Source: Haloterrigena salifodinae (lineage in GTDB: Archaea > Halobacteriota > Halobacteria > Halobacteriales > Natrialbaceae). From it: a stretch of DNA of 64,000 nucleotides. This document shows, piece by piece, positions 1-64,000 of the stretch (position 1 is its first letter; the number at the start of each line of letters is the position of its first letter). The position numbers and the translations under genes are program-made. The notes beneath the pieces were generated by a model. The model saw only the letters and a list, made by a program, of their open reading frames with translations. It did no database searches and was not told where the DNA came from. The stretch covers positions 868,001-932,000 of the forward strand of contig NZ_RQWN01000002.1 in NCBI RefSeq assembly GCF_003977755.1. Reading direction: 5' to 3'.

Positions 1-50
1 ACGCTGAGATGGCGATGAACGATAGTTATAGTTAATCCAGATTCACGTGG

Positions 51-60
51 TTTTTTATAG
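51..60 (+). promoter_or_regulatory. TATA box of the HalOD1 gene
   Basis: A T-rich element ending TTATAG lies about 31 bases before the ATG at 91. This is the spacing expected for an archaeal Box A driving a transcript with a very short leader, and it supports the ATG at 91 over the upstream GTG at 67. Confidence 0.5.
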
Positions 61-90
61 TACGATGTGGCCTTCTCGCCAAGGCAATTC

Positions 91-384
91 ATGGCGACGG
101 AACACCATCGAAACGAGATCGGGGGGAACAGTTCGACGAACGAGCAGACGTACGTCTTTTCGCCAGAGAAGGCACCGTCGCTCGCCGTGGTCGATGCCGT
201 CGCATCCGCGTCGGAAACCGACCCCACGGCGCTCCCGCCGCTGTACAACGCGATCGAACCCGACGCGCTCGACGCGATGTTCGAATCGTCGCAACCGGGA
301 TCGACGCGGCGCATTTCGTTTTCCTACAACGGGTTCGACGTTACCGTCGACGGCGGGCGGGCCGTCACGGTCTCGCTCGAGTAA
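91..384 (+). CDS. HalOD1 output-domain protein
   Basis: This 97-residue acidic protein has the pattern of the haloarchaeal HalOD1 domain: a segment near residues 30-60 with SLAVVDAVA and LPPLYNAIEPDALDAMF, then a short beta-rich tail ending VTVDGGRAVTVSLE. HalOD1 proteins are thought to be output modules of halophile signalling, but no biochemical role is established. The ATG at 91 is preferred to the GTG at 67 because the TATA box at 51-60 would place the transcript start near 80-85. It stands alone upstream of the phosphoribosyltransferase, with about 120 bases between them. Confidence 0.8.
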   Translation: MATEHHRNEIGGNSSTNEQTYVFSPEKAPSLAVVDAVASASETDPTALPPLYNAIEPDALDAMFESSQPGSTRRISFSYNGFDVTVDGGRAVTVSLE

Positions 385-505
385 TCGGCCGACTAGCGGT
401 CTGTCCGGGGGGAACAGTCCTCGAGGCGCGTGCTAACGACCGGCGCGAATCGTCCGAATACGCATCGTTTAAGCGGCGTTGATCCGTGGTACGTCCTGAA
501 ACACG

Positions 506-1204
506 ATGTCCGACTTACCGGACGACTTCGACTGTACGATCACTACCTGGGAGTACATCTACGGCCTCTGTCGCGACGTCAGCGACGAGGTCCGCGACGA
601 CGAGTTCGACCCGGATGTCGTCGTCGCGCTGGCCCGGGGCGGCTGGTTCGCGGGTCGGTGTCTCTGTGATTTCCTCGGACTGGACGATCTGACGAGCCTG
701 AAGATGGAACACTACGTCGGGGCCGCCGAGAAGAGCGACGAGCCGTCCGTTCGATACCCGATGCCCAAGGGCAGCGTCGAGGGGAAGGACGTGCTGATCA
801 TTGACGACATCGCCGACACCGGCGGCTCCATCGAGCGCGCCTACGAGTACGTCACCGACCGCGACGCCGGCGAGGTCCGCACTGCGACGCTGCAGTTGCT
901 CGGCACCAGCGAGTACCAGCCCGACTACGCCGGCGAACACTTAGCGGAGTGGACCTGGATCGTCTACCCCTGGAACTTCATCGAGGACATGGTCGACCTC
1001 GTTTCCAGCGTCATGGAGCAGGCCGATCAGGAGTCGTTCACCCAGGAGGAGATCCGCCACTACCTCGCCGAGTTCCACGGGGTCGACCGCATCGAGATGG
1101 AGATCGCCCAACCCGACCGCATCCCCGAGGTGCTGACCGAGATGGAGCGACGCGACGTTCTCGAGTCGGCCGGCCCGGGCGAGTGGACGCTGGCCGCCGA
1201 CTGA
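506..1204 (+). CDS. Phosphoribosyltransferase (xanthine/hypoxanthine PRT-like) with C-terminal extension
   Basis: This 232-residue protein carries a type I PRTase fold. The PRPP-binding loop is seen at about residues 96-108 (VLIIDDIADTGGS), preceded by VVVALARGGWFAGR near 38-51. It is expected to transfer a purine base to PRPP in salvage, with xanthine or guanine the likeliest bases by similarity to Gpt-type enzymes. About 70 residues after the catalytic domain form a helical tail containing EEIRHYLAEFHGVDRIEMEIA and ending EWTLAAD, which looks like a small winged-helix or regulatory module. The exact base cannot be read from the sequence. Confidence 0.85.
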   Translation: MSDLPDDFDCTITTWEYIYGLCRDVSDEVRDDEFDPDVVVALARGGWFAGRCLCDFLGLDDLTSLKMEHYVGAAEKSDEPSVRYPMPKGSVEGKDVLIIDDIADTGGSIERAYEYVTDRDAGEVRTATLQLLGTSEYQPDYAGEHLAEWTWIVYPWNFIEDMVDLVSSVMEQADQESFTQEEIRHYLAEFHGVDRIEMEIAQPDRIPEVLTEMERRDVLESAGPGEWTLAAD

Positions 1205-1222
1205 GCGAGCTGTCGAGTCCGC

Positions 1223-1848
1223 CTACTTTTCGAGTCGCCCCGCGATGTACACCCAGCGTTCGTCCTCGCGGAGCGTCCCGGAGACTCCTCGCTCGTCGAC
1301 GATTTCGAACCCCGTTTCGCGCAACTGCGTTCGCGTTGCCGCCGCGCCGGCCACGTGCCACTGCATTTCGACCCCGGTCTCGAGCCAGTCCGGGTTCTCG
1401 CCGCGCCACTCCTCTAGCCCTCGGAGACCAGCACCCGCCCGCCGGGTTGGAGGACCCGCGCGAACTCCTCGAGGACCGTTAGGTGCTCGTCGAGCGGCAC
1501 GTGAATCAGGGAATGAAGCGCTGTTACAGCATCGAAAGTCCCGTCGCGAACGGGCAGATCCGTCAAGTCCCCCCGAACGAGCGACGCCGTCGGTGCGTTC
1601 GCCGCTGCCAGTTCGAGTTGCTCCCGAGAGAAATCGACGCCGATCGCTGCCGCGGCGCCGTCCTCGCTTCTCCGCCGCAGAACTGGCGTCCCACGTCCGC
1701 AGCCGGCGTCGAGAACCGTCGGTGACGCCGGCAGCGATCCGAAAAACGCCTCGAGGGCCGCCCGTTCGCGATCCGCCTCTGACCGTTCGGCGGCGTACGT
1801 TTCCGCCAGTTCGTCGTATCCTCGGCGGACGACGTCCTTGTCGACCAT
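1223..1848 (-). pseudogene. Class I SAM-dependent methyltransferase, frameshifted
   Basis: From the ATG ending at 1848 the protein opens with a normal methyltransferase core: VLDAGCGRGTPVL (SAM motif I), GVDFSREQLELA (motif II), then DGTFDAVTALHSLIHVP and LQPGGRVLVSEG. Translation then stops at a TAG (complement of 1414-1416). The next frame continues at once with GLEEWRGENPDWLETGVEMQW and ends WVYIAGRLEK, the expected C-terminal third of such enzymes. One extra base in the CCC run at 1418-1420 would restore a 208-residue protein. This is either a recent inactivating deletion or a sequencing error. As read, the product lacks its C-terminal lid. Confidence 0.85.
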
Positions 1849-1991
1849 CGACGAGGGATTCCGAGTCCTCCCTCTTCAATCGTCGTGCCGGACGCCGACG
1901 GACGCGTCCCTCGAGACACCCTCACCGCCGTTCGCTGCGGTCCCGAAACCGCGACCGAGCGTCGATCAGTTGGTCGCAGTCCTGACGCCGC

Positions 1992-2180
1992 CTACGCCCG
2001 TCGGAGCGCCGGCGGCACCTCGAGGGCGACGACCTCGTGTCGCGTCTCCTGTTGGTGGTCGGTGCCGATCGCCATCGCTTCGTCGCGGTCGTCGGCCGCG
2101 TGTTCGAACGAACAGCCCTCACACTGCACCAGGAACTGTTTCAGGCCGTCGGTCTCGGTCGGCTCCCTGTTCGTGAGCAT
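1992..2180 (-). CDS. Small conserved haloarchaeal protein
   Basis: This 62-residue protein starts MLTNREPTETDGLKQFLVQC and contains a Cys-x-x-Cys-containing stretch (QCEGCSFEH) followed by HQQETRHEVVALEVPPALR. The pattern of one CxxC plus histidines suggests a small metal-binding fold, but half of a normal zinc site is missing. Function is unknown. The start was chosen at the ATG at 2180. The longer reading upstream adds a basic, non-halophilic stretch and is unlikely. The gene lies between the broken methyltransferase and the Spo0M-like gene. Confidence 0.65.
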   Translation of the reverse strand: MLTNREPTETDGLKQFLVQCEGCSFEHAADDRDEAMAIGTDHQQETRHEVVALEVPPALRRA

Positions 2181-2448
2181 ATTCACCCGTTCACCGCGTG
2201 ATTGCTTGAGCCGTTTTCCAAAAGGGTTTGGCATACAGACACATTGGCTTGTCACCAGAAGTGGGGGATTTGGCTCTCGTCCGCGATCCCCCTCCCGATT
2301 ATCTAGTTACCGTTCGACGATAGATCACGACGGGTGATGATCGTCCCGACGCGACCGATGTGGCGGCGCCCGGCGCGAGCGCGGTCGCCGCTGCGAGACG
2401 CGTCGTGATGAGAAAGTAGATATCAATCGGCTGTGACGTAGTCGGCGT

Positions 2449-3174
2449 ATGAAACGCATCCTCTCGAGCCTCGGTATCGGGGCTGCAACGGTCGATACGA
2501 TCCTTCCGACGACGCTTACGGCGGGCGAAACCGTCGACGCGCGCGTCGATGTCACCGGCGGAAACGACACGCAGGAAGTCGACGGCATCTACTTCGCACT
2601 CGAGACGCGCTACGAGACCGACGAGAGCGCGCGGACGGGGACGATCGATTCGTTCCGCATCGCGGATCCGTTCACGATCGAACCCGACGAGGACAGGTCG
2701 TTCTCCGTATTGATCGACGTGCCCTACCACACGCCCGTGACGATGGGGAAGACGGAGGTCTGGCTCGACACCGGCCTCGACATCGACTGGGCCATCGATC
2801 CGGACGACACCGATCCCGTCGAAATCGAGCCGGATCCGCTCCGCCGAACGCTGTTCGACGCCGTCGAGTCGCTCGGGTTTACGCTCCGGACCGCAAACTG
2901 CGAGGCCAGCGAGTCGCTGTTCTCGAACCACCGGTTCGTCCAGGAGTTCGAGTTCGTTCCCCGATCGGGTCCGTTCGCCGGCGAACTCGACGAACTCGAG
3001 ATCGTTCCGCTGCCGGAGGGCGACAGCTTCGACCTGCTGGTTGAGGTCGACCGCCGTGGCGGCCTGCTGACCGAACACTTCGACGCCGACGAGAGCCACG
3101 AGCGCCTCTCGCTCGACGCGACGACGACCGACCTCGAACGCCGGCTGCGCTCGACAATCGAGCGCAATCTCTGA
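2449..3174 (+). CDS. Spo0M-like (arrestin-fold) protein
   Basis: This 241-residue protein begins MKRILSSLGIGAATVDTILP and runs into TAGETVDARVDVTGGNDTQEVDGIYFALETRY, the pattern of the Spo0M sporulation-control family. That family has an arrestin-like beta-sandwich in its N-terminal two thirds. The middle DVPYHTPVTMGKTEVWLDTGLDIDWAIDPDD is also typical. Homologues are common in non-sporulating haloarchaea, where the role is unknown; a scaffold or stress function is inferred. It is convergent with the MATE gene, with 35 bases between stops. Confidence 0.85.
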   Translation: MKRILSSLGIGAATVDTILPTTLTAGETVDARVDVTGGNDTQEVDGIYFALETRYETDESARTGTIDSFRIADPFTIEPDEDRSFSVLIDVPYHTPVTMGKTEVWLDTGLDIDWAIDPDDTDPVEIEPDPLRRTLFDAVESLGFTLRTANCEASESLFSNHRFVQEFEFVPRSGPFAGELDELEIVPLPEGDSFDLLVEVDRRGGLLTEHFDADESHERLSLDATTTDLERRLRSTIERNL

Positions 3175-3209
3175 GGCACCGTAGCGCCGAGCGCGAACCG
3201 CTCGAGCGC

Positions 3210-4655
3210 TCACTCGGCGTCGGTCGCTCGTCCCGTCCCGTCCGCCGCCTCGTCCGGTTCGTTCTCGTCGATCAGCGATCCCTTCCACGTGCCCCGCGAG
3301 AACCACGCGACGGCGGCGATAGCGCCGACGATGTCGCCGGCGACGACGCCGGTCCAGATCCCCCGCGGCCCCCACTCGGCGACGAACAGCAGGGCGTAGG
3401 TCACGGGCACACGGACGAGCCACAGCCCCAGCACGGAGAAGGCCAGCGCGGTCTTCGTGTTGCCTGCGCCCCGGAAGGCGCCCAGCACGACCTGCATGAC
3501 GCCCATGAAGACGAAGCCGCCCGCGGCGAACCGGAGGTAGGTAGACCCGTAGGCGATCGTCTCCGCGCGACCCGCCTCCTCGGCAGTCACGAACACCGAG
3601 ACGAACGGTTCCGGGAAGAGCGCGGCCAGCAGCGCCGCGACGGCCATGATCCCCGCGATGGTGCCGCCGGCGATCCGCGTCGCTCTCTCGGCGCGGTCGC
3701 CCTTCCCCGCGCCCAGATTCTGGCCGACGATCGAGTCCGTCGCCTGCCCCATCCCCATCGCCGGCAAGAAGGCCAGCGAGATCAGCCGGTTGCCCAGCCC
3801 GTAGGCCGCGACGACCGCCGGCTGGAAGGTGACGACCATCGCCGTCATCGCGACCAGCGCCAGCGCCGACATCGATTGCTCTAAGGCCGTCGGGACGCCC
3901 AGACGGACGATTTCCGTGACGTACTCGAGCCGGGGCCGGAGATGTTCCGGGCGGATCTCGGGGCCGACGTCGCCGAAGTACAGCAGGTAGAAGCCGATGG
4001 CCGTCGCCAGCCCACGCGAGAGGACGGTCGCGACGGCCGCGCCGGCGATCCCGAGGTTGGGGAAGGGTCCGACGCCGAAGATCAACAGCGGATCGATGAC
4101 GAGGTTGAGCAAGACGCTGACGACCATCACCCGCATCGGAGCGCGGGTGTTTCCGTACCCCCGCATGAGCGCGGCGAAGACGAAGAAGCCGAACACGAAG
4201 GGGATCCCGAGGAAGAAGATCCGCAGGTAGTCGGCGGCCAGCGGGATAATCGCTGCCTGGGTCTCCGGGTCGGCGGGCAACGCGGCGAGCATCGAGTCCG
4301 TCGCGAGGAAGCCGATGATGCCGAGCATGACCGCGACGAGCGAGATAAACGAGATCGTCTGGCCGGCGATCAGACCGCCCTCGCCGCTCTCGGCGCCGGT
4401 GTGCTGGGCGAGCAGGATCGAGCCCGCGGTCGTGAAGCCGCCACCGACGGAGATCACCAGAAAGAGGAGCGGAAAGGCGAGGCTCACCGCGCCGACGGCG
4501 TCGGGCGAAAGCGCGCCGAGCCAGAAGGTGTCGCCGACGTTGTAGGTGACCTGCAGCAACTGGATGACCACGAGCGGCCACGCCAGTTCGAACATCGGCC
4601 GGACGAGCGACCCGTCAGTGAGGTTGCTCGTGTCCGGTCCCGGGCCGGAAGACAT
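3210..4655 (-). CDS. MATE-family multidrug/Na+ antiporter
   Basis: This 481-residue membrane protein shows the twelve-helix MATE layout in two halves. The N-terminal half has PLVVIQLLQVTYNVGDTFWLG and TAGSILLAQHTGAESGEG. The second half repeats the pattern with GVPTALEQSMSALALVAMT and ATDSIVGQNLGAGKGDRA. MATE proteins export cationic drugs or metabolites in exchange for Na+ or H+ at the cytoplasmic membrane. The C-terminal tail is short and acidic. It stands alone on the minus strand, with a leader of about 100 bases before the next gene. Substrate is unknown. Confidence 0.9.
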   Translation of the reverse strand: MSSGPGPDTSNLTDGSLVRPMFELAWPLVVIQLLQVTYNVGDTFWLGALSPDAVGAVSLAFPLLFLVISVGGGFTTAGSILLAQHTGAESGEGGLIAGQTISFISLVAVMLGIIGFLATDSMLAALPADPETQAAIIPLAADYLRIFFLGIPFVFGFFVFAALMRGYGNTRAPMRVMVVSVLLNLVIDPLLIFGVGPFPNLGIAGAAVATVLSRGLATAIGFYLLYFGDVGPEIRPEHLRPRLEYVTEIVRLGVPTALEQSMSALALVAMTAMVVTFQPAVVAAYGLGNRLISLAFLPAMGMGQATDSIVGQNLGAGKGDRAERATRIAGGTIAGIMAVAALLAALFPEPFVSVFVTAEEAGRAETIAYGSTYLRFAAGGFVFMGVMQVVLGAFRGAGNTKTALAFSVLGLWLVRVPVTYALLFVAEWGPRGIWTGVVAGDIVGAIAAVAWFSRGTWKGSLIDENEPDEAADGTGRATDAE

Positions 4656-4756
4656 ACCTCACAACAACCTTTCGAGTTACTTTATCATTCGCGAGGTATG
4701 ATACCTTCGGGCACTATCTACGTCGATCCGTCGGTCGCTCTCGCGCCCGCTCCGAC

Positions 4757-5473
4757 TTACGGCCGGCCGTCCTCGAAGGCGCGTTTGACCTCGAGCGCGG
4801 CCGTCCGGTCGTTCAGATCGACGCGCCGGGCGATTTCGGTTCCGGGGCCGGCGTCGTCGCGCCGCCAGTCGTTCGGGTCGGTCTCGCCGGCCGTCGCGGT
4901 GCCGTTGGTCGACGTCGAGTCCGCCCGCGACGCGGTGGCCTCGACCGTCACCGAGTCGTCTCCCGACGCCGGTCCGTGTCCGGATTCTCGTCCGGCGTCG
5001 CCGACCGTGCGATGGGCGCGGCCGGCGTCCGGTTGCTGGGTCCACCCGGGAGCGCGCCCCGCGCCTGCCCCGATACCGAGACAGTCCCGACAGATGTCGT
5101 TGCTGCCCCACGCGAGCGTGTAGAACGGGACGCCCAGAACGACGACTTGCCGGGCGTAGCGGCGGTGCACGCCGTCGTCGATGACGCGCTCGCAATGGAC
5201 GCAGCGCTGGGTCCCGGACTCGAGCGGACGATCCTCGAAGCGGTACTCGAGCCCGAACGTGTGGGCCGGATACAGCGGGAGCCCCTCGAGCGTCCAGAGG
5301 ACGAACAGACTCACGCAGAACAGGACCGCCGAGATCCAGACCGCAACGTGCGGTTCGGCGACGACCATCGGTCCGGCGAACGAACCGACGAGGATCGCGA
5401 CAGGGAGCAGCCGCCGTATCAGCGCGAATATCTCGACGTGGATGCGAATCACTGCGTCGTCGGGCCGTTCCAT
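4757..5473 (-). CDS. Membrane protein with cytosolic zinc-ribbon-like cysteines
   Basis: This 238-residue protein has two to three transmembrane segments. An N-terminal pair covers roughly residues 15-70 (LLPVAILVGSFAGPMVVA and VAVWISAVLFCVSLFVLWTL), and a short hydrophobic stretch follows near residue 110. Two CxxC pairs (RCVHCERV and ICRDCLGI) lie about 40 residues apart and could bind one Zn2+. The last 100 residues are Gly/Ala/Asp-rich and probably disordered. The start at MERPDDAVIRI is preferred, since the longer reading adds a basic leader. Function is unknown. It sits 77 bases downstream of scpA on the same strand. Confidence 0.65.
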   Translation of the reverse strand: MERPDDAVIRIHVEIFALIRRLLPVAILVGSFAGPMVVAEPHVAVWISAVLFCVSLFVLWTLEGLPLYPAHTFGLEYRFEDRPLESGTQRCVHCERVIDDGVHRRYARQVVVLGVPFYTLAWGSNDICRDCLGIGAGAGRAPGWTQQPDAGRAHRTVGDAGRESGHGPASGDDSVTVEATASRADSTSTNGTATAGETDPNDWRRDDAGPGTEIARRVDLNDRTAALEVKRAFEDGRP

Positions 5474-5550
5474 CGACTCGACGTTCGGACAGCGACTGGT
5501 AAACGTTTGTGGCAATCAATCACTGCGGTGTCACGAGCGGCGAGGCGGAC

Positions 5551-6693
5551 TCAGTCGGCGATCGCTTCGTTCGCGTCCGTCTCCGCGGCGGCGTTCTGGA
5601 TCCAGAGGTCGCCGAACAGTTCGTCCTGTTCGAGGCGGATCCGGCCGCGGTGGGCGAGAAAGAGCAGCGCCAGGTAGGTCATCACGCGCGTCCCGCCGAC
5701 GGCCTCGATTTCGGCGTACAGCACCTCCTCGCGGCCCGCCTCGTACTGGGCCTCGAGTTCGGCCTCGACGTCGTCGATGACGGCCTCGATGTCCTCCTCG
5801 TGGGTCGTGTGGGTGACGTCGTCGCTGGTCGGCTCGTCGTCGACCCGGAAGTCGTCGTTGGCGTGGTAGTCGAGTTCCTGGACGCCCCGGTCGTACCCCT
5901 GGGGCGACTCGCTCGTGTCGTAACTGCGCGATTCCTTCCACCAGGAGTCGCGCTCGGCCGACCGCAGTTCCCGGACGAGTTCGTCCAGCGTCTCCGGCTT
6001 GCCGCGGGCCTGTTTGCGCTCGAGACGCCGTTCCATCTCCGCCTCGAGGCTCTCGACAGGGTCGAACCCCGGCGGATGCGCGCCGCTGTCGTCGCCCTCG
6101 GGCTCCATCGCTCCCTCGTCGGCGAAGGGTGCCTCCCACGGCGGCAGTTCCTCCTCCTCGGGCTCGTTGGTGGCAAACAGTTCGTCGCTTTTCATCCGCA
6201 GGAGGACGCTCGCGTAGAACAGCGCCCGCCCCGAGGTTCGCAGGTCGGCGTCGTCCAGCGCCTCGAGGAACTTGTCCGTCACCCGCACGACGTCGATGTC
6301 CCACGGGTCGATCTCGCCCTCCTTGGCGAGTTGCACCAGCAACTCGACGGGTTCGACTTCGTCATCCGCGTCATCGCCCTCTTCGTCCGCATCGGCGTCG
6401 GCCTCAGCCTCAGCCTCGGCGTCCGCCGTTTCGTCCTCCGAGAACTCGAGGACCGACGACTCGGCGTCGGCGTCTCGAGGGGCAGCATCCGCACTCGAGT
6501 CGCCGGGCCGCTCGCGGTCTCCCGGTTCCCTCCGGTCACCGCTCGACTGTTCGGAGCCGCCTGACGGCGGCTCCCTCTCCTCGTGTCCGGTGATATTCAA
6601 GGGGATGTCGTCCTGCCCCCCATCCGTATAGAACTCGTCTCGACCGGCGGCTTGCGAGTCTTCTTCGGAGTCGCTTCGCGACTCCCTAGTCAC
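5551..6693 (-). CDS. scpA: Segregation and condensation protein ScpA (kleisin)
   Basis: This is the kleisin partner that closes the SMC ring in chromosome compaction. After an unusually long acidic N-terminal tail of about 110 residues, the ScpA domain begins with VEPVELLVQLAKEGEIDPWDIDVVRVTDKFLE and continues to SGRALFYASVLLRMKSDELF. The C-terminal winged helix that binds the SMC head is near the end (VMTYLALLFLAHRGRIRLEQDELFGDLWI). Its start overlaps the smc stop by eight bases, so the two are translationally coupled. No scpB gene is present in the window. The 380-residue length is larger than bacterial ScpA because of the tail and an acidic linker. Confidence 0.9.
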   Translation of the reverse strand: MTRESRSDSEEDSQAAGRDEFYTDGGQDDIPLNITGHEEREPPSGGSEQSSGDRREPGDRERPGDSSADAAPRDADAESSVLEFSEDETADAEAEAEADADADEEGDDADDEVEPVELLVQLAKEGEIDPWDIDVVRVTDKFLEALDDADLRTSGRALFYASVLLRMKSDELFATNEPEEEELPPWEAPFADEGAMEPEGDDSGAHPPGFDPVESLEAEMERRLERKQARGKPETLDELVRELRSAERDSWWKESRSYDTSESPQGYDRGVQELDYHANDDFRVDDEPTSDDVTHTTHEEDIEAVIDDVEAELEAQYEAGREEVLYAEIEAVGGTRVMTYLALLFLAHRGRIRLEQDELFGDLWIQNAAAETDANEAIAD

Positions 6694-9600
6694 TTACCGG
6701 CACCTCCTCACTGCCGGCGTCCCCGCCGTCGCTCAGATCGATCCCGGTGACGGCGCTGACGTTGTCCTGTTGCATCGTGACGCCGATTGCCCGCTCGGAG
6801 CGGTCGAGCATCGCCGAGCGGTGAGAGACGACGACGAACTGGGCCTCGTCGGCGAGTTCGTCGACCATCTCGCCGATGCGCTCGGCGTTGACGGCGTCGA
6901 GGAAGGCGTCGACCTCGTCCAGGGCGTAGAACGGTGCCGGGTTGTGTCGCTGGATCGCGAAGATGAAGGCCAGCGCAGTCAGTGACTTCTCGCCGCCGGA
7001 CATCGCGTCCAGTCGCTGAATGGGCTTGTCGCCCGGCTGGGCCTTCATCGTCAGCCCGCCGTCGAAGGGGTCCGCCTCGTTCTCTAGGTGCAGCGTGCCG
7101 GTCCCCTCCGAGAGCTTCTCGAAGATCTCGGTAAACTGCGCGGCGATCTCGTCGTAAGAGTCCATGAACGTCGCCTTCTTCTGGGTCTCGTACTGCTCGA
7201 TCCGGTCGCGGATCCCCTCCGCTTCCTCGACCAGCGTCGCCCTCGCGTCCTCGAGTTCCTCGAGGTCGCTGCGAACCTCGTCGTACTCGTCGATCGCGAG
7301 CATGTTCACCGGCTCCATCGCCTCCATGTCCGCTTGCAGGAGGTCGATCATCTCGAGGACGGTCTCGTGGTCGGGGACGTCCTCGGGGTCGTAGTCGCCG
7401 ACCTCCGACTCGAGGCTCTCGATCTCCCACTCGAGGTCGTCGACGCGGTTACGACAGTCCTCGAGTTTGCTCTCGACGGCGTTGACCCGATCCTGTTGCT
7501 GGTCGCGTTCGGCCCGCGCGTCGGCGAGTTCGTCCTTGAGTTCGCTGCGCTCTTCCTTGAGTTCGGTGAGCTCATCCTCTAACTCCGCGACGGCCTCGCG
7601 TTTTTCCTCGAGCTTCGCTTCTTTCGCTTCGATCTGCTCTTCGAACTCCTCGATCTGCTCCTCGTGTTCGGCCTTGCGGTTCTGGGCCGCCTCGATCTCG
7701 TCGTGGCGGTCCTCGATGGCGTCCTCGGCGTACTCCTTCTCCAAGCTCAGCTCGTTGAGCTTGCTGTCGAGGTCGGCGATCTGGTCCTCGCGGTCGTCGA
7801 TCTCGGCCTCGAGGGCCTCGATCTGAGCGGTGAGTTCGGGGATCTTCGAGTCCTCGAGCTCCGTCTCGAGATCCTCGATGTCGGCCTCGATCTCCTCGAC
7901 CGCGGCGGTCTTCTCCTCGATCTCTCCGGAGATTTCGGTCATCCGCTCGTCGACGGACTCGCGTTCGTCCTCCAGTTCGTCGAGGTCGTCCTCGAGGGCC
8001 TCGATCTCGGCCTCGATGGTTTCGCGCTTCTCCGCGAGGTTCTCGCGTTCGTTCTCGATCGAGCGCACCTCCTCGGTCGCGTCGGTCTTGCGGTCGCGGG
8101 CGTCGTCCAGCCGCTCCTCGACGCCCCGCAGCTCCTCGCGGAGGGACTCGCGCTCCTCCTGGAGGTCGGTGATCTGCTTGGCGACGCGCTCGAGCTGGCC
8201 CTCGCCGCCGCCGGTAAAGGAGTAGCGCGAGCCGCTACCGGAGCCGCCGGTCATCGCGCCGCTCTTCTCGACTAAGTCGCCGTCGAGGGTGACCATGCGG
8301 TAGTCGCCCATGTACGAGCGCGCGGTCTCTAAGTCCTCGACCACGAGGGTGTCGCCGAGTACGTACGAGAAGACGCCGGCGAACTGGTCGTCGAAGTCGA
8401 CGAGGTTGTACGCGAAGTCGACGACGCCCGGATCGCTCGGTGCGTTGGGGAGTCGGCGCTGGCTCATGTCCGTCAACGGGAGGAAGGTCGCCCGCCCCGC
8501 GTTGCGGGACTTGAGGTGGTCGATACACTGCTGGCCGACGACGTCGTCGTCGACGACCACGTTTGCGAGGCGCCCGCCGGCCGCGGTCTCGCAGGCGACG
8601 GCGTACTCGCCCGGCACCGACCCCAGCTGAGCGACGGCGCCGTGGACGCCGTTGATCCCCGCGTTGAGGATCGTCGTCACCGCGCGGCCGAAGGAGGTAT
8701 CGCCGCTCTCGCCCGCGTTCGCCTCGAGTTCGGCGTACTCCTGCTGTTTGGCCTGAATCTCGTCGTCCAGTTCGTCGACGTCGGACTGGATGCGGCGTTT
8801 CTCGCTTTTGAGGTCGTCGACGACCCCGGCGATGTTCTCGCGGTTCTTCTCGGCCTTCTCGAGTTCCCGCTCGAGGTCGTTGCGCTTGCTCTCGATCTCG
8901 GGGATCTCCTCGCGTTTGTCCTCGATCGCCGCCTCCTTCTCCTCGATTTCGGTCGAGCGGCGGCGGGCCTCGTCGAGCAGGCGGTCCTGCTCGCGCTGGA
9001 GATCGTTCTTCTCGATCTTCGCTTCCTCGAGTTCCTCCTTGCGCTCGGCGAGTTCGGCCTTCAACTCGTCGAACTCGGTGTCGACGGCCTCGATCTCGGC
9101 CTCGAGTTCGTCGCGTTCGGTCTCCCGTTCCTGAATCTCGCTCTTGAGCGAGGCCTTCTCGAGTTTGTGTTCGCGCATCTCGTCCTCGAGGTCGTCGATC
9201 TGTTCCTGCTTGCGGTCGATCTCGACGAACGCCTCGCGGCGGTTCGATTCGGCCTCCTCGATGGCCGCCTCGCTGGCCTCGATCTTGTCCTCGAATCGGG
9301 AAATCTCGCCTTTGATCTCCTCGATTTCGCTTTTGATCCGGAGCTGTTCGTCCTCGCCCTTGCGCTCGATTTCCGCGTTGAGATCCTCCAGATCTTCCTG
9401 GAGGCGGACGACCGTCCCCTGGCGCTCGTCGAGTTCGCGCTGGAGGTCCTCGAGTTCGTCCTCGAGTTCGGCGGCCGTCTCCTCGGCGTCGGCGAGTTCG
9501 TCGCGTTTCTCCTCGAGTTCGCTGGCCTTCTTGTAGCCCTCGTACTCCTCCTTCTCGCGGCGCAGGCGGCGGTAGCGCATGGCCTGCCGGCGCTCGTCGG

Positions 9601-10276
9601 CGAGCTGGTCTAAGCGGTCGCGCTTCTCCTCGATCCGCAACTCGGCCTCGTCGATGCGTTCCTCGACGATCTCGAGTTCCTCGAAGGCGTCCTCCTTCTT
9701 CGCGTCGAACTCGGCGACGCCCGCGATCTCGTCGATGATCTCCCGGCGAGCGTGGGGCGTCATGTTGATGATCTCGGTGACGTCGCCCTGCATGACGACG
9801 TTGTACCCCTCCGGCGTGACCCCCGCCTGCGCGAGGAGGTCCTGAATGTCCGAGAGGTTGACCGCGCGATCGTTGAGGTAGTAGTAGGAGTAGTAGTTGT
9901 CCTCGGTCTCCTTGACCCGGCGGCGGATGCGGATCTCGTCGACGTCGCCGACGTCCTCGCTGCCGGCGGCGTTGACGACCTGCGACCGGGTGAGCGTCTC
10001 GTCGGAATTATCGAGGATGACCTCGACGGTCGCCTCCCGTGGGCCGCCAGAGTTATCGCTGTCGTCGTGCCCGGGATTGTAGATGAGATCGGTTAGCTTC
10101 TCCGCCCGAATCCCGCGGGTGCGGGCCAGTCCGAGCGCGAAGAGGACGGCGTCGATGATGTTCGACTTGCCCGAGCCGTTCGGGCCCGTGATAACCGTAA
10201 AATCCTCGTAGAACGGAATTTTCGTCTTTCGGCCGAAGCTCTTGAAATTGTCCAGAACGAGTGCCTTGATATACAT
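6686..10276 (-). CDS. smc: Chromosome segregation ATPase SMC
   Basis: This 1196-residue SMC has every expected part. The N-terminal Walker A is GPNGSGKSN at residues 31-39. A first long coiled coil of Glu/Arg/Leu heptads spans about 170-500. The hinge covers about 515-660 and includes GVHGAVAQLGSVPGEY and GGSGSGSRYSF. A second coiled coil follows. The C-terminal head carries the ABC signature (MSGGEKSLTALAF) and Walker B (FYALDEVDAFLD). It forms a homodimer that uses ATP to compact and organise DNA, with ScpA bridging the heads. It is the first gene of the smc-scpA pair. Confidence 0.97.
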   Translation of the reverse strand: MYIKALVLDNFKSFGRKTKIPFYEDFTVITGPNGSGKSNIIDAVLFALGLARTRGIRAEKLTDLIYNPGHDDSDNSGGPREATVEVILDNSDETLTRSQVVNAAGSEDVGDVDEIRIRRRVKETEDNYYSYYYLNDRAVNLSDIQDLLAQAGVTPEGYNVVMQGDVTEIINMTPHARREIIDEIAGVAEFDAKKEDAFEELEIVEERIDEAELRIEEKRDRLDQLADERRQAMRYRRLRREKEEYEGYKKASELEEKRDELADAEETAAELEDELEDLQRELDERQGTVVRLQEDLEDLNAEIERKGEDEQLRIKSEIEEIKGEISRFEDKIEASEAAIEEAESNRREAFVEIDRKQEQIDDLEDEMREHKLEKASLKSEIQERETERDELEAEIEAVDTEFDELKAELAERKEELEEAKIEKNDLQREQDRLLDEARRRSTEIEEKEAAIEDKREEIPEIESKRNDLERELEKAEKNRENIAGVVDDLKSEKRRIQSDVDELDDEIQAKQQEYAELEANAGESGDTSFGRAVTTILNAGINGVHGAVAQLGSVPGEYAVACETAAGGRLANVVVDDDVVGQQCIDHLKSRNAGRATFLPLTDMSQRRLPNAPSDPGVVDFAYNLVDFDDQFAGVFSYVLGDTLVVEDLETARSYMGDYRMVTLDGDLVEKSGAMTGGSGSGSRYSFTGGGEGQLERVAKQITDLQEERESLREELRGVEERLDDARDRKTDATEEVRSIENERENLAEKRETIEAEIEALEDDLDELEDERESVDERMTEISGEIEEKTAAVEEIEADIEDLETELEDSKIPELTAQIEALEAEIDDREDQIADLDSKLNELSLEKEYAEDAIEDRHDEIEAAQNRKAEHEEQIEEFEEQIEAKEAKLEEKREAVAELEDELTELKEERSELKDELADARAERDQQQDRVNAVESKLEDCRNRVDDLEWEIESLESEVGDYDPEDVPDHETVLEMIDLLQADMEAMEPVNMLAIDEYDEVRSDLEELEDARATLVEEAEGIRDRIEQYETQKKATFMDSYDEIAAQFTEIFEKLSEGTGTLHLENEADPFDGGLTMKAQPGDKPIQRLDAMSGGEKSLTALAFIFAIQRHNPAPFYALDEVDAFLDAVNAERIGEMVDELADEAQFVVVSHRSAMLDRSERAIGVTMQQDNVSAVTGIDLSDGGDAGSEEVPVSD

Positions 10277-10359
10277 TCTCTTAGCGCGCCCTCCATCCCT
10301 GCGGGGAATCGTGGTCGCTGCGGCCGCGATATCGGTGCGACCGAGCCGTGACCACGCGG

Positions 10360-10671
10360 TTATGCGACAATAATATCGTCGCTACCTGAGTCTTCCGCTT
10401 CGTCGGTCGTCGTCTCGTCGTCTGCCTCGGCGTCGGCTGCGGCCTCGGCGACCTCGTCCGGTTCGGCCTCCGCGGTCACGTCGGCGTCCGGTTCGCTGTC
10501 GCCCTCGGTGGCGCGCCGATTGGGAACGCGCGTCGGCGTCTCGGCGTCGAGTTCGGCCTCGAGAACGCGAATGCGCTCCTTGGCTTCGATCAGTTCGTCC
10601 GTCAGTCCCTCCACTGTCGACTCGAGTTCCGCAACCGTCGATTCAAGCTCTTCGACGCGGTTGTTCGGCAT
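10360..10671 (-). CDS. Small acidic coiled-coil protein
   Basis: This 103-residue protein starts MPNNRVEELESTVAELESTV. It forms a leucine/isoleucine heptad coiled coil over about residues 4-45, then a basic patch (PNRRATEG) and a disordered Asp/Glu/Ala tail ending SGSDDIIVA. The ATG at 10671 is chosen because an upstream reading adds only nine residues. It lies 83 bases upstream of smc on the same strand, which suggests cotranscription. A partner role for chromosome organisation is only inference from position. Confidence 0.7.
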   Translation of the reverse strand: MPNNRVEELESTVAELESTVEGLTDELIEAKERIRVLEAELDAETPTRVPNRRATEGDSEPDADVTAEAEPDEVAEAAADAEADDETTTDEAEDSGSDDIIVA

Positions 10672-10798
10672 ACCCTCTAGGGGTCTGTCTGGACACATAA
10701 ACGTACGTCAGACAATACTAGTTGTTCTGGCAACTTCCGAACGCTCGCGACCGTCGGGCCGCGTAACGAGCCGACGACGCCGGGGCAGCCGCCGGCGC

Positions 10799-11107
10799 TC
10801 AGTTATCGTCTTCGCGCCACTTGTGCTCGCATTCGGTACAGATGAAGAATCGCGTCTCGGACTCGTCGGCTGAGCGGATCTGTTGCATGTACCAGTGGGC
10901 GCGGTCGTTGCCGCATTCGGGACAGTGGGCGTCAGTCTCGGGCAGCGAGGTCTCGCCGGAGGACTCGATGATCTCGCTGGCCTCCTGGCTGTCGGTCACG
11001 ACGTACTGATCCGCGTCGCCTTTCGGCTCCGTGTAGCCGCAACTCCCGCACTCCCAGAGGCCGTCGTCGGCTTTCATCATCGAACCGCATTCGTCACAAA
11101 ATTCCAT
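10799..11107 (-). CDS. tfs: Transcription factor S (TFIIS/RPB9-like RNA cleavage factor)
   Basis: This 102-residue protein has two zinc ribbons joined by a linker. The N-terminal one is built from FCDECGSMM and ECGSCGYTE. The C-terminal one is built from HCPECGND and FICTECEHKW, with the acidic RSADESETRFF loop that reaches into the polymerase secondary channel. It stimulates transcript cleavage by backtracked archaeal RNA polymerase. Size and domain order match archaeal TFS. It is on the minus strand, 127 bases before the coiled-coil gene. Confidence 0.93.
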   Translation of the reverse strand: MEFCDECGSMMKADDGLWECGSCGYTEPKGDADQYVVTDSQEASEIIESSGETSLPETDAHCPECGNDRAHWYMQQIRSADESETRFFICTECEHKWREDDN

Positions 11108-11249
11108 CGTTGTCCGGGATACGTCGGCCGAGCGACTTAAGCCACCCGTTCCGTTCCCCCGGCCGTCGCGTCGGCGTCACGGCCGTCGGTTTTCCTCGAG
11201 TTACGGGATCGGGATACACATTCTCACACGCGGCCAGACGGGATTCCTG

Positions 11250-11260
11250 TTTTTATATAG
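11250..11260 (+). promoter_or_regulatory. TATA box of the phosphohexomutase gene
   Basis: A run reading TTTTTATATAG ends 22 bases before the ATG at 11282. The centre-to-start spacing predicts an essentially leaderless mRNA and supports the ATG at 11282 as start. Confidence 0.6.
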
Positions 11261-11281
11261 CCGGTTGTGATACGCTCGGGT

Positions 11282-12622
11282 ATGTTCGGAACGAGCGGTA
11301 TCAGGGGTGCGGTGGGCGACGAGGTGACGGCCGAACTGGCGCTGTCCGTCGGCCGTGCGCTCGCTACAGAGGGGTACGAACGCGTCATCGTCGGTCGCGA
11401 CGTCCGCGAGAGCGGGACGGTTCTGGTCGACGCGCTGACCGCCGGCGTCCGCGAGTGCGGCGGCGACGTCATCGAAGTGGGCGTCGCGCCAACGCCGACG
11501 GTCGCCCGCGGTGTCGACTGGCTCGAGGCCGACGCGGGCGTCGTGATTACGGCCTCGCACAACCCGGCCACGGACAACGGCATCAAACTCTGGTCGCCCT
11601 CCGGCCAGGCCTTCGACACCGAGCGCCGCGAGACCATCGCGAGCCGCGTCGAGACCGACCGGTACGACCTCGCGGCCTGGGACGGACTCGGGAGCCGAAG
11701 CCGGGACGACGGACTGCTCGAGCGTCACGTCGAGGCGATCGCGGACCGCGTCGACGACCTCGACGGGGTGGACGTCGTCGTCGACGTCGGCAACGGCGCC
11801 GGGAGCGTGACCGCCGATGCCCTCCTCGAGTTGGGCGCGTCGGTCCGCACCTTAAACGCCCAGCAGGACGGCCGGTTCCCGGGGCGGCCCAGCGAACCCA
11901 ACGAGGAGACACTCGGGGATCTCCAGGAACTCGTCGGCGCGACCGACGCCGATCTGGGCGTGGCCCACGACGGCGACGGCGACCGGATGGTGGCCGTCGA
12001 CGAACGCGGCCGGTTCGTCCCGAAGGACCTCCTGCTCGCGCTGTTCGCCCGCGAGGCGGTCGGCACCGGCGACCGGGTTGCCGCGCCCGTGGACACGAGC
12101 CTCGCCGTCGACGACGCGCTCGCGGACGTCGGCGCCTCGGTGACCCGCACCGCCGTCGGCGACGTCTACGTCGCCGAGCGGGCGACCGAACCCGACGTCG
12201 TCTTCGGCGGCGAACCCAGCGGCGCGTGGATCTGGCCCGACGAGACGCTCTCTCCGGACGGCCCGCTGGCGGCCGCCAAACTCGCGGCGATGGCCGCCGA
12301 CGAGGGCTCGCTCGCGAATCTGGTCGACGACCTCGAGACCTACCCCATCCGCCGGACTTCGATCGAAGTCGACGACAAGGAACGGGTCATGGAAACCGTC
12401 GAATCGACCGTCCGCGAGCGCTACGACGAGATCGACGCCCTCGACGGGGTCCGCATCGATCACGGCGACGGCTGGACGCTCGTCCGCCCCAGCGGCACCG
12501 AACCCGTCGTCCGTATCACCGCCGAAGCCCGCGACGACGAGCGCGTCGAGGCGCTGTTCGAGGACGCCCGCGAAATCGTCCTCGAGGCGAACGAGGAATC
12601 GGACGTAGCGCCCGCCGAATGA
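11282..12622 (+). CDS. glmM: Phosphoglucosamine mutase / phosphohexomutase
   Basis: This 446-residue alpha-D-phosphohexomutase begins MFGTSGIRGAVGDEV. The active-site phosphoserine loop is near residue 92 (TASHNPATDNGIKLW), the metal-binding loop is DGDGDRMV, the sugar-binding loop is FGGEPSGAWIW, and the phosphate-binding loop is VRPSGTEPVVRI near the C-terminus. It interconverts hexosamine or hexose 1- and 6-phosphates for nucleotide-sugar and S-layer glycan synthesis. GlmM (GlcN-6-P to GlcN-1-P) is the best guess. Archaeal members can also act on mannose or glucose phosphates, so the substrate is not certain. Confidence 0.88.
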   Translation: MFGTSGIRGAVGDEVTAELALSVGRALATEGYERVIVGRDVRESGTVLVDALTAGVRECGGDVIEVGVAPTPTVARGVDWLEADAGVVITASHNPATDNGIKLWSPSGQAFDTERRETIASRVETDRYDLAAWDGLGSRSRDDGLLERHVEAIADRVDDLDGVDVVVDVGNGAGSVTADALLELGASVRTLNAQQDGRFPGRPSEPNEETLGDLQELVGATDADLGVAHDGDGDRMVAVDERGRFVPKDLLLALFAREAVGTGDRVAAPVDTSLAVDDALADVGASVTRTAVGDVYVAERATEPDVVFGGEPSGAWIWPDETLSPDGPLAAAKLAAMAADEGSLANLVDDLETYPIRRTSIEVDDKERVMETVESTVRERYDEIDALDGVRIDHGDGWTLVRPSGTEPVVRITAEARDDERVEALFEDAREIVLEANEESDVAPAE

Positions 12623-12869
12623 GGGACTTCACACGGCAGAGACGTCGTCACGCCGTGCGCTGAACTGACGAGATACCTGTGCAGCGGCGTGCGCTGTCGA
12701 TCGTATCCGAACGCGAGTGAGGATCGATCGCCACTACCGCGCGAGGGATGAGTGAGTGAGCATAGCGAGCGAACGAATCGGCTGGGGAGGAAGTGGAAAC
12801 CCCCGTTGCCAGGAGTCACACACCGCTGGAGAAGAACCGACTCTCGAGTCTCCGCTCGTCGACTATTGG

Positions 12870-14051
12870 CTACCGTTCGCCGGACATCGCCGAGAACAGC
12901 CGTTCCTCGAACTCGTTCCTCGAGATGCCGTCTGAGGGGCTGATTCCGTCCATGTGATCGACCGAGACCTGGCCGCCGCCCATCCGGGCGTGGCCGCCCG
13001 CGTTCGCCATCGGAATGTCGCTGATTGCGTGGCGGAGCGTCTCGCCCATGTGAACCCGATCGTCCCGGGAGCGCCCCGAGAGGTGGATCGTCCCGTCGTA
13101 CTCGCCATAGACGACGACCGCCGTCACGCCCTCTAACTGCATCAGTTCGTCCGCGGCCTGGGGGATCGCGTCGACGTTCGAGATCTCGCCGACGTCGCAG
13201 ACGGCGAAGGGGCCCTCGACGCGTTTCTCCGTGATTGCCGTCGCCTTGACCTGCAGGACGTCGTCGCTGACCTGGGGGTTGGCGACCCGATCGAGCAGGT
13301 CCTCGTCGATGGCGTCGAACAGCGCAGCGCAGGCGTCGAACTCCGCCCGCGAGCAGCCGTTTGTCAGGTGCTTCGTATCCGACTGGATGCCGTAGAGCAG
13401 CCCGGTCGCCAGCTCCGGCGAGATCTCGAGGCCGTCCCCGCCGTTCATCGACGCGCCGAGTTCGTCCAGATACTCGACGACGATGGTCGAGGCGGCGCCG
13501 TACTCCGTCCGGACGTCGGTGAACTCCGTCCCCGCGCCGTTGCCGGGGTGGTGGTCGACGACCGCGATCGGTTCGACGGTCTGGGAGCCCGCGAACCCGC
13601 GGGGCGTGTTGTGATCGACGAGGACGACGGCGTCGGCGGCCAGTTGCGAACTCGCCTCGATGGCCTCGAGGTCCAGATCGAGGACGGTCCGGAACGCCCG
13701 GTTTTCCTGGTGACGAATCTCGCCGGCGTACTGCAGCGTCGCCTCGGTATCGACGGTCTCGGCGATCCGGGCGACGCCCATCGCACAGGACATGGCGTCG
13801 GGATCCGGGTTCGGGTGCATCACCACCGCGACGTGGTCGTACTCCCCCAGCAGCCGCTGGAAGCGAACGCCCGGCGGCCGCCGGAACCAGCTGACGACCC
13901 ACCAGCCGCCGACGACGACCGCGACGGTCGCCACCACGAACAGCGAGAGCATCAGCGGCTCGAGGGACTCGAGGAACTCGCGGAGCGGCCCGACCAGCGC
14001 TGCGCTCGACCGGCGAAACGCGCCGCTGGCCGAGCCGTTCCGAACGATCAT
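12870..14051 (-). CDS. Membrane-anchored DHH-family phosphoesterase
   Basis: This 393-residue protein has one transmembrane segment near residues 34-56, then a DHH domain with HPNPDPDAMS (79-88), VVLVDHNTP and AVVDHHPGNG. A DHHA1 domain at the C-terminus contains GGHARMGGGQVS. DHH/DHHA1 proteins of the NrnA/GdpP type cleave nanoRNA, pAp or cyclic dinucleotides using Mn2+. The membrane anchor recalls GdpP-type phosphodiesterases, but no PAS or GGDEF-like part is present. Which nucleotide is cleaved cannot be read here. It stands alone between a convergent mutase gene and a codirectional epimerase. Confidence 0.85.
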   Translation of the reverse strand: MIVRNGSASGAFRRSSAALVGPLREFLESLEPLMLSLFVVATVAVVVGGWWVVSWFRRPPGVRFQRLLGEYDHVAVVMHPNPDPDAMSCAMGVARIAETVDTEATLQYAGEIRHQENRAFRTVLDLDLEAIEASSQLAADAVVLVDHNTPRGFAGSQTVEPIAVVDHHPGNGAGTEFTDVRTEYGAASTIVVEYLDELGASMNGGDGLEISPELATGLLYGIQSDTKHLTNGCSRAEFDACAALFDAIDEDLLDRVANPQVSDDVLQVKATAITEKRVEGPFAVCDVGEISNVDAIPQAADELMQLEGVTAVVVYGEYDGTIHLSGRSRDDRVHMGETLRHAISDIPMANAGGHARMGGGQVSVDHMDGISPSDGISRNEFEERLFSAMSGER

Positions 14052-14237
14052 ACGTCACCATTAAATCGAATCGACAAGAAATTTCCCCCTCGACGACCCG
14101 AATCGATCGGTCTCGAGGCGAGTTCTTGGTCGCAGCGTCGCCAGCTACTCGGTTCTCGGTTGGCGTGTCGCCGGCCGCTCAGCGCCTGGTCGGAGTACCG
14201 CTGGCCGTTCGATTCTCGTCGGACGTCCTCGAGTGGC

Positions 14238-15140
14238 TCAGATCCCTCGCTCGCCGTCCCGGTAGGCCTCGATCGCGTCCTGATACCCCTCGCGGTAGGT
14301 CGGATACGCGAACTCGTAGCCCAGGTCGCGCAGTTTCTCGTTGGCACAGCGCTTGCTCGTCAGGATGCGCCGCTTGCCGGCCTCGGAGACGTCGTCGTCG
14401 GCCAGTCGCTCCGCCTTCGTCTGTTTGGGCGGCTGCTCGACCTCACACCGCTCGGCCAGCCAGTCCGCGAACTCCCACTTGTGGGCGGGTTCGTCGTCGA
14501 CCACCTGGACGACCTCGCCGCGCGCGCGATCCTCCTCGAGCAGGTAGCGGACAGCCCCCGCGGCGTCGTCGCGGTGGACCATGTTCAGGTAGCCCTCGGT
14601 GACGGGCCCCTCGAGATACCGCTCGAGACGGTAGCGGCCGGGGCCGTAGAGGCCGGCGTAGCGCGCGACGGAACCCTCGAAGCCGTACTCGGCGGGCAAC
14701 TCGCGGGCGATTCGTTCGGCCTCGGCGAGCACCTCGGTCTTCTCGGTCGTGGGCTCGATCGGCGTCGCCTCGTCGACCCAGTCGCCGTCGTGGTCGCCGT
14801 GGACCCCCGTCGACGAGGTGTAGACCAGCCGCTCGGGCGAGTTCTCGCGCCCGCCGAACTGCTCGACGGCCGTCCGGAGCCCCTCGACGTAGACCTCGCG
14901 GGCCGCCTCGGCCCCGCGGCCGCCGCTGCTGGCCGCGAAGACGATGGCGTCGACGTCCGGGACGGCCGCGAGCCCCTCGTGGTCGGTGACGTCCGCCTGC
15001 ACGGCCTCGAAGCCGGCGTCCTCGATCGCCTGAACCCCCTCGTCGGATCGGCGCACGCCGATCGCCTCGTGACCGCGGTCGGTCAGTTGGCGGCCCAACT
15101 CGAGGCCGACGTGGCCACAGCCCAGGATTGCAACGTTCAT
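14238..15140 (-). CDS. NAD(P)-dependent epimerase/dehydratase-like protein (YeeZ type)
   Basis: This 300-residue Rossmann protein starts MNVAILGCGHVGLELGRQL, with a GxGxxG dinucleotide loop at about residues 7-12. Extended-SDR features follow: VDAIVFAASSGG, VYTSSTGVHGDHDG, a GLYGPGRY segment and MVHRDDAAGAVRYLL. The catalytic Tyr-x-x-x-Lys is not clear, as in the YeeZ subgroup, so it may act as a reductase or binding protein rather than a classical sugar epimerase. It lies upstream of the DHH gene on the same strand and downstream of the DUF5791-type gene. Confidence 0.8.
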   Translation of the reverse strand: MNVAILGCGHVGLELGRQLTDRGHEAIGVRRSDEGVQAIEDAGFEAVQADVTDHEGLAAVPDVDAIVFAASSGGRGAEAAREVYVEGLRTAVEQFGGRENSPERLVYTSSTGVHGDHDGDWVDEATPIEPTTEKTEVLAEAERIARELPAEYGFEGSVARYAGLYGPGRYRLERYLEGPVTEGYLNMVHRDDAAGAVRYLLEEDRARGEVVQVVDDEPAHKWEFADWLAERCEVEQPPKQTKAERLADDDVSEAGKRRILTSKRCANEKLRDLGYEFAYPTYREGYQDAIEAYRDGERGI

Positions 15141-15279
15141 ACGTCGACTCGCGGGTGAACGACCATAATATCACTGCTCGAGGAGACGTTTATCGGATTC
15201 TTCACGGCGGAGGAAACGGAGTGTGCAGCGCACGCGGCTCTCGTGTCTTGTCAACGGTCGTCGATCGCCGCGTCCCGAC

Positions 15280-15705
15280 TCAGGGCGCGCCGTCGGCGAT
15301 CACGTACTGGACGTGGACGAATTCCTCAAAGGACATCGGCGCGCGGCGTTCGATCTTCTGCTGGATCTCCTTTGCGTCCATCTCGATCGCGAGCTCGCTC
15401 TCGACGGCGTCGACGTCGAGGACGGCCGTCGTCATCCCCAACAGGAGGTGGTCGCAGGCGATCTCGACCATCTCGTCGGGCTCGGGCTCGCCGTCTGCGA
15501 GCGCCTGGATCTGGGCCGCCTCGAGGAGCGTGAGATCGGGCGAGTCCCCCTCGAGGAGCGCGTCAGCGGTCTCGCGGTCGACGTCGGTCCGACCGACGAC
15601 GGCGTCGACGCCGTGCTGGGTGACGACCGCCCGAAGGTCGTCCTCGTACTCGGCGCGGAGGTCGGCGGGCGAGTCCGGGGCGTTCATCCGTTGCTCGTAG
15701 AACAT
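15280..15705 (-). CDS. DUF5791-type haloarchaeal protein
   Basis: This 141-residue acidic helical protein reads MFYEQRMNAPDSPADL at the start, then LRAVVTQHGVDAVVGRTDVDRETADALLEG and AMEMDAKEIQQ-like C-terminal helices ending HVQYVIADGAP. It matches what I recall of the uncharacterised halophile family DUF5791. A second possible start is the ATG at 15687. The region before the gene is shared divergently with cetZ (142 bases), so coregulation is possible. Confidence 0.7.
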   Translation of the reverse strand: MFYEQRMNAPDSPADLRAEYEDDLRAVVTQHGVDAVVGRTDVDRETADALLEGDSPDLTLLEAAQIQALADGEPEPDEMVEIACDHLLLGMTTAVLDVDAVESELAIEMDAKEIQQKIERRAPMSFEEFVHVQYVIADGAP

Positions 15706-15846
15706 GCCCGGAAGAACGGGCATCGCGTTGAAAGGTATTATTATTGAACCCGCCGGCGGCCCGTCGATGGCTGTCGGCTCGAACCACCGCGTTCGCTGCA
15801 ATTGTCCACCGGAACGTTCAACTGGGCATACTTACATGAGCGTGAT

Positions 15847-16935
15847 ATGAAAGTTGCCCTGATCGGTGTTGGTCAGGCCGGTGGCAAGGTCACTGAACGG
15901 CTCACCCGCTTCGACGCGGAGATGGGTTTCGGAGCCGTTCAGGGCGCGCTGGCCGTCAACTCCGCCGAACCGGACCTCCAGTCCCTCGAGTACGTCGACA
16001 CGCAATTGATCGGCGCCGACCGCGTCAACGGCCACGGCGTCGGCGGTGACAACGAACTCGGGACCGAGATCATGCAGGCGGACATCCAGCAGGTGATGAA
16101 CGCGCTCGACGGCCGCGTCTCCTCCAAAGCGGAGGGGATCTTCGTCGTCGCCGGCCTCGGCGGCGGCACCGGCAGCGGCGGCGCGCCGGTCGTCGTCCAC
16201 CACCTCCAGCAGATCTACGATATCCCCGTGTACGCGCTCGGTGTCCTCCCGGGGCGCAACGAGGGCGCGCTCTACCAGGCCAACGCGGGTCGGTCGCTGA
16301 AGACGATCGTTCGCGAGGCCGACGCGACGCTGCTGGTCGACAACGACGCCTGGCACGAACAGGGCGAGAGCGTCGAGGGCGCCTTCGAGACGATCAACGA
16401 GCGGATCGCCAAGCGGGTCGGCCTGCTCTTCGCTTCCGGCGAGGCCGTCGAAGGAGTTGGTGAGAGCGTGGTTGACTCGAGCGAGGTCATCAACACGCTG
16501 CGGGCGGGCGGGATCGCCGCCCTGGGGTACGCCACCGAAGTCGCCAGCGAGGACAGCGCCGAGAACGTCAACACGGCCATGAGCGTCTCGCGGCAGGCGC
16601 TGCTGACGGGTACCAGCCTCCCGGACGCGACGACCGCCGATTCGGCGCTGCTGGTCGTCGCCGGCGAACCCGACCGCATCCCGCGCAAGGGCGTCGAACG
16701 GGCTCGCCGCTGGCTCGAGGACGAGACCGGCAGCATGCAGGTCCGGGGCGGGGACTTCCCGCTCGAGAGCGACCGACTGGGTGCGCTCGTCCTGCTGGGC
16801 GGGGCGGAGCGGTCCGATCGCATTCAGGAATTCATGGAGCGCGCACGCGAGGCCAAAAAGGCCCAGGAGCGCGAGGCGGAGAAGACCGATCCGGCCGAAC
16901 AGTTCGCCGACGATCGACTCGAGGATCTCTTTTAG
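15847..16935 (+). CDS. cetZ: CetZ, archaeal tubulin-like cell-shape GTPase
   Basis: This 362-residue protein belongs to the FtsZ/tubulin superfamily. The N-terminal nucleotide loop is LIGVGQAGGKV, the tubulin signature is GGGTGSG at residues 105-111, and the T7 loop region is near VDSSEVINTLRAGG. The overall pattern (VLPGRNEGALYQANAGRS, DNDAWHEQGESV) is CetZ rather than FtsZ. CetZ proteins assemble GTP-dependent filaments that set rod shape and motility in haloarchaea. The C-terminus is a basic-acidic helix ending DRLEDLF, a likely partner-binding tail. The ATG at 15847 is chosen because the superfamily start MKVALIGVG follows immediately. Confidence 0.93.
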   Translation: MKVALIGVGQAGGKVTERLTRFDAEMGFGAVQGALAVNSAEPDLQSLEYVDTQLIGADRVNGHGVGGDNELGTEIMQADIQQVMNALDGRVSSKAEGIFVVAGLGGGTGSGGAPVVVHHLQQIYDIPVYALGVLPGRNEGALYQANAGRSLKTIVREADATLLVDNDAWHEQGESVEGAFETINERIAKRVGLLFASGEAVEGVGESVVDSSEVINTLRAGGIAALGYATEVASEDSAENVNTAMSVSRQALLTGTSLPDATTADSALLVVAGEPDRIPRKGVERARRWLEDETGSMQVRGGDFPLESDRLGALVLLGGAERSDRIQEFMERAREAKKAQEREAEKTDPAEQFADDRLEDLF

Positions 16936-17390
16936 CCGCGGTTTCCGACGGACACTCGGACAAGTATTTCGTTTCGGATCCGAAACTGGTCTGCGGGCTC
17001 CGACTCTCCGAGGACGTCGCCGATTAACCAGCCGACCAATAAGAGAGACGAGGGATAACGAGCAGTGTCATTTATAAGCACTCTCGGAACCCATGACACA
17101 GTCCATCACAGTAAGAGGGCGGTCCTGCCAACGGTTTTCAGGGGGTTGTGGACCGGTAGGTTTAAATTGAAGGCGCCAATAGATACGGCTACCAGAACGC
17201 CACCGGGGCGCGTATCGCTCGACGATCGATGACAGGAAATCTTATTCACCGAGGTTTCGCAGATCGTGAGCAGATGCTGTGTACAGCCGCTCGTTTCCGT
17301 TCGACGGTACCCGTCAGACCGACGGGTGTCCCGTCTGTGAAACGGGCGAACATCCCCGGTGCGGGTATGGCACAGAGGTTTGAATAATAC
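16936..17390. other. 455-base intergenic region with tandem TATA-like sites and hairpins
   Basis: No convincing protein gene is seen here. Two strong Box A matches, TTTATAA (17071-17077) and TTTAAAT (17161-17167), face the coiled-coil gene. A perfect hairpin follows, with stem ACCCGTC/GACGGGT and a five-base loop (17309-17327). A second stem, CCCGT/ACGGG (17330-17346), comes right after. The region could be a long structured leader or a small RNA gene. A 25-codon reading from the ATG at 17093 is possible but has no halophile character. Confidence 0.4.
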
Positions 17391-18272
17391 ATGGTAGACG
17401 AATCAAAGAACATCGAACTGACGGAGGACGACCTCGAAAACAAATCGAAAGGGCAGCTCATCAAGATGGCCGGTCAACTGCGGGATCGGCGAAACGAGCT
17501 CAACCAGATGGCGTCCGAGCGGGCGTCCAAGCGCGACGACCTCAACGCGAAGACACGTGAGAAGGTCGACGAAGCTCAGGAACACCGCGAGAAACGCGAC
17601 GAGCTCAACGAGCAGGTCCAAGAGCACAAGGAAAGCCGCAACGAGCTCAACGCCGAGGCCAATGAGCTGTTCGACAAGGTCGAGAAGCTCAAGTCCGACA
17701 TGGAGCTCGACGAGGGCAAGGACCTCGAGGAACTCGAGGAGGAGATCGAGGAACTCGAGTTTAAGCAGCAGACCGAAGTCCTCTCGAGCGAGGAGGAGAA
17801 GGAGCTCATCGAGAAGATCGAGTCTAAGCGCGAGGAGTACGAGTCCCGAAAGGAGAAACTCGAACAGAACGAGGATCTCGAGGAGCTCGTCGAGGAAGCC
17901 GAGGAAGTGCGATCGGAAGCCTCCCAGCACCACCAGAAAGTGACCGAGCTCGCGGACAAGGCCCAGGAACATCACAACCAGATGATCGAGGCCTATCGGG
18001 AGGCCGACGACATCCGCGACGAAGCCGACGAGATGCACGAGAAGTTCGTCGAGGCCCAGGAGGCCGCCGACCAGCACCACGAGGACTTCGTCCGCGTCCA
18101 GAAGCGACTGCGCGAACTGGACAAGAAGGAAGAGGAAGAGCGCAAGTCCGAGCGCGACAAGAAGAAAGAAGAGGCCAAGGAAGAGGCCGAGGAGATCTAT
18201 CAGAAGTTCAAGGAGGGCGAGACCCTCGACACCGAGGACCTGATGAAACTCCAGAAGACCGGTCTGCTCTAG
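17391..18272 (+). CDS. Long coiled-coil protein
   Basis: This 293-residue protein is almost entirely Glu/Lys/Arg/Leu heptad coiled coil, from LTEDDLENKSKGQLIKMAGQ to EEAEEIYQKFKEG, and ends TEDLMKLQKTGLL. Breaks near residues 95 and 165 give three helical blocks. It is unusually rich in lysine for a halophile. Similar coiled-coil proteins occur across Euryarchaeota, including methanogens, with no assigned activity. It follows cetZ on the same strand but after a 455-base gap, so separate transcription is likely. A structural role is only inference. Confidence 0.8.
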   Translation: MVDESKNIELTEDDLENKSKGQLIKMAGQLRDRRNELNQMASERASKRDDLNAKTREKVDEAQEHREKRDELNEQVQEHKESRNELNAEANELFDKVEKLKSDMELDEGKDLEELEEEIEELEFKQQTEVLSSEEEKELIEKIESKREEYESRKEKLEQNEDLEELVEEAEEVRSEASQHHQKVTELADKAQEHHNQMIEAYREADDIRDEADEMHEKFVEAQEAADQHHEDFVRVQKRLRELDKKEEEERKSERDKKKEEAKEEAEEIYQKFKEGETLDTEDLMKLQKTGLL

Positions 18273-18297
18273 ATCGGTCTCGTCTACCGGCGGTTCG

Positions 18298-18320
18298 GTT
18301 TTCTCTCTTTGCTGCGTTTT
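18298..18320 (+). terminator. T-rich archaeal terminator
   Basis: A pyrimidine stretch with repeated T runs (GGTTTTCTCTCTTT, then GCGTTTT) begins about 26 bases after the stop of the coiled-coil gene. Archaeal polymerase stops at such U-tracts without needing a hairpin. Confidence 0.4.
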
Positions 18321-18533
18321 CGACGCCGGCGCCTCGAGACGGGAGTCCGTCCGGCGCGCTCGAGAGCGACACCGCGAGTCGCTGGTCGATTAATCGGAGC
18401 GCTGACTCGGGCGCTCGCTCTCGAGATCGACTGCGGCCGACCGTTCACTTCGACCGGCAGAAAAATTCTCACGGCGTGTAAGCAGGGTGAGCTATTTTAG
18501 TGCCGGCCGGGGTCGGATGTAGACGAGCGCGTA

Positions 18534-18833
18534 ATGGATACGGACACGAATCGAGTAGCCGAGCGACCGACCGGCCGCGGTACCGCCGCCGAGTTCGGTA
18601 GCGGACTCGATCCCCACGGACCGGAGGACGGGCGAGACGGCCCGGGAGCGACGGTCGTCGATGACCGAACGGTCGTCGCGGACGGTGATCGTTCCGAGCG
18701 AAGCTATACGGGTTTCGACGCCGTCGTCGAAACAGTCGCTGCGTCCGCCCACAAGCTGGTACCGTCCCCGCAGTCGCGTCCGGAGCGATCCGTCGAGACC
18801 GACTGCGAACAGCGGGTATACGGTCCCTACTAG
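18534..18833 (+). CDS. Possible small acidic hypothetical protein
   Basis: This 99-codon reading has halophile-like composition (many Asp, Glu, Val; GTC, GAC, GCC codons) and includes VVDDRTVVADGD and FDAVVETVAASAHKLV. A TATA-like CTATTTTAG lies about 45 bases upstream of its ATG. I recognise no family. The opposite strand is also open here but is richer in Arg and less convincing. The rest of the 18273-18894 interval holds only the T-rich terminator of the previous gene. Confidence 0.4.
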   Translation: MDTDTNRVAERPTGRGTAAEFGSGLDPHGPEDGRDGPGATVVDDRTVVADGDRSERSYTGFDAVVETVAASAHKLVPSPQSRPERSVETDCEQRVYGPY

Positions 18834-18894
18834 TGCACCCGTGGAACCGACCGGCCGATAGCAGACCCCGATTCGAGTTAGTGAGCCTATACCG

Positions 18895-20244
18895 ATGACA
18901 GTTGATAACAGTGCTTCGAGCATGGATCGACACGACGACGATGCGGGCGTCCTGATACCCGGCATCGATGCACCGAGTACCGTCGCCTGTCTCCGTTCGC
19001 TGCGACCGCGCGGCATCCGTACGATCGTCGGTTCCGAGTCGTCGACGACGCCGGCGTCCCGATCGACGTACTGCGACGAGTTCGTCGAGTTGCCGGATCC
19101 GGCCGACGATCTGTCCGCCTACGGTGACGCGTTGCTCGCGGTCGCCGAGCGGTCGGACGTCCGAACGATCATCCCGGTCCGCGAGGAGGACGTCTACGTC
19201 CTCGCCGATCGCAAGGCGGCGTTCGCCGACGTGGTCGACACGAACTGGCCCGATTTCGAAACGCTCCGACGGGTTCAGGACCGCGTCGAACTCTTTGCCG
19301 CCGCCGACGCGGCCGACGTGGCGGTCCCGGAGACCGCGCTGCTCGATCAGTGGACCGACTGGGACCAGGAAACGATCGTAAAGCCCCGATACACGGTCGC
19401 CGCGCCCGCCTATCTCGATCCGAGCGCCGACGAGATCGAGATCGGCTCGACGGAATACCAGCAGCCGGGGACGCCGCCGGACCTCCAGACCGTCGTCGAG
19501 CGCCGCGGGCACGTCCCGTTGGTCCAGGAACGGATCCCCGACTCCCGCGAATTCGGCTTCTTCGCCCTCTACGACCGCGGCGACCCGGTCGCCACCTTCC
19601 AGCACTGCCAGCGCCGCGGCTGGGAGTACTGTGGCGGCCCCAGCGCCTACCGCGAGTCGGTGTACGATCCGGACCTCGAGGCGGCCGGCCGAGCGCTGCT
19701 GGACGAACTCGAGTGGCACGGCCTCGCGATGGTCGAGTTCCTTCGGGACCCCGTCGACGATGAGTACAAGCTCATGGAGATCAACCCGCGCTTCTGGTCG
19801 TCGCTGCCATTTTCCGTCCGCGCGGGCGCGGACTTCCCCCGCTACTACTGGAAGCAGGCCATCGGCGAACCGGTCGCGTCCGACGACACCTACGAGGTCG
19901 GGATCGGCGGCCACCTGCTCCGGGGGGAGCTCAGCTATCTCCACAGCGTGGCGACCAAGGAGTACCCGATGGTCGAACGCCCGTCGCTCACGGGCGAGAT
20001 GCGCGACGTCGCGACGTCGCTCGTCAGTCAGCCGCGGTTCGACTACGCGGTAGCCGACGATCCGCTGCCGTTCGTCCGGGACGGCATCAATCTGGTCGAA
20101 GCGTACCGCGAGAGTCGATCAACGTCGGATTCGGCCGCCGACTCGAGCGAGGCCGATGACCGCGATCCGACGGACGTACCGCCACAATCGACGCGTTCGC
20201 ACGGGGCGTCGCCGTCGCAGACGTCCCAGGGACTCGACGACTGA
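18895..20244 (+). CDS. ATP-grasp carboxylate-amine ligase-like protein
   Basis: This 449-residue protein has a preATP-grasp N-terminus (VLIPGIDAPSTVACLRSLRPRGIRT) and an ATP-grasp core. QETIVKPRYTV supplies the nucleotide lysine, VPLVQERIPDSREFGFFALYD is central, and LMEINPRFWSSLPFSV carries the Glu and Asn metal ligands. Such haloarchaeal proteins resemble carbamoyl-phosphate-synthase-type ligases acting on carboxylates. The substrate is unknown. The last 50 residues are disordered and Ser/Asp-rich. An internal ATG at 18922 is an alternative start. It leads a run of plus-strand genes. Confidence 0.8.
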   Translation: MTVDNSASSMDRHDDDAGVLIPGIDAPSTVACLRSLRPRGIRTIVGSESSTTPASRSTYCDEFVELPDPADDLSAYGDALLAVAERSDVRTIIPVREEDVYVLADRKAAFADVVDTNWPDFETLRRVQDRVELFAAADAADVAVPETALLDQWTDWDQETIVKPRYTVAAPAYLDPSADEIEIGSTEYQQPGTPPDLQTVVERRGHVPLVQERIPDSREFGFFALYDRGDPVATFQHCQRRGWEYCGGPSAYRESVYDPDLEAAGRALLDELEWHGLAMVEFLRDPVDDEYKLMEINPRFWSSLPFSVRAGADFPRYYWKQAIGEPVASDDTYEVGIGGHLLRGELSYLHSVATKEYPMVERPSLTGEMRDVATSLVSQPRFDYAVADDPLPFVRDGINLVEAYRESRSTSDSAADSSEADDRDPTDVPPQSTRSHGASPSQTSQGLDD

Positions 20245-20345
20245 ATCGGCGCGTCGCTCGCGGCCCCCCGAGACCGCGGGCTGACAGGTCGCCGGAACCG
20301 CCAATGCTTACCGGGTACCGTACGGAGATAGTCGTATGAGACGAG

Positions 20346-21350
20346 GTGTCCGCTGTGATCGGTAGCGAACGGATCGACCGACTGCTGATCGTCGTCGTCG
20401 GCGTCGTCGCCTTCGCCGCGGCCGGGTTCGCGCTGTTCGTCGTCTATCCGGACTCGCTGGCGGAGCTACTCGGCGTGCTCGTCGCGCTCGCGGTCGTGGC
20501 GCTCGGCGTTCGCTTCTCGAGCAATATCGCCGCGTCGCTGTACCCCGACTACGACGTCGCCGAGGTCGCCGTCGAGGGTCCCATCACGCGCGACGGCGGC
20601 GGCGGGTCGCTCCCCTCGAGTCCGCGGGGGACGCCGGCCGACGACATCGTCGACCAGATCGATCGGGCCGACGAGGACGACAGCGTCGACGCTCTCCTAT
20701 TGAAGCTGAACACGCCGGGCGGCGAGGTCGTCCCCAGCGACGACATCCGACTGGCGGCCGCGCGGTTCGACGGGCCGACGATCGCCTACGCAACCGACGT
20801 CTGCGCCAGCGGCGGCTACTGGATCGCCAGCGGCTGCGACGAACTCTGGGCTCGCGAGGGCTCGATCGTCGGCTCGATCGGCGTCATCGGCTCCCGGGTC
20901 AACGCCAGCGACCTCGCCGAGAGGGTCGGCCTCTCCTACGAGCGGTTCGCCGCCGGCGATTACAAGGACGCCGGCACCCCTCTGAAGGAGATGGACGAAG
21001 ACGAACGCGCGTACCTGCAGGGGCTGATCGACGACTACTATGACACGTTCGTCGAGCGGGTCAGCGACGGCCGCGACCTCGACGCGGAGTTCGTCCGCGA
21101 CACCGAGGCGCGAATCTATCTCGGCGAACAGGCCCACGACCTGGAGCTCGTCGATCGCCTCGGCACCCGCCGAGAGATCGAGGACGAACTGGCCGATCGC
21201 CTCGAGCGCGACGAGATCAGCGTCGAGGAGTTCGAGCCCGAACGGCCGCTGATGGCCCGCATCGGCACCGGCGCACAGCAAGTAGCCTACGCCTTCGGGG
21301 CCGGCATCTCGGGGCTCGCCGAGGACCGGGAGTTCCGCCTGCGGACCTGA
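20346..21350 (+). CDS. sppA: Signal peptide peptidase SppA (S49 family)
   Basis: This 334-residue protein has two N-terminal transmembrane helices (about residues 12-55), then a ClpP-like S49 domain. The nucleophilic serine lies in VCASGGYWIASG, and the general-base lysine lies in AAGDYKDAGTPLKEMDEDE. SppA digests signal-peptide remnants inside the membrane after secretion. The start is a GTG at 20346, since no in-frame ATG lies between the upstream stop and the first helix. A second GTG at 20355 is nearly as good. It precedes the DUF373 gene by 96 bases. Confidence 0.9.
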   Translation: MSAVIGSERIDRLLIVVVGVVAFAAAGFALFVVYPDSLAELLGVLVALAVVALGVRFSSNIAASLYPDYDVAEVAVEGPITRDGGGGSLPSSPRGTPADDIVDQIDRADEDDSVDALLLKLNTPGGEVVPSDDIRLAAARFDGPTIAYATDVCASGGYWIASGCDELWAREGSIVGSIGVIGSRVNASDLAERVGLSYERFAAGDYKDAGTPLKEMDEDERAYLQGLIDDYYDTFVERVSDGRDLDAEFVRDTEARIYLGEQAHDLELVDRLGTRREIEDELADRLERDEISVEEFEPERPLMARIGTGAQQVAYAFGAGISGLAEDREFRLRT

Positions 21351-21446
21351 TCGAACGCTCGCAGGCCGTTCTCGTCGATCGCTCGGCGCCTCGATCGCGT
21401 CGAACGAGTAAGTGGTTTTATCGTCACACGGAATGCATCGCCTACC

Positions 21447-22784
21447 GTGACAACGCTGGTCGTCTGTCTCGACCGGACCGACGACGTCGGTCGCAAGACC
21501 GGACTGCGCTCTCCAGTCGTGGGCTGGGAGGCGATCCGCGCGCTCGTGACCGACGTTGGACTGGCGGATCCGGAAGATTCGGGAGTCAACTCCCTGCTCG
21601 AGACGTTGCGCGTCGCCCAAAACCTCCGCGACGAGAACGAGGAGGTCGTCGTCGCGGTCGTCTCGGGCGACCGGGAGTCGATGGTCTCGGCGGACAGAGC
21701 CGTCGCGACGCAACTGGACGAACTCGTTGCCGAGTACGATCCCGACTCCGCGGTCGTCGTCATCGACAGCGCGGAGGACGAGCGACTGGTTCCGATCGTC
21801 GAGAGCCGGGTCCGGGTCGATTCGGTCGACCGCGTCGTCGTCCGTCAGGCCCGGGATATCGAGTCGACTTACTACCTGCTCAAGCAGTTCCTCGCCGACG
21901 AGGAACTGCGTCAGACCGTCCTCGTACCGATCGGGTTGACGCTGCTGGTCTTCCCGATGCTCGCGAGTTTCGTCGGTCCCGCGGAGGGCGCCGCCGCGAT
22001 CACGACCGTCATCGGCGTTTTCCTGCTCTACAAGGGGTTCAATATCGACGAGCGGGTGACGAGAGTCGCCCATCAGGTGCGCGAATCACTGTACTCCGGC
22101 CAGGTCTCGGTCGTCACCTACGTCGTTGCCGCGGGGCTGACCTTCGTGGGCGTCTTCGCCGGCGCGTTAGGCGTCTCGACGCTCGAGGATACCCCCGGCG
22201 TCGTGGTGCCGGCGATGCAGTTCGCCTTCAACAGCGTCCCCTGGCTTGCGATGGCCGCGCTGACGGCCAGCGCCGGCCGCCTGCTCGACGAGGCCATCGG
22301 CGACGGACCGATCCGCAGTTCGTATCTCAATCTCCCCTTTATCGTTATCGCCGTCGGGCTGGTCGTCCGGGGCTTCTCGGCGTACTTCCTCGAGCAACAG
22401 CGCGTGATCGACCCGTTCGTGGTGCCGGCCTACGAGCTCGGCGTTATTTCGAACGAGCAGTTCGTGGTGTCGGCCGGCGAACGGCTCGCGCTGTTCGTCG
22501 TGACCGGGATCGTGGTTAGTCTCGTCGGCGCGCACGTCGCGTCGTACTTCAGCGCCAGTCGAGAGGAGGGCGAGCTTGCCGACGGCGGCCCCGAGTCCCC
22601 ACGGACGGGCGAGACGGTGTCGGATCCGTCCGCGGACGCCGACTCGACGTCGGAACTCACCGACGGCGGGCCGCCGACGACCCCGACGGACGCCGCCGAC
22701 GCCGATCACGGTGCGGCGCCGCAGTCGGGCTCGGAGTCGGCGACCGACTCTTCCTCGAGTACCGACGCCGATTCGGCCGAGTGA
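21447..22784 (+). CDS. DUF373 family membrane protein
   Basis: This 445-residue protein opens MTTLVVCLDRTDDVGRKTGL, characteristic of DUF373. A soluble Rossmann-like domain of about 150 residues (VVVAVVSGDRESMVSADRA) is followed by five to six transmembrane helices between about 165 and 365, then a disordered acidic tail of about 65 residues. The family is almost wholly archaeal and its biochemical role is unknown. The soluble domain suggests nucleotide or metabolite sensing, which is inference. A TATA-like GGTTTTATCG lies about 35 bases upstream. Confidence 0.87.
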   Translation: MTTLVVCLDRTDDVGRKTGLRSPVVGWEAIRALVTDVGLADPEDSGVNSLLETLRVAQNLRDENEEVVVAVVSGDRESMVSADRAVATQLDELVAEYDPDSAVVVIDSAEDERLVPIVESRVRVDSVDRVVVRQARDIESTYYLLKQFLADEELRQTVLVPIGLTLLVFPMLASFVGPAEGAAAITTVIGVFLLYKGFNIDERVTRVAHQVRESLYSGQVSVVTYVVAAGLTFVGVFAGALGVSTLEDTPGVVVPAMQFAFNSVPWLAMAALTASAGRLLDEAIGDGPIRSSYLNLPFIVIAVGLVVRGFSAYFLEQQRVIDPFVVPAYELGVISNEQFVVSAGERLALFVVTGIVVSLVGAHVASYFSASREEGELADGGPESPRTGETVSDPSADADSTSELTDGGPPTTPTDAADADHGAAPQSGSESATDSSSSTDADSAE

Positions 22785-22839
22785 GCCGTCGGCGACCGGA
22801 CTCGTCACCCATATACTCCTCTGGAGCAACGGATCTCCC

Positions 22840-23565
22840 ATGAGCGACGCAGACGGGACGTGGGTGAGCCTCTTCTCGGGCGGCAAGGACTCCTCGTGGG
22901 CGCTGTACCGGGCCCTCGAGACGGGACGCGACGTCTCTCACCTCGTAACGGTCCACCCAACGGGCGACTCGTACATGTACCACGTGCCAGCGACGGAACT
23001 GGCGGCGCTGGCCGCCGAGAGCATCGGGATTCCGCTGATCGACGTCGAACCCGACGACTTCGAGGCCGCCGCCGCCGCGGACTCCGGCGCGCAGGGCGAC
23101 GACGAACTCGAGCCGCTCGAGGCCGCCTTGACCGACCTCGACGCGGACCTCGAGGGCGGCATCGCCGGCGTCACCGCGGGCGCTGTCGAGAGCGAGTACC
23201 AGACCAGCCGCATTCAGGGAATGTGCGACCGGCTGGGCTGCGAGCTGTTCGCCCCCCTCTGGCAGGAAGACCCCCGAGAGCTCGCCGACGCGATGCTCGA
23301 GGCCGACTTCGAGATCGCGATCATCCAGGTCGCCGCCCACGGACTCGATGAGTCGTGGCTCGGCCGGACGCTCGATCATGAGGCGCTCGAGGAACTCGAG
23401 GCGCTCAACGAGGAGTACGGCGTCCACATCCTCGGGGAGGGCGGCGAGTTCGAGACGCTGGTCGTTGATGGACCACACATGGATCGGCAGATCGGCCTCG
23501 AGTACGAGAAAGAGTGGGACGGGACTCGCGGGCGATTGCGGATTACGGATGCGCGGCTCGAGTAG
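22840..23565 (+). CDS. dph6: Diphthine-ammonia ligase
   Basis: This 241-residue ATP-pyrophosphatase-fold enzyme carries the P-loop SGGKDSSWALYRAL at about residues 12-25. The later motifs are GAVESEYQTSRIQGMCDRLG, LFAPLWQEDPRELADAML, and GEGGEFETLVVDGPHM. It amidates diphthine on elongation factor 2, the last step of diphthamide synthesis. The ATG at 22840 is chosen from the family start, and the gene follows the DUF373 stop by 55 bases. An Asp/Glu-rich insertion near residues 75-100 is a halophile addition. Confidence 0.92.
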   Translation: MSDADGTWVSLFSGGKDSSWALYRALETGRDVSHLVTVHPTGDSYMYHVPATELAALAAESIGIPLIDVEPDDFEAAAAADSGAQGDDELEPLEAALTDLDADLEGGIAGVTAGAVESEYQTSRIQGMCDRLGCELFAPLWQEDPRELADAMLEADFEIAIIQVAAHGLDESWLGRTLDHEALEELEALNEEYGVHILGEGGEFETLVVDGPHMDRQIGLEYEKEWDGTRGRLRITDARLE

Positions 23566-23656
23566 CGAAGTACGGACGCCCCTCGAGTAGCGAACTGTAG
23601 CGAGCGGCGGCGTTCGAGGGGAGGTTTCAATAGGGTCTGCCCGACTGGTTCCACCG

Positions 23657-25204
23657 ATGAACGTCTTCCTCGGCATCGACGCGGGCACGCGGAACGTCAA
23701 GGTCGTCGCGTACGACCGCGAGGGGAGTGCGGTGGCGACGGCGTCGGCGTCCCAGTCGGTCGTCACTCCGGAACCCGGCCGGGCCGAACAGGAGATGGAC
23801 GCGGTGTGGTCGGTAACCGCCGAGACGATCCAAACAGTGGTGGCGGAACTCGAGGCCCGCGAGGACGACGCGGAGATCGAAGCCGTCGGCCTCACGGGGC
23901 AGGGCGACGGCTGCTGGCTGATCGACGGCGACGGCGAGCCCGTCCGGAACGCTATCCTTTGGTCGGACAGCCGCGCGGCGCCGATCGTCGAGGACTGGGC
24001 GCGCGACGGCACCCTCGAGACGCTGGCCGAGATCTGCGGCTCGCGTCCGTATCCGGGAATGAGTCTGCCCGTGTTGCGGTGGCTGGCCGACGAAGAACCC
24101 GCGGCCCTCGAGCGAGCGACGACGGCGTTTTCCTGTACGGACTGGCTCGCGTACTCGCTGACCGGCGAGCGCGGTACCGACACCACCGAGGCGACGGTGC
24201 CGTTGCTCGACCGCGAGACGACCGCGTTCGAGCCGGCCGTCTTCGAAGCGGTCGGGCTCCCGGAACGAGCGTCGCTGATTCCGGACCTCCGCGCGCCGAC
24301 GGACGTCGTCGGGACGGTCGCGGAGACGGCCGCCGGCGAAACCGGACTGCCCGCCGGGACGCCGGTCGTCACCGGGGCCATCGACGTCGCCGCGTCGGCG
24401 GTCGGCAGCGGCGCCGTCCGGCCGGGCGACGGCGCCGCCTCGATCGGTACCTCGCTGTTCACGCAGGTGATCGGCGACGGCCCCGGCGCGGAGCCGACGG
24501 CGATCGGGATGGCGCTGGGAATCGACGACCGGTGGACCACCGCGATCGGCTCGAACGCCGGCACGCGGACCCTCGAGTGGGTCCGATCGGCGATCGCCGA
24601 CGGCGCGTCGTTCGACGACCTCGAGGAGTTGGCTCGGTCGGCCCCGGCGGGAAGCGACGGGCTGCTCTACCTGCCGTATCTGAGCGAGACCGGCGAGCGC
24701 GGACCGTTCACCGATCCTGACGCCCGGGCGGGGTTCCTCGGTCTCTCACCGACCCACGGGACCGCCCACCTCGTTCGGAGCGCCTACGAGGGGCTGACGC
24801 TGGCCCTGCGGGACTGCGTGGACCACCTCCCCGCCGACCCCGATCGGATCGCCCTGAGCGGGGGCGGCACTCGATCGTCGCTGCTCTGCCAGCTCGTCGC
24901 CGACTGCACGGGGACCGAGATCGTCGTCCCGACGAACGACGAACCGGGGGCGACGGGCGCCGCGGCGTTCGCCGCCGTCGGCGTGGGCGCGTACCCGAAC
25001 CTCGAGGCCGCGACCGACGCGCTCGCGGGCGATCGAACCCGGTACGCGCCGCGGCCGTCGACCGCCGGGACGTACGACGAGCTGTACGCCGCCTACCGCG
25101 ACGCACGCACGGACATGGCGCCGATCTGGGATTCGCAGGCCGCCTTTCGGACGTCCACGGACGCGGCGGGAACGGAACCGACGGCCGACCCGGACGCGGA
25201 GTGA
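23657..25204 (+). CDS. FGGY-family carbohydrate kinase
   Basis: This 515-residue sugar kinase has both FGGY actin-like halves. The N-terminal phosphate loop is FLGIDAGTRNVKVVAYD, with GLTGQGDGCWLIDGDG next. The C-terminal half has GLLYLPYLSETGERGPF, then ALSGGGTRSSLLCQLVADC with the adenosine loop, and ATGAAAFAAVGVGAYP. It phosphorylates a pentose, pentulose or polyol with ATP. Its sequence resembles L-xylulose or erythritol kinases more than glycerol kinase, but the substrate is open. No sugar dehydrogenase or transporter lies beside it. It starts 91 bases after dph6. Confidence 0.88.
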   Translation: MNVFLGIDAGTRNVKVVAYDREGSAVATASASQSVVTPEPGRAEQEMDAVWSVTAETIQTVVAELEAREDDAEIEAVGLTGQGDGCWLIDGDGEPVRNAILWSDSRAAPIVEDWARDGTLETLAEICGSRPYPGMSLPVLRWLADEEPAALERATTAFSCTDWLAYSLTGERGTDTTEATVPLLDRETTAFEPAVFEAVGLPERASLIPDLRAPTDVVGTVAETAAGETGLPAGTPVVTGAIDVAASAVGSGAVRPGDGAASIGTSLFTQVIGDGPGAEPTAIGMALGIDDRWTTAIGSNAGTRTLEWVRSAIADGASFDDLEELARSAPAGSDGLLYLPYLSETGERGPFTDPDARAGFLGLSPTHGTAHLVRSAYEGLTLALRDCVDHLPADPDRIALSGGGTRSSLLCQLVADCTGTEIVVPTNDEPGATGAAAFAAVGVGAYPNLEAATDALAGDRTRYAPRPSTAGTYDELYAAYRDARTDMAPIWDSQAAFRTSTDAAGTEPTADPDAE

Positions 25205-25267
25205 GTCCAACTGGTTTCACCTGACGGGCGAATTTCTTTGCGTCTCGTCGGTGACGTCGCTGACGGC

Positions 25268-25732
25268 ATGATCGAATCCCAGCGCGACCTGTTCGTCCGC
25301 GAACTGCGCGAACTGTACCACATCGAACGGGAACTCGAGGACCTCCAGTCGGAGCTGGCCGAGGCGGCGACCGACGAGGACATCGAGGAGTACTACATGG
25401 CCCACAGCGAGACCACGTCCGAGCAGATCGGGCGACTCGAAACGCTGTTCGACGCCGTGCAGGAAGAGCCCGGGGCGCTCGAGAGCCCCTCGCTGGCGGG
25501 GCTGCGCGAGGACCGCGAGGAGATCGTTCAGGATGTCGAAGACCCGCATCTCGGCGACCTCGTCGAGACGGAACTCGGCCGCGGGATCGAGCGCCTCGAG
25601 ATCACGAAACTCGAGACGCTGCTGACGCTGGCCGACCGGATGGACCTGCCGAACGAGGTCGTCGACCCGCTCGAGCAGACGAAAGCCGAGGCCGAGAACG
25701 GACTCGAGAACGTCCGGACGTTGACGGCCTGA
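25268..25732 (+). CDS. Ferritin-like DUF892 (YciE-type) protein
   Basis: This 154-residue helical protein reads MIESQRDLFVRELRELYHIE, matching the opening helix of DUF892 proteins (FVDELRDLYDAE in the family). ELAEAATDEDIEEYYMAHSETTSEQIGRLETLF and a closing TLADRMDLP helix also match. Such proteins form four-helix bundles and are linked to stress or iron in bacteria. The carboxylate metal ligands are only partly visible. The ATG at 25268 is taken because upstream codons give a short nonconserved leader. It follows the kinase by 63 bases. Confidence 0.75.
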   Translation: MIESQRDLFVRELRELYHIERELEDLQSELAEAATDEDIEEYYMAHSETTSEQIGRLETLFDAVQEEPGALESPSLAGLREDREEIVQDVEDPHLGDLVETELGRGIERLEITKLETLLTLADRMDLPNEVVDPLEQTKAEAENGLENVRTLTA

Positions 25733-25915
25733 GTCGCCGCCACGGACTCGCCTGGGGAATGACCGCCCGTCAGAGAGGATGCATGGTACGACAGATATGT
25801 ATGGAGACGGAACTGCCATCAGATTTCCTAGCACTTTTCGTGTAGCTAAACCGCCGTTCTATCTACGAGGACGGCAATGCGGGTGCCTGGTCCCGCGTTA
25901 GCTCGCTGCCAGAAC

Positions 25916-25926
25916 AATTTTATAGT
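25916..25926 (+). promoter_or_regulatory. TATA box of the lipoprotein gene
   Basis: ATTTTATAGT lies about 23 bases before the ATG at 25949. It predicts a nearly leaderless transcript and supports that start. The rest of the interval from 25733 shows nothing else clear. Confidence 0.55.
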
Positions 25927-25948
25927 GTTACTGACTTTCACGAATAGA

Positions 25949-26866
25949 ATGCAATCGAGACGAACGGTGCTTCGAGCGACGGCCGGGGGGACGAGCGTCG
26001 GGCTGCTGGCTGCGCTCGCCGGCTGTAGCGACGAAACCAGTACGGACGGGGAGAACGGGGACGAAGACGACAAAGCGGAAAACGGCGGTGGGACCGAGAC
26101 CGAGACCGACGTACTCGCGTACACCGATTGGACCTACGATCCCGACGAGTTGTCCAGAGACTCGATCGTCGCCATGGAGATGGATCTCAACGCGCTCCTC
26201 GAGGCGGATCCGTCGTACGCGGAGGAGTTCCGTTCGGACCTGACGGAGCGCTACCACGAGAGCCTCGAAGCCGAGGAGATCGACGCCGTCGTCAGCGCGG
26301 GCGCCGCCGAGATTCTCGCCGGCTCGTTCGATCCCGGGGCGGTCATCAACGAAATGTCGGTGTCCGAGGCGGAGGGCTACGGGGGATTCGACCTCTACGA
26401 CGAGGAGGAGTCGTCCGTCACCGTCGCGACCGACGGGGAGTATCTCATCAGATCGGAGCCGAGCACCTACCAGTCGTTCAGCGCCAGCGAGGAGATCGAA
26501 CTCTTGATCGATACCAACGCCGGGGACGCGGCTCGACTCGCCGACGAGAGCGATCTCTTCGCGCAGCTCTCCGACGGGGACGCCGACGGCGACATGGAGT
26601 TCGTCCACGTACAGAGCGAGTCGTTCGCCGAAAGCGCGTCCGACGATGCGGTCGTCGCGAGACGCGAGACGGCAACGGTCGAGAGCACAGGGACGACCAT
26701 CGAGCAACGCGATCTGTACAAGAGCGAAGCCGGGATCGACCGCGACGAAATCGAATCGCAGTATCAGTCGGCGGACGTCGAGCTGGACGACATCTCTCAG
26801 GACGGTCGACTCGTGACGATCGTGTTTGAGATGTCGACCGACGAGTATCTGAACACCAGCAGCTAA
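25949..26866 (+). CDS. Tat-type lipoprotein, function unknown
   Basis: This 305-residue exported protein begins MQSRRTVLRATAGG, a twin-arginine signal, followed by a lipobox (LAALAGC) near residue 25 where the Cys would be lipidated. A low-complexity Asp/Glu/Gly linker leads to a folded domain with DWTYDPDELSRDSIVAMEMD and IVFEMSTDEYLN at the end. Similar large lipoproteins are common on halophile surfaces. I recognise no catalytic motif. The start is set by the signal peptide and the TATA box at 25916. Confidence 0.75.
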   Translation: MQSRRTVLRATAGGTSVGLLAALAGCSDETSTDGENGDEDDKAENGGGTETETDVLAYTDWTYDPDELSRDSIVAMEMDLNALLEADPSYAEEFRSDLTERYHESLEAEEIDAVVSAGAAEILAGSFDPGAVINEMSVSEAEGYGGFDLYDEEESSVTVATDGEYLIRSEPSTYQSFSASEEIELLIDTNAGDAARLADESDLFAQLSDGDADGDMEFVHVQSESFAESASDDAVVARRETATVESTGTTIEQRDLYKSEAGIDRDEIESQYQSADVELDDISQDGRLVTIVFEMSTDEYLNTSS

Positions 26867-26997
26867 CGCGCTCGGCCCGATTCGGTCCAAACTCGAGGGG
26901 AGAAATTCTCGGCGTGAATCGACGCGATTCCGTTCTCTTCCTAGTCGCCCGGTAGTATTCGTCCGGTCCGAGACGGTCAGCCGTCGCTCGAGCCCGT

Positions 26998-27723
26998 CTA
27001 TTCGCAGTCGGTCACAGCGGTGGCCGGCGAGCCGTGGACCTCGAGGACGGCCGCGCGGTCGTCGGCGTCCGTGGCCGTCCACCACGCGAGCCGGTCGATT
27101 TCGAGCGCGGAGTACGACGACTCGAGGGCCAGCCACTCGCCGGACGCGATCGTCCGGAGATCGCTCGCGGTGTCCAGCGGCGACGACTCGAGGTCGTCGG
27201 CGACGGCGTCGATCAGCCGGACGACGGTCGGATCCGCCCTGATCGTCTCGACGCCCGCGAGCTGGCGCAGGTACTGGAAGGTTGCGGGGCCGACGCCGGC
27301 GATAGAACCGATCGGGTCCTCGTCGTAGCGGTAGTGGTCCGCCGTTTCCGCCCAGCCGATCAGCGCCGAGCGATCGTCGGCCGCCGGCCGAGTTGCGAGC
27401 GCGGCCGCGGCCTCGAGCAGAACGCGTCGCTTGCGCTGGGCGCCGACGGCCGCGACGAGGGTGTCGTCCTCGGGATCGACGGCGGCGAGGTCAGCCAGCG
27501 ACTCGATCCGATCGGTCGCGACGAACGCCTCGCGGAACCGCTCGACGGTTGGTTTCACGCCGGCGAGAAAGCGCTGGCCGGTCGTTGACGCGGCCGCCTC
27601 TGCGAGCAACAGCCGCGGATCGTCGCCGGTCCAGCGGCGGCGCTTGCGGAAGGCGACTGCGAGTTGCTCGTAGGGAACGCCCTCGGCGTACCGGTCGAGA
27701 ACCGACTGAACCGTCCGTGACAT
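26998..27723 (-). CDS. HhH-GPD-like (endonuclease III fold) protein lacking the catalytic Lys
   Basis: This 241-residue protein follows the endonuclease III layout. A helical bundle (RLLLAEAAASTTGQRF and RFREAFVATDRIESLADLAAVD) is followed by an AVGAQRKRRVLLEAA helix and a hairpin SIAGVGPATFQYLRQLAGVETI at about 140-161. ADPTVVRLID (about 163-172) stands where the catalytic Asp of DTHVxR occurs. The lysine of bifunctional glycosylases is replaced (GVGPAT), and no 4Fe-4S cysteine cluster is seen. It could be a monofunctional glycosylase or a non-catalytic relative. The start at MSRTVQSV is preferred to an upstream ATG. Confidence 0.65.
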   Translation of the reverse strand: MSRTVQSVLDRYAEGVPYEQLAVAFRKRRRWTGDDPRLLLAEAAASTTGQRFLAGVKPTVERFREAFVATDRIESLADLAAVDPEDDTLVAAVGAQRKRRVLLEAAAALATRPAADDRSALIGWAETADHYRYDEDPIGSIAGVGPATFQYLRQLAGVETIRADPTVVRLIDAVADDLESSPLDTASDLRTIASGEWLALESSYSALEIDRLAWWTATDADDRAAVLEVHGSPATAVTDCE

Positions 27724-27853
27724 GCGCTTCGTCGACACACATCTCACGGGAGACTGATAGCTGTATCGACCAGTTCACTCCGAAATTGAGGTTCGGTCGT
27801 CCGGGACCCACTATCCAGCGACCGTTTCGCCGTTCAGGCGGTCGACGCGTCGG

Positions 27854-28828
27854 TTACTCTCCGTGGTGGTTCGTAATCGTCGTGTGGGCGCCGATGAGCG
27901 CACCCGCGAGATCCAACTCCTCGAGGTGGGTGCCCTCGTCGATGATCGAGCGACGGATGTCGGCGTCCCGGACCGTCGCGTCGGGGAAGATCACGGCGTG
28001 GTCGAGATCGGTGTTCTCGAGGGTGACGTCGCCCATGACGTGGACGTTGTCGCCGACCGAAGCGTTCTCGAGGGTCGCAGAGTCGGCGACAAGCGAGTCG
28101 CCGTCGAGGTGCCAGCCGACGGCGTCGAGGTAGCTCTCGGGGGTGCCGATGTCGTACCAGGCGCCGTCGAAGGTGTAGGCGTAGGTCGCTTCCCGGTTCT
28201 GGAGCCACTGAATGAACCAGCCCGGCTCGTCGGGGTTGTTCCCCTCCTCGAGGTACGTGGGAAACAGGGACAGCGAGTCCTGCGGGAACGCGTAACAGGC
28301 GATCGAGACGAGCGTGCTGTTGGGATCGTCGGGCTTCTCCTGGAAGTCGACGACGCGCTCGTCCTCGAGTTCGACCAGGCCGTAGGATTTGGCCTTCTCG
28401 CGGGAGCCGACGTCGTAGGCGGCCAGCGTCGGCGTACCGTGGTCCTCGAAGTAGTCCACGAAGTCCGCGACGTCGAAGCTGATCAGGTTGTCGCCGGCGA
28501 TGACCAGCAGATCGTCGTCGACGTTCTCGCGGTCGATCAGCTGCGCGAGTGCGCCGACGACGCCGAACTTGTCGTCTTCCTCGGTCGTATCCTCAACCGA
28601 CAGCCGCGGCTTCTCGAACTCGCTGTCGGCGAGGTGGGCTTCGAAATCGGGGGCGAACCGCTCGTTGGTGCTGACGAAGACCTCGTCGATCCGGTCGTCA
28701 GCCTCGAGTTCGGCGAAGATGCGATCGATGACGGTGGAGTCACCGATCGGGAGGAACATCTTGGGTCGGTGTTTCGTGATCGGCCACATTCGAGTCGCGT
28801 ACCCGCCGGCGAGGACCACGGCTTTCAT
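27854..28828 (-). CDS. Sugar-nucleotide pyrophosphorylase (NDP-sugar synthase)
   Basis: This 324-residue nucleotidyltransferase has the signature MKAVVLAGGYATRMWPITKHRPKMFLPIG, with the uridylyl or thymidylyl site in the first 30 residues. Further conserved patches are VIAGDNLISFD, LVELEDERVVDFQEKPDDP and WYDIGTPESYLDAVGWHL. A short left-handed beta-helix lies at the C-terminus (ATLENASVGDNVHVMGDVTL). It activates a sugar phosphate with UTP or dTTP, probably for S-layer or N-glycan synthesis like AglF. The exact sugar is not readable. It is divergent from the COG3357-type regulator. Confidence 0.87.
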   Translation of the reverse strand: MKAVVLAGGYATRMWPITKHRPKMFLPIGDSTVIDRIFAELEADDRIDEVFVSTNERFAPDFEAHLADSEFEKPRLSVEDTTEEDDKFGVVGALAQLIDRENVDDDLLVIAGDNLISFDVADFVDYFEDHGTPTLAAYDVGSREKAKSYGLVELEDERVVDFQEKPDDPNSTLVSIACYAFPQDSLSLFPTYLEEGNNPDEPGWFIQWLQNREATYAYTFDGAWYDIGTPESYLDAVGWHLDGDSLVADSATLENASVGDNVHVMGDVTLENTDLDHAVIFPDATVRDADIRRSIIDEGTHLEELDLAGALIGAHTTITNHHGE

Positions 28829-28970
28829 GGCTCGTCATTCATCTGCCTGTGATAAGTGGTTTACCCTTTCAGAGACCGCCTCGCCGTCGTCGGATTCCGG
28901 CGTCGAACGCGACCGTCGTTCGAGGTGGACGACCGACAGGCTAACGGTCGGACGGCCGCTTTTCGGATGT

Positions 28971-29267
28971 ATGCGCGAGGCCGACGAAACGACGCGACAG
29001 CGACTCGCCGACGCTCTCCGAGACGATCCCGCGACGCCAAGCGAACTCGCGGTCCGGCTCGATCTGACGCCGGAATCGGTGGTTCGCCACGCCGAACACG
29101 TCTCCCGATCGATCGGTGGGAACGACGCGGACGAACAGTTACTTGTCGCACCGCCGATGTGTCGGGACTGCGGCTTCGACGATTTCGACGACCTCCTGAA
29201 CCTCCCCTCGCGGTGTCCCAACTGCAAGAGCGAGTCGGTCACCGAACCGACCCTGACGATCGAGTAA
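28971..29267 (+). CDS. HTH-zinc-ribbon transcription regulator (COG3357 type)
   Basis: This 98-residue protein fuses a winged helix (about residues 5-50, LADALRDDPATPSELAVRLDLTPESVVRHAEHVSRSI) to a C-terminal zinc ribbon built from MCRDCGFDDF and RCPNCKSES. This pairing is characteristic of a small archaeal regulator family predicted to bind DNA. The ATG at 28971 is chosen because a long upstream reading crosses the promoter of the divergent nucleotidyltransferase, which suggests that gene as a possible target. Confidence 0.82.
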   Translation: MREADETTRQRLADALRDDPATPSELAVRLDLTPESVVRHAEHVSRSIGGNDADEQLLVAPPMCRDCGFDDFDDLLNLPSRCPNCKSESVTEPTLTIE

Positions 29268-29472
29268 TCGAAACAGTCCCGAGACGGCGAGAGTCACCCC
29301 AGGCGAGGGAATCTGGGACGGATTCGATACTAATATTTACTGTGCTCCCGAGAAATCGGTACAGACCCTCGAGCGAACGGATGGTTGATCCGCTGTCCCA
29401 TCGGCGCCTGCGACCGTTCTCGTCCCTCCGATGCAGGCGTCCGTCCGTTTCAAGAGGACATGGAGGCTACGA

Positions 29473-29835
29473 ATGACTGCCACACCCAACTCCGAGTCCG
29501 ACTGTGTCGACTTCGTGCTGGCAGTCCTCGACGAACTCGAGGGCTGTGACGCGTCAGCCGAGACGGTCGACGACGCGTTCGGACTACTGGCCGCTCAGCG
29601 CCGCCGACTACTGTTGTCGGTGATGCGCACCTACGGCGAGTCGCTGACGCTGCCCGACGCCGCCGAGGAGGTCGCCGTCCGGGAAACCGGCTGCCAGGTT
29701 CCGAACATCTCCGCCGAGCGCGTCCACGAGATCTATCTCTCGCTGTATCACGACCACCTGCCGCGACTGGTCGACGCCGGCCTGCTCGAGTACGACCAGG
29801 AGCGCGACCTCGTCGTCCCGATTGGCCTCGAGTAG
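29473..29835 (+). CDS. DUF7344 winged-helix protein
   Basis: This 120-residue protein contains the DUF7344 winged helix over about residues 25-115: DDAFGLLAAQRRRLLLSVM, then SLTLPDAAEEVAVRETG and VHEIYLSLYHDHLPRLVDAGLLEYDQ. These halophile-specific regulators are often single-domain. A TATA-like CTAATATTTA lies about 140 bases upstream, so the leader may be long, or the ATG may be preceded by another start. The same domain occurs twice in the larger regulator at 39818-41080. Confidence 0.82.
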   Translation: MTATPNSESDCVDFVLAVLDELEGCDASAETVDDAFGLLAAQRRRLLLSVMRTYGESLTLPDAAEEVAVRETGCQVPNISAERVHEIYLSLYHDHLPRLVDAGLLEYDQERDLVVPIGLE

Positions 29836-29877
29836 CCGGCCACGTACTCGGGAAACCCCGGAGAGTACCGAACGGGA

Positions 29878-30327
29878 CTATATTTTGACGTTGGAACTCG
29901 AGGAGAGATCGCCGCCGTCGTCGACCGGTCCCGCGCCGACGTACTCGTAGTCGTCGTCGGTCAGGTAGACGTCGCCGTCGTCGACCGTCACCTCGAGATC
30001 GGTGAGGTAAGCGCCCTCGCAGGGGCCGTACGTACACTCCCCGGAGTCGGCGTCGAAGTAGGCGCCGTGGTTGGCACAGACGAGTTCCCCGCTTCGCATC
30101 GGGGCGCCCGACCCCTTGTCGATCTTGATGTGGGTGAGATGCTGGCAGTAGTTTAGCCAGCAGGCGAGTCGGTCTGCCTCGGGCTCGCCGTCGGTTCCGT
30201 CGTCGCCGTTTTCGGTGGCCACGAGAATCGCCTCCCGCTCGCCGTCGGAGTCGTCGGTCACCCGGAAGAGCACCGTCGAATCCGTCGGCACGTCCTCGAG
30301 CGCGGTGATCCGTTGGGACGCGTTCAT
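29878..30327 (-). CDS. Rieske 2Fe-2S domain protein
   Basis: This 149-residue soluble protein has the Rieske ligands: Cys61 and His63 in NYCQHLTH, and Cys84 and His87 in VCANHGAYF. Two further cysteines (98 and 103, in ECTYGPCEGAYL) could form the disulfide seen in high-potential Rieske proteins. It lacks a signal or transmembrane helix, so it is more like a ferredoxin-type electron carrier or nitrite reductase small subunit than a bc1 subunit. It is convergent with the DUF7344 gene and divergent from the saccharopine-dehydrogenase-like gene. Confidence 0.85.
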   Translation of the reverse strand: MNASQRITALEDVPTDSTVLFRVTDDSDGEREAILVATENGDDGTDGEPEADRLACWLNYCQHLTHIKIDKGSGAPMRSGELVCANHGAYFDADSGECTYGPCEGAYLTDLEVTVDDGDVYLTDDDYEYVGAGPVDDGGDLSSSSNVKI

Positions 30328-30418
30328 CGCCCGCTCGGTTACCAGTCCGCCGTCGTGAACGTTTCGATCGCGCGAACGTCTGACGCAGATTTAACATCCC
30401 GAGTGCCAAACGACGGCT

Positions 30419-31549
30419 ATGGACTCCCTTCTCATCTACGGCTCCTACGGCTACACCGGCCGACTGATCGCCCGCGAAGCCGTCTCTCGAGGAGGGTCCC
30501 CCGTCGTCGCCGGTCGCAACGGTCGCGCAGTCTCCCGGCAGGCGGACGAACTCGGCGTCGAAGGGCGAACCTTCGATCTGAGCGACGCCGCGGACGTCGC
30601 TGCCCACCTTCGGTCGTTCGACGCCGTGTTGAACTGCGCCGGGCCGTTCGTGAACACGGTTGATCCCCTCGTGGATGCCTGTCTCGAGACCGACACCCAC
30701 TACCTCGACATCAGTGGCGAGTTCCAGGCGTTCGAACGGCTCCGTCGCCGAAACGAGGCGGCCCGGGCAGCGGGAATCACGCTCCTACCCGGGGTCGGCT
30801 TCGACGTCGTTCCCACCGACTGCTTGGCGTCGTTTCTCCACTCGCAGCTGCCGGAGGCGACCGCCCTCTCGCTGGGAATCAAGGGCGGCGGCGGGCTCTC
30901 TCGTGGCACCGCCCGGACGTTCGTCGAACACCTCGGCGACGACGGCGTCGTTCGGCGCAACGGCCGACTCATCAAGGTCCCGATGGCCTACCGGAGCCGC
31001 GAGATCGACTTCGGCGACGGCCCCGAACACGCCGTCACGATTCCGTGGGGAGACGTCGTCACCGCCGCCCACAGCACGGGCATCGACTCGATCGAAGTCT
31101 ACGCGGCCGCGCCGTCGTGGGCGACCCGCGCGCTCTCGGCTGTCGATTCGCTGGGCTGGCTGCTCGAGCGCCGACCGGTCGAAGCCGCGCTCGAGCGCCT
31201 CGTCGACGCTCGAATCGACGGTCCCGACGACGCGGCCCGCTCGACCGGCGCCGCGACCGTCTGGGGCGAGGCCGTCGACGAGACGACCGGGCGTCGCGCC
31301 CGCGCCCGGCTCCGGGCCCCGAACCCCTACGCGCTGACGGCCGAGGCCGCGGTGAGCGCCGCCAAACGCGTTATCGACGGGAATAAGCGGAGCCGGAGCA
31401 GTCGCGGTCGCCTGCCGGTCGGCTTTCAGACGCCCTCCTCGGCGTTCGATTCCGATTTCGTTCTCGAACTTTCCGGAACCGAGCGCGAACTCCTCGAGGC
31501 GCCGGCCGAGTCGGCCGAACCCGAACGGTCCGCCCTCGAGTCCGACTGA
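30419..31549 (+). CDS. Saccharopine dehydrogenase-like oxidoreductase (trans-enoyl-reductase type)
   Basis: This 376-residue protein starts with a Rossmann loop, SLLIYGSYGYTGRLIAREA (about residues 3-21). AVLNCAGPFVNTVDPLVDACLETDTHYLDISGE follows, then GVGFDVVPTDCLASFL, as in mycobacterial trans-acting enoyl reductases. The family oxidises or reduces C=C or imine bonds with NAD(P)H. In halophiles a role in isoprenoid or fatty-acid modification is possible, but none is proven. The C-terminal quarter is disordered and basic-acidic. It ends 28 bases from the MATE stop, convergent. Confidence 0.85.
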   Translation: MDSLLIYGSYGYTGRLIAREAVSRGGSPVVAGRNGRAVSRQADELGVEGRTFDLSDAADVAAHLRSFDAVLNCAGPFVNTVDPLVDACLETDTHYLDISGEFQAFERLRRRNEAARAAGITLLPGVGFDVVPTDCLASFLHSQLPEATALSLGIKGGGGLSRGTARTFVEHLGDDGVVRRNGRLIKVPMAYRSREIDFGDGPEHAVTIPWGDVVTAAHSTGIDSIEVYAAAPSWATRALSAVDSLGWLLERRPVEAALERLVDARIDGPDDAARSTGAATVWGEAVDETTGRRARARLRAPNPYALTAEAAVSAAKRVIDGNKRSRSSRGRLPVGFQTPSSAFDSDFVLELSGTERELLEAPAESAEPERSALESD

Positions 31550-31576
31550 CGATCTGTCTCGAGTGCGACGACTGGG

Positions 31577-32959
31577 TCAGTCCTCGCTCGGCGCGCTGCC
31601 GCGCTCGTTCATCATTGTCTGCGTTCGTTCGACCCAGCTGCCCCGATAGTAGCCGATGGCGACGTAGCCCATCGCCCAGACGTAGAAGACGACGATGGAG
31701 GCGTACACCGCCGGCATTCCGTAGTCGAGATAGATCCCGCCGACGGCTGAGACGCCGAGCATGCCGACAGCCATCCCCGAGACGCGGGCGATAAAGGGCG
31801 TCCGCGTGTCGCTGCCGCTGGTGAGCGCCCCCGAGAGCACGACGTAGAGGATGGTGGCCGGCGCCGCGAGGGCGTACGCGCGAGCGAAGCCGGCCGCGTA
31901 GCCGATCGTCGACGGATCGTCGGTAAAGACGCCGACGATCCCCTCGGCGCCGACGAAAATCGCGCCACCGAGCGAGCCGACGGTTAGGAGTCCGAGCGCG
32001 GCCGCGGCCCACCCGTTGTACCGCGCGCCCGCCGGATCTCCGTCGCCGAGCGTCTGCCCGACGACGATGCTCGTGCCGGTCCGATACCCCCGCGAGAGCG
32101 GGCTGGTCAGTTGCTGGTAGACCCGCCGGCCGATCTGGTAGGCCGCGTTGACGTCCGTCCCGAAGACCAGCAGGATCGAGTTGAACGGGAACTCGAGGAC
32201 GGTCGTCACCAGCCCCTCCGCGATGCGCGGGGCGCTGATCGCGAGCAGTTGCTTCGTGACCGTCCACTGGCGGGGGCGGACGAAGTTCGCCGGCGTCCAC
32301 GGCCCGCGGATCGCGGCGACGAGCGCGAGCGCGGAGAAGACGTTGCCGAAGGCGGTCGCGATACCGACGCCGAGGATGTGGAGCCGTGGGGCGGGCCCTA
32401 GTCCCAACCCGAGGACGAGCGTGCCGACGATGTTGAGGCCGTTCGAGACGACGTTGAGGTACATCGGCGTCCGCGTGTCGCCAGCCCCCTGAATCGAGCG
32501 CGCGGCGACCAGCGCCACGTGGCGGGCGGGGCTGGTCGCGAAGATGATCGCGAGGTAGAGCCCGCCCATGCGGGCCACTTCGGGCTCGGCGCCCAGTACG
32601 CCGATCGCCCGCTCGCCGACGAGAACACCGAACAGCACGAACGGGAGCCCGGCGACCGCGCCGAGCAGTATCGCCTGCGTGATCGCCTCGTCGCGATTGC
32701 CCGTCGCGCCGCTGCCCGTGTCCTGACTCGAGAGGGCGATGACGCCGCTGCCGAGGCCGAGCCCGATTCGAAGCGGCAGTCGCGCATAGAGGTCCGCCAA
32801 CCCAACGGCCGCGACCGCTGCAGGCGAGAACAGCCCGGTGACGACGACGTCGGTCGTCCGCATCATCGTCCGGAGGAACTGTTCGATCATCACCGGCCAC
32901 GAGAGGTCGAACACGCGCCGCCAGACGGCAAACAACCGCCGTCGTCCTCCGGGGAGCAC
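31577..32959 (-). CDS. MATE-family efflux transporter (second copy)
   Basis: This 460-residue, twelve-helix MATE transporter has paired halves. The first includes SWPVMIEQFLRTMMRTTDVVV and LSSQDTGSGATGNRDEAITQA. The second repeats with LVTTVLEFPFNSILLVFGTD and SIVVGQTLGDGDPAGAR. It is clearly divergent from the first MATE at 3210-4655, so it is not a recent duplicate. The start is set at the GTG at 32959. The longer reading to 33064 adds a basic leader crossing a probable promoter. Substrate is unknown, and its tail is acidic. Confidence 0.85.
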   Translation of the reverse strand: MLPGGRRRLFAVWRRVFDLSWPVMIEQFLRTMMRTTDVVVTGLFSPAAVAAVGLADLYARLPLRIGLGLGSGVIALSSQDTGSGATGNRDEAITQAILLGAVAGLPFVLFGVLVGERAIGVLGAEPEVARMGGLYLAIIFATSPARHVALVAARSIQGAGDTRTPMYLNVVSNGLNIVGTLVLGLGLGPAPRLHILGVGIATAFGNVFSALALVAAIRGPWTPANFVRPRQWTVTKQLLAISAPRIAEGLVTTVLEFPFNSILLVFGTDVNAAYQIGRRVYQQLTSPLSRGYRTGTSIVVGQTLGDGDPAGARYNGWAAAALGLLTVGSLGGAIFVGAEGIVGVFTDDPSTIGYAAGFARAYALAAPATILYVVLSGALTSGSDTRTPFIARVSGMAVGMLGVSAVGGIYLDYGMPAVYASIVVFYVWAMGYVAIGYYRGSWVERTQTMMNERGSAPSED

Positions 32960-33060
32960 GCTTCTAAATTCGGAGCGTCCGAGGCTTGAACTTGTTGCAA
33001 TCGGTACTCGAGGGAACGTCCGCTCACTCGAGACGGCGCGACGGCAGTGTGGTTCGCGAC

Positions 33061-33070
33061 ACACTTATCA
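33061..33070 (+). promoter_or_regulatory. TATA-like box of a small membrane protein gene
   Basis: ACACTTATCA lies about 30 bases before the ATG at 33099, the expected Box A spacing. Confidence 0.4.
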
Positions 33071-33098
33071 GATTGCTATCCGAAGTGATACCCGAAAA

Positions 33099-33296
33099 AT
33101 GAGCGAGTGGATCGTCCGGAACGTCGCGCTCTCGTTCGCGTGCTGGGCGATTGTCGCCTTCCTTTTCCTCGGCGGTCTCGAGGTCCTCGTCTTCGGTCGG
33201 TTCGAACCCCTCGAGTACGTTGGCCAGATAATCGGGTCCGGAATCGGGTTGACGATCGCGATTCCGCCGCTTCCGTTGCGGACCGCCGACGCGTAA
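33099..33296 (+). CDS. Small two-helix membrane protein
   Basis: This 65-residue protein starts MSEWIVRNVALSFACWAIVA and has two hydrophobic segments, about residues 8-30 and 40-57 (VGQIIGSGIGLTIAIPPLPL). Its size and single short loop (FGRFEPLEY) resemble other halophile membrane microproteins with no known role. It lies between the MATE gene and pabC and is convergent with pabC, with 24 bases between stops. Confidence 0.7.
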   Translation: MSEWIVRNVALSFACWAIVAFLFLGGLEVLVFGRFEPLEYVGQIIGSGIGLTIAIPPLPLRTADA

Positions 33297-33320
33297 GGCA
33301 GCCGCGATCCCCGCGCGGAG

Positions 33321-34235
33321 CTAGCTCGACGAGTAACAGACTCGCTCGACGCGCTCGTCGTACAGCCACGAGAGTCGCTCCGTTACGGGGCCGCCGCCGA
33401 TCGTCCGCCCGTCGAGCGCCGCGATCGGACGTAGCTCCCAGGTCCGGTTCGTCAGAAACGCCTCATCGGCCTCGAGCACGTCCGCGAGGTCATATCGTCC
33501 CTCCTGAGTCGGAATTCCGTTCTCGGCGGCCAGTTCGAGGACGATCTCGCGGGTGATCCCCGGTAGCACGTCCCCGTCGGTCGTCGGCGTGTGGAGGGCG
33601 CCGTCGCGGACGAAAAACAGGTTGCTCGTCGCACCCTCCGCGACCGCCCCCTCGAGGTCGCACATGAGCGCTTCATCCGCTGCCACACCATCCTCGTTCT
33701 CGTTACCGGCCCCGCTCTCGCGTAGTTCCGCGCGCGCAAGGATTCCGTTCAGGTAGTTGTGCGTCTTCGCCCCAGCCGGGATCGCCTCGTCAGGCACTCG
33801 GCGCGTCTCGATGGAGCGGACGGTCGCAGGCTCCACCCAGACCGACTCACCCTCGAGCCCCCCGCGAGGGAGCGGTTTGGCGTAAACGACCACCATCGGA
33901 TCGACCTCGGGCTGCGGGGTGAGTTTTCCCGGCTGGATGCCACGCGTGATCGAGAGCCGCACGTAGGCGTCCGCGAGGTCGTTCGCGGCGAGGGTCGCGT
34001 CGATCCGCTCGCGGAGGTCAGCCTCGGTCAGGCCGTGTGCGAGCGACAGGGCATCGCAGGTGGACTCGAGGCGCTCGAAGTGGCGCTCCCACGCGAAGAC
34101 CGTCCCGCCGTAGGCCCGCATGGTCTCGAAGGCGGCGTCGCCGTACCGGAAGCCTCGGTCGTCGACGCTGACGGTCGCCTCGCTCGCGGGGACGATCTCG
34201 CCGTCGACGTGGTAGTAGTGGTCGGCGTCAGTCAT
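33321..34235 (-). CDS. pabC: Aminodeoxychorismate lyase (class IV aminotransferase)
   Basis: This 304-residue fold-type IV PLP protein has the Schiff-base lysine in GAKTHNYLNGILARAELRE, the phosphate region in CDLEGAVAEGATSNLFFVRDG, and the C-terminal VLEADEAFLTNRTWEL. PabC releases pyruvate from aminodeoxychorismate to give 4-aminobenzoate. Branched-chain aminotransferases share these motifs, so the pab assignment rests on the position directly downstream of pabA, with its start overlapping the pabA stop by eight bases. An acidic insert (NENEDGVAADE) is a halophile feature. Confidence 0.87.
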   Translation of the reverse strand: MTDADHYYHVDGEIVPASEATVSVDDRGFRYGDAAFETMRAYGGTVFAWERHFERLESTCDALSLAHGLTEADLRERIDATLAANDLADAYVRLSITRGIQPGKLTPQPEVDPMVVVYAKPLPRGGLEGESVWVEPATVRSIETRRVPDEAIPAGAKTHNYLNGILARAELRESGAGNENEDGVAADEALMCDLEGAVAEGATSNLFFVRDGALHTPTTDGDVLPGITREIVLELAAENGIPTQEGRYDLADVLEADEAFLTNRTWELRPIAALDGRTIGGGPVTERLSWLYDERVERVCYSSS

Positions 34236-34944
34236 CCTGCGTCTCCCCGCTCTTCCGCTCTGCCGTCGCTTCCGCGGCGAACCGACAGAAGTTCGCGACC
34301 ATGCGCTTTCCGACCCGCAGCGAGATGCCGTCGTCGCCGGCCGCGTCGTTGTGGCCCCGCGTCAGGATGCTCTCGGGGTGGAACTGGACGCCGACGTGGG
34401 GCTTCTCGCGGTGACGGACCGCCATCAGCACGCCGCGCTCGTCGGTCGTCCGCGCCGTCTCGAGCAGCGAATCGGGTAGGTCCGCGCGGTCGACCGCCAG
34501 CGAGTGATACCGCCCGACTTGGAACGTCTCCGGTAATTCCGCGAAGATTCCGTCTCCATCGTGTTCGACCGCCGAGGGCTTGCCGTGGACGACGTGGGGC
34601 GCGTGCACCACCGGCGCGCCGTTGGCCGCACAGAGGGCTTGGTGGCCGAGACAGACGCCCAGAATCGGATACTCCGTCTCGGCGAACAGCGGGATCGAGA
34701 TGCCGGCCTCCTCCGGCGTTCCCGGTCCCGGCGAGACGACGATTCCTGTGGGATCGATCGACTCGAGATCGGCGAGATCGATCTCGTCGTTGCGCCGGAC
34801 CACGACCTCGTCGGCGACCTCGCCGACGTACTGGACGAGGTTATACGCGAACGAATCGTAGTTGTCGACCACCAGCAACCGTTTGCTGCGGTCACTCGCT
34901 GGCGCTCGTTCCCGGGTGCCGCGTCCGTCACTCATCCTGCTCAC
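34228..34944 (-). CDS. pabA: Aminodeoxychorismate synthase glutamine amidotransferase subunit
   Basis: This 238-residue class I amidotransferase has the triad parts in view: [20 protein letters not shown] near the start, the nucleophilic Cys in [10 protein letters not shown], and [11 protein letters not shown] with the His and Glu. It produces ammonia from glutamine for PabB. TrpG proteins of anthranilate synthase are almost identical in motif, so the call follows the neighbours pabB and pabC. The start may be the ATG at 34944 or the fourth codon (34935). Either way it overlaps the pabB end, indicating coupling. Confidence 0.9.
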
Positions 34945-36526
34945 CTTCGCTCTCGGCCTCGAGCGCCATTCTGGCCCGCTCGCCCAGCGCCTCGTCGACG
35001 GCCGCGATCAGCGCGCGGGCCTTGTCGAGGGTCTCGTCGTACTCGCGGTAGGGGTCGGAGTCGTGGACGATCCCGGCGCCGACGCGGAGGTGGTACTCCG
35101 CGGCGTGGCGGACGAGCGTCCGAATGATAATGTTCAGCGTCGCTTGCCCGTCGAAGCCGAAGATACCGACGCTACCCGTGTAGGGCCCCCGTCGGGTCGC
35201 CTCGAGTTCGTCGATGATCTCCATCGTCCGCGGCTTCGGCGCGCCGGTGATCGTACCGCCCGGGAAGACCGCCGCGATAGCGTCGGCCAGCGATTCGTCG
35301 TCGCGCAACTGCCCGGTCACGTTCGAGACGAGGTGCATCACCTCCGAGTAGCGATCGATCCGGCGGTACTCGTCGACCGCCACGGAGCCGTACTCGCAGA
35401 CCTTCCCGAGGTCGTTGCGCTCTAAATCGACCAGCATCGCGTGTTCGGCGCGCTCCTTCTCGTCGCTCAGGAGGTCCTCCTCGAGTTCTCGGTCGTCTTC
35501 GGCCGTCTCGCCGCGCGGTCGCGTGCCCGCGATGGGTTCCGTCCGGACGAAGTCGCCATTTCGTTCCAGTAATAGCTCAGGACTCGCACTCACCAGATCG
35601 GCCGCGCGCAACTCGAGGAGCCCCGAGTACGGCGCGGGGTTGACCCGTCGGAGGGCGCCGTAGGCCGCGACGGGGTGGACCGCCGCGGGGGCGACCAGCC
35701 GCTGGGAGACGTTCGTCTGAAAGGTATCGCCGTCTCGGACGTACTCCTTGACCCGGCGGACGCGCTCAGCGAACGCCTCGCGGCCGCAGTCGCTCTCGAA
35801 CGTCGCTTCGGACGTCGCCACCGACGGCTCGCCGACCGCCGGATCGCCTTCGAGGGCGGCCCGCGCGAGCTCGAGCGCTCGGTCGCGGCCGCGTTCGTAG
35901 ACCGCCTCGAGCCCCTCGTCGGAGTCGCCGTCGTCGACCGCGACTCGCGGGCAAGCCGTCACCCGCAGCGTCACCGCACCGTCGTCGGTCGGCGCTTCCC
36001 AGGCCGCCAGCCGGTCGTAGACGGCGACCTCGAGGCGGGGCAGCCCCCGATCGTCGATTGCTGATTCGGGAAGGGACTCGAGTTCGCGGGCGACGTCGTA
36101 GGAGAGCCAGCCGATCGCCCCGCAGGGGTAGGGAACCGAACAGTCGCCGCGAACTAGCCGATCACTCTCGAGGAGTCCCTCGAGGGCGGCCAGCGTCGGA
36201 GAATCGCCGTCGTCCGTTCGTGCGACCGCGTCCGGCCCGACCGTCAGCCGGTCGACGGGGTCGACGCCGAAGTAGCCCCAGCCAGGCTGGCCGCCGGTCG
36301 TCTCGAGGAAGGCACCGCCAGAATCGGAATCGCGCGCTCGTCGATAGGCGAGAAACGGATCGTCGACGGCGACGCGAGCTTCGATCGGAATTCGAACGCC
36401 GGACGCCCGTGGCGTCGCGTCGTCGGGTGGCGCGTCATCGGTCGGCGTGGCGTCGCCACCCTCGAGTCGCTCGCGGGCGGCGGCTCGAAACGACGCGAGC
36501 GAAGTGACGACGCGCGGATCGCTCAT
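34928..36526 (-). CDS. pabB: Aminodeoxychorismate synthase component I (chorismate-binding)
   Basis: This 532-residue protein has the chorismate-utilising fold. [19 protein letters not shown] opens the catalytic half, and the reaction core includes [41 protein letters not shown] and [18 protein letters not shown]. It aminates chorismate to aminodeoxychorismate. The site motif is PIAGT (331-335), not the PIKGT with catalytic Lys of E. coli PabB, so the sequence alone does not exclude anthranilate synthase. The order pabB-pabA-pabC favours PabB. The first gene of the operon, it has an acidic N-terminal linker. Confidence 0.85.
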
Positions 36527-36655
36527 GCCTCTCGGAAGGGGGCGAGAGCCTAATCCTCTTGCGGTTTCGAGAGTGGCGGAAAACGAGAGTGCCGAGAGCG
36601 GCCGTCGGGAGAGCGGGGGTTTCGAACGGCCGAGCGTGGGGAGAGGGCTCGTCGA

Positions 36656-37468
36656 CTAGCGAACGTCCGCTCTGTCGATCCAGCCCTGAATGCGCTTTTC
36701 GGAGATATCGGTCTGTTCGGACAGGTCGGCGGCGTCGGCGGCGGCGAGTTCGCCGACCGTTTCAACGCCGGCGGCGGCGAGGCGGTCCGCGTAGGCGGGG
36801 CCGATCCCTTTGATCGAGTCGACCGGCTCCTTGGTGGCTTCGTCGTCTGTCGCCTCCGTCGGTTCGGCCGCCGTCTCCGAGTCCGTTTCTGGGGATTCGT
36901 CGGCCGTCTTTGGTTCGGCGGGTTCCTCGTCGGATTCCGCGGCGGCCGCCGGTTCCGACTCCGTTTCCGGTTCGGTCGTCGCATCCGCGTCGGTCGATTC
37001 CTCGTCCGCCGCGTCGGTCGAGGCGTCCGGTTCCGCCTCCTTGATGGCGGCATCCGCGGTGCTGTCGGGCAGGTCCTCGACGTCCGCCGTTTTGTCTTCC
37101 GCGTCGGAGGCGGTCGCCTCTTCCACTTCGGAGTCGTCGACCGACGACGCGGCCGATTCGTCGGCTGTCGATTCGTCGGCGTCGACGGCCGACTCCTCGG
37201 TGTCGACGGACGGTTCGTCGGACTCGACGGCCGGCTCCTCAGTTCCGGCGACCGTTTCGTCCGTGACGCTCGTCGAACTCGAGGGCGCCGGCGTTTCCGT
37301 TGCCGGCGCCGTCTCCGTTTCCGGTTCGGTCTCGGTCGGTTCGGCGTCGGCCTCGTCCTCCCGCGACCCTTCCCGTTCGACCGTTACCCCGACCTCTCGA
37401 CCGCGTCCTCGCTCCGGGTCCGAATCACCGAACCCGAGCAGCGACTTCAGCTTTTGGAGGATTGCCAT
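36656..37468 (-). CDS. Helix-hairpin-helix protein with long acidic disordered linker
   Basis: This 270-residue protein has a basic start (MAILQKLKSLLGFGDSD). It is followed by about 170 residues of Glu/Asp/Ser/Thr/Ala low complexity with no predicted structure. A single helix-hairpin-helix domain closes the protein at about residues 215-270 (IKGIGPAYADRLAAAGVETV and ISEKRIQGWIDRADV). The HhH domain is like those in HHH_5 or RNA polymerase alpha-type modules and would bind nucleic acid or act as a protein contact. Function is unknown. It lies between aroE and pabB on the minus strand, 129 bases upstream of pabB. Confidence 0.78.
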   Translation of the reverse strand: MAILQKLKSLLGFGDSDPERGRGREVGVTVEREGSREDEADAEPTETEPETETAPATETPAPSSSTSVTDETVAGTEEPAVESDEPSVDTEESAVDADESTADESAASSVDDSEVEEATASDAEDKTADVEDLPDSTADAAIKEAEPDASTDAADEESTDADATTEPETESEPAAAAESDEEPAEPKTADESPETDSETAAEPTEATDDEATKEPVDSIKGIGPAYADRLAAAGVETVGELAAADAADLSEQTDISEKRIQGWIDRADVR

Positions 37469-37548
37469 TATGGCGATATAGTCGGCTCCCTCACTTAAAT
37501 TCGCCTGATACTCGGATCTCGGCCGCCGATTCCGGCCGTAGACCCGGC

Positions 37549-38358
37549 TCAGAGCCGATCACGAAGCGCCGCGTTCATCGCGTCGACCGGCGCCTCCCGC
37601 CCGGTCCAGAGCTCGAACGCTTCGACGCCCTGATAGAGCAACATCCACGCGCCGTCGACGGTCGTCGCCCCGGCCGCGGCCGCGTCCCGCAGGAGTCGCG
37701 TCTCGAGCGGCCGGTACACCGCGTCCAGCACGGCCAGGTCGCTGTGGAGCGCGGCGGCCGGCACCGGCGTCTCGTCTTCCTCCATTCCGACGCTGGTAGC
37801 GTTGACGAGCACGTCGGCGTCGGCAAGCAGGTCGGCGAGCGTATCGGCCTCGAGGCCGTGGCCCGTCGCGCCCGGCACCTCGTCGGCGAGGTCGCGGGCC
37901 GTCGACGCGGTCCGGTTGGCGATTTCGACCGTCGCGCCCGCGTCTGCGAGGCCGAAGGCGACGGCTCGGCCGGCGCCGCCGGCGCCGACGACGACCGCGC
38001 GTGCGCCGTCGACCGTCACGCCGTGATCTTGTAGGGCGCGCAGGGCGCCGACCGCGTCGGTGTTGTGGCCCGTCGGCGCACCCTCGCCGGTGAAGTCGAT
38101 CGTGTTGACGGCGCCGATCCGTGTCGCCAGGTCGTCCGCCTCGACGCAGTCGAGGACGTCCTGCTTGAAGGGGATCGTCACGTTCAGTCCCGTGATACCC
38201 AGCGCTTCGGCGCCGTCGATCGCGTCCTCGATCTCCGAGGGCTCGGGCTCGAAGGTAACGTAGCGAGCCTCGAGGCCGAGTTCCTCGTACGCGGCGTCGT
38301 GCATCGGCGGCGATAGCGAGTGTCCGACCGGGTTACCGAGCAACCCGAAGACGTCCAT
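37549..38358 (-). CDS. aroE: Shikimate dehydrogenase
   Basis: This 269-residue enzyme reduces 3-dehydroshikimate with NADPH. The substrate side has [20 protein letters not shown] and [11 protein letters not shown] with the catalytic lysine. Shikimate contacts are seen at [14 protein letters not shown]. The dinucleotide loop is [19 protein letters not shown], and the end is [20 protein letters not shown]. The ATG at 38358 is chosen from the family start [10 protein letters not shown], and an ATG two codons earlier is equally possible. It lies in the same strand order as the HhH gene and pabBAC, suggesting a chorismate-related block. Confidence 0.95.
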
Positions 38359-38524
38359 AGCCATACTCCACAGTCGCGCGGAGGGGACTATAATCGGTGC
38401 GACTTCGACGCCTCGAGTCCGCCGTTCGGATCGACTGTCGCCGTTCGCGCGGCGATCGGTCACCGGCCCCCACACGCCGCTCGCTTCCGGATCGTTTTTG
38501 AACGGCTCGCGAGTAGCCGCCGCT

Positions 38525-39469
38525 ATGCTTTCCGGGATCCCGCTCTATCTCGCGCTCCTTGCGGCCGGTATCGTTGCGCTCTACGGCGGCGCGGAACTCC
38601 TCGTCGCAGGCGCCGGTCGACTCGCGCTCGGGATCGGCCTCCGAGCAGCGACCGTCGGCGTGACGGTGGTCGCCTTCGCGACGACCGCGCCGGAACTGTT
38701 CGTCTCGACGATCGGCGCGTTGAACGTCTCGACCGACATCGGCCTCGGCGCGGTCATCGGCTCGAACATCGCCAACATCGGACTGGTGCTCGGTATCTCC
38801 GCGCTCATCAAACCCCTGCAGGTCAGTTCGATCGTCATGCGCCGGCACGTCCCGTTCATGGTGTTCGCGGCGATACTGCTGGTCGCCCTCGGCGCCAACG
38901 GGACGATCGGCCGCCTCGAGGGCGCGGTCTTCCTGCTGGTTCTGGCCGGCTTCACCGGCTACCTGCTCTACTACGTCAACGCCAACCCGGCGCCGATGAT
39001 GGACGATCCGGACGCCGGAGACGGGATCTCGCCCCGGGACGTCGCGCTCGTCGGCGGCGGACTGATCGCGCTCGTCGCCGGATCGCGGTGGCTGGTCTCC
39101 GGTGGCACCGGGCTGCTCTCGGCGCTCGGCTTTTCGGACCTCTTTATCGGCCTGACGGTGCTCGCGCTCGGCACCTCGCTGCCGGAGCTGGCGGCGTCGG
39201 TCGTCAGCGCCGTCCGCGGCGAGACCGCGTTCTCCATCGGCAACGTCGTCGGCTCGAACATCTACAACATCCTCGCGGTGCTGGGGATCGTCGCCCTGAT
39301 CACGCCGATCGATATCGCCTCGAGCACGCTCCGGCTCGAACTCCCATTCCTGATCGTCTTCACGGTCTTGCTGGTCGCGATGATGGGGTACGGACGGCGG
39401 CTCACGCGACGCGACGGCGCCGCGCTCGTCGTCGGATACGGCGCGTTCATCTACTTGCTCCTTCCCTGA
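38525..39469 (+). CDS. Ca2+/Na+ antiporter (CaCA family)
   Basis: This 314-residue protein of about ten transmembrane helices has both alpha repeats of the CaCA superfamily. The first is [17 protein letters not shown] with [13 protein letters not shown]. The second is [20 protein letters not shown] with [13 protein letters not shown]. The Glu residues in APEL and LPEL bind Ca2+. It exchanges Ca2+ for Na+ at the membrane, in line with high-salt life. Its start is [15 protein letters not shown]. It is divergent from aroE with about 165 bases between. Confidence 0.93.
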
Positions 39470-39530
39470 TCGATGCGCGGTCGATCGACCGGTTCGCGAG
39501 TGGCCTCGACGCCAGTCTCCGATTCATCCG

Positions 39531-39707
39531 TTAGCCGCGGAAAAACGTGGCCGGAAGTACCGCGACGATGACGACGGCAACGACGACATCCAAGACGAGC
39601 GCACCGAACTCCGAAAGGAACCGCTACGACGCTACCGCGATTCCGATACCGACGATAACCGCGAGTGTGTTGGACGTTTCGAAGCGATTGTCACCCACTG
39701 TACTCAC
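39531..39707 (-). pseudogene. Two-helix membrane microprotein interrupted by an in-frame TAG
   Basis: Read on the minus strand from a GTG at 39707, the frame gives MSTVGDNRFETSNTLAVIVG followed by IGIAVAS, then a TAG (complement of 39624-39626). The same frame continues RFLSEFGALVLDVVVAVVIV and AVLPATFFRG to a TAA. Both halves look like real transmembrane helices with halophile codon use, so the stop appears to sit inside one 58-codon gene. A TGG to TAG change would explain it. The two halves could otherwise be separate tiny peptides. Function is unknown. It lies in the otherwise empty 39470-39817 gap. Confidence 0.6.
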
Positions 39708-39817
39708 CACAAATTAAGTTGACAGTGTGGTTTTGCGATACTCAATCGAACCACTCACAGGCGGCGTAGTCGTTGGACCGTCGTCTCGAGCCCTCGTCAC
39801 CAGCGTGGCAGCGACAG

Positions 39818-41080
39818 CTAAAGCGGTAGCGGTGTCGATTCCGCGTCCGGGAGCTCGTCGGCACACCGAGACTGCAGGCGGTCCAGCCGCGGCCCGACGT
39901 GTTCGCGGACGAGCCGTACCAGCGCGTTCTCCGAACCGTCGCCGGTGATGGCGGCCGTCCCCGCCGGCGCCGACGGCTCGTCGGCGCGTGTGACGAGCAG
40001 CACGCGCTCGCGATCGGCGAAGACGACGTGTCCGTGGTTGATCCGTCCGGCGGGGAAGTTCAGCCAGTCGCACTGAGGCTCGCAGATGGTCGCCTCGGGA
40101 ACGGCCGACCTGACGGTATCCCGAACGCGGGGCGACCGCGAGCCGACGTAGACGTCGACCCCGCGGTCGGCGGCGGCCCGCCAGCGCTCGAGACAGCGCC
40201 GCCCGAGCAGCCCCGTGTCGGGCACCGTCACGACTAGTTCCTCCTCGGCGTTGTCCGCGATCTCGCAGCTCTTGGCGACGACGGTTTCGGTCCCTTCGAG
40301 CGTCCGGCAGGCGCCCGCGCTCAGCGACCCGTCGACAGATTCGCTCTCCTCGTCGACGCCGTCTTTCTCCAACCGGTCCCCGCGCAGAAGGGAGCACACG
40401 TCCGCGAGCGGCCCTTCGGCTAGCCACTCGGCTCGCCACAGAGCCGCGTCGGTCTCGATCGAGGCGGCTCCGTCCGCCCGATCGTACGCGACGAGACCGG
40501 CGTTCTCGAGCGCGGGCAGATCGTCGTGGACGAGTTGCGTCTCGACCGGCGCCCGCGCGGATTCGTCGACGTCGACGAGTCGCGTTTCCTCGCTGTGCGC
40601 CACGAGGATCGCTGCGAGGTCCGCGACGGCGAACCCGTCGGGGTGTCTCGCGAGGATGCGACAGATCTCGCGGCGGCGGGCGGGACCCAACGTCTCAAGC
40701 GTTCGGTTCACCCGCTGTTCGTCCCAGTCCTGTCCCCCGGTCGGGTTCTCGAGCAGGAACGTCACCCAGTCGGTGTCGAACAGCGACCGCCCGGCGAGGG
40801 CGATCCGCTGCGTTCCGTCGGTGGCTGGTTCCTCGACCAGCAACTCGGCCTCGAGCAGTCGGGGGACGTGGTTGTGAACGAGTTCGATGTGCGCGGTCCG
40901 GACTTGCTCGTCGGTGACGATCGGCGAAGCGTGTTCGCGGACGGCCACTTCCGTCGCGAGTGTTTCCAGCGACGTGGGCTCCTGCCGGTCGTAGAGGACC
41001 GAAAGGAGATACCGCCGTCGGGGGGCGGAGAGGCCATCGAATGCGACGGTTGTTCCTTCGAGAGCAGTGCGGGAATTCAT
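39818..41080 (-). CDS. Tandem DUF7344 winged-helix regulator with C-terminal sensor-like domain
   Basis: This 420-residue protein has two winged helices in a row. The first covers about residues 15-95 (FDGLSAPRRRYLLSVLYDRQ and VRTAHIELVHNHVPRLLEAELL). The second covers about 125-215 (LGPARRREICRILARHPDGF and VETQLVHDDLPALENAGLVAYD). The last 150 residues resemble the phospholipase-D-like or TrmB-type effector domain, with LVVTVPDTGLLGRRCLERWR and INHGHVVFADRERVLLVTRAD. It is a DNA-binding regulator with an unknown ligand. The start at MNSRTALEG avoids a basic upstream reading. It lies 83 bases downstream of the large PAS regulator on the same strand. Confidence 0.75.
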   Translation of the reverse strand: MNSRTALEGTTVAFDGLSAPRRRYLLSVLYDRQEPTSLETLATEVAVREHASPIVTDEQVRTAHIELVHNHVPRLLEAELLVEEPATDGTQRIALAGRSLFDTDWVTFLLENPTGGQDWDEQRVNRTLETLGPARRREICRILARHPDGFAVADLAAILVAHSEETRLVDVDESARAPVETQLVHDDLPALENAGLVAYDRADGAASIETDAALWRAEWLAEGPLADVCSLLRGDRLEKDGVDEESESVDGSLSAGACRTLEGTETVVAKSCEIADNAEEELVVTVPDTGLLGRRCLERWRAAADRGVDVYVGSRSPRVRDTVRSAVPEATICEPQCDWLNFPAGRINHGHVVFADRERVLLVTRADEPSAPAGTAAITGDGSENALVRLVREHVGPRLDRLQSRCADELPDAESTPLPL

Positions 41081-41162
41081 TGAACGATAAAGACAGTCGA
41101 TGCTGGAAAGGACTGTACCAGCGTGCTCTGGTATGACTGAGAGATACCGCGACGGAATTTGC

Positions 41163-43652
41163 TCATTCTCCCCGTAGAGGGCCGTTCCCGCCCTCGAAGT
41201 ATGCCGTGAGTAACTTCGCCTGAGCGACCCGGAGGTGCTGGTGGAACGTCTGGCGGGCGATCCCAAGCCGATCGGCGATCTCGCCGGCGTCGCTGCTTCG
41301 CGTCGGCCATTCGAAGTAGCCGCCGTAGAAGGCCACCTCGAGGGCCGTCCGCTGTTTCTCGGTCAACTCCTCGGCGACCCGGCGGCGGAAGTCGCCGCCG
41401 GTCTCGACGGGCCGCTCGACGGTCCGTTTCGACACGAACTCCGCCTCGGGATAGGCCACGGTGACGGCGTCGACGAGGTCGCGGATCTCGATGTCGGGAC
41501 TGGTCTGGACGACGGTCGTCGAGACACCGCGGTCGGCGACTCTTGAGCGCACCCGTGCCCCGTAATCCGCGAGCAAGCCAGTGATCGTCGCCCCGGCGAC
41601 GACAACCTCCCAGTGGCTTTCGTCCCCGTCGGTGTCGACCGCCCGGAGCTCCTCGACCACGTCGTAGTCGGCCACGACCGACCGGACCCTGTCGGGATCG
41701 GCGCCGGCGACGGTCACGTAGTGGACGAACTGCTCGTCAGTCAGCGGCAACACGTGATCGATCGAGAACCGGCAGTCGAGGCGGGCCGAGCAGTCGACGT
41801 AGATGTCCCGCCGGTCGGTGGACTCGAACTCGAGTTCGACGACGGTATCCTGATAGAGGAGTCGCCGGACTGCCATCGCGTTGATCGCGTGGCCGATCGT
41901 GCCGCCGAACTCCTGGAGGACCTCCCGTTCGCGGTCGGTAAACGCTGCGGACTCGGCGGCGCCGACGACGAGCAGCCCGTAGGTGCGACCGCTCGCGGTG
42001 ATCGGGACGACCGCGACCGCGCCGTAGTCGCGCTCGCGAGCGTCGCGGCGCCAGTCGTCGACGTCGCTCTCGCGGAGGCCGTGATAACACCGTACAGACT
42101 CCGTCTTGAGCGCCGATTCAAGCGACTCGTCACCGGGCTCGACGAACGACGGAAGGACGGTCTCGACCGCGCTCGCGTCGATCCCGTCCCACACCTGGGG
42201 CTCCCAGAGCTGCCGGTCGCTCGTCACGGCCCGATCGACGCGACCGATGGCGGCGAAGCGGTAGGCCGCCGCGTCGGCGAACGTCTCGACGATCGCGGAT
42301 TCGATCTCGTCGCGGGTCTCGGCGGTGACCATCGCCTCGTCGATCGTCCTGATCGTCGCGTTGAGCCGCTCTAACCGCTCGAGTTCCCGCTCACGGGCCT
42401 TGCGGCCGGTGATGTCGCGGCCGACGCCGGTAAAGCCCAGGACGGAGCCGGTGTCGTCGGTGATCCGTGCGCTGTTGAACTCGTAGGGAACGATCTCGCC
42501 GTCGTTCGTCAGTATCCCTCCCTCGGCCGTGACGCGGTCGCCGTCCTCGAGGATTCGTTCGATGGCGTTGGCAATGTGGTCGCGGTCAGACGGGGCGATG
42601 AACTCGAGCGGGTGCATGCCCTCGAGTTCGTCGGGGTCGTAGCCCGTCGCCTGTTCGAACCGATCGTTCCAGTGGATCAGGTTCTGCTCGGTGTCGTAGG
42701 CGTAGAGCATGTCCGGCTGAGCCTCGAAGATGCTCTCGGTGAGCGCCTTCTCCTCGCGGAGTTCCCGCTCGCGGGCCTCGCGTTCGCTGACGTCGCGACC
42801 GACGCCGGTAAAGCCCAGGACGGTGCCGGTGTCGTCGGTGATCCGGGACGTGTTGAACTCGTAGGGGATCCGACGACCGTCTTTCGTGAGCAGGTCCGCT
42901 TCGACGGAGACGTACGCCGCTTCCTCGAGGATCCGCTGGATCCCGTCGGCGATGCGCTCGCGGTGTTCCGGTACGACGAACTCGGTGGGCCCCATCTCGG
43001 CCAGTTCCGACGCCGTGTATCCTGTCACCTCCAGAACGCGGTCGTTCCACTCGAGGAAGTTCCCCTCTGCGTCGAAGGCGTAGACGACGTCCGGTTGGGC
43101 CTCGAAGATGCTCTCCGCGAACGCCTTCTCCTCGCGGAGGGTCCGTTCGCGTTCGTACTCGTCGGTCCGGTCCTGGAGGAAGCTCGCGTAGGCCACGACG
43201 TCGCCGGCCGACTCGTCCGCGCCACGCGAGGTCGCGTCGGGGTCGAACGCCCCCGAGTCGGCGATCTCGTTCTCCCGAACCGGGACGATCACCTCGCGAG
43301 CCCGGAACCGGCTGCCGTCGCTCCGGCGGCGCCAGCCCTCGTCTTCGACGCGCCCCTCGGTGCGTGCACGCTCGAGTATCTGCGCCGGCCGACCGGTCGT
43401 GCGCTCTTCGGACGGGAAGAAGATCCGGTAGTGGCGACCCACGACCTCGGCTTCCTCGTATCCCGTGAGCGCTCGGACGCTCTCGTTCCACGTGGCGACG
43501 CGACCGTCCCCATCGAGTATCGAGACGGCGTAGTTGGGGAGGCGCGTCGCCAGCCGGCGAACGTCGAGAGTGAACTCGGGGCGGTCGTCGCCGTCCGATC
43601 CGGTCGTCGTTCCGTTCGTCTCGCCGTCGCATTCCGGAGGAGAGTCTGTCAT
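41163..43652 (-). CDS. PAS-PAS-PAS-GAF-HTH-10 regulator (bacterio-opsin activator family)
   Basis: This 829-residue soluble regulator has three PAS domains (about residues 30-150, 175-300 and 305-425; WNESVRALTGYEEAEVV, WNDRVLEVTGYTASEL, WNDRFEQATGYDPDEL). A GAF domain follows at about 435-590 (EVLQEFGGTIGHAINAM), and then a Bat-type region. A C-terminal HTH-10 closes the protein (LTEKQRTALEVAFYGGYFEWP and IADRLGIARQTFHQHLRVAQ). The family includes bacterio-opsin activator, which senses light or oxygen. No haem or flavin ligand is obvious in the PAS motifs. PAS2 and PAS3 are close duplicates. It probably leads an operon with the tandem winged helix. Confidence 0.9.
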   Translation of the reverse strand: MTDSPPECDGETNGTTTGSDGDDRPEFTLDVRRLATRLPNYAVSILDGDGRVATWNESVRALTGYEEAEVVGRHYRIFFPSEERTTGRPAQILERARTEGRVEDEGWRRRSDGSRFRAREVIVPVRENEIADSGAFDPDATSRGADESAGDVVAYASFLQDRTDEYERERTLREEKAFAESIFEAQPDVVYAFDAEGNFLEWNDRVLEVTGYTASELAEMGPTEFVVPEHRERIADGIQRILEEAAYVSVEADLLTKDGRRIPYEFNTSRITDDTGTVLGFTGVGRDVSEREARERELREEKALTESIFEAQPDMLYAYDTEQNLIHWNDRFEQATGYDPDELEGMHPLEFIAPSDRDHIANAIERILEDGDRVTAEGGILTNDGEIVPYEFNSARITDDTGSVLGFTGVGRDITGRKARERELERLERLNATIRTIDEAMVTAETRDEIESAIVETFADAAAYRFAAIGRVDRAVTSDRQLWEPQVWDGIDASAVETVLPSFVEPGDESLESALKTESVRCYHGLRESDVDDWRRDARERDYGAVAVVPITASGRTYGLLVVGAAESAAFTDREREVLQEFGGTIGHAINAMAVRRLLYQDTVVELEFESTDRRDIYVDCSARLDCRFSIDHVLPLTDEQFVHYVTVAGADPDRVRSVVADYDVVEELRAVDTDGDESHWEVVVAGATITGLLADYGARVRSRVADRGVSTTVVQTSPDIEIRDLVDAVTVAYPEAEFVSKRTVERPVETGGDFRRRVAEELTEKQRTALEVAFYGGYFEWPTRSSDAGEIADRLGIARQTFHQHLRVAQAKLLTAYFEGGNGPLRGE
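42421..42852 (-). repeat. Internal 378-base direct repeat encoding PAS2 and PAS3
   Basis: Blocks near 42421-42474 and 42799-42852 are almost identical at the DNA level (both contain CCGACGCCGG, TAAAGCCCAG and GTGTCGTCGG). The match resumes at 42721 and 43099. The constant offset of 378 bases (126 codons) shows a tandem duplication of one PAS domain. Confidence 0.8.
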
Positions 43653-43664
43653 TGGTTGGCTGGT

Positions 43665-43677
43665 GTGTTCAGAACAC
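43665..43677. promoter_or_regulatory. Perfect palindrome before the PAS/HTH-10 gene
   Basis: GTGTTC-A-GAACAC is a 13-base perfect dyad, 12 bases before the ATG of the regulator at 43652 and within its leader. Its position fits an operator or an RNA hairpin near the ribosome site. The rest of the 43653-44026 interval, which faces both this gene and dtdA, shows TATA-like elements but no gene. Confidence 0.45.
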
Positions 43678-43762
43678 GTTCGGTCCGGCCGTGTTCGGCC
43701 CGGTGGTTCCCGTTACCAGTTACCATTCGGAGCGCGGAAAAACCGACGGTGACCTGTGCCAC

Positions 43763-43774
43763 GTACTTATACTG
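43763..43774 (-). promoter_or_regulatory. TATA-like box of the PAS/HTH-10 gene
   Basis: Read on the minus strand, CAGTATAAGTAC lies about 111 bases before the start at 43652. It would give a leader of about 85 bases that includes the palindrome at 43665-43677. Confidence 0.4.
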
Positions 43775-44026
43775 GTCTTCGAATATCGTTATAAGAGTCC
43801 GGTATCGAAACGAGGCGCGACGACAGTCCCGGGTGGCAGCCGGTCGACCGAGTGAGCGACCGTTGGCTCCGTTATTTGCCGAAACGGTCGCACGCCCAGA
43901 CGAACCGGACGGACAGAAGCGACTCACACCTCGAGTTGGGAAAACGCTCCCCGAATCGACGGCCGGATCCCGCGGATCCGACTCGAAAACGCAGACTATT
44001 CGTCCGCTCGGTACCGACGCTCTCGC

Positions 44027-45355
44027 GTGATCGCTATCGTCGAGAGCCGGGCCGACCGCGCGTCGGTCCACGTCTGCGACCAGCTCCGCGACCTCGCCGA
44101 CTGGGAGGCCCTCGAGGACGGCTCCCGGCCCGACGCCGACGGCGGCGGGACCTACTACCGACTCGAGGGCGCCGAACTCCGGTCGTTCGAGGACTTCCAC
44201 CTCGAACTCGAGTCCCCGGTCGACGCCTTCGACTGCGACCCCGACCTACTGGTCTTCGCCTCGCGCCACTCCGGCGACACGGGACCGCTGCTGACGGGCC
44301 ACTTCACGGGGAACTTCGGCCCCGCAGAGTTCGGCGGCGAGCCCAACGCCGTCGCCGACGCGTGTCCGAACGCGCTGGCGCGCCTGCTCGAGGCCTTCAA
44401 CGAGCACGCCCCCGAGGGGTACGACGTCGGCATGGAGTGTACCCACCACGGTCCCACCGACGTCGGCTGTCCCTCCCTGTTCGCGGAACTGGGCAGCGGC
44501 GACGAGCAGTGGGACGACCCCGCGGGCGCCGAGGCGGTCGCCCGCGCGATTCTCGACCTCCGCGGCATCGACCCTCACCGCGGTCGGCAAGTCGTCGGCT
44601 TCGGCGGCAACCACTATGCGCCGCGGTTCGAGCGTGTCGTCCGCGAAACCAAGTGGGCGGTCGGCCACGTCGCGGCCGATTGGGCGCTCGAGGCGATGGA
44701 CCACCCGACGACCCACCGCGACGTACTCGACGCCGCGTTTGCGGCCAGCGAGACAGCGGTAGCCCTCGTCGACGGCGAGTGGCCGGTTCTCGAGGAGACG
44801 CTCGAGGACCTGGGATACCGGCTCGTCAGCGAGACCTGGCTCCGCGAGGTGGACGATCGACCGCTCGAGTTAGTCGACGCCGTCGAGGCGAATCTCGGGC
44901 GCATCGACGACGGAATTCGATTCGGCGACCGACGCACGGACGCGTTCGACGTCGTCGACCTGCCGGCCGAACTGGTCGCCGCCGCACAGGGGATCGATCC
45001 CGACCGCGTGCGAGAGATCGTCGAATCGAACGCCGTCGCCTTCGCCACCGAGAACGGCGGTAGTCGCGTCGGGTCGCGCGCCGCGGTTCCGGCCGCGGAC
45101 GAGGCGGCCGTCCGCGAGACCATCGTCGCGGCGCTCGCGGTCGTCCTCGAGGAGAAGTACGACGACGTGATCGTTGCGGACGACGCGGTCGTCGCCGAGC
45201 GGACGGCGTTCGATCCCGAACTCGCGCGCGAGATCGGCGTTCCCGAGGGGCCGAAGTTCGGCGCGCTCGCCGACGGCGAGCCCGTCACCGTCGACGGTGA
45301 AACGGTCAGTCCGCAGAGAGTTCGGCGTCAACAAACCGATCGGTTCCCGAAGTAA
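44027..45355 (+). CDS. dtdA: D-aminoacyl-tRNA deacylase (archaeal DtdA type)
   Basis: This 442-residue protein has the archaeal DtdA/GEK1 layout. LVFASRHSGDTGPLLTGHFTGN comes early (about residue 72), then MECTHHGPTDVGCPSLFAELGS and VVGFGGNHYAPRFERVVRET with the conserved His residues. These enzymes remove D-amino acids from tRNA and protect translation. The C-terminal 180 residues are a halophile-type extension ending PQRVRRQQTDRF. The start is a GTG at 44027, as no in-frame ATG lies nearby. It precedes the FtsZ gene by 157 bases on the same strand. Confidence 0.9.
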   Translation: MIAIVESRADRASVHVCDQLRDLADWEALEDGSRPDADGGGTYYRLEGAELRSFEDFHLELESPVDAFDCDPDLLVFASRHSGDTGPLLTGHFTGNFGPAEFGGEPNAVADACPNALARLLEAFNEHAPEGYDVGMECTHHGPTDVGCPSLFAELGSGDEQWDDPAGAEAVARAILDLRGIDPHRGRQVVGFGGNHYAPRFERVVRETKWAVGHVAADWALEAMDHPTTHRDVLDAAFAASETAVALVDGEWPVLEETLEDLGYRLVSETWLREVDDRPLELVDAVEANLGRIDDGIRFGDRRTDAFDVVDLPAELVAAAQGIDPDRVREIVESNAVAFATENGGSRVGSRAAVPAADEAAVRETIVAALAVVLEEKYDDVIVADDAVVAERTAFDPELAREIGVPEGPKFGALADGEPVTVDGETVSPQRVRRQQTDRFPK

Positions 45356-45512
45356 CCGGACAGAACGAACGCAGTAAGCGCCGGTTACTGCACCCGGGGA
45401 CGGGATTCGTGGAATCGGGTAGGTGATAGATACCCTTCCCGGATTGTGTCAGACATGCGGCTGACGTGTAGGGGAAAGGTAATTATGCTCCATCTTCTAG
45501 ACAGTGCCAAGA

Positions 45513-46688
45513 ATGGACTCCATCATCGACGATGCGATCGACGAGGCCGAAACCGGGGAGCAGTCCGAGATCCCCGACGACGCTCCACCCCAGGACGACC
45601 GGTCCGCGGGCGACGCGTCAGACGGCCACCGGACAGGGACGATGACCGACGACGAACTCGAGGACGTTCTCCAAGATCTCCAGACCGATATCACCGTCGT
45701 CGGCTGCGGCGGCGCCGGCGGGAACACGGTCAACCGCATGCACGAGGAGGGCATCCACGGCGCGAAACTCGTCGCTGCCAACACCGACGTCCAGCACCTC
45801 GTAGAGATCGAGGCCGACACCAAGATCCTCATGGGCGAGGAGAAGACCGGCGGCCGCGGCGCCGGCTCGCTCCCGCAGGTCGGCGAGGAGGCCGCCCTCG
45901 AGAGCCAGCAGGACATCTACGACGCCATCGACGGCTCCGACATGGTTTTCGTCACGGCGGGACTGGGCGGCGGGACCGGGACCGGTTCCGCGCCCGTCGT
46001 CGCCAAGGCCGCCCGCGAGGCCGGTGCGCTGACGATTTCGATCGTCACGACGCCCTTTACCGCGGAAGGAGAGGTCCGACGGACGAACGCCGAAGCGGGC
46101 CTCGAGCGCCTGCGCGACGTCTCGGACACCGTCATCGTCGTCCCCAACGACCGCCTGCTCGACTCGGTCGGCAAACTGCCCGTCCGACAGGCGTTCAAGG
46201 TCTCAGACGAGGTGCTGATGCGTAGCGTCAAGGGTATCACGGAACTGATCACCAAGCCCGGCCTCGTCAACCTCGACTTCGCCGACGTTCGCACCGTCAT
46301 GGAACGCGGCGGCGTCGCCATGATCGGTCTCGGGGAATCCGACTCCGAGGCCAAAGCCGAGGACTCGGTCAAGACCGCGCTGCGCTCCCCGCTGCTGGAC
46401 GTCGACATCTCCGGCGCGAGCTCCGCGCTGGTCAACGTCACCGGCGGCAACGACATGGCCATTGAGGAGGCCGAGGGCGTCGTCGAGGAGATCTACGACC
46501 GGATCGATCCCGACGCGCGCATCATCTGGGGGACCTCGATCGACGAGAGCCTCGAGGGCAGCATGCGGACGATGATCGTCGTCACCGGCGTTGAGTCGCC
46601 ACAGATCTACGGCCGCCCCGACGAGGAGACCGTCCAACCGGAGATGACCGGCCAGGCGGGCGGCGACGACATCGACTTCGTCGACTGA
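45513..46688 (+). CDS. ftsZ1: Cell division protein FtsZ (probably FtsZ1)
   Basis: This 391-residue protein opens [17 protein letters not shown]. An acidic N-terminal stretch is followed by the nucleotide loop [17 protein letters not shown] (about residues 60-76), the tubulin signature GGGTGTG at 152-158, and [18 protein letters not shown]. The T7 loop region is [18 protein letters not shown]. It polymerises with GTP at the division ring. FtsZ1 is preferred to FtsZ2 from the opening MDSII and the C-terminal IDFVD, as I recall them. A GTG at 45504 is a possible alternative start. It lies next to dtdA and far from cetZ. Confidence 0.9.
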
Positions 46689-46859
46689 CCGCGATCGCGA
46701 GCCGTTCGACCGCAGAGCGGATCGGGAGGGGAGTCCATCTTCACCACTTCTAGTCGTCTGTACTCGAGTTTCGGGGCCGTAGGCTGTGAGTGAGAACTGT
46801 GACAACTCCGCCCGAGCGGAGCACGCCGTCGGACTCGAGGAACACTCGTCGTACTCGCC

Positions 46860-47498
46860 TCAGCAGATCGGTTTCGGGTCGATTCCCATCTCGTCCAGCG
46901 AGCCCGCGTACGCGTCGTACGCGACCTCGACTACCTCCTCGGCCGCGTCTCGAGCGCGGTCCCAGTCTCCGTCCTCGTCGCAGACGTCCTCGAGTAGCTC
47001 AAGCGCCCGGTCGCCCTGCGCTGCCGTCTCGCTTCGCAGCTCCCGGAACTGATCGGCTCGGCGTTCGTCGCCCTCGTTGACGAAGAAGCTCACGACCTGC
47101 AGGTGGGTCCGCTCGCCGACCATCGACCGACCGACGAGTCCGCCGAGGCGGGAAGACGTGTCCTCGAGCGATCGGAGGGTCTCGTGCATCGGTCCGCCAG
47201 TCGCGTCGGCATCGGCGTCGGTCTCGCCCTCAAGCAGATCCGCGACCCGCTCGTAGTGGTCGCGCTCCTGATCGCGGAACTCGGCGAACAGTTCCTGTGC
47301 GTCCTCGTGATCCTCGTCGTCGGCCCAGCCCTCGAAGGTCTCCATCGCGGCGCGTTCGCCGTCGGCGACCGTTCGGAGGACCGTTTCGACCGTCAGATCG
47401 GCGTCGGTGAGCGCGACGAGCAGTTTGGACGACCCGAGTCGCTCGAGTTCGCTGTCCATCGACTCCTCGACCGCGTCCCGGAATCCGTCGGCGTTCAT
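46860..47498 (-). CDS. Ferritin-like/rubrerythrin-type helical protein
   Basis: This 212-residue acidic helical protein reads FRDAVEESMDSELERLGSSK, later MSKETFEGW-type segments (TVADGERAAMETFEGWADDE) and ELFAEFRDQERDHYERVADLLEG, which supply ExxH-like carboxylate ligands. The C-terminal half has VNEGDERRADQFRELRSETA. The overall four-helix pattern is that of ferritin-like proteins, but a complete di-iron set is not certain. A role in stress or iron is inferred. It is divergent from the rhodanese-MBL gene, whose ATG lies 111 bases away. Confidence 0.7.
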   Translation of the reverse strand: MNADGFRDAVEESMDSELERLGSSKLLVALTDADLTVETVLRTVADGERAAMETFEGWADDEDHEDAQELFAEFRDQERDHYERVADLLEGETDADADATGGPMHETLRSLEDTSSRLGGLVGRSMVGERTHLQVVSFFVNEGDERRADQFRELRSETAAQGDRALELLEDVCDEDGDWDRARDAAEEVVEVAYDAYAGSLDEMGIDPKPIC

Positions 47499-47608
47499 AC
47501 CCCTTCGACACCACGGATCGTGTTGAACGTTGGTGGCGGTTCAGCGGGGCTGGTGGGGCACCCCACCTCGAGCCACGACTTAACCGTCGCGGCGGCGTAC
47601 TGACGCCC

Positions 47609-48787
47609 ATGACCGACGGGAGCGAGCCTGCGGAGCCGGCAGACGAACGCGAACAGGTCTCGATCGAACCCGAGGCGTTGGCCGACCGGTTGCGGTCCGG
47701 CGACGGGGTTACTGTCCTCGACGTCCGCGACCGCGATGAGTTCGAGCGCTGGCACCTCGAGGGCGAGGGCGTCGAGGCCGTCCAGATCCCCCACATGAAG
47801 TTCATCCAGGCGCAGGCGAGGGGCGGCGTGACCGACCTCGTCGACGACCTCGAGGAACCGATCGTCGCGGTCTGTGGACGCGGGGAGGCCAGCGCACACG
47901 CTGTCGGGCTCCTCCGGGACGCCGGTCTCGACGCCAGCAACCTCGCCGGTGGGATGGACGCCTGGGCCGACCTCTCCCTCGCCCGCGAACTCGAGGTCGA
48001 CGCGCCCGCGACGGTCGTCCAGTACGACCGGCCCTCGAGCGGCTGTCTCGCCTACGCGATCTACAGTGACGGCGAGGCGGCGGTGATCGACCCGCTCCGC
48101 GCGTTCGCCGATCGATATGTCAACGACGCTGCGGACCGGGGTGCGGAGTTCCGGTCCGCCGTCGACACGCACGTCCACGCCGACCACGTCAGCGGCGTCC
48201 GCGCTCTCGCCGAGCGAACTGACGCGGAGCCGGTCGTTCCCGAGGGCGCAACGGATCGCGGCCTCGCGTTCGACGCGACGGCCCTTTCCACTGCTGATGA
48301 ACTCGAGATCGGCTCGGCGACGCTGACCGCGGTGGCGACGCCGGGCCACACGACCGAGTCGCTCTCCTACCGGCTCGGCGACGTGCTGTTCACCGGCGAC
48401 ACGCTCTTTCTCGAGGGCGTCGGGCGACCGGACCTCGAACGCGGCGACGACGGAGCATCCGACGCGGCTCGACGGCTGTACGAGACGCTGCACGAGCGAC
48501 TCGGGGACCTCCCGGACGAGACGACGATCGCGCCGGGCCACTACAGCGACGCCGCAGACCCCCGGGACGACGGGACCTACACCGCTCGTTTCGGCTCGCT
48601 GCGCGACCGACTCGCGGCGTTCTCGATGGACGAAGCCGCGTTCGTCGAGCACGCTACGAGCAACCTCCCGCCGCGGCCGTCCAACCACGAGCGCATCGTC
48701 GCGGCGAATCTCGGCCGCGAGGACGTCGACGCCGAGATGGCGTTCGAACTCGAGCTCGGGCCGAACAACTGCGCGGTCGCCGAGTGA
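47609..48787 (+). CDS. Rhodanese-metallo-beta-lactamase fusion (persulfide dioxygenase/sulfurtransferase-like)
   Basis: This 392-residue protein has an N-terminal rhodanese domain (about 15-130) with active-site loop VCGRGEASAHAVG and Cys89. It is joined to an MBL-fold domain (about 135-380) with the metal loop THVHADHVSG (187-196), GHTTESLSYRLGDVLFTGD and GVGRPDLE. In ETHE1-type enzymes the MBL part oxidises glutathione persulfide with iron, and rhodanese moves sulfane sulfur. Haloarchaea lack glutathione, so gamma-glutamylcysteine persulfide is an inferred substrate. Many fusions place rhodanese after MBL; here it is first. Confidence 0.88.
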   Translation: MTDGSEPAEPADEREQVSIEPEALADRLRSGDGVTVLDVRDRDEFERWHLEGEGVEAVQIPHMKFIQAQARGGVTDLVDDLEEPIVAVCGRGEASAHAVGLLRDAGLDASNLAGGMDAWADLSLARELEVDAPATVVQYDRPSSGCLAYAIYSDGEAAVIDPLRAFADRYVNDAADRGAEFRSAVDTHVHADHVSGVRALAERTDAEPVVPEGATDRGLAFDATALSTADELEIGSATLTAVATPGHTTESLSYRLGDVLFTGDTLFLEGVGRPDLERGDDGASDAARRLYETLHERLGDLPDETTIAPGHYSDAADPRDDGTYTARFGSLRDRLAAFSMDEAAFVEHATSNLPPRPSNHERIVAANLGREDVDAEMAFELELGPNNCAVAE

Positions 48788-48844
48788 GCGGAACGCTCGT
48801 CGGGCGACCGCGCGAGAAGGAACGGGTACTACCGTCGCGAACGG

Positions 48845-49180
48845 TCAGTCGTCCGCAGTTGCGCCGGCGTTCGGGCCGTCGGCCTCGAGGTCGCTCTCGA
48901 TGCTCGGCGGGTACTTGCCGCGGTCGAGTTTGAGATCGGACTGCGGGCGCGCCATGCAGGTGAGCGCGTAGTTCTCGGCTTCCGCCTCGGTGAGGCCGCG
49001 GGCCGCGGGCTGGGTGACCTCGCCGTCGACGATCTCCGCCGAGCAAGCCAGACACATCCCGACGCGACACGAGTACTCCTGGGCGATGCCCTCCTCGAGA
49101 CACCGGCTGAGGATCGTCTCCGTGTCCGAACAGGTGATCGTCTCACCCGTCCCGACGAATTCGACCGTATACTCAGTCAT
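48845..49180 (-). CDS. Plant-type 2Fe-2S ferredoxin
   Basis: This 111-residue ferredoxin has ligands Cys38, Cys43, Cys46 and Cys75 in EYSCRVGMCLACSAEIVDG and YALTCMARPQSDLKLD. It opens MTEYTVEFVGTGETITCSDT. Such proteins carry electrons to reductases and oxygenases in halophiles. The C-terminal 30 residues are acidic, as expected. It is convergent with the rhodanese-MBL gene (58 bases between stops) and divergent from the geranylgeranyl reductase (217 bases). An electron-supply link to the reductase is only a possibility. Confidence 0.9.
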   Translation of the reverse strand: MTEYTVEFVGTGETITCSDTETILSRCLEEGIAQEYSCRVGMCLACSAEIVDGEVTQPAARGLTEAEAENYALTCMARPQSDLKLDRGKYPPSIESDLEADGPNAGATADD

Positions 49181-49396
49181 AGCAACCGATACGGACGACC
49201 TCACTAAAACTCTTTATTCACATCTGTGTCGTGATAGGAGCAAGGAGACTCGCACAGCGGAACCTGTTCGGACCGTCGATGCCGTCTCGCGACCGAACGA
49301 CGACGGAGACCGGGCCGTCGGCTCCCGCTTTTGCCCTCGCGATGCCGACAAATAACACATAAAACGTTTTCTCCCCGTGGTGTAGACACTGTTAGT

Positions 49397-50800
49397 ATGA
49401 GTACGCAGGAGCAGTCGACGGCCGCCGCGTCCGAGACCCACTCGCCGGACGTGGTCGTCGTCGGCGCGGGGACCGCAGGGTGTTACGCCGCAGCGACCGT
49501 CGCACGCGAGGGGTACGACGCCGTCGTCCTCGAGCGCAAGACCGAGGACGAAGCCGGCCACATCGCCTGCGGGGACGCCCTGAAGGGCGCCGACGCCTTC
49601 CCCGAGTCGATTCCGAAATCGCAGATCGAACCCGCCTTCACCAACACGGGCGTCGACCACGGCCGCTTCGAGATCCCCCAGGAGGACACCGTCCTCGAGA
49701 TTCCGATCCCCGGCGAACTGGCGGTCATCGACCGCTGGGAGTACGGCCGCCTGATCATCGAGGGCGCGGCAGACGCGGGCGCCGACTTCCACTACGATAC
49801 GGTCGTAAAGAACGTCACGCAAGCTGACGACGGCCGCGTCACCGGCGTGGAAGCAATGCGAAAGGGCGAATCCCGCACCTACGAGGCCGACGTCGTCATC
49901 GACGCCGCGGGGTCGCTGTCAGTCCTGCAGGACAACGTCGACTTCTCGACGTCGACGTTCGATACGAACGTCAACTACAGCCACTTCTGTTCGGCCTACC
50001 GCGAGGTCGTCCGCGTCGACGACCCCGTCGAGTGGGACGACGCGCTCGTGTTCAAGCCGACCGAACGCGCCGCGGGCTACCTCTGGTACTTCCCGCGAAC
50101 CGACACCGAGATCAACGCCGGACTCGGCTTCCAGATGACCGAGGAGCCGATGAAACTCGTCGACGACCTCAAACGCGACCTCGAGAACCGCCCCGAGTTC
50201 CGGGGCGCCGAGGTCGAGGACAAACTCGGCGCGGCCCTTCCCACCCGCCGGCCCTACGACTCCGCGGTTCATCCGGGCTACATGGCCGTCGGCGACGCCG
50301 CGGGCCACGTCAACCCCACCACCGGCGGCGGCATCGCCGGCGCGGCCTACGCCGGCAAGTACGCCGCCGAGGCCGCCGTCGAGGGCCTCGAGACCGGCGA
50401 CGTCAGCGAGAAGACCCTCTGGGAGTACAACGAGCGCGTGATGGACCACTTCGGCGCGCGCTACGCCGCGCTGGACGTCTACAACATCCTCTCGACGGCC
50501 GTCGACGTCGATGACCTGATGGGGCTGCTCGCCGCGATGCCCGGCGAGAAACTCGCCGAAGCGCTGTACTCCGGCAGCACGAGCATCGGTCCGAAACTCG
50601 CCGCAGAGAGCCTGTACGAGAGTTACGGCCACTGGGGCACGATCATCAATCTCTTCCGGACCAAGCGCCGCGCCGACGACCTGCTCGAACTCTACGAGGA
50701 GTACCCCCACCACCCCGCCGCCCTCGAGCACTGGCAGCAACGCCGCGACGACCTGATGGAGAAGGTCTACGAGACGACCGGGGCCGACCCGAAATACTAA
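49397..50800 (+). CDS. Geranylgeranyl reductase family protein
   Basis: This 467-residue flavoprotein has the FAD-binding motif VVVVGAGTAGCYAAATVAREG near residues 20-40, then VVLERKTEDEAGHIACGDAL and a second FAD loop at GYMAVGDAAGHVNPTTGGGI. It belongs to the archaeal lipid reductases (digeranylgeranylglycerophospholipid reductase and relatives) that saturate isoprenoid chains, using FAD and possibly ferredoxin. Its C-terminal 120 residues, including AAMPGEKLAEALYSGS, form an extra helical domain. The ATG at 49397 is used, and the gene lies divergently 217 bases from the ferredoxin. Confidence 0.85.
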   Translation: MSTQEQSTAAASETHSPDVVVVGAGTAGCYAAATVAREGYDAVVLERKTEDEAGHIACGDALKGADAFPESIPKSQIEPAFTNTGVDHGRFEIPQEDTVLEIPIPGELAVIDRWEYGRLIIEGAADAGADFHYDTVVKNVTQADDGRVTGVEAMRKGESRTYEADVVIDAAGSLSVLQDNVDFSTSTFDTNVNYSHFCSAYREVVRVDDPVEWDDALVFKPTERAAGYLWYFPRTDTEINAGLGFQMTEEPMKLVDDLKRDLENRPEFRGAEVEDKLGAALPTRRPYDSAVHPGYMAVGDAAGHVNPTTGGGIAGAAYAGKYAAEAAVEGLETGDVSEKTLWEYNERVMDHFGARYAALDVYNILSTAVDVDDLMGLLAAMPGEKLAEALYSGSTSIGPKLAAESLYESYGHWGTIINLFRTKRRADDLLELYEEYPHHPAALEHWQQRRDDLMEKVYETTGADPKY

Positions 50801-50804
50801 CACC

Positions 50805-51084
50805 GACCTTTTACTCTGCGGTTTATCACGCTGACGGCAGCGTAGCTGCCGCACAGCGCGACGTTCCTCGGTAAAAGGTCGATCAAAAGCACTCCTCCCT
50901 CCGTTCTGAGCGCTTCGCGTCCCGGCTCACGGCTTCGCCGTTCGCCATACGCGGCGCTACGCGCCGCGCACCCCACATCGGTCGTCGGCCCGTTCGCTCG
51001 GCCTGCGGCCTCGCTCACGGTCGCTATCGGGCGAGGACCTGCCCTCCCCTAAGTCGTGGCCTCCTCGGAGTGTCCGGAGGCCAC
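50805..51084. repeat. Hairpin-rich intergenic block
   Basis: The gap between the reductase and the DUF4397 gene holds several perfect inverted repeats. GACCTTTTAC (50805-50814) pairs with GTAAAAGGTC (50871-50880), enclosing GGCAG-CGTAG-CTGCC (50836-50850). CGGC-TTC-GCCG (50930-50940), GCGGCGC-TAC-GCGCCGC (50951-50967) and GTGGCCTCC/GGAGGCCAC (51056-51064/51076-51084) follow. There is no gene here. The first pair also fits a transcription stop for the reductase. The rest looks like a decayed repeat element. Confidence 0.6.
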
Positions 51085-51235
51085 TCCTGGCCAGAGAATT
51101 CGAGGCTATATATGTCCAAATTGACATAGTGGGTCGTTTGAGGACATTCCTACTCTCGTGACGGAACCGAGCACTGACCAAAACCCTCCACTGTTAGGGA
51201 AACTCGTGATTCAGGGCTGTCTGATACATAGTATC

Positions 51236-52054
51236 GTGACACAGAATCACACGCGCCGACGCGCACTGTCTCTGATCGGCTCCACCGGTATCGTCGCGAT
51301 CGCCGGCTGCGTAGGTGGCGGCGACGGTTCGGAGGACGAGGAGATGTCCGACGACGGGGCGAACGGCGATGACATGGAGAACGGAACCGAGAACATGAAC
51401 AATGAGTCCGAAAGCGACGAGATGGACGCGACTATGGGGAACGTCCGCGTCGCCCACCTCTCCCCGGACGCGCCGAACGTCGACGTCTGGGTCGACGGCG
51501 ACGCCGTCCTCGAGGACGTCCCCTACCGGGCCGTCAGCGACTACCTCGAACTCGAGCCCGGGACCTACGCGGTCAAGATCACGGCCGCCGGGGATCCCGA
51601 CACGGTCGTCTTCGATGACGACCTCGAGGTCGGCGAGGGCGACTACACGGTCGCCGCGGTAGGCGAACTCGCCGAGGAAAACCAGCCATTCGAGGTGGCC
51701 GTCTTCGAGGACGACCTGAGCGACCCGGGCGAGAAGGCCCGCATTCGTCTCGTCCACGCCTCGCCGGACGCCCCCGCGGTCGACGTCACCGCCGGCGACG
51801 GCGAGACGGTGCTGTTCGAGGGCGCCGCCTTCGGCGACGCGGCCGCCGTCGAGGTCCCCGCGGACATGTACACCCTCGAGGTCCGGCCCGCGACCGAAAC
51901 CAACGACGGCGATGTCGTCGCGACGTTCGACGTCGAACCCGACGCCGGGACCGTCTCCTCGGCCTTCGCGGTCGGCTACCTCGCGCCCAAATCGGCCCCG
52001 GTCGAAGCGCCGTTCGACCTCGAGGTCGTCGTCGACCGCGACGGCGACCACTGA
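51236..52054 (+). CDS. DUF4397 lipoprotein
   Basis: This 272-residue exported protein has a Tat-like start (VTQNHTRRRALSLIGSTG, GTG start) and lipobox VAIAGC, then an acidic linker. Two tandem DUF4397 beta domains follow: NVRVAHLSPDAPNVDVWVDG at about 75-160 and IRLVHASPDAPAVDVTAGDG at about 165-240. Such domains are surface-associated and of unknown function, and may bind other cell-envelope proteins. A longer reading from a GTG at 51158 is possible, but the signal argues for 51236. A T-run terminator follows the stop. Confidence 0.85.
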   Translation: MTQNHTRRRALSLIGSTGIVAIAGCVGGGDGSEDEEMSDDGANGDDMENGTENMNNESESDEMDATMGNVRVAHLSPDAPNVDVWVDGDAVLEDVPYRAVSDYLELEPGTYAVKITAAGDPDTVVFDDDLEVGEGDYTVAAVGELAEENQPFEVAVFEDDLSDPGEKARIRLVHASPDAPAVDVTAGDGETVLFEGAAFGDAAAVEVPADMYTLEVRPATETNDGDVVATFDVEPDAGTVSSAFAVGYLAPKSAPVEAPFDLEVVVDRDGDH

Positions 52055-52107
52055 TCCGACGGCGTCGGCGCTGAGCCGCCAGCCGTCGATCGACGCCGTT
52101 CGATCGG

Positions 52108-52114
52108 TTTTTTT
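52108..52114 (+). terminator. Seven-T terminator after the DUF4397 gene
   Basis: A GG followed by seven T residues lies 54 bases after the DUF4397 stop and before the convergent M20 gene, a typical archaeal U-tract stop. Confidence 0.5.
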
Positions 52115-52128
52115 ACCTCGGAACCCGT

Positions 52129-53412
52129 TCAGGGCCGCCCGCGGCCGAGTCGCTCGATCGCGCCGGAGACGACGTCGACGCCGTGGGCGATGCTCGCCTC
52201 GTCGACGTCGAACGTCGCGCTGTGGTGGCCACCGGGGTGGTCGGTCCCGATGCCGACGTAACACGCCTCGCCGCCGTTCTCCTGGACGGCCTGCATGAGG
52301 TACGTCGCGTCCTCGCTACCGCCCAGTTCGTCGCGCTCGAGGACGTTCTCGACGCCCGCGGTCTCGCCGGCGACGTCGGCGACGATATCGACCAGCGCCT
52401 GATCGCTGGTCGCGCTCGGCGCCTCGGCGCCGAGGCTGAACGAGACCTCGCACTCGTGCATCTCGGCCGCGTTGCGGACCACGTGGCGCGCCTTTCGATC
52501 CATGTACTCCATCAGTTCGGTCGTCTCGCCGCGGACCTCCGCGAGGATGCGAGCCTCGTCCGGGATGATGTTGGCGGCGCTGCCGCCCTCGGCGACGCCG
52601 GCGTTGATCCGGGTCTTGCCGTCGTTGTGCCGCGGGATCCCGTAGAGGTTCTGGACGGCCGTCGCCATCGCCTGGACGGCGTTGCGCCCCTGTTCGGGGT
52701 GGCCGCCGGCGTGAGCCGACTCGCCCGTGAACTCGGCCTCGAGGTGGCGGACGGCGAGGAAACCGTCGATGCCGGCGACGATCTCGCCGGTCGGGTGATC
52801 GAGTCCGATATGGATCGCGAGCAGGTGGTCGACGTCCGCGATGTGCTCGCTCTTCGCCATCGACTTGCCGCCGCCGACGACCTCCTCGGCGGGTTGGAAA
52901 AACACCTTCAGCGTCCCCGAGAAGTCGTCGCTCGCGGCGATCCGCTCTGCGACGCCGATCCCGATGGTTGCGTGGGCGTCGTGGCCGCAGGCGTGCATCG
53001 CGCCCTCGTGTTCCGAGCGGAAGCCCTCCGCGGCGGGAGCGTGGTCGGAAGCGTCGCTCTCCTCGCGCGGGAGCCCGTCGATGTCGACGCGCAGGCCCAC
53101 CGTCGGACCCTCGCCGCGCTCGAGGACGGCAACGGCGCCCGTGTATCCGCCCGCGAGGGACTCGAGAACCTCCTCGTCGGCGCCGGTCTCGCGGGCCCGC
53201 TCGAGCCAGCGAGTCAGTTCCGACTCGTCGGGGACGGCCATCCGGTGGTCGCCCGCGATGACGTCGGGACCGATGTGGAGTTCGTCGAGGTCGTCGCCAA
53301 GTCTGGACTCGAGTTCGTCGACGAGTCGTGCGGTGGTGTAGAACTCGCACCAGGCCGGTTCGGGTCGCCGGTGGAGATCCCGGCGCAGCGAAACAAGGTC
53401 GTCCGTGCTCAT
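52129..53412 (-). CDS. M20 metallohydrolase, AbgA-like
   Basis: This 427-residue M20D/amidohydrolase-type protein has the metal motif MHACGHDAHATIGIGVA and FFQPAEEVVGGGKSM, later GGSEDATYLM and GTDHPGGHHSATFDVDE. Its N-terminus reads LRRDLHRRPEPAWCEFYTTA and RMAVPDESELTRWLERARETG. Those stretches match E. coli AbgA (p-aminobenzoyl-glutamate hydrolase subunit) rather than IAA-amino-acid hydrolases. It probably cleaves an N-acyl amino acid, and p-aminobenzoyl-glutamate is the leading guess. No abgB is next to it. The start at MSTDDLVSL is preferred to an upstream ATG. Confidence 0.83.
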   Translation of the reverse strand: MSTDDLVSLRRDLHRRPEPAWCEFYTTARLVDELESRLGDDLDELHIGPDVIAGDHRMAVPDESELTRWLERARETGADEEVLESLAGGYTGAVAVLERGEGPTVGLRVDIDGLPREESDASDHAPAAEGFRSEHEGAMHACGHDAHATIGIGVAERIAASDDFSGTLKVFFQPAEEVVGGGKSMAKSEHIADVDHLLAIHIGLDHPTGEIVAGIDGFLAVRHLEAEFTGESAHAGGHPEQGRNAVQAMATAVQNLYGIPRHNDGKTRINAGVAEGGSAANIIPDEARILAEVRGETTELMEYMDRKARHVVRNAAEMHECEVSFSLGAEAPSATSDQALVDIVADVAGETAGVENVLERDELGGSEDATYLMQAVQENGGEACYVGIGTDHPGGHHSATFDVDEASIAHGVDVVSGAIERLGRGRP

Positions 53413-53522
53413 ACCTGTTCCTCGTCGTGACGGGTCAAAAGTACTGCACCTCTTCGCACGGTTCGCGGGCAACGGGCCCGTCACGACCGACCGCTCGAGA
53501 CGAGCGGCACGGCGTCGATCGG

Positions 53523-54113
53523 TCAGTCTTCGCTGGCACTGGATCCGGTACCGGCGACCGCACTGGCGAGGTCGGCCAGTGCGTCGGCGACGCCCGTCAG
53601 CTGGTCGTCGACTCCCGCGAGGTCGTGCCGGCGAGCCAGATACTGCGGGTCGTTGTAGGTCACGAACACCTGCCCGTCGGCCTCCCAGACGAGCAGTTTT
53701 TGGGGGAGGTCGATCGCGACCGAGCGACTCGCCCGCATCAGCGGCGTCCCGACCGCGGGATTGCCGAAGAGGAACAGCGTCGTCGGCGGGAGGTCCATAT
53801 CGGCCGACTCGGCGTTTTCCGCGTGGTCGATCGTCGCGACGAGCAGCAGGTCTCGCTCCTCAAGGGCCGGTTCGACGCGCGCAACGGTCGTCTCGAAGTC
53901 GGCGTCACTCTCTGCGGTTATCAGTCCCGGGTCGTCGAGTGCCGTCTTCGGGCCGTCGGCGTCGTCGCCAGCGGCCGCGGCCGTCGTCGACGCAGGTTTG
54001 TCGCCATCGCCACCGGCCGTGACCGTCGTCGATGCACCGATACCCAGCGCTGTTCCCGCGCCGAGCGCTTTCAGGAACCGTCGTCGTGCCGTGTCTGATC
54101 GATCGTCCGTCAT
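53523..54113 (-). CDS. DUF302 protein with Tat signal
   Basis: This 196-residue protein begins MTDDRSDTARRRFLKALGAG, a twin-arginine signal with a hydrophobic core and Ala/Ser end (GIGASTTVTAGG). Acidic linker sequence leads to a DUF302 domain at about 65-185 with ETTVARVEPALEERDLLLVATIDH and PTTLFLFGNPAVGTPLMRAS. DUF302 proteins may bind thiols or metals, and the family is poorly understood. The C-terminus is a helix ending SASED. It lies about 110 bases downstream of the M20 gene start on the same strand. Confidence 0.85.
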   Translation of the reverse strand: MTDDRSDTARRRFLKALGAGTALGIGASTTVTAGGDGDKPASTTAAAAGDDADGPKTALDDPGLITAESDADFETTVARVEPALEERDLLLVATIDHAENAESADMDLPPTTLFLFGNPAVGTPLMRASRSVAIDLPQKLLVWEADGQVFVTYNDPQYLARRHDLAGVDDQLTGVADALADLASAVAGTGSSASED

Positions 54114-54249
54114 CGTCTCGAGGCTCTAGCGACCCGCTGGTAGTTATGCGGGCGTATGCTCGGCTAACGGAACATTTGGCCGGTGAAACGATCGTAAACG
54201 GGGTCGAGAGAGACTCGAGATCGAAACCGCAGTCGCGTCGTGGGTGCGC

Positions 54250-54585
54250 TCAGTTGCTCTGGCCGGCGCCGCGGATCTGCTCGACCTCGGCCTCGATGTG
54301 GACCGAGTCGGGGAAGTTCTGTGAGGCGATGTTGCGCGCGAGGTTGTCGTGACCGTGAATCTCGAGTTCGCGGGTGAAGACGGTGTAACTCCACGAGGAG
54401 AATCGCCGCTCGTCGTCGGCGTGGAGCCGGCAGTGCTGGGGCACGGAGTGTTTCTCCGGGGGGTGGGAGTGGGGGCCTTTCAGCGCGGCGCCCTTGCGTT
54501 CGGCGGTCGATTTGATGTCGTCGACGATGGCGTCGAGCGCGGCGCGATCGCCGCTCTGGAGCGTCAGACTGGTCACGAAGGTCAT
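54250..54585 (-). CDS. uS10-like protein (S10-fold halophile paralogue)
   Basis: This 111-residue protein reads MTFVTSLTLQSGDRAALDAI followed by VDDIKSTAERKGAALKGPHSH and SVPQHCRLHADDERRFSSWS. It resembles ribosomal protein S10/mL48-fold proteins, where a helix-strand unit is followed by a long loop and an edge strand (YTVFTRELEIHGHDNLARNI). It is not an obvious main-ribosome uS10, since that gene normally lies in a translation operon. A paralogue with a non-ribosomal role is inferred. It is convergent with nothing nearby and stands alone. Confidence 0.7.
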   Translation of the reverse strand: MTFVTSLTLQSGDRAALDAIVDDIKSTAERKGAALKGPHSHPPEKHSVPQHCRLHADDERRFSSWSYTVFTRELEIHGHDNLARNIASQNFPDSVHIEAEVEQIRGAGQSN

Positions 54586-54812
54586 GGCTGGTCGTCCATT
54601 CGTCAACGGCCGGGGCGTAAAAGCTTGCTGAGATGGCGCGCGGGCACCGCTCGAGTCGGGTACGCTGATGGGCGAACGATTCGTGAACCGGGTCGAACGC
54701 CCCGGAAACGGCGAGCGTTCGACCGCGACGGCTACCGAATTGGCACGGCAAACCGTATACGCTGGACGAACAGTCCGATATTCTCTTAACGTCGCACCTG
54801 TTAGCCCAGTTA

Positions 54813-55247
54813 ATGGCAGTCGAAGCTACGAGCGCAGGCGCGATCCTCTTCCGCGATACGCGGGGCCGGCGCGAGTATCTTCTACTCAAGAGCCGCCCAG
54901 GCGATTGGGAGTTTCCCAAGGGCGGTGTCGAAGGAGATGAAGAGCTACAGCAGACGGCGATCCGCGAAGTAAAGGAAGAGGCAGGTATCGAGCAGTTCCG
55001 GCTCCTCGACGGCTTTCGCGAGGACTACGACTACGTCTTCGAGGCGAACGGCAAGACGATCCACAAGACCGTTCACCTCTTCGTGGCGAAGTCCTTCGAG
55101 GCGAGCGCGGAACTTTCGAACGAACATCGCGACCTTCAGTGGCGCGATTACGAACAGGCAGTAAACACCGTCACGCAGGACGGTCCGCGAGAGATCTTGG
55201 AGCAGGCCCACGGTTTCCTCGACGAACGGGAGGAGGACGAGGAGTAG
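54813..55247 (+). CDS. Nudix hydrolase, bis(5'-nucleosyl)-tetraphosphatase-like
   Basis: This 144-residue Nudix protein has a complete Nudix box at residues 38-60 (GGVEGDEELQQTAIREVKEE, then AGIE). It starts MAVEATSAGAILFRDTRGRR, with KSRPGDWEFPKG before the box. The pattern is that of archaeal diadenosine tetraphosphatases, which cut Ap4A to ATP and AMP and may clear stress nucleotides. The C-terminal part (WRDYEQAVNTVTQDGPREIL) is as in the family. It is transcribed alone. Confidence 0.9.
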   Translation: MAVEATSAGAILFRDTRGRREYLLLKSRPGDWEFPKGGVEGDEELQQTAIREVKEEAGIEQFRLLDGFREDYDYVFEANGKTIHKTVHLFVAKSFEASAELSNEHRDLQWRDYEQAVNTVTQDGPREILEQAHGFLDEREEDEE

Positions 55248-55355
55248 GACCGGTTCGAACGGCCGCGAGGCCGACGGAGGTTCTCGATCTCGCCGACAAC
55301 AGTCGGCGGCGTTCTATCGAGTAGCGCTTTTGCTCGCGCGGTCCGAAGCCGAGTC

Positions 55356-56414
55356 GTGGACCGGTACACGACCGAGTTCGCGTTCGAACTCCGGACCTGC
55401 CGCTGGGCGGAACGCGCCTGGCCGCCCGACGAGCCCGCCAGTGACGACCACGCGGTCGTCGTCGCCCGACAGCTCGGCACGAAACGTCGCCGCTGGGACA
55501 CCATCGTCCTCGAGTGCGACCCCGAAGCGCTCCGCGAGCGGGCGCAATTCGGCGCCGAACGTCTCGACGGCGACCTCCTGCACGTCGTCCGCAACGCCCC
55601 CGCCGAGTGGAGCTACTACCGCGACTGTCTCCCCCATCCCGGCTACCCGTGGCGCTACGTTCGCGAGGCCATCCACCGGGCCGACGACCGCGGCATCCTC
55701 GAGACGCGCAAGAACGGGAATCGCATCGAGATCCGCCGGAAGTGGCCGTATCCTGACGACTGGGTTCGGCGGATCGTCGCGATCGAGAACAAACCCGATC
55801 TGGACGCCAGCGCCGCCCGCGCGCTGGGCTCGCAACTCGAGTACGACGTCGCCGTCGGGCTGGCCGACGAGGTCTGGGTCGCCACGCGGCGGACGGGAGA
55901 CCCCGTCGAGCGCGCGTTGTTCGAGGACCTACCCGTCGGGACGGGGATCCTCGCGCTCGAGCCCGAAACCCTAAACGCCGAGGTTGCGTGGTTCCCCCGC
56001 TCGCTGGCCGTCGACGACCCCGGCACGCGGATCCTCGAGCGACCCGACGGCGGTCGCCGGGACGGCTCCGCGGCGCGGTTCGAGTACGTCGATCCGGACG
56101 CGAAGCGAGCGACGCGCCTCGAGATCGCCGAGCGCGCCTACGAACGCGGCTGGCGCTCGTTTGCCGATACGATGCGCCCCGACTGTCGGCACTTCGAGTT
56201 GCGCTCGCAGGACGGCCTGCAACTCGAGCCCTACTGCGCCGCGAAGGGGCGGTGCCAGACGGCCGCGGAGTGTTCCGGCGGCTGTGCCGAGTTCGAGCCT
56301 GAGCCACCCGTCTGGCGAACGCGCGGCTGGCCGATCGAGGGCGGCCCCGGGAAACGGTGTCAGCGGTTGCTCGAGGATCGACGACGACGGCGTCGACCGG
56401 GATTAGAGCAGTAG
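55356..56414 (+). CDS. DUF5787-type protein, possible PD-(D/E)XK nuclease with cysteine cluster
   Basis: This 352-residue halophile protein opens MDRYTTEFAFELRTCRWAER. At about residues 134-163 it has DDWVRRIVAIENKPDLDASA followed by LGSQLEYDVAVGLADEVWVA. This fits the PD-(D/E)XK pattern: Asp134/135, Glu144-x-Lys146, and a QxxY element (Gln160, Tyr163). Cys15 lies near the start. Five cysteines (277, 294, 300, 306, 310) lie near the end, as in Cas4/AddB nucleases where N- and C-terminal cysteines hold an Fe-S cluster. The nuclease reading is inference; I recall the family only as uncharacterised. Confidence 0.7.
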   Translation: MDRYTTEFAFELRTCRWAERAWPPDEPASDDHAVVVARQLGTKRRRWDTIVLECDPEALRERAQFGAERLDGDLLHVVRNAPAEWSYYRDCLPHPGYPWRYVREAIHRADDRGILETRKNGNRIEIRRKWPYPDDWVRRIVAIENKPDLDASAARALGSQLEYDVAVGLADEVWVATRRTGDPVERALFEDLPVGTGILALEPETLNAEVAWFPRSLAVDDPGTRILERPDGGRRDGSAARFEYVDPDAKRATRLEIAERAYERGWRSFADTMRPDCRHFELRSQDGLQLEPYCAAKGRCQTAAECSGGCAEFEPEPPVWRTRGWPIEGGPGKRCQRLLEDRRRRRRPGLEQ

Positions 56415-56512
56415 ATCGGAGTGCGATTTCGTATTCAGAATTCTACCTGGAATTGAGTCGGACAGTCCGCTAGGGACGTGCGCTCATCGAACGCTCCCCT
56501 TCCAGAAAACAC

Positions 56513-56520
56513 TTATATTA
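56513..56520 (+). promoter_or_regulatory. TATA-like box of the AT-richer lipoprotein gene
   Basis: TTATATTA lies 20-27 bases before the ATG at 56540, in a short AT-rich promoter, predicting a leaderless mRNA. Confidence 0.5.
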
Positions 56521-56539
56521 CACATCGGTAGGCGAGAAT

Positions 56540-57010
56540 ATGAAACGGCGGACATTTCTTGCGTCTATTCCGAGTATGACCCTCATCGCTGGCTGTATCA
56601 CAAGCGACGCAGAGTCAACAAATAATACCGATGACAAGAATAAAGACCCGTACAATCAGCCTGCACAGTACGATGAAGTAAAGCAGCTGACTGTACACAA
56701 TAGCCTGAACGAAAGTATAACCGCCACGATCGTCGTTAGAGACCTCGACACTGGGACTGTCCTTTCAGAGACGAATATCACAGCCCCCGAACCGCAAGGA
56801 GACGATCGGATTGTACGAGCAGACAAAAGCATACCAACGTCTGATGAGAGCGGAAACTACACAGCAGAGATTACGATTGAGGGCCGAGGAACCGTGACTA
56901 CTGAGTTTAATCTTCGAACCCCTGTCAGTGACCCTGTTCTATACATCGGCCTCGCTCCTGATGATGGCGAACCGTTCAGTGCTAGTGTAGATGGGGCCCC
57001 TGCTGTCTGA
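56540..57010 (+). CDS. AT-richer orphan lipoprotein
   Basis: This 156-residue protein begins MKRRTFLASIPSMTLIAGCI, a Tat-like signal followed by the lipobox IAGC near residue 18. A polar linker of Asn/Asp/Lys and a beta-rich domain follow (QLTVHNSLNESITATIVVRD, ESGNYTAEITIEGRGTVTTE). Codons such as AAT, ACA, GTA and ATA are much commoner than in any neighbour, so the gene is visibly lower in G+C and may be acquired. No enzyme motif is seen. It has its own promoter. Confidence 0.72.
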   Translation: MKRRTFLASIPSMTLIAGCITSDAESTNNTDDKNKDPYNQPAQYDEVKQLTVHNSLNESITATIVVRDLDTGTVLSETNITAPEPQGDDRIVRADKSIPTSDESGNYTAEITIEGRGTVTTEFNLRTPVSDPVLYIGLAPDDGEPFSASVDGAPAV

Positions 57011-57163
57011 TCGCCCGTTAGTACGAACGATGGGTGCTCCTATACTGAATGCGAGGCCCACGTCTCTCTTTGAATAACGAAACCGTCTCACCAACTACTG
57101 GGAGCGTCTTTTTCGCAAAACTCGCGATACGTCCATACCGTACGCCAGCCCGAGAAACTGATC

Positions 57164-57667
57164 TTACTCGGAGCTCTCGACCTCGAGTTCCTCGCGGTCG
57201 ACGGTCAGGCGGAACGTAGGGACGGTGCGGTACTCGACCTCGACGACGCCCTTGCGGCGCAGGCTCTGGAGCCCCGAGCGGACGTCCTCGGCTTCGGGGT
57301 CGACATCGAACCCGTCGCGCAGTTTGTGAAGGACCGAGACGACGCTTTCGGACTCCTCCTCGGGGCCGGCCAGCACGGCGACGATCTGCGTCTGCAGCTC
57401 CGGCACCCGGATCCGGGAGGGGACGCCCTCGTCCTCGGGATCGCTCTCGATGCCGGGTTCGACGTCGACGAGGTCGTTCGCTTCCGTCGTCGCGCGGATC
57501 AGGCTGTTGTCGTCCCGGAAGTAGTAGTCGCCCAGTTCGTTCTCGAGGTACTGGTGGACCTCGCTGCCGCTCTCCATGTCCCACCGCTCTTGCAGTTCCG
57601 AGTTCTTCGTCGGCTGTAGCTCCACCACGTCCGCCAACCGTTCTGTGGCCTCCTCCGAGAGCGTCAT
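57164..57667 (-). CDS. DUF5797-type winged-helix-like protein
   Basis: This 167-residue acidic protein reads MTLSEEATERLADVVELQPT, KNSELQERWDMESGSEVHQY, LENELGDYYFRDDNSLIRAT and ends FRLTVDREELEVESSE. The pattern of helices and a beta pair fits two small winged-helix units, and I recall it as the halophile family DUF5797. Function is unknown; a DNA-binding role is inference. It lies on the minus strand, 77 bases downstream of the MFS gene, and may be cotranscribed with it. Confidence 0.75.
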   Translation of the reverse strand: MTLSEEATERLADVVELQPTKNSELQERWDMESGSEVHQYLENELGDYYFRDDNSLIRATTEANDLVDVEPGIESDPEDEGVPSRIRVPELQTQIVAVLAGPEEESESVVSVLHKLRDGFDVDPEAEDVRSGLQSLRRKGVVEVEYRTVPTFRLTVDREELEVESSE

Positions 57668-57743
57668 CGTCGCATCGTATGCGGATCCGCTACTTTTGCG
57701 TTGCGTCCCGCGGTGTGATCGCGGTCCCGCGGTCGACCGGGGC

Positions 57744-59039
57744 TCAATCGTCGTCGACGACCGGCACGGACCGCGTCGACTCGAGGGTCTCCTCGATCTG
57801 CGTGTAGACGAGAATGGCGCCGAGGGCGGCCAGCGCGGTCCCGAAGAGAAACGGCGTTTTGAACCCGTAGCCGATCAGCGCGCCGGAGGTCAGCGGCCCG
57901 ACGGCGATCCCGTAGCCGAAGGCCATGGTGAGAATCGAGAGCTTCGACCCGGACTCGCCCTCGCCCGCGAGGTCGCCGGCCAGCGCGAGCGCGGGCGCGA
58001 ATACCATCGCGGCGGCGACGCCCTGGCCGAGACGGGCGAGGAACATTGGCACCGACGACGCGAGAAAGCCCTGGACGAACGTCGTCGGGATCAGGAAGAG
58101 CATCCCGGCGAGGATGAACGGCCGACGGCCGTACCGGTCGCAGGCCCGGCCGATCGGCGTCTGCAGGGCGACCTGCGCGAGGATGAACGCCGCGAACTGG
58201 AGGCCGAACCACGTCGAGCCCTGCTCGAGGCGGGCGTTGACCTGCGGCTGGATCGTCGCGAACAGCGCGATCGCCGCGGCCATGAACAGGGAGACGACCC
58301 CGAGGGTGAAGATCGGATCGAGCAGGTGCTCGCCCGACGGATCCCGGATATCGATCGAGAGGTCGGCGCCGGCATTCGCTTTCGTCGCCTCGGGATCGGC
58401 GACGAGCAGCGTCACCAGCCCGTAGCTGATCAGCGCCGTCGTCGTCGCGAGGTAAAAGGCCGCGTCGAAGCCGCTGAGCGTCACGCCCGCGGGGAGCCGG
58501 TAGGGACCCAGGTTGACGAGCGCGCCGGCCGCGATGGGGCCGGAGCCGAACCCGACGAGCCGGAACGTGTTGTAGACGCCCATGTTCCCGCCGCGGTCCT
58601 GACTCGTCGCGAGTTCGTTGACCAGCGCGATCGACGCCGGGATGATGAAGGCGACGCTGACCCCCTGTAGCCCGCGGACGACGAGCAGCGAGAGGTACGT
58701 ATCCGCGAACACGTAGGCGACGTTCGTCACCGCGAGGCCGGCGAGCCCGATCAGGATGAACGACTTGCGCCGTCCCGTCCGATCCGAGAGTCGACCCGTC
58801 AAGGGTTGGAAACTGCTGTTGAGAAAGCCGAACAGCGAGAGGATGACGCCGATGAGCATCGACTCGCCCAGTCCGAACGTCGCCCCGCCGACGACGTCGC
58901 TGGTCACGTACAGCGGAATGACGATGATGAGAAACGAGTTGCCGATGCCGTCGGCCATCCGGGCGAAGGCCAGCGCGAGGACGCGACGATCGACGGCAAA
59001 CTGGGCAACGATTCGGCGACGAAGCTCCCGCATCGACAC
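57744..59039 (-). CDS. Major facilitator superfamily transporter
   Basis: This 431-residue protein has about twelve transmembrane helices in two six-helix halves. The MFS loop between helices two and three is seen as FLNSSFQPLTGRLSDRTGRRK, with its second-half counterpart LQTPIGRACDRYGRRPFILA. The opening is MSMRELRRRIVAQFAVDRRV. Antiporter-like features suggest drug or metabolite export, with substrate unknown. It is divergent from nothing close and is followed downstream by DUF5797. Confidence 0.9.
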   Translation of the reverse strand: MSMRELRRRIVAQFAVDRRVLALAFARMADGIGNSFLIIVIPLYVTSDVVGGATFGLGESMLIGVILSLFGFLNSSFQPLTGRLSDRTGRRKSFILIGLAGLAVTNVAYVFADTYLSLLVVRGLQGVSVAFIIPASIALVNELATSQDRGGNMGVYNTFRLVGFGSGPIAAGALVNLGPYRLPAGVTLSGFDAAFYLATTTALISYGLVTLLVADPEATKANAGADLSIDIRDPSGEHLLDPIFTLGVVSLFMAAAIALFATIQPQVNARLEQGSTWFGLQFAAFILAQVALQTPIGRACDRYGRRPFILAGMLFLIPTTFVQGFLASSVPMFLARLGQGVAAAMVFAPALALAGDLAGEGESGSKLSILTMAFGYGIAVGPLTSGALIGYGFKTPFLFGTALAALGAILVYTQIEETLESTRSVPVVDDD

Positions 59040-59109
59040 TACGTGCGATATCGCGTCCGATTAGCGTTTCGAACCGAAACCCGCTCGAGGCGAGACGAGC
59101 GACTCGCCG

Positions 59110-60141
59110 TCAGTTGATCGTCGTGTGCTCGGACTCCTCGTTGAGCGCGAGGTTGGCCGCGATTTCGGCGTTTCGCATGGCGTACTGGGCGGTCTGCTGG
59201 AGGCTGACGAGCACCTCGCGGACCCGCAGCAGGTCCTCGTTGGACATCTCCGGAAGCTCGTCGAGGATCTCCTGTTCCTTACTGGAGACGTCGTGGAACA
59301 TTTTCCGAACCTGATTCGATTTATCGTAATCGCGTTCGACGGCCGCCTCGACGGCGATCGAGGTGATCTCGTCGACCAGGTCGTTCAGTTCGCGAATGTC
59401 GCGCATCACCGAGCTATCGACATTCAGGCTGTGGCCCTCGGTCTCGATGACGATCTCGGCGATGTCCTCGGCGTTGTCCGCGGTGAGCTCTAAGTTCTTC
59501 GCGATCGAGCGGTAGCCGATCAGCGGGAAGCCGCTGTTGAGTCCGACCGCGCGGGCGAGGTTCGGGTTCTGGTAGGCGGTGAAGATCAGGCGCAACAGGA
59601 GGACGAAGATCTTGTTGGCCTGTCGCTCCCGGTTTAAGGCCCGCTGGGCCAGGTCGGGGTTGCCGTGGGCCAGCGCCTTGATCCCCTCGCCGCGCATCGT
59701 CTGGCCGGTCCGCTCGAGGCGCTCGAGGAGATTGTCCAGCGTGAAGTCCTCGGGGTCGACCGAACAGCGGATCGAGATGCTCTCGGGCGTCTCCTCGATG
59801 ACGCCCAGCCCCATCAGCTGGGTCTCGGCCTGGTAGACGGCGTTGATGTGGTCGGAGTCGAGGGCGCCGTCCTCGGTGTCGATGCGGATGACGCGCCGCC
59901 CGAGGACGTACTGAGCGACGATCGCACGCTCGACGGCGTCGGCGTCTAAGTCGTCCGCGTGGATGATCGCTTCCGTCTCTTCGGTGCTAGCCGATTCGGG
60001 CATGACAGTCAGCGTCCCCTTGCCGCTGGTCCGCAGGGACACCTCGTCACCCTTCTCGACGTCGTGTTCGGACGCCCATTCGGCGGGAAGCGTCATCGCG
60101 AGCGTCGACGGCCCAAGTCGTTGCACTTTCCGCGTTTCCAT
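59110..60141 (-). CDS. AbrB-PhoU domain phosphate-signalling regulator
   Basis: This 343-residue protein pairs an N-terminal SpoVT/AbrB-type DNA-binding domain (about 1-50, METRKVQRLGPSTLAMTLPA, then EKGDEVSLRTSGKGTLTVMP) with PhoU-like helical repeats: EGIKALAHGNPDLAQRALNR and later VERDYDKSNQVRKMFHDVSS. PhoU binds metal clusters and controls Pst phosphate uptake. Archaeal AbrB-PhoU fusions are thought to repress phosphate genes. No pst gene is in the window. The ATG at 60141 is supported by a TATA-like box at 60177. Confidence 0.88.
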   Translation of the reverse strand: METRKVQRLGPSTLAMTLPAEWASEHDVEKGDEVSLRTSGKGTLTVMPESASTEETEAIIHADDLDADAVERAIVAQYVLGRRVIRIDTEDGALDSDHINAVYQAETQLMGLGVIEETPESISIRCSVDPEDFTLDNLLERLERTGQTMRGEGIKALAHGNPDLAQRALNRERQANKIFVLLLRLIFTAYQNPNLARAVGLNSGFPLIGYRSIAKNLELTADNAEDIAEIVIETEGHSLNVDSSVMRDIRELNDLVDEITSIAVEAAVERDYDKSNQVRKMFHDVSSKEQEILDELPEMSNEDLLRVREVLVSLQQTAQYAMRNAEIAANLALNEESEHTTIN

Positions 60142-60176
60142 ATGACATCCTAAGGAAAGACACGACCTTAATCTTG

Positions 60177-60185
60177 ACTATATGC
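60177..60185 (-). promoter_or_regulatory. TATA-like box of the AbrB-PhoU gene
   Basis: Read on the minus strand, GCATATAGT lies about 36 bases before the ATG at 60141, in an AT-rich promoter. Such spacing gives a leader of only about 10-15 bases. Confidence 0.45.
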
Positions 60186-60260
60186 ACCTTATATCCGGGT
60201 CGGATAGTTATATGGATGATTGTGTTGGACGGAATCGCACGTACCTTAAACAACTAACCC

Positions 60261-61421
60261 TCAGACGACCTTCACGAGCCGCGTCGTGAACCGGCCGGTC
60301 CGCACCCGCAGCCACCCCCGTAGCTCCTCGTCGATCGCCTCGTCGTCCGTGTCGACGTGCAACGCGTCGATTCCGTCGAGTTTCGCCCCCGACGCGACGA
60401 CCTCTATCTCGTCCGCGCGGTCGATGACCGCCGGCGAGATCTGGTGGTTGCCGCGCCCGAAGACGAACCCTTGCCCGCCGATCGGCGAGACGACGATCGT
60501 CGCCGGCTCCTCGAGGACGTCCAGAATATCGCTCTCGGCCGCGTCACGGGCCAGCACCTCGCCGTCGCGCCAGACATCGACGCCCAGCGGCGACGGGTCG
60601 ATCTCCAGTTCTCGTTCGATCGTGCCGACGGTGCTGCCGGGGCCGAAGACGTACGTGCGTTCGGGGTCAACCTCGCGGGCGAAGCCCGCGGCCAGCGAGT
60701 CGACGCTGCCACTCGAGACCTGCTTGCTCGACTGGACATCCGGCGCGACGGGGACGGGGACGATGGCCTCGAGTTGCGAGCGGACCTCGCCCTCGCGGTA
60801 GGCGTCCTCGTCGATGTCGTTGACCTCGCGGTCGGCCGCGCGGTCGAACTCGGCGGCGATCCGGCCCGCGTCCGCTGGCGTCACGGCGAACACCGACGAG
60901 TAGATCTTGACGCCGGCGGGGACGCCGAGCATCGGCGTCTCGTCGCCCGCCGTCTCCTCGAGCACGTCGGCGACGTCGACCGCGGTGCCGTCACCCCCGA
61001 CAAACAGGATCAGGTCGACGTCGCGCTCGAGGAAGGCCCGGACGGCGGCCCGCGTGTCGGCGGCCGTCGTCTCGGCAGTCGCCGGGTCGACCGGGGAGGA
61101 CGCGTCGCTCGAATCGGTATCGTCGTCCGCAGAAGCGGTCGCGTCGGCCGGGGCGGCGTCGTCGGTCGTCGGCTCGTAGACGACGATCGGTTCGTAGCCG
61201 GCGTCGCGGACCGCCCGCTCGCCCATGATCCCCGCCGCGGTGTAGACGGCGACGTCGGGCGCCCGCCGGTGCAGCGACCGCAGCGCCTCGCGTGCCCGTT
61301 CCGGCGCCCGCGGTTCGGCCCCGCGGCGGCGCGCTTCCTCGAGTTTGCCGTCGGTTCCCTTCAGTCCGACCCGACCGCCCATTCCCGCGATCGGATTGAC
61401 GACCACGCCGAGCGAGTCCAT
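60261..61421 (-). CDS. ATP-NAD kinase family protein (COG3199 type)
   Basis: This 386-residue protein has the NAD kinase GGDG motif in LILFVGGDGTAVDVADVLEE (about residues 137-157) and GVPAGVKIYSSVFAVTP further on. A C-terminal domain contains SPIGGQGFVFGRGNHQISPA. It belongs to the COG3199 group near NAD and AcoX kinases, which phosphorylates NAD or an NAD-like compound using ATP or polyphosphate. An acidic insert (DDDTDSSDASSPVD) sits before the catalytic loop. The start is at MDSLGVVVNPIAGMGG, which is typical. Confidence 0.87.
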   Translation of the reverse strand: MDSLGVVVNPIAGMGGRVGLKGTDGKLEEARRRGAEPRAPERAREALRSLHRRAPDVAVYTAAGIMGERAVRDAGYEPIVVYEPTTDDAAPADATASADDDTDSSDASSPVDPATAETTAADTRAAVRAFLERDVDLILFVGGDGTAVDVADVLEETAGDETPMLGVPAGVKIYSSVFAVTPADAGRIAAEFDRAADREVNDIDEDAYREGEVRSQLEAIVPVPVAPDVQSSKQVSSGSVDSLAAGFAREVDPERTYVFGPGSTVGTIERELEIDPSPLGVDVWRDGEVLARDAAESDILDVLEEPATIVVSPIGGQGFVFGRGNHQISPAVIDRADEIEVVASGAKLDGIDALHVDTDDEAIDEELRGWLRVRTGRFTTRLVKVV

Positions 61422-61609
61422 GGCGGACGTAGGCGAAGCCGATCAATAAGCCGTATGGTGTTTCGAGCACGCTTCCAGCGTCTCGTTCGCTCAGCACGCC
61501 CCGACGGGCGCGGCGGCGCGGGTCGCGCCCGCGGACCGCGATCGAACGTCCGCCGAACGACGCGCCGATTTTCTGAAAGGTTAAGGGGGCAGGGGACGGA
61601 CCGCGGAGC

Positions 61610-61735
61610 ATGGACACAGTTACGCAGGTCGTGCTCGCGGAAGGGACGGAGCTACCGATGGATGTCGTCGGCTGGGTTGCGTTGATCCTCAGCCTCCTCG
61701 TAACGATCGTCTGGCTCGCGTACCTCTACCGATAA
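61610..61735 (+). CDS. 41-residue single-helix membrane microprotein
   Basis: From the ATG at 61610 to a TAA ending at 61735 the frame gives MDTVTQVVLAEGTELPMDVV followed by GWVALILSLLVTIVWLAYLYR. One transmembrane helix spans about residues 20-38, with an acidic outside and a basic tail, and the codons are halophile-like. I recall very similar tiny proteins in other haloarchaea. It is easily missed because of its length. It lies between the NAD kinase-like gene and the convergent MoCF gene. Function is unknown. Confidence 0.7.
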   Translation: MDTVTQVVLAEGTELPMDVVGWVALILSLLVTIVWLAYLYR

Positions 61736-61769
61736 CGCTCCCGACGGCCACCGACGGCCGACCACCGTC

Positions 61770-62456
61770 TTACTCGGCGAGTTCGACATGTTCGCGGAGC
61801 CACGCGGCCGCCTCGGCGACCGTCTCCTCGTCGGTCCCCTGAACGGCGAGTCGGACGGAATTGCCCGGATAGCTTCCGACGCTGACGTCGAATCGATCGC
61901 GAACGCCAGCGATCCGGTCGAGCAACGCGCTCTCGGGTTCGTCGGCGACGACTTCCTCGCGGTAGGTCGGTGCGCCGGCGAACTCGGATTCGATCGACTC
62001 GAACATCCGCTTCATTTCGGCCGGTACGCCGGGAAGGACGTAGATATCTTCGACGACCGCGCCCGGGGCGACCCCCTCGTCGTTGTGTACGGCTCGAGCG
62101 CCGGCCGGCAGGTCCGCCGTCCCCGCGGTCAGGTCGTTCCGCGAGTAGCCCGACTCCTCGAGCCAGGCGAGCGCCTCGGCGTGTTCCTCGAGTTCGCGCC
62201 CGAGCGCGGCGGCGACGCCCTCCATGGTGACGTCGTCGTGGGTCGGTCCGAGGCCGCCGGTGACGATGACCGCGTCGTACTCGGCGCGGTACTCGTTGAC
62301 GACGCGGGCGATATCGCCGATTCGGTCCGGGACTGTGGTGACGCGTTCGACCGAGACGCCGCGCTCGTCGAGTTGTGCGCCGAGCCAGGCGGCGTTCGTG
62401 TTCGTCGTCTGCCCGGCGAGCAGTTCGTCCCCGACCGTGACGACCGCGACGTTCAT
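61770..62456 (-). CDS. MoCF-domain (CinA N-terminal-like) protein
   Basis: This 228-residue protein starts MNVAVVTVGDELLAGQTTNT, NAAWLGAQL, and has VIVTGGLGPTHDDVTMEGVA, the molybdopterin-binding fold shared by CinA, MoeA and MogA. IYVLPGVPAEMKRMFES follows. As in archaeal CinA-like proteins without a C-terminal deamidase, it may hydrolyse ADP-ribose or FAD-type pyrophosphates, or bind molybdopterin. The exact reaction is not known. The ATG at 62456 is used. It is convergent with the microprotein at 61610. Confidence 0.85.
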   Translation of the reverse strand: MNVAVVTVGDELLAGQTTNTNAAWLGAQLDERGVSVERVTTVPDRIGDIARVVNEYRAEYDAVIVTGGLGPTHDDVTMEGVAAALGRELEEHAEALAWLEESGYSRNDLTAGTADLPAGARAVHNDEGVAPGAVVEDIYVLPGVPAEMKRMFESIESEFAGAPTYREEVVADEPESALLDRIAGVRDRFDVSVGSYPGNSVRLAVQGTDEETVAEAAAWLREHVELAE

Positions 62457-62624
62457 ACGTGATCGTTCGGGCCCCGGATTGAAACGAGTATCGAGGCGCC
62501 GGTCCGCGGTCGACTCTCGAGATCCCTCGTCGAGGCGCAATCAGTTGCTTTTCAGACTGGTATATAACTGGACCGGTCAGGTAACCACAAGATTCAATTT
62601 TGATAATTCATTAGAGAGTGAACG

Positions 62625-62981
62625 ATGTCTCAGAGTCGGACGGATGGAACCGAGGCGGATTCGAGCGCGATCCTCTCGGCACTCGGGAACAAGTACAGCG
62701 CAGAGATCCTCTGCGCGGCGGGAACACCGAAGTCGGCACAGGCCTTGAGCGAGGATATCGAGATTCCGATCGCGACGTGCTATCGGCGCATCGAGGAACT
62801 CGTCAACGCCGGACTGTTGACCTGTGAGGGGCGACAGCTCTCCGAAGAGGGACGCCGCACGAATATCTACCGGCGAACCTTAGACGAGATCGACGTCGAT
62901 TTCTCGAAGGATCGCCCACAACTCTCTCAAAAGCGCCGAACGGAGGCCAAGAACAGACTGCAAGATCAGCTCAGGGACTAG
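62625..62981 (+). CDS. Winged-helix transcription regulator (ArsR-like)
   Basis: This 118-residue protein has a winged helix over about residues 15-85: ILSALGNKYSAEILCAAGTP, KSAQALSEDIEIPIATCYRR and IEELVNAGLLTCEGRQLSEE. It ends with a charged helix. An ArsR-type metal site is not obvious, though Cys30, Cys52 and Cys67 are present. A promoter-like AT-rich stretch lies just upstream. Its target is unknown, and the divergent MoCF gene shares the upstream region. Confidence 0.82.
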   Translation: MSQSRTDGTEADSSAILSALGNKYSAEILCAAGTPKSAQALSEDIEIPIATCYRRIEELVNAGLLTCEGRQLSEEGRRTNIYRRTLDEIDVDFSKDRPQLSQKRRTEAKNRLQDQLRD

Positions 62982-63169
62982 CCGAACCGTCTCGAGCGAC
63001 CGAGGAACGACGAATCGAATCAGGGATGGGAGACGTCGGTCGGACTCGACCGACGAGTCGAACGTTCGTTTTGACCTGTGACTCGAGTCGACGCCAGTAG
63101 ACGGTCGTCCGAACGGATCGCCGTCGACGGTTCGGTCATCCTTAAGTAATCCCGCGGGAATACTGTGGT

Positions 63170-63688
63170 ATGACCGAACCGTCCGACGGACCCGATCCAG
63201 CGGCCGCGACCGACGAGACCTCGACGGTAGCGAGCGGCGACGCCGCGAGCCGCGAGCAGGACCCCGTCGTCGGCACCGAACGCGTCCTCCGGGTCGGCCA
63301 CGACCGACCGATCAGGATCAGCACCGGCCACCGGATCCGCCACCACGACGGCAAGTGCGCGCGCCCGCACGGCCACAACTACGAGGTCGCCGTCACCGTC
63401 GTCGGCGAACTCGCCGCGGAAGGCTGGGTCGCCGACAAGGGCGATATTACCGACGTCATCGACGAGTGGGATCACCGGTTCCTCCTCGAGGCGGGCGATC
63501 CGCTGATCGAGGCCTTCGAGGCCTCGGGCGACGGCGACGCGGTCGTCGTCCTCGAGCATCCGCCGACGGCGGAGGTGATGAGCGTGCTCTTAGAGCGCAA
63601 GCTCGCAGCTGCGCTCCCCGAGAACGTCTCAGACGTCCAGGTGCAGGTCAACGAGACCAGCGAACTCTGCGGGGGCGGCCGGTTCTGA
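63170..63688 (+). CDS. queD: 6-carboxytetrahydropterin synthase (QueD)
   Basis: This 172-residue protein has the PTPS fold. A Zn2+ His is at 54 (TGHRIRHHDGKC), with Cys63 and His67/His69 following (CARPHGHNYEVAVTV). Later parts are GDITDVIDEWDHRFLLEAGD and VNETSELCGGGRF at the C-terminus. It makes 6-carboxytetrahydropterin from dihydroneopterin triphosphate for preQ0 and then archaeosine in tRNA. The first 35 residues are an acidic halophile extension. Its stop lies two bases from the queE ATG, so they are one operon. Confidence 0.9.
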   Translation: MTEPSDGPDPAAATDETSTVASGDAASREQDPVVGTERVLRVGHDRPIRISTGHRIRHHDGKCARPHGHNYEVAVTVVGELAAEGWVADKGDITDVIDEWDHRFLLEAGDPLIEAFEASGDGDAVVVLEHPPTAEVMSVLLERKLAAALPENVSDVQVQVNETSELCGGGRF

Positions 63689-63689
63689 G

Positions 63690-64000
63690 ATGCCGGTCTC
63701 CGATTCCGTCGACCGCGACGGCGAGGGCGAGGACGCTCGAGACGGTTCGGGAACCCGCGGTGAGCGTCCCGACGACGGCCTCCCGATCAACGAACTGTTC
63801 TACTCGCTGCAGGGCGAGGGCACCCTCGCCGGCGTCCCGTCGGTGTTCGTCCGCACGAGCGGCTGTAACCTTCGGTGTTGGTTCTGCGACTCCTACCACA
63901 CCTCCTGGGAGCCGACCCACGCGTGGCTCGGCCTCGAGGAGATCCTCGCCGAGATCGAGTCCCACGACGCCGACCACGTCGTGCTCACGGGCGGCGAACC
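63690..64000 (+). CDS. queE: 7-carboxy-7-deazaguanine synthase (QueE), partial
   Basis: This reading runs off the window end, leaving about 103 residues. It opens MPVSDSVDRDGEGEDARDGS with an acidic tail, then INELFYSLQGEGTLAGVPSV and the radical-SAM cluster motif GCNLRCWFCDSY (Cys59, Cys63 and Cys66). VVLTGGEP closes the visible part. QueE contracts 6-carboxytetrahydropterin to 7-carboxy-7-deazaguanine. The start ATG lies two bases after the queD stop, giving coupled translation. Confidence 0.92.
   Translation, partial: MPVSDSVDRDGEGEDARDGSGTRGERPDDGLPINELFYSLQGEGTLAGVPSVFVRTSGCNLRCWFCDSYHTSWEPTHAWLGLEEILAEIESHDADHVVLTGGE

Follow-up and report, generated by a model that had tools for sequence, protein, structure and literature searches.

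The window analysed here, a stretch of 64,000 nucleotides from Haloterrigena salifodinae, contains an open reading frame that is a real gene and a member of the DUF5787 family (Table 1). In a profile search it scores 408.7 bits against PF19100 (cut-off 25) and covers positions 1-278 of the 278 in the profile; the match is likewise full-length for a second copy elsewhere in the same genome (G000:C1:1600810-1601802; L002), a member of the clade termed B below. Pfam treats PF19100 as a single domain of uncharacterised function, and its description holds neither the two clades, nor the active-site pattern, the insert or the C-terminal PCNA-interacting (PIP) tail of clade B that we report. DUF5787 is mentioned nowhere in the literature searched. 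Searches of PHROGs, PADLOC and NCBIfam returned nothing meaningful, and we therefore see no defence or phage link for the family. Both genes flanking the window copy (clade A) are conserved neighbours. In 68 of the 74 loci with enough flank, DUF5787-A is preceded by a co-directional NUDIX hydrolase gene, but the gap ranges from 38 to 3219 bp, so a tight operon is not general. In 74 of 79 loci, DUF5787-A and the gene for DUF5797 converge. Neighbours of the clade B gene are eIF2-gamma, an Rpb7-type RNA polymerase subunit gene, DUF359 and a PAN-like AAA ATPase. The A and B neighbourhoods are stable and core; by themselves they give no function. Where it is found upstream of DUF5787-A, the NUDIX hydrolase is unusually conserved (83-100% identity).

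Table 1. Genes and predicted protein segments at the DUF5787-A locus, in window coordinates; residue numbers are those of the window protein.
Feature	Coordinates	Strand	Characteristics
NUDIX hydrolase, conserved upstream co-directional neighbour	54813..55247	+	PF00293, E 2.6e-19
DUF5787 paralog A (window protein)	55356..56414	+	GTG start, 352 aa; PF19100, E 2e-122, full profile length
Predicted first helix, residues 5-22	55368..55421	+	Invariant Glu7, Glu11, Glu19; near-invariant Cys15; low-confidence models
Predicted beta1-beta2, residues 33-54	55452..55517	+	R38-Q39-x-G41, R45, Asp48 in 84/84; strands from models
Winged-helix-like segment, residues 56-128, between Asp48 and ExK strand	55521..55739	+	Low-confidence models, sub-significant matches
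Predicted beta3, residues 137-147	55764..55796	+	Glu144-Asn145-Lys146-Pro147 (ExK) in 84/84
Predicted helix and start of beta4, residues 151-171	55806..55868	+	Gln160, Asp164, Asp171 (QxxxD) in 84/84
Four-cysteine module, residues 275-318	56178..56309	+	C277-x16-C294-x11-C306-x3-C310, four Cys in 84/84; resembles DUF7140 tail
DUF5797, conserved convergent neighbour	57164..57667	-	PF19110, E 1.5e-81; haloarchaeal, uncharacterised

The spread of the family was assessed in 393 genomes drawn evenly across the phylum, counting PF19100 matches over the curated cut-off. The haloarchaeal order has such matches in 80 of its 81 sampled genomes, each of the 80 carrying two copies or more, and the approximately 312 genomes outside it have none, which bears out an earlier description of the protein's family as confined to halophiles and annotated as nothing more than a DUF. 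Among 14 control genomes, DUF5787 is present only in Haloferax volcanii. Two weak non-haloarchaeal matches were placed outside the family: one (L076/G228) falls inside a methionyl-tRNA synthetase, and the other (G003) is a similar partial match in an open reading frame of equal length. The sole negative in the sampled haloarchaeal order is G134, and the deep haloarchaeal families are split, with both copies in G406, G407, G409 and G410 and none in G405 and G408. The absence from G134, G405 and G408 may place the origin of DUF5787 within the haloarchaeal order. These three genomes are 98%, 78% and 92% complete, respectively. No relative was found in the viral contigs searched, and a single plasmid record carries the gene, on an 828 kb replicon. 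Given this order-wide, non-viral distribution and near-absence from plasmids, DUF5787 is a core-chromosomal haloarchaeal family, and its inheritance is probably vertical. The replicon in question, from Natronorubrum bangense (NZ_CP031306.1; L107), is labelled a plasmid and bears DUF5787-A together with its neighbourhood, which suggests a secondary chromosome with core genes.

A midpoint-rooted tree of 84 members separates, with high support, clade A (57 sequences of the window type) from clade B (27 sequences). Mean identity amounts to 62% within A and 59% within B, as against 33% between them. Genomes in which both copies were read have one A and one B (e.g., G000, G201, G078, G304 and G391), and the same holds for the deep-family genomes G406, G407, G409 and G410. 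The two clades are ancient, and the duplication that produced them would predate the divergence of the sampled haloarchaeal families. All 27 clade B proteins feature Q-x-x-L-x-x-[FW] within their last 20 residues, typically as RRQSGLDRFG at the very end of the chain, preceded by a linker that varies. The motif is found in none of the 57 clade A members of the tree, in none of 79 clade A proteins from named genomes and in the last 12 residues of none of the 217 ORF-length frames of the window. A PIP motif, QXXhXXaa, is present at the C-terminus of NucS and NreA (PMC4929162), and in Haloferax its removal from NreA mimics loss of NreA (PMC4929162). The clade B motif mostly contains one aromatic residue instead of two, as does that of FEN1 from the same genome; FEN1 of the window genome ends in QTGLDRWT, to be compared with QSGLDRF in clade B. 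The C-terminal end of NreA (PF04895), a gene and family distinct from DUF5787, reads LQSNLSAFSARD. Judged by these tails, clade B is very probably a PCNA partner, and the window protein, as a clade A member, is by its sequence not a partner of PCNA through a C-terminal PIP motif.

The conservation figures that follow refer to an alignment of the 84 members, covering both clades. Invariant in all of them are E7, E11, E19, R38, Q39, G41, R45, D48 and R62 in the N-terminal part, Y132, W136, E144, N145, K146, P147, Q160, D164 and D171 in the middle part, and E259, R260, R267, R321, C277, C294, C306 and C310 in the C-terminal part. As mean identity between A and B is only 33%, the conservation of the ExK motif and of the C-terminal cysteines goes far beyond chance. 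The preliminary description had proposed a Cas4/AddB-like nuclease on the basis of D134, D135, E144, K146, Q160, Y163 and the cysteines C15, C277, C294, C300, C306 and C310, all of which do occupy the positions given. Its nuclease-like active site is upheld as far as E144-x-K146 and Q160 are concerned, but not for the catalytic aspartate: D134 aligns with a gap in most members, and at position 135 the Asp gives way to E, S, Q, N, R or H in 12 of 76. Asp135, moreover, sits at the start of the predicted ExK strand itself and is therefore unlikely to be a metal ligand. The Asp134/135 pair was rejected on both counts, and Asp48 is the likely candidate for the metal-binding Asp. The proposed QxxY variant of a QxxxY motif also had to be abandoned, as Y163 varies (R/H/Y/T/K/L and others) and the invariant motif on the helix after ExK is Q160-x3-D164 (QxxxD). 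Missing from the earlier list were the invariant acidic residues E7, E11, E19, D48, D164 and D171, which we judge weightier. In the PD-(D/E)XK core an Asp heads the second strand and ExK lies on the third. The corresponding residue set of DUF5787 (E7/E11, D48, E144 and K146) is present in 84 of 84 members, with its placing on helix and strands predicted; Asp48 on strand 2 and ExK on strand 3 would reproduce the canonical order with an insert between them.

AlphaFold2 models were too poor for use, both for the full protein, run with an alignment of 80 A homologues (pLDDT 48.3), and for residues 1-232 (pLDDT 40.5). They largely agree in placing a first helix within residues 5-21, strands in 33-39 and 49-54, helices and a hairpin in 56-128, a strand with ENK at 137-145 and a helix with QxxxD from 151 onwards; a further strand at 172-176 appears in the second model only. 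At these low pLDDT values the order of elements fits a PD-(D/E)XK core with an insert, and we infer a fold of this kind for DUF5787. Foldseek produced no significant match with either model, and searches of PDB sequences with the single protein, an A+B profile, the insert or the insert-free core yielded nothing significant. A GntR-type repressor aligns, through its recognition helix and wing, with residues around 96-128 at a sub-significant E of 0.5 for the chain, and Foldseek returned weak ArsR/Fur/MarR-type winged-helix matches, none of them significant. Together these are suggestive of a winged-helix-like DNA-contacting segment at residues 56-128, the sequence of which varies among members.

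Of the six cysteines singled out in the preliminary description, C277, C294, C306 and C310 are invariant, as are Glu144 and Lys146, in the comparison of homologues that it had called for; C300, by contrast, varies freely (absent in most A and all B proteins), and Cys15 is kept in 81 of 84, the exceptions being L079 and L080 (both Ser) and L051 (Ala), which are otherwise intact. The window protein also has C54, C91 and C335, which had not been listed. From this pattern the four C-terminal cysteines appear to form a complete, self-contained ligand set for which Cys15 would not be needed, and the bound metal is presumably Zn or a 4Fe-4S cluster. The module resembles the tail of DUF7140 (PF23601), with which it shares the features CxHFE...PYC...C and an x11 spacing; sub-threshold matches were seen in 8 of 37 members (best E 0.0014). 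The spacing in the DUF7140 tail is C-x2-C-x14-C-x11-C, however, as opposed to C-x16-C-x11-C-x3-C, and DUF7140, unlike DUF5787, is the tail of a predicted membrane protein. In L183 and L182, this Cys-rich tail (CxxCxHFE...PYC...C) terminates a predicted haloarchaeal membrane protein.

For Cas4, PDDEXK_1, Hjc and NucS, profiles made from phylum sequences were compared with DUF5787 by hhalign alongside column-shuffled controls, and none of the four scored better than those controls. As a positive control, Cas4 against PDDEXK_1 reached 96.5%, and NucS with PDDEXK_1 gave 89%, whereas DUF5787 stays below 1% with either Cas4 or PDDEXK_1. Since these pairs are detected and DUF5787 is not, membership in that branch is unsupported, and the kinship with Cas4/AddB suggested earlier loses its footing. 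Hjc, a true member of the superfamily, also goes undetected by the other three profiles, so these null results leave superfamily membership possible for DUF5787. The residue order in Hjc (PF01870) is E on a helix, D on strand 2 and ExK on strand 3. DUF5787 has the same E-D-ExK order, and its best local match with Hjc, not significant, pairs the ExK strands (RIVAIENK with KRYLSIEVK); the two differ in their profiles, whose similarity is not significant, in the ~70 residues that separate D from ExK in DUF5787, and in the Cys4 C-terminus of the latter. NucS/EndoMS (PF01939), a separate gene in the window genome, differs in domain layout and shows no profile similarity above shuffled controls.

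These observations bear on several explanations. A true iron-sulfur nuclease of the Cas4/AddB/Dna2 type, in which Cys15 and three C-terminal cysteines hold a 4Fe-4S cluster around a PD-(D/E)XK core, would account for the near-invariant N-terminal Cys and the invariant C-terminal ones that flank ExK in the right order, and DUF5787 does share with Cas4 and PDDEXK_1 (AddB, RecB type; PF01930, PF12705) both the Gln on the helix following ExK and cysteines on either side of the core. Against it stand the replacement of Cys15 in three members with all other motifs intact, four invariant C-terminal cysteines where three are expected, spaced x16-x11-x3 and not CxxCx5C, QxxxD in place of QxxxY, and the failure of both profiles to find the family. 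The "one plus three" cluster of the preliminary description thus does not hold, and we regard this kinship as decidedly improbable. A non-catalytic DNA-binding or scaffold protein, with a winged helix and a Cys4 zinc module and with ExK in a structural role, would make sense of two segments that can both be purely structural or binding, but it leaves E7/E11/D48/E144/K146/Q160/D164 invariant in both clades while the winged-helix segment varies, and we hold it to be improbable too.

An active enzyme of another fold, for instance one modifying nucleotides or nucleic acids, deserves more weight, though we still consider it unlikely. The poor models do not establish the fold, the upstream NUDIX gene of clade A fits a nucleotide-related role, and many residues besides the ExK set are invariant (R38, R45, R62, W136, R260 and R267). 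A different enzyme chemistry could also make use of the invariant acidic residues. Yet the order of E, D, ExK and Q together with the predicted secondary structure matches a PD-(D/E)XK core, a role in DNA metabolism is suggested by the clade B PIP box, and the NUDIX gene lies at a variable distance. On balance, it seems somewhat probable that DUF5787 constitutes a haloarchaea-specific pair of metal-dependent DNA-processing proteins that are most probably nucleases and bear a PD-(D/E)XK-like site, with B tethered to the clamp. We favour this reading because the charged set is invariant in all 84 members across clades of 33% identity, and because the models, poor as they are, share the order helix-strand-strand-(helices + hairpin)-strand(ENK)-helix(QxxxD).

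In a metal-dependent nuclease of this type, four elements would build the metal-binding site: helix 1 would supply Glu7 and Glu11, strand 2 would contribute Asp48 from its start, strand 3 Glu144 and Lys146, and the helix that follows Gln160 and Asp164. With one or two divalent metals bound there, the enzyme would cleave DNA phosphodiester bonds. The winged-helix-like segment between strands 2 and 3 would hold duplex DNA beside the active site, and the C-terminal lobe would be stabilised by the self-contained four-cysteine site, holding either Zn or a 4Fe-4S cluster. Clade B would be loaded on the PCNA clamp through its C-terminal PIP box for a replication or repair task, and clade A, which has no PIP box, would probably either work clamp-free or take another substrate. 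Nuclease activity, the identity of the metal, PCNA binding and the winged-helix identity of the segment are what we infer for DUF5787 from these patterns. More tentatively, and at somewhat less than even chances, DUF5787 might be a new PD-(D/E)XK family with a winged-helix reader inside its core, inserted between the metal-binding Asp and the ExK strand, that through a duplication in the ancestor of most haloarchaea gave rise to a PCNA-tethered B and a clamp-free A and forms an unrecognised part of replication or repair.

The pair is kept in nearly all haloarchaea and is undescribed in the literature searched, and it probably belongs to core DNA metabolism. With the ExK, Asp48 and PIP assignments, what was a domain of unknown function now offers specific residues to mutate. 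Haloferax volcanii is a genetically tractable model; as it carries DUF5787, the predicted PCNA link and nuclease activity are directly testable there.
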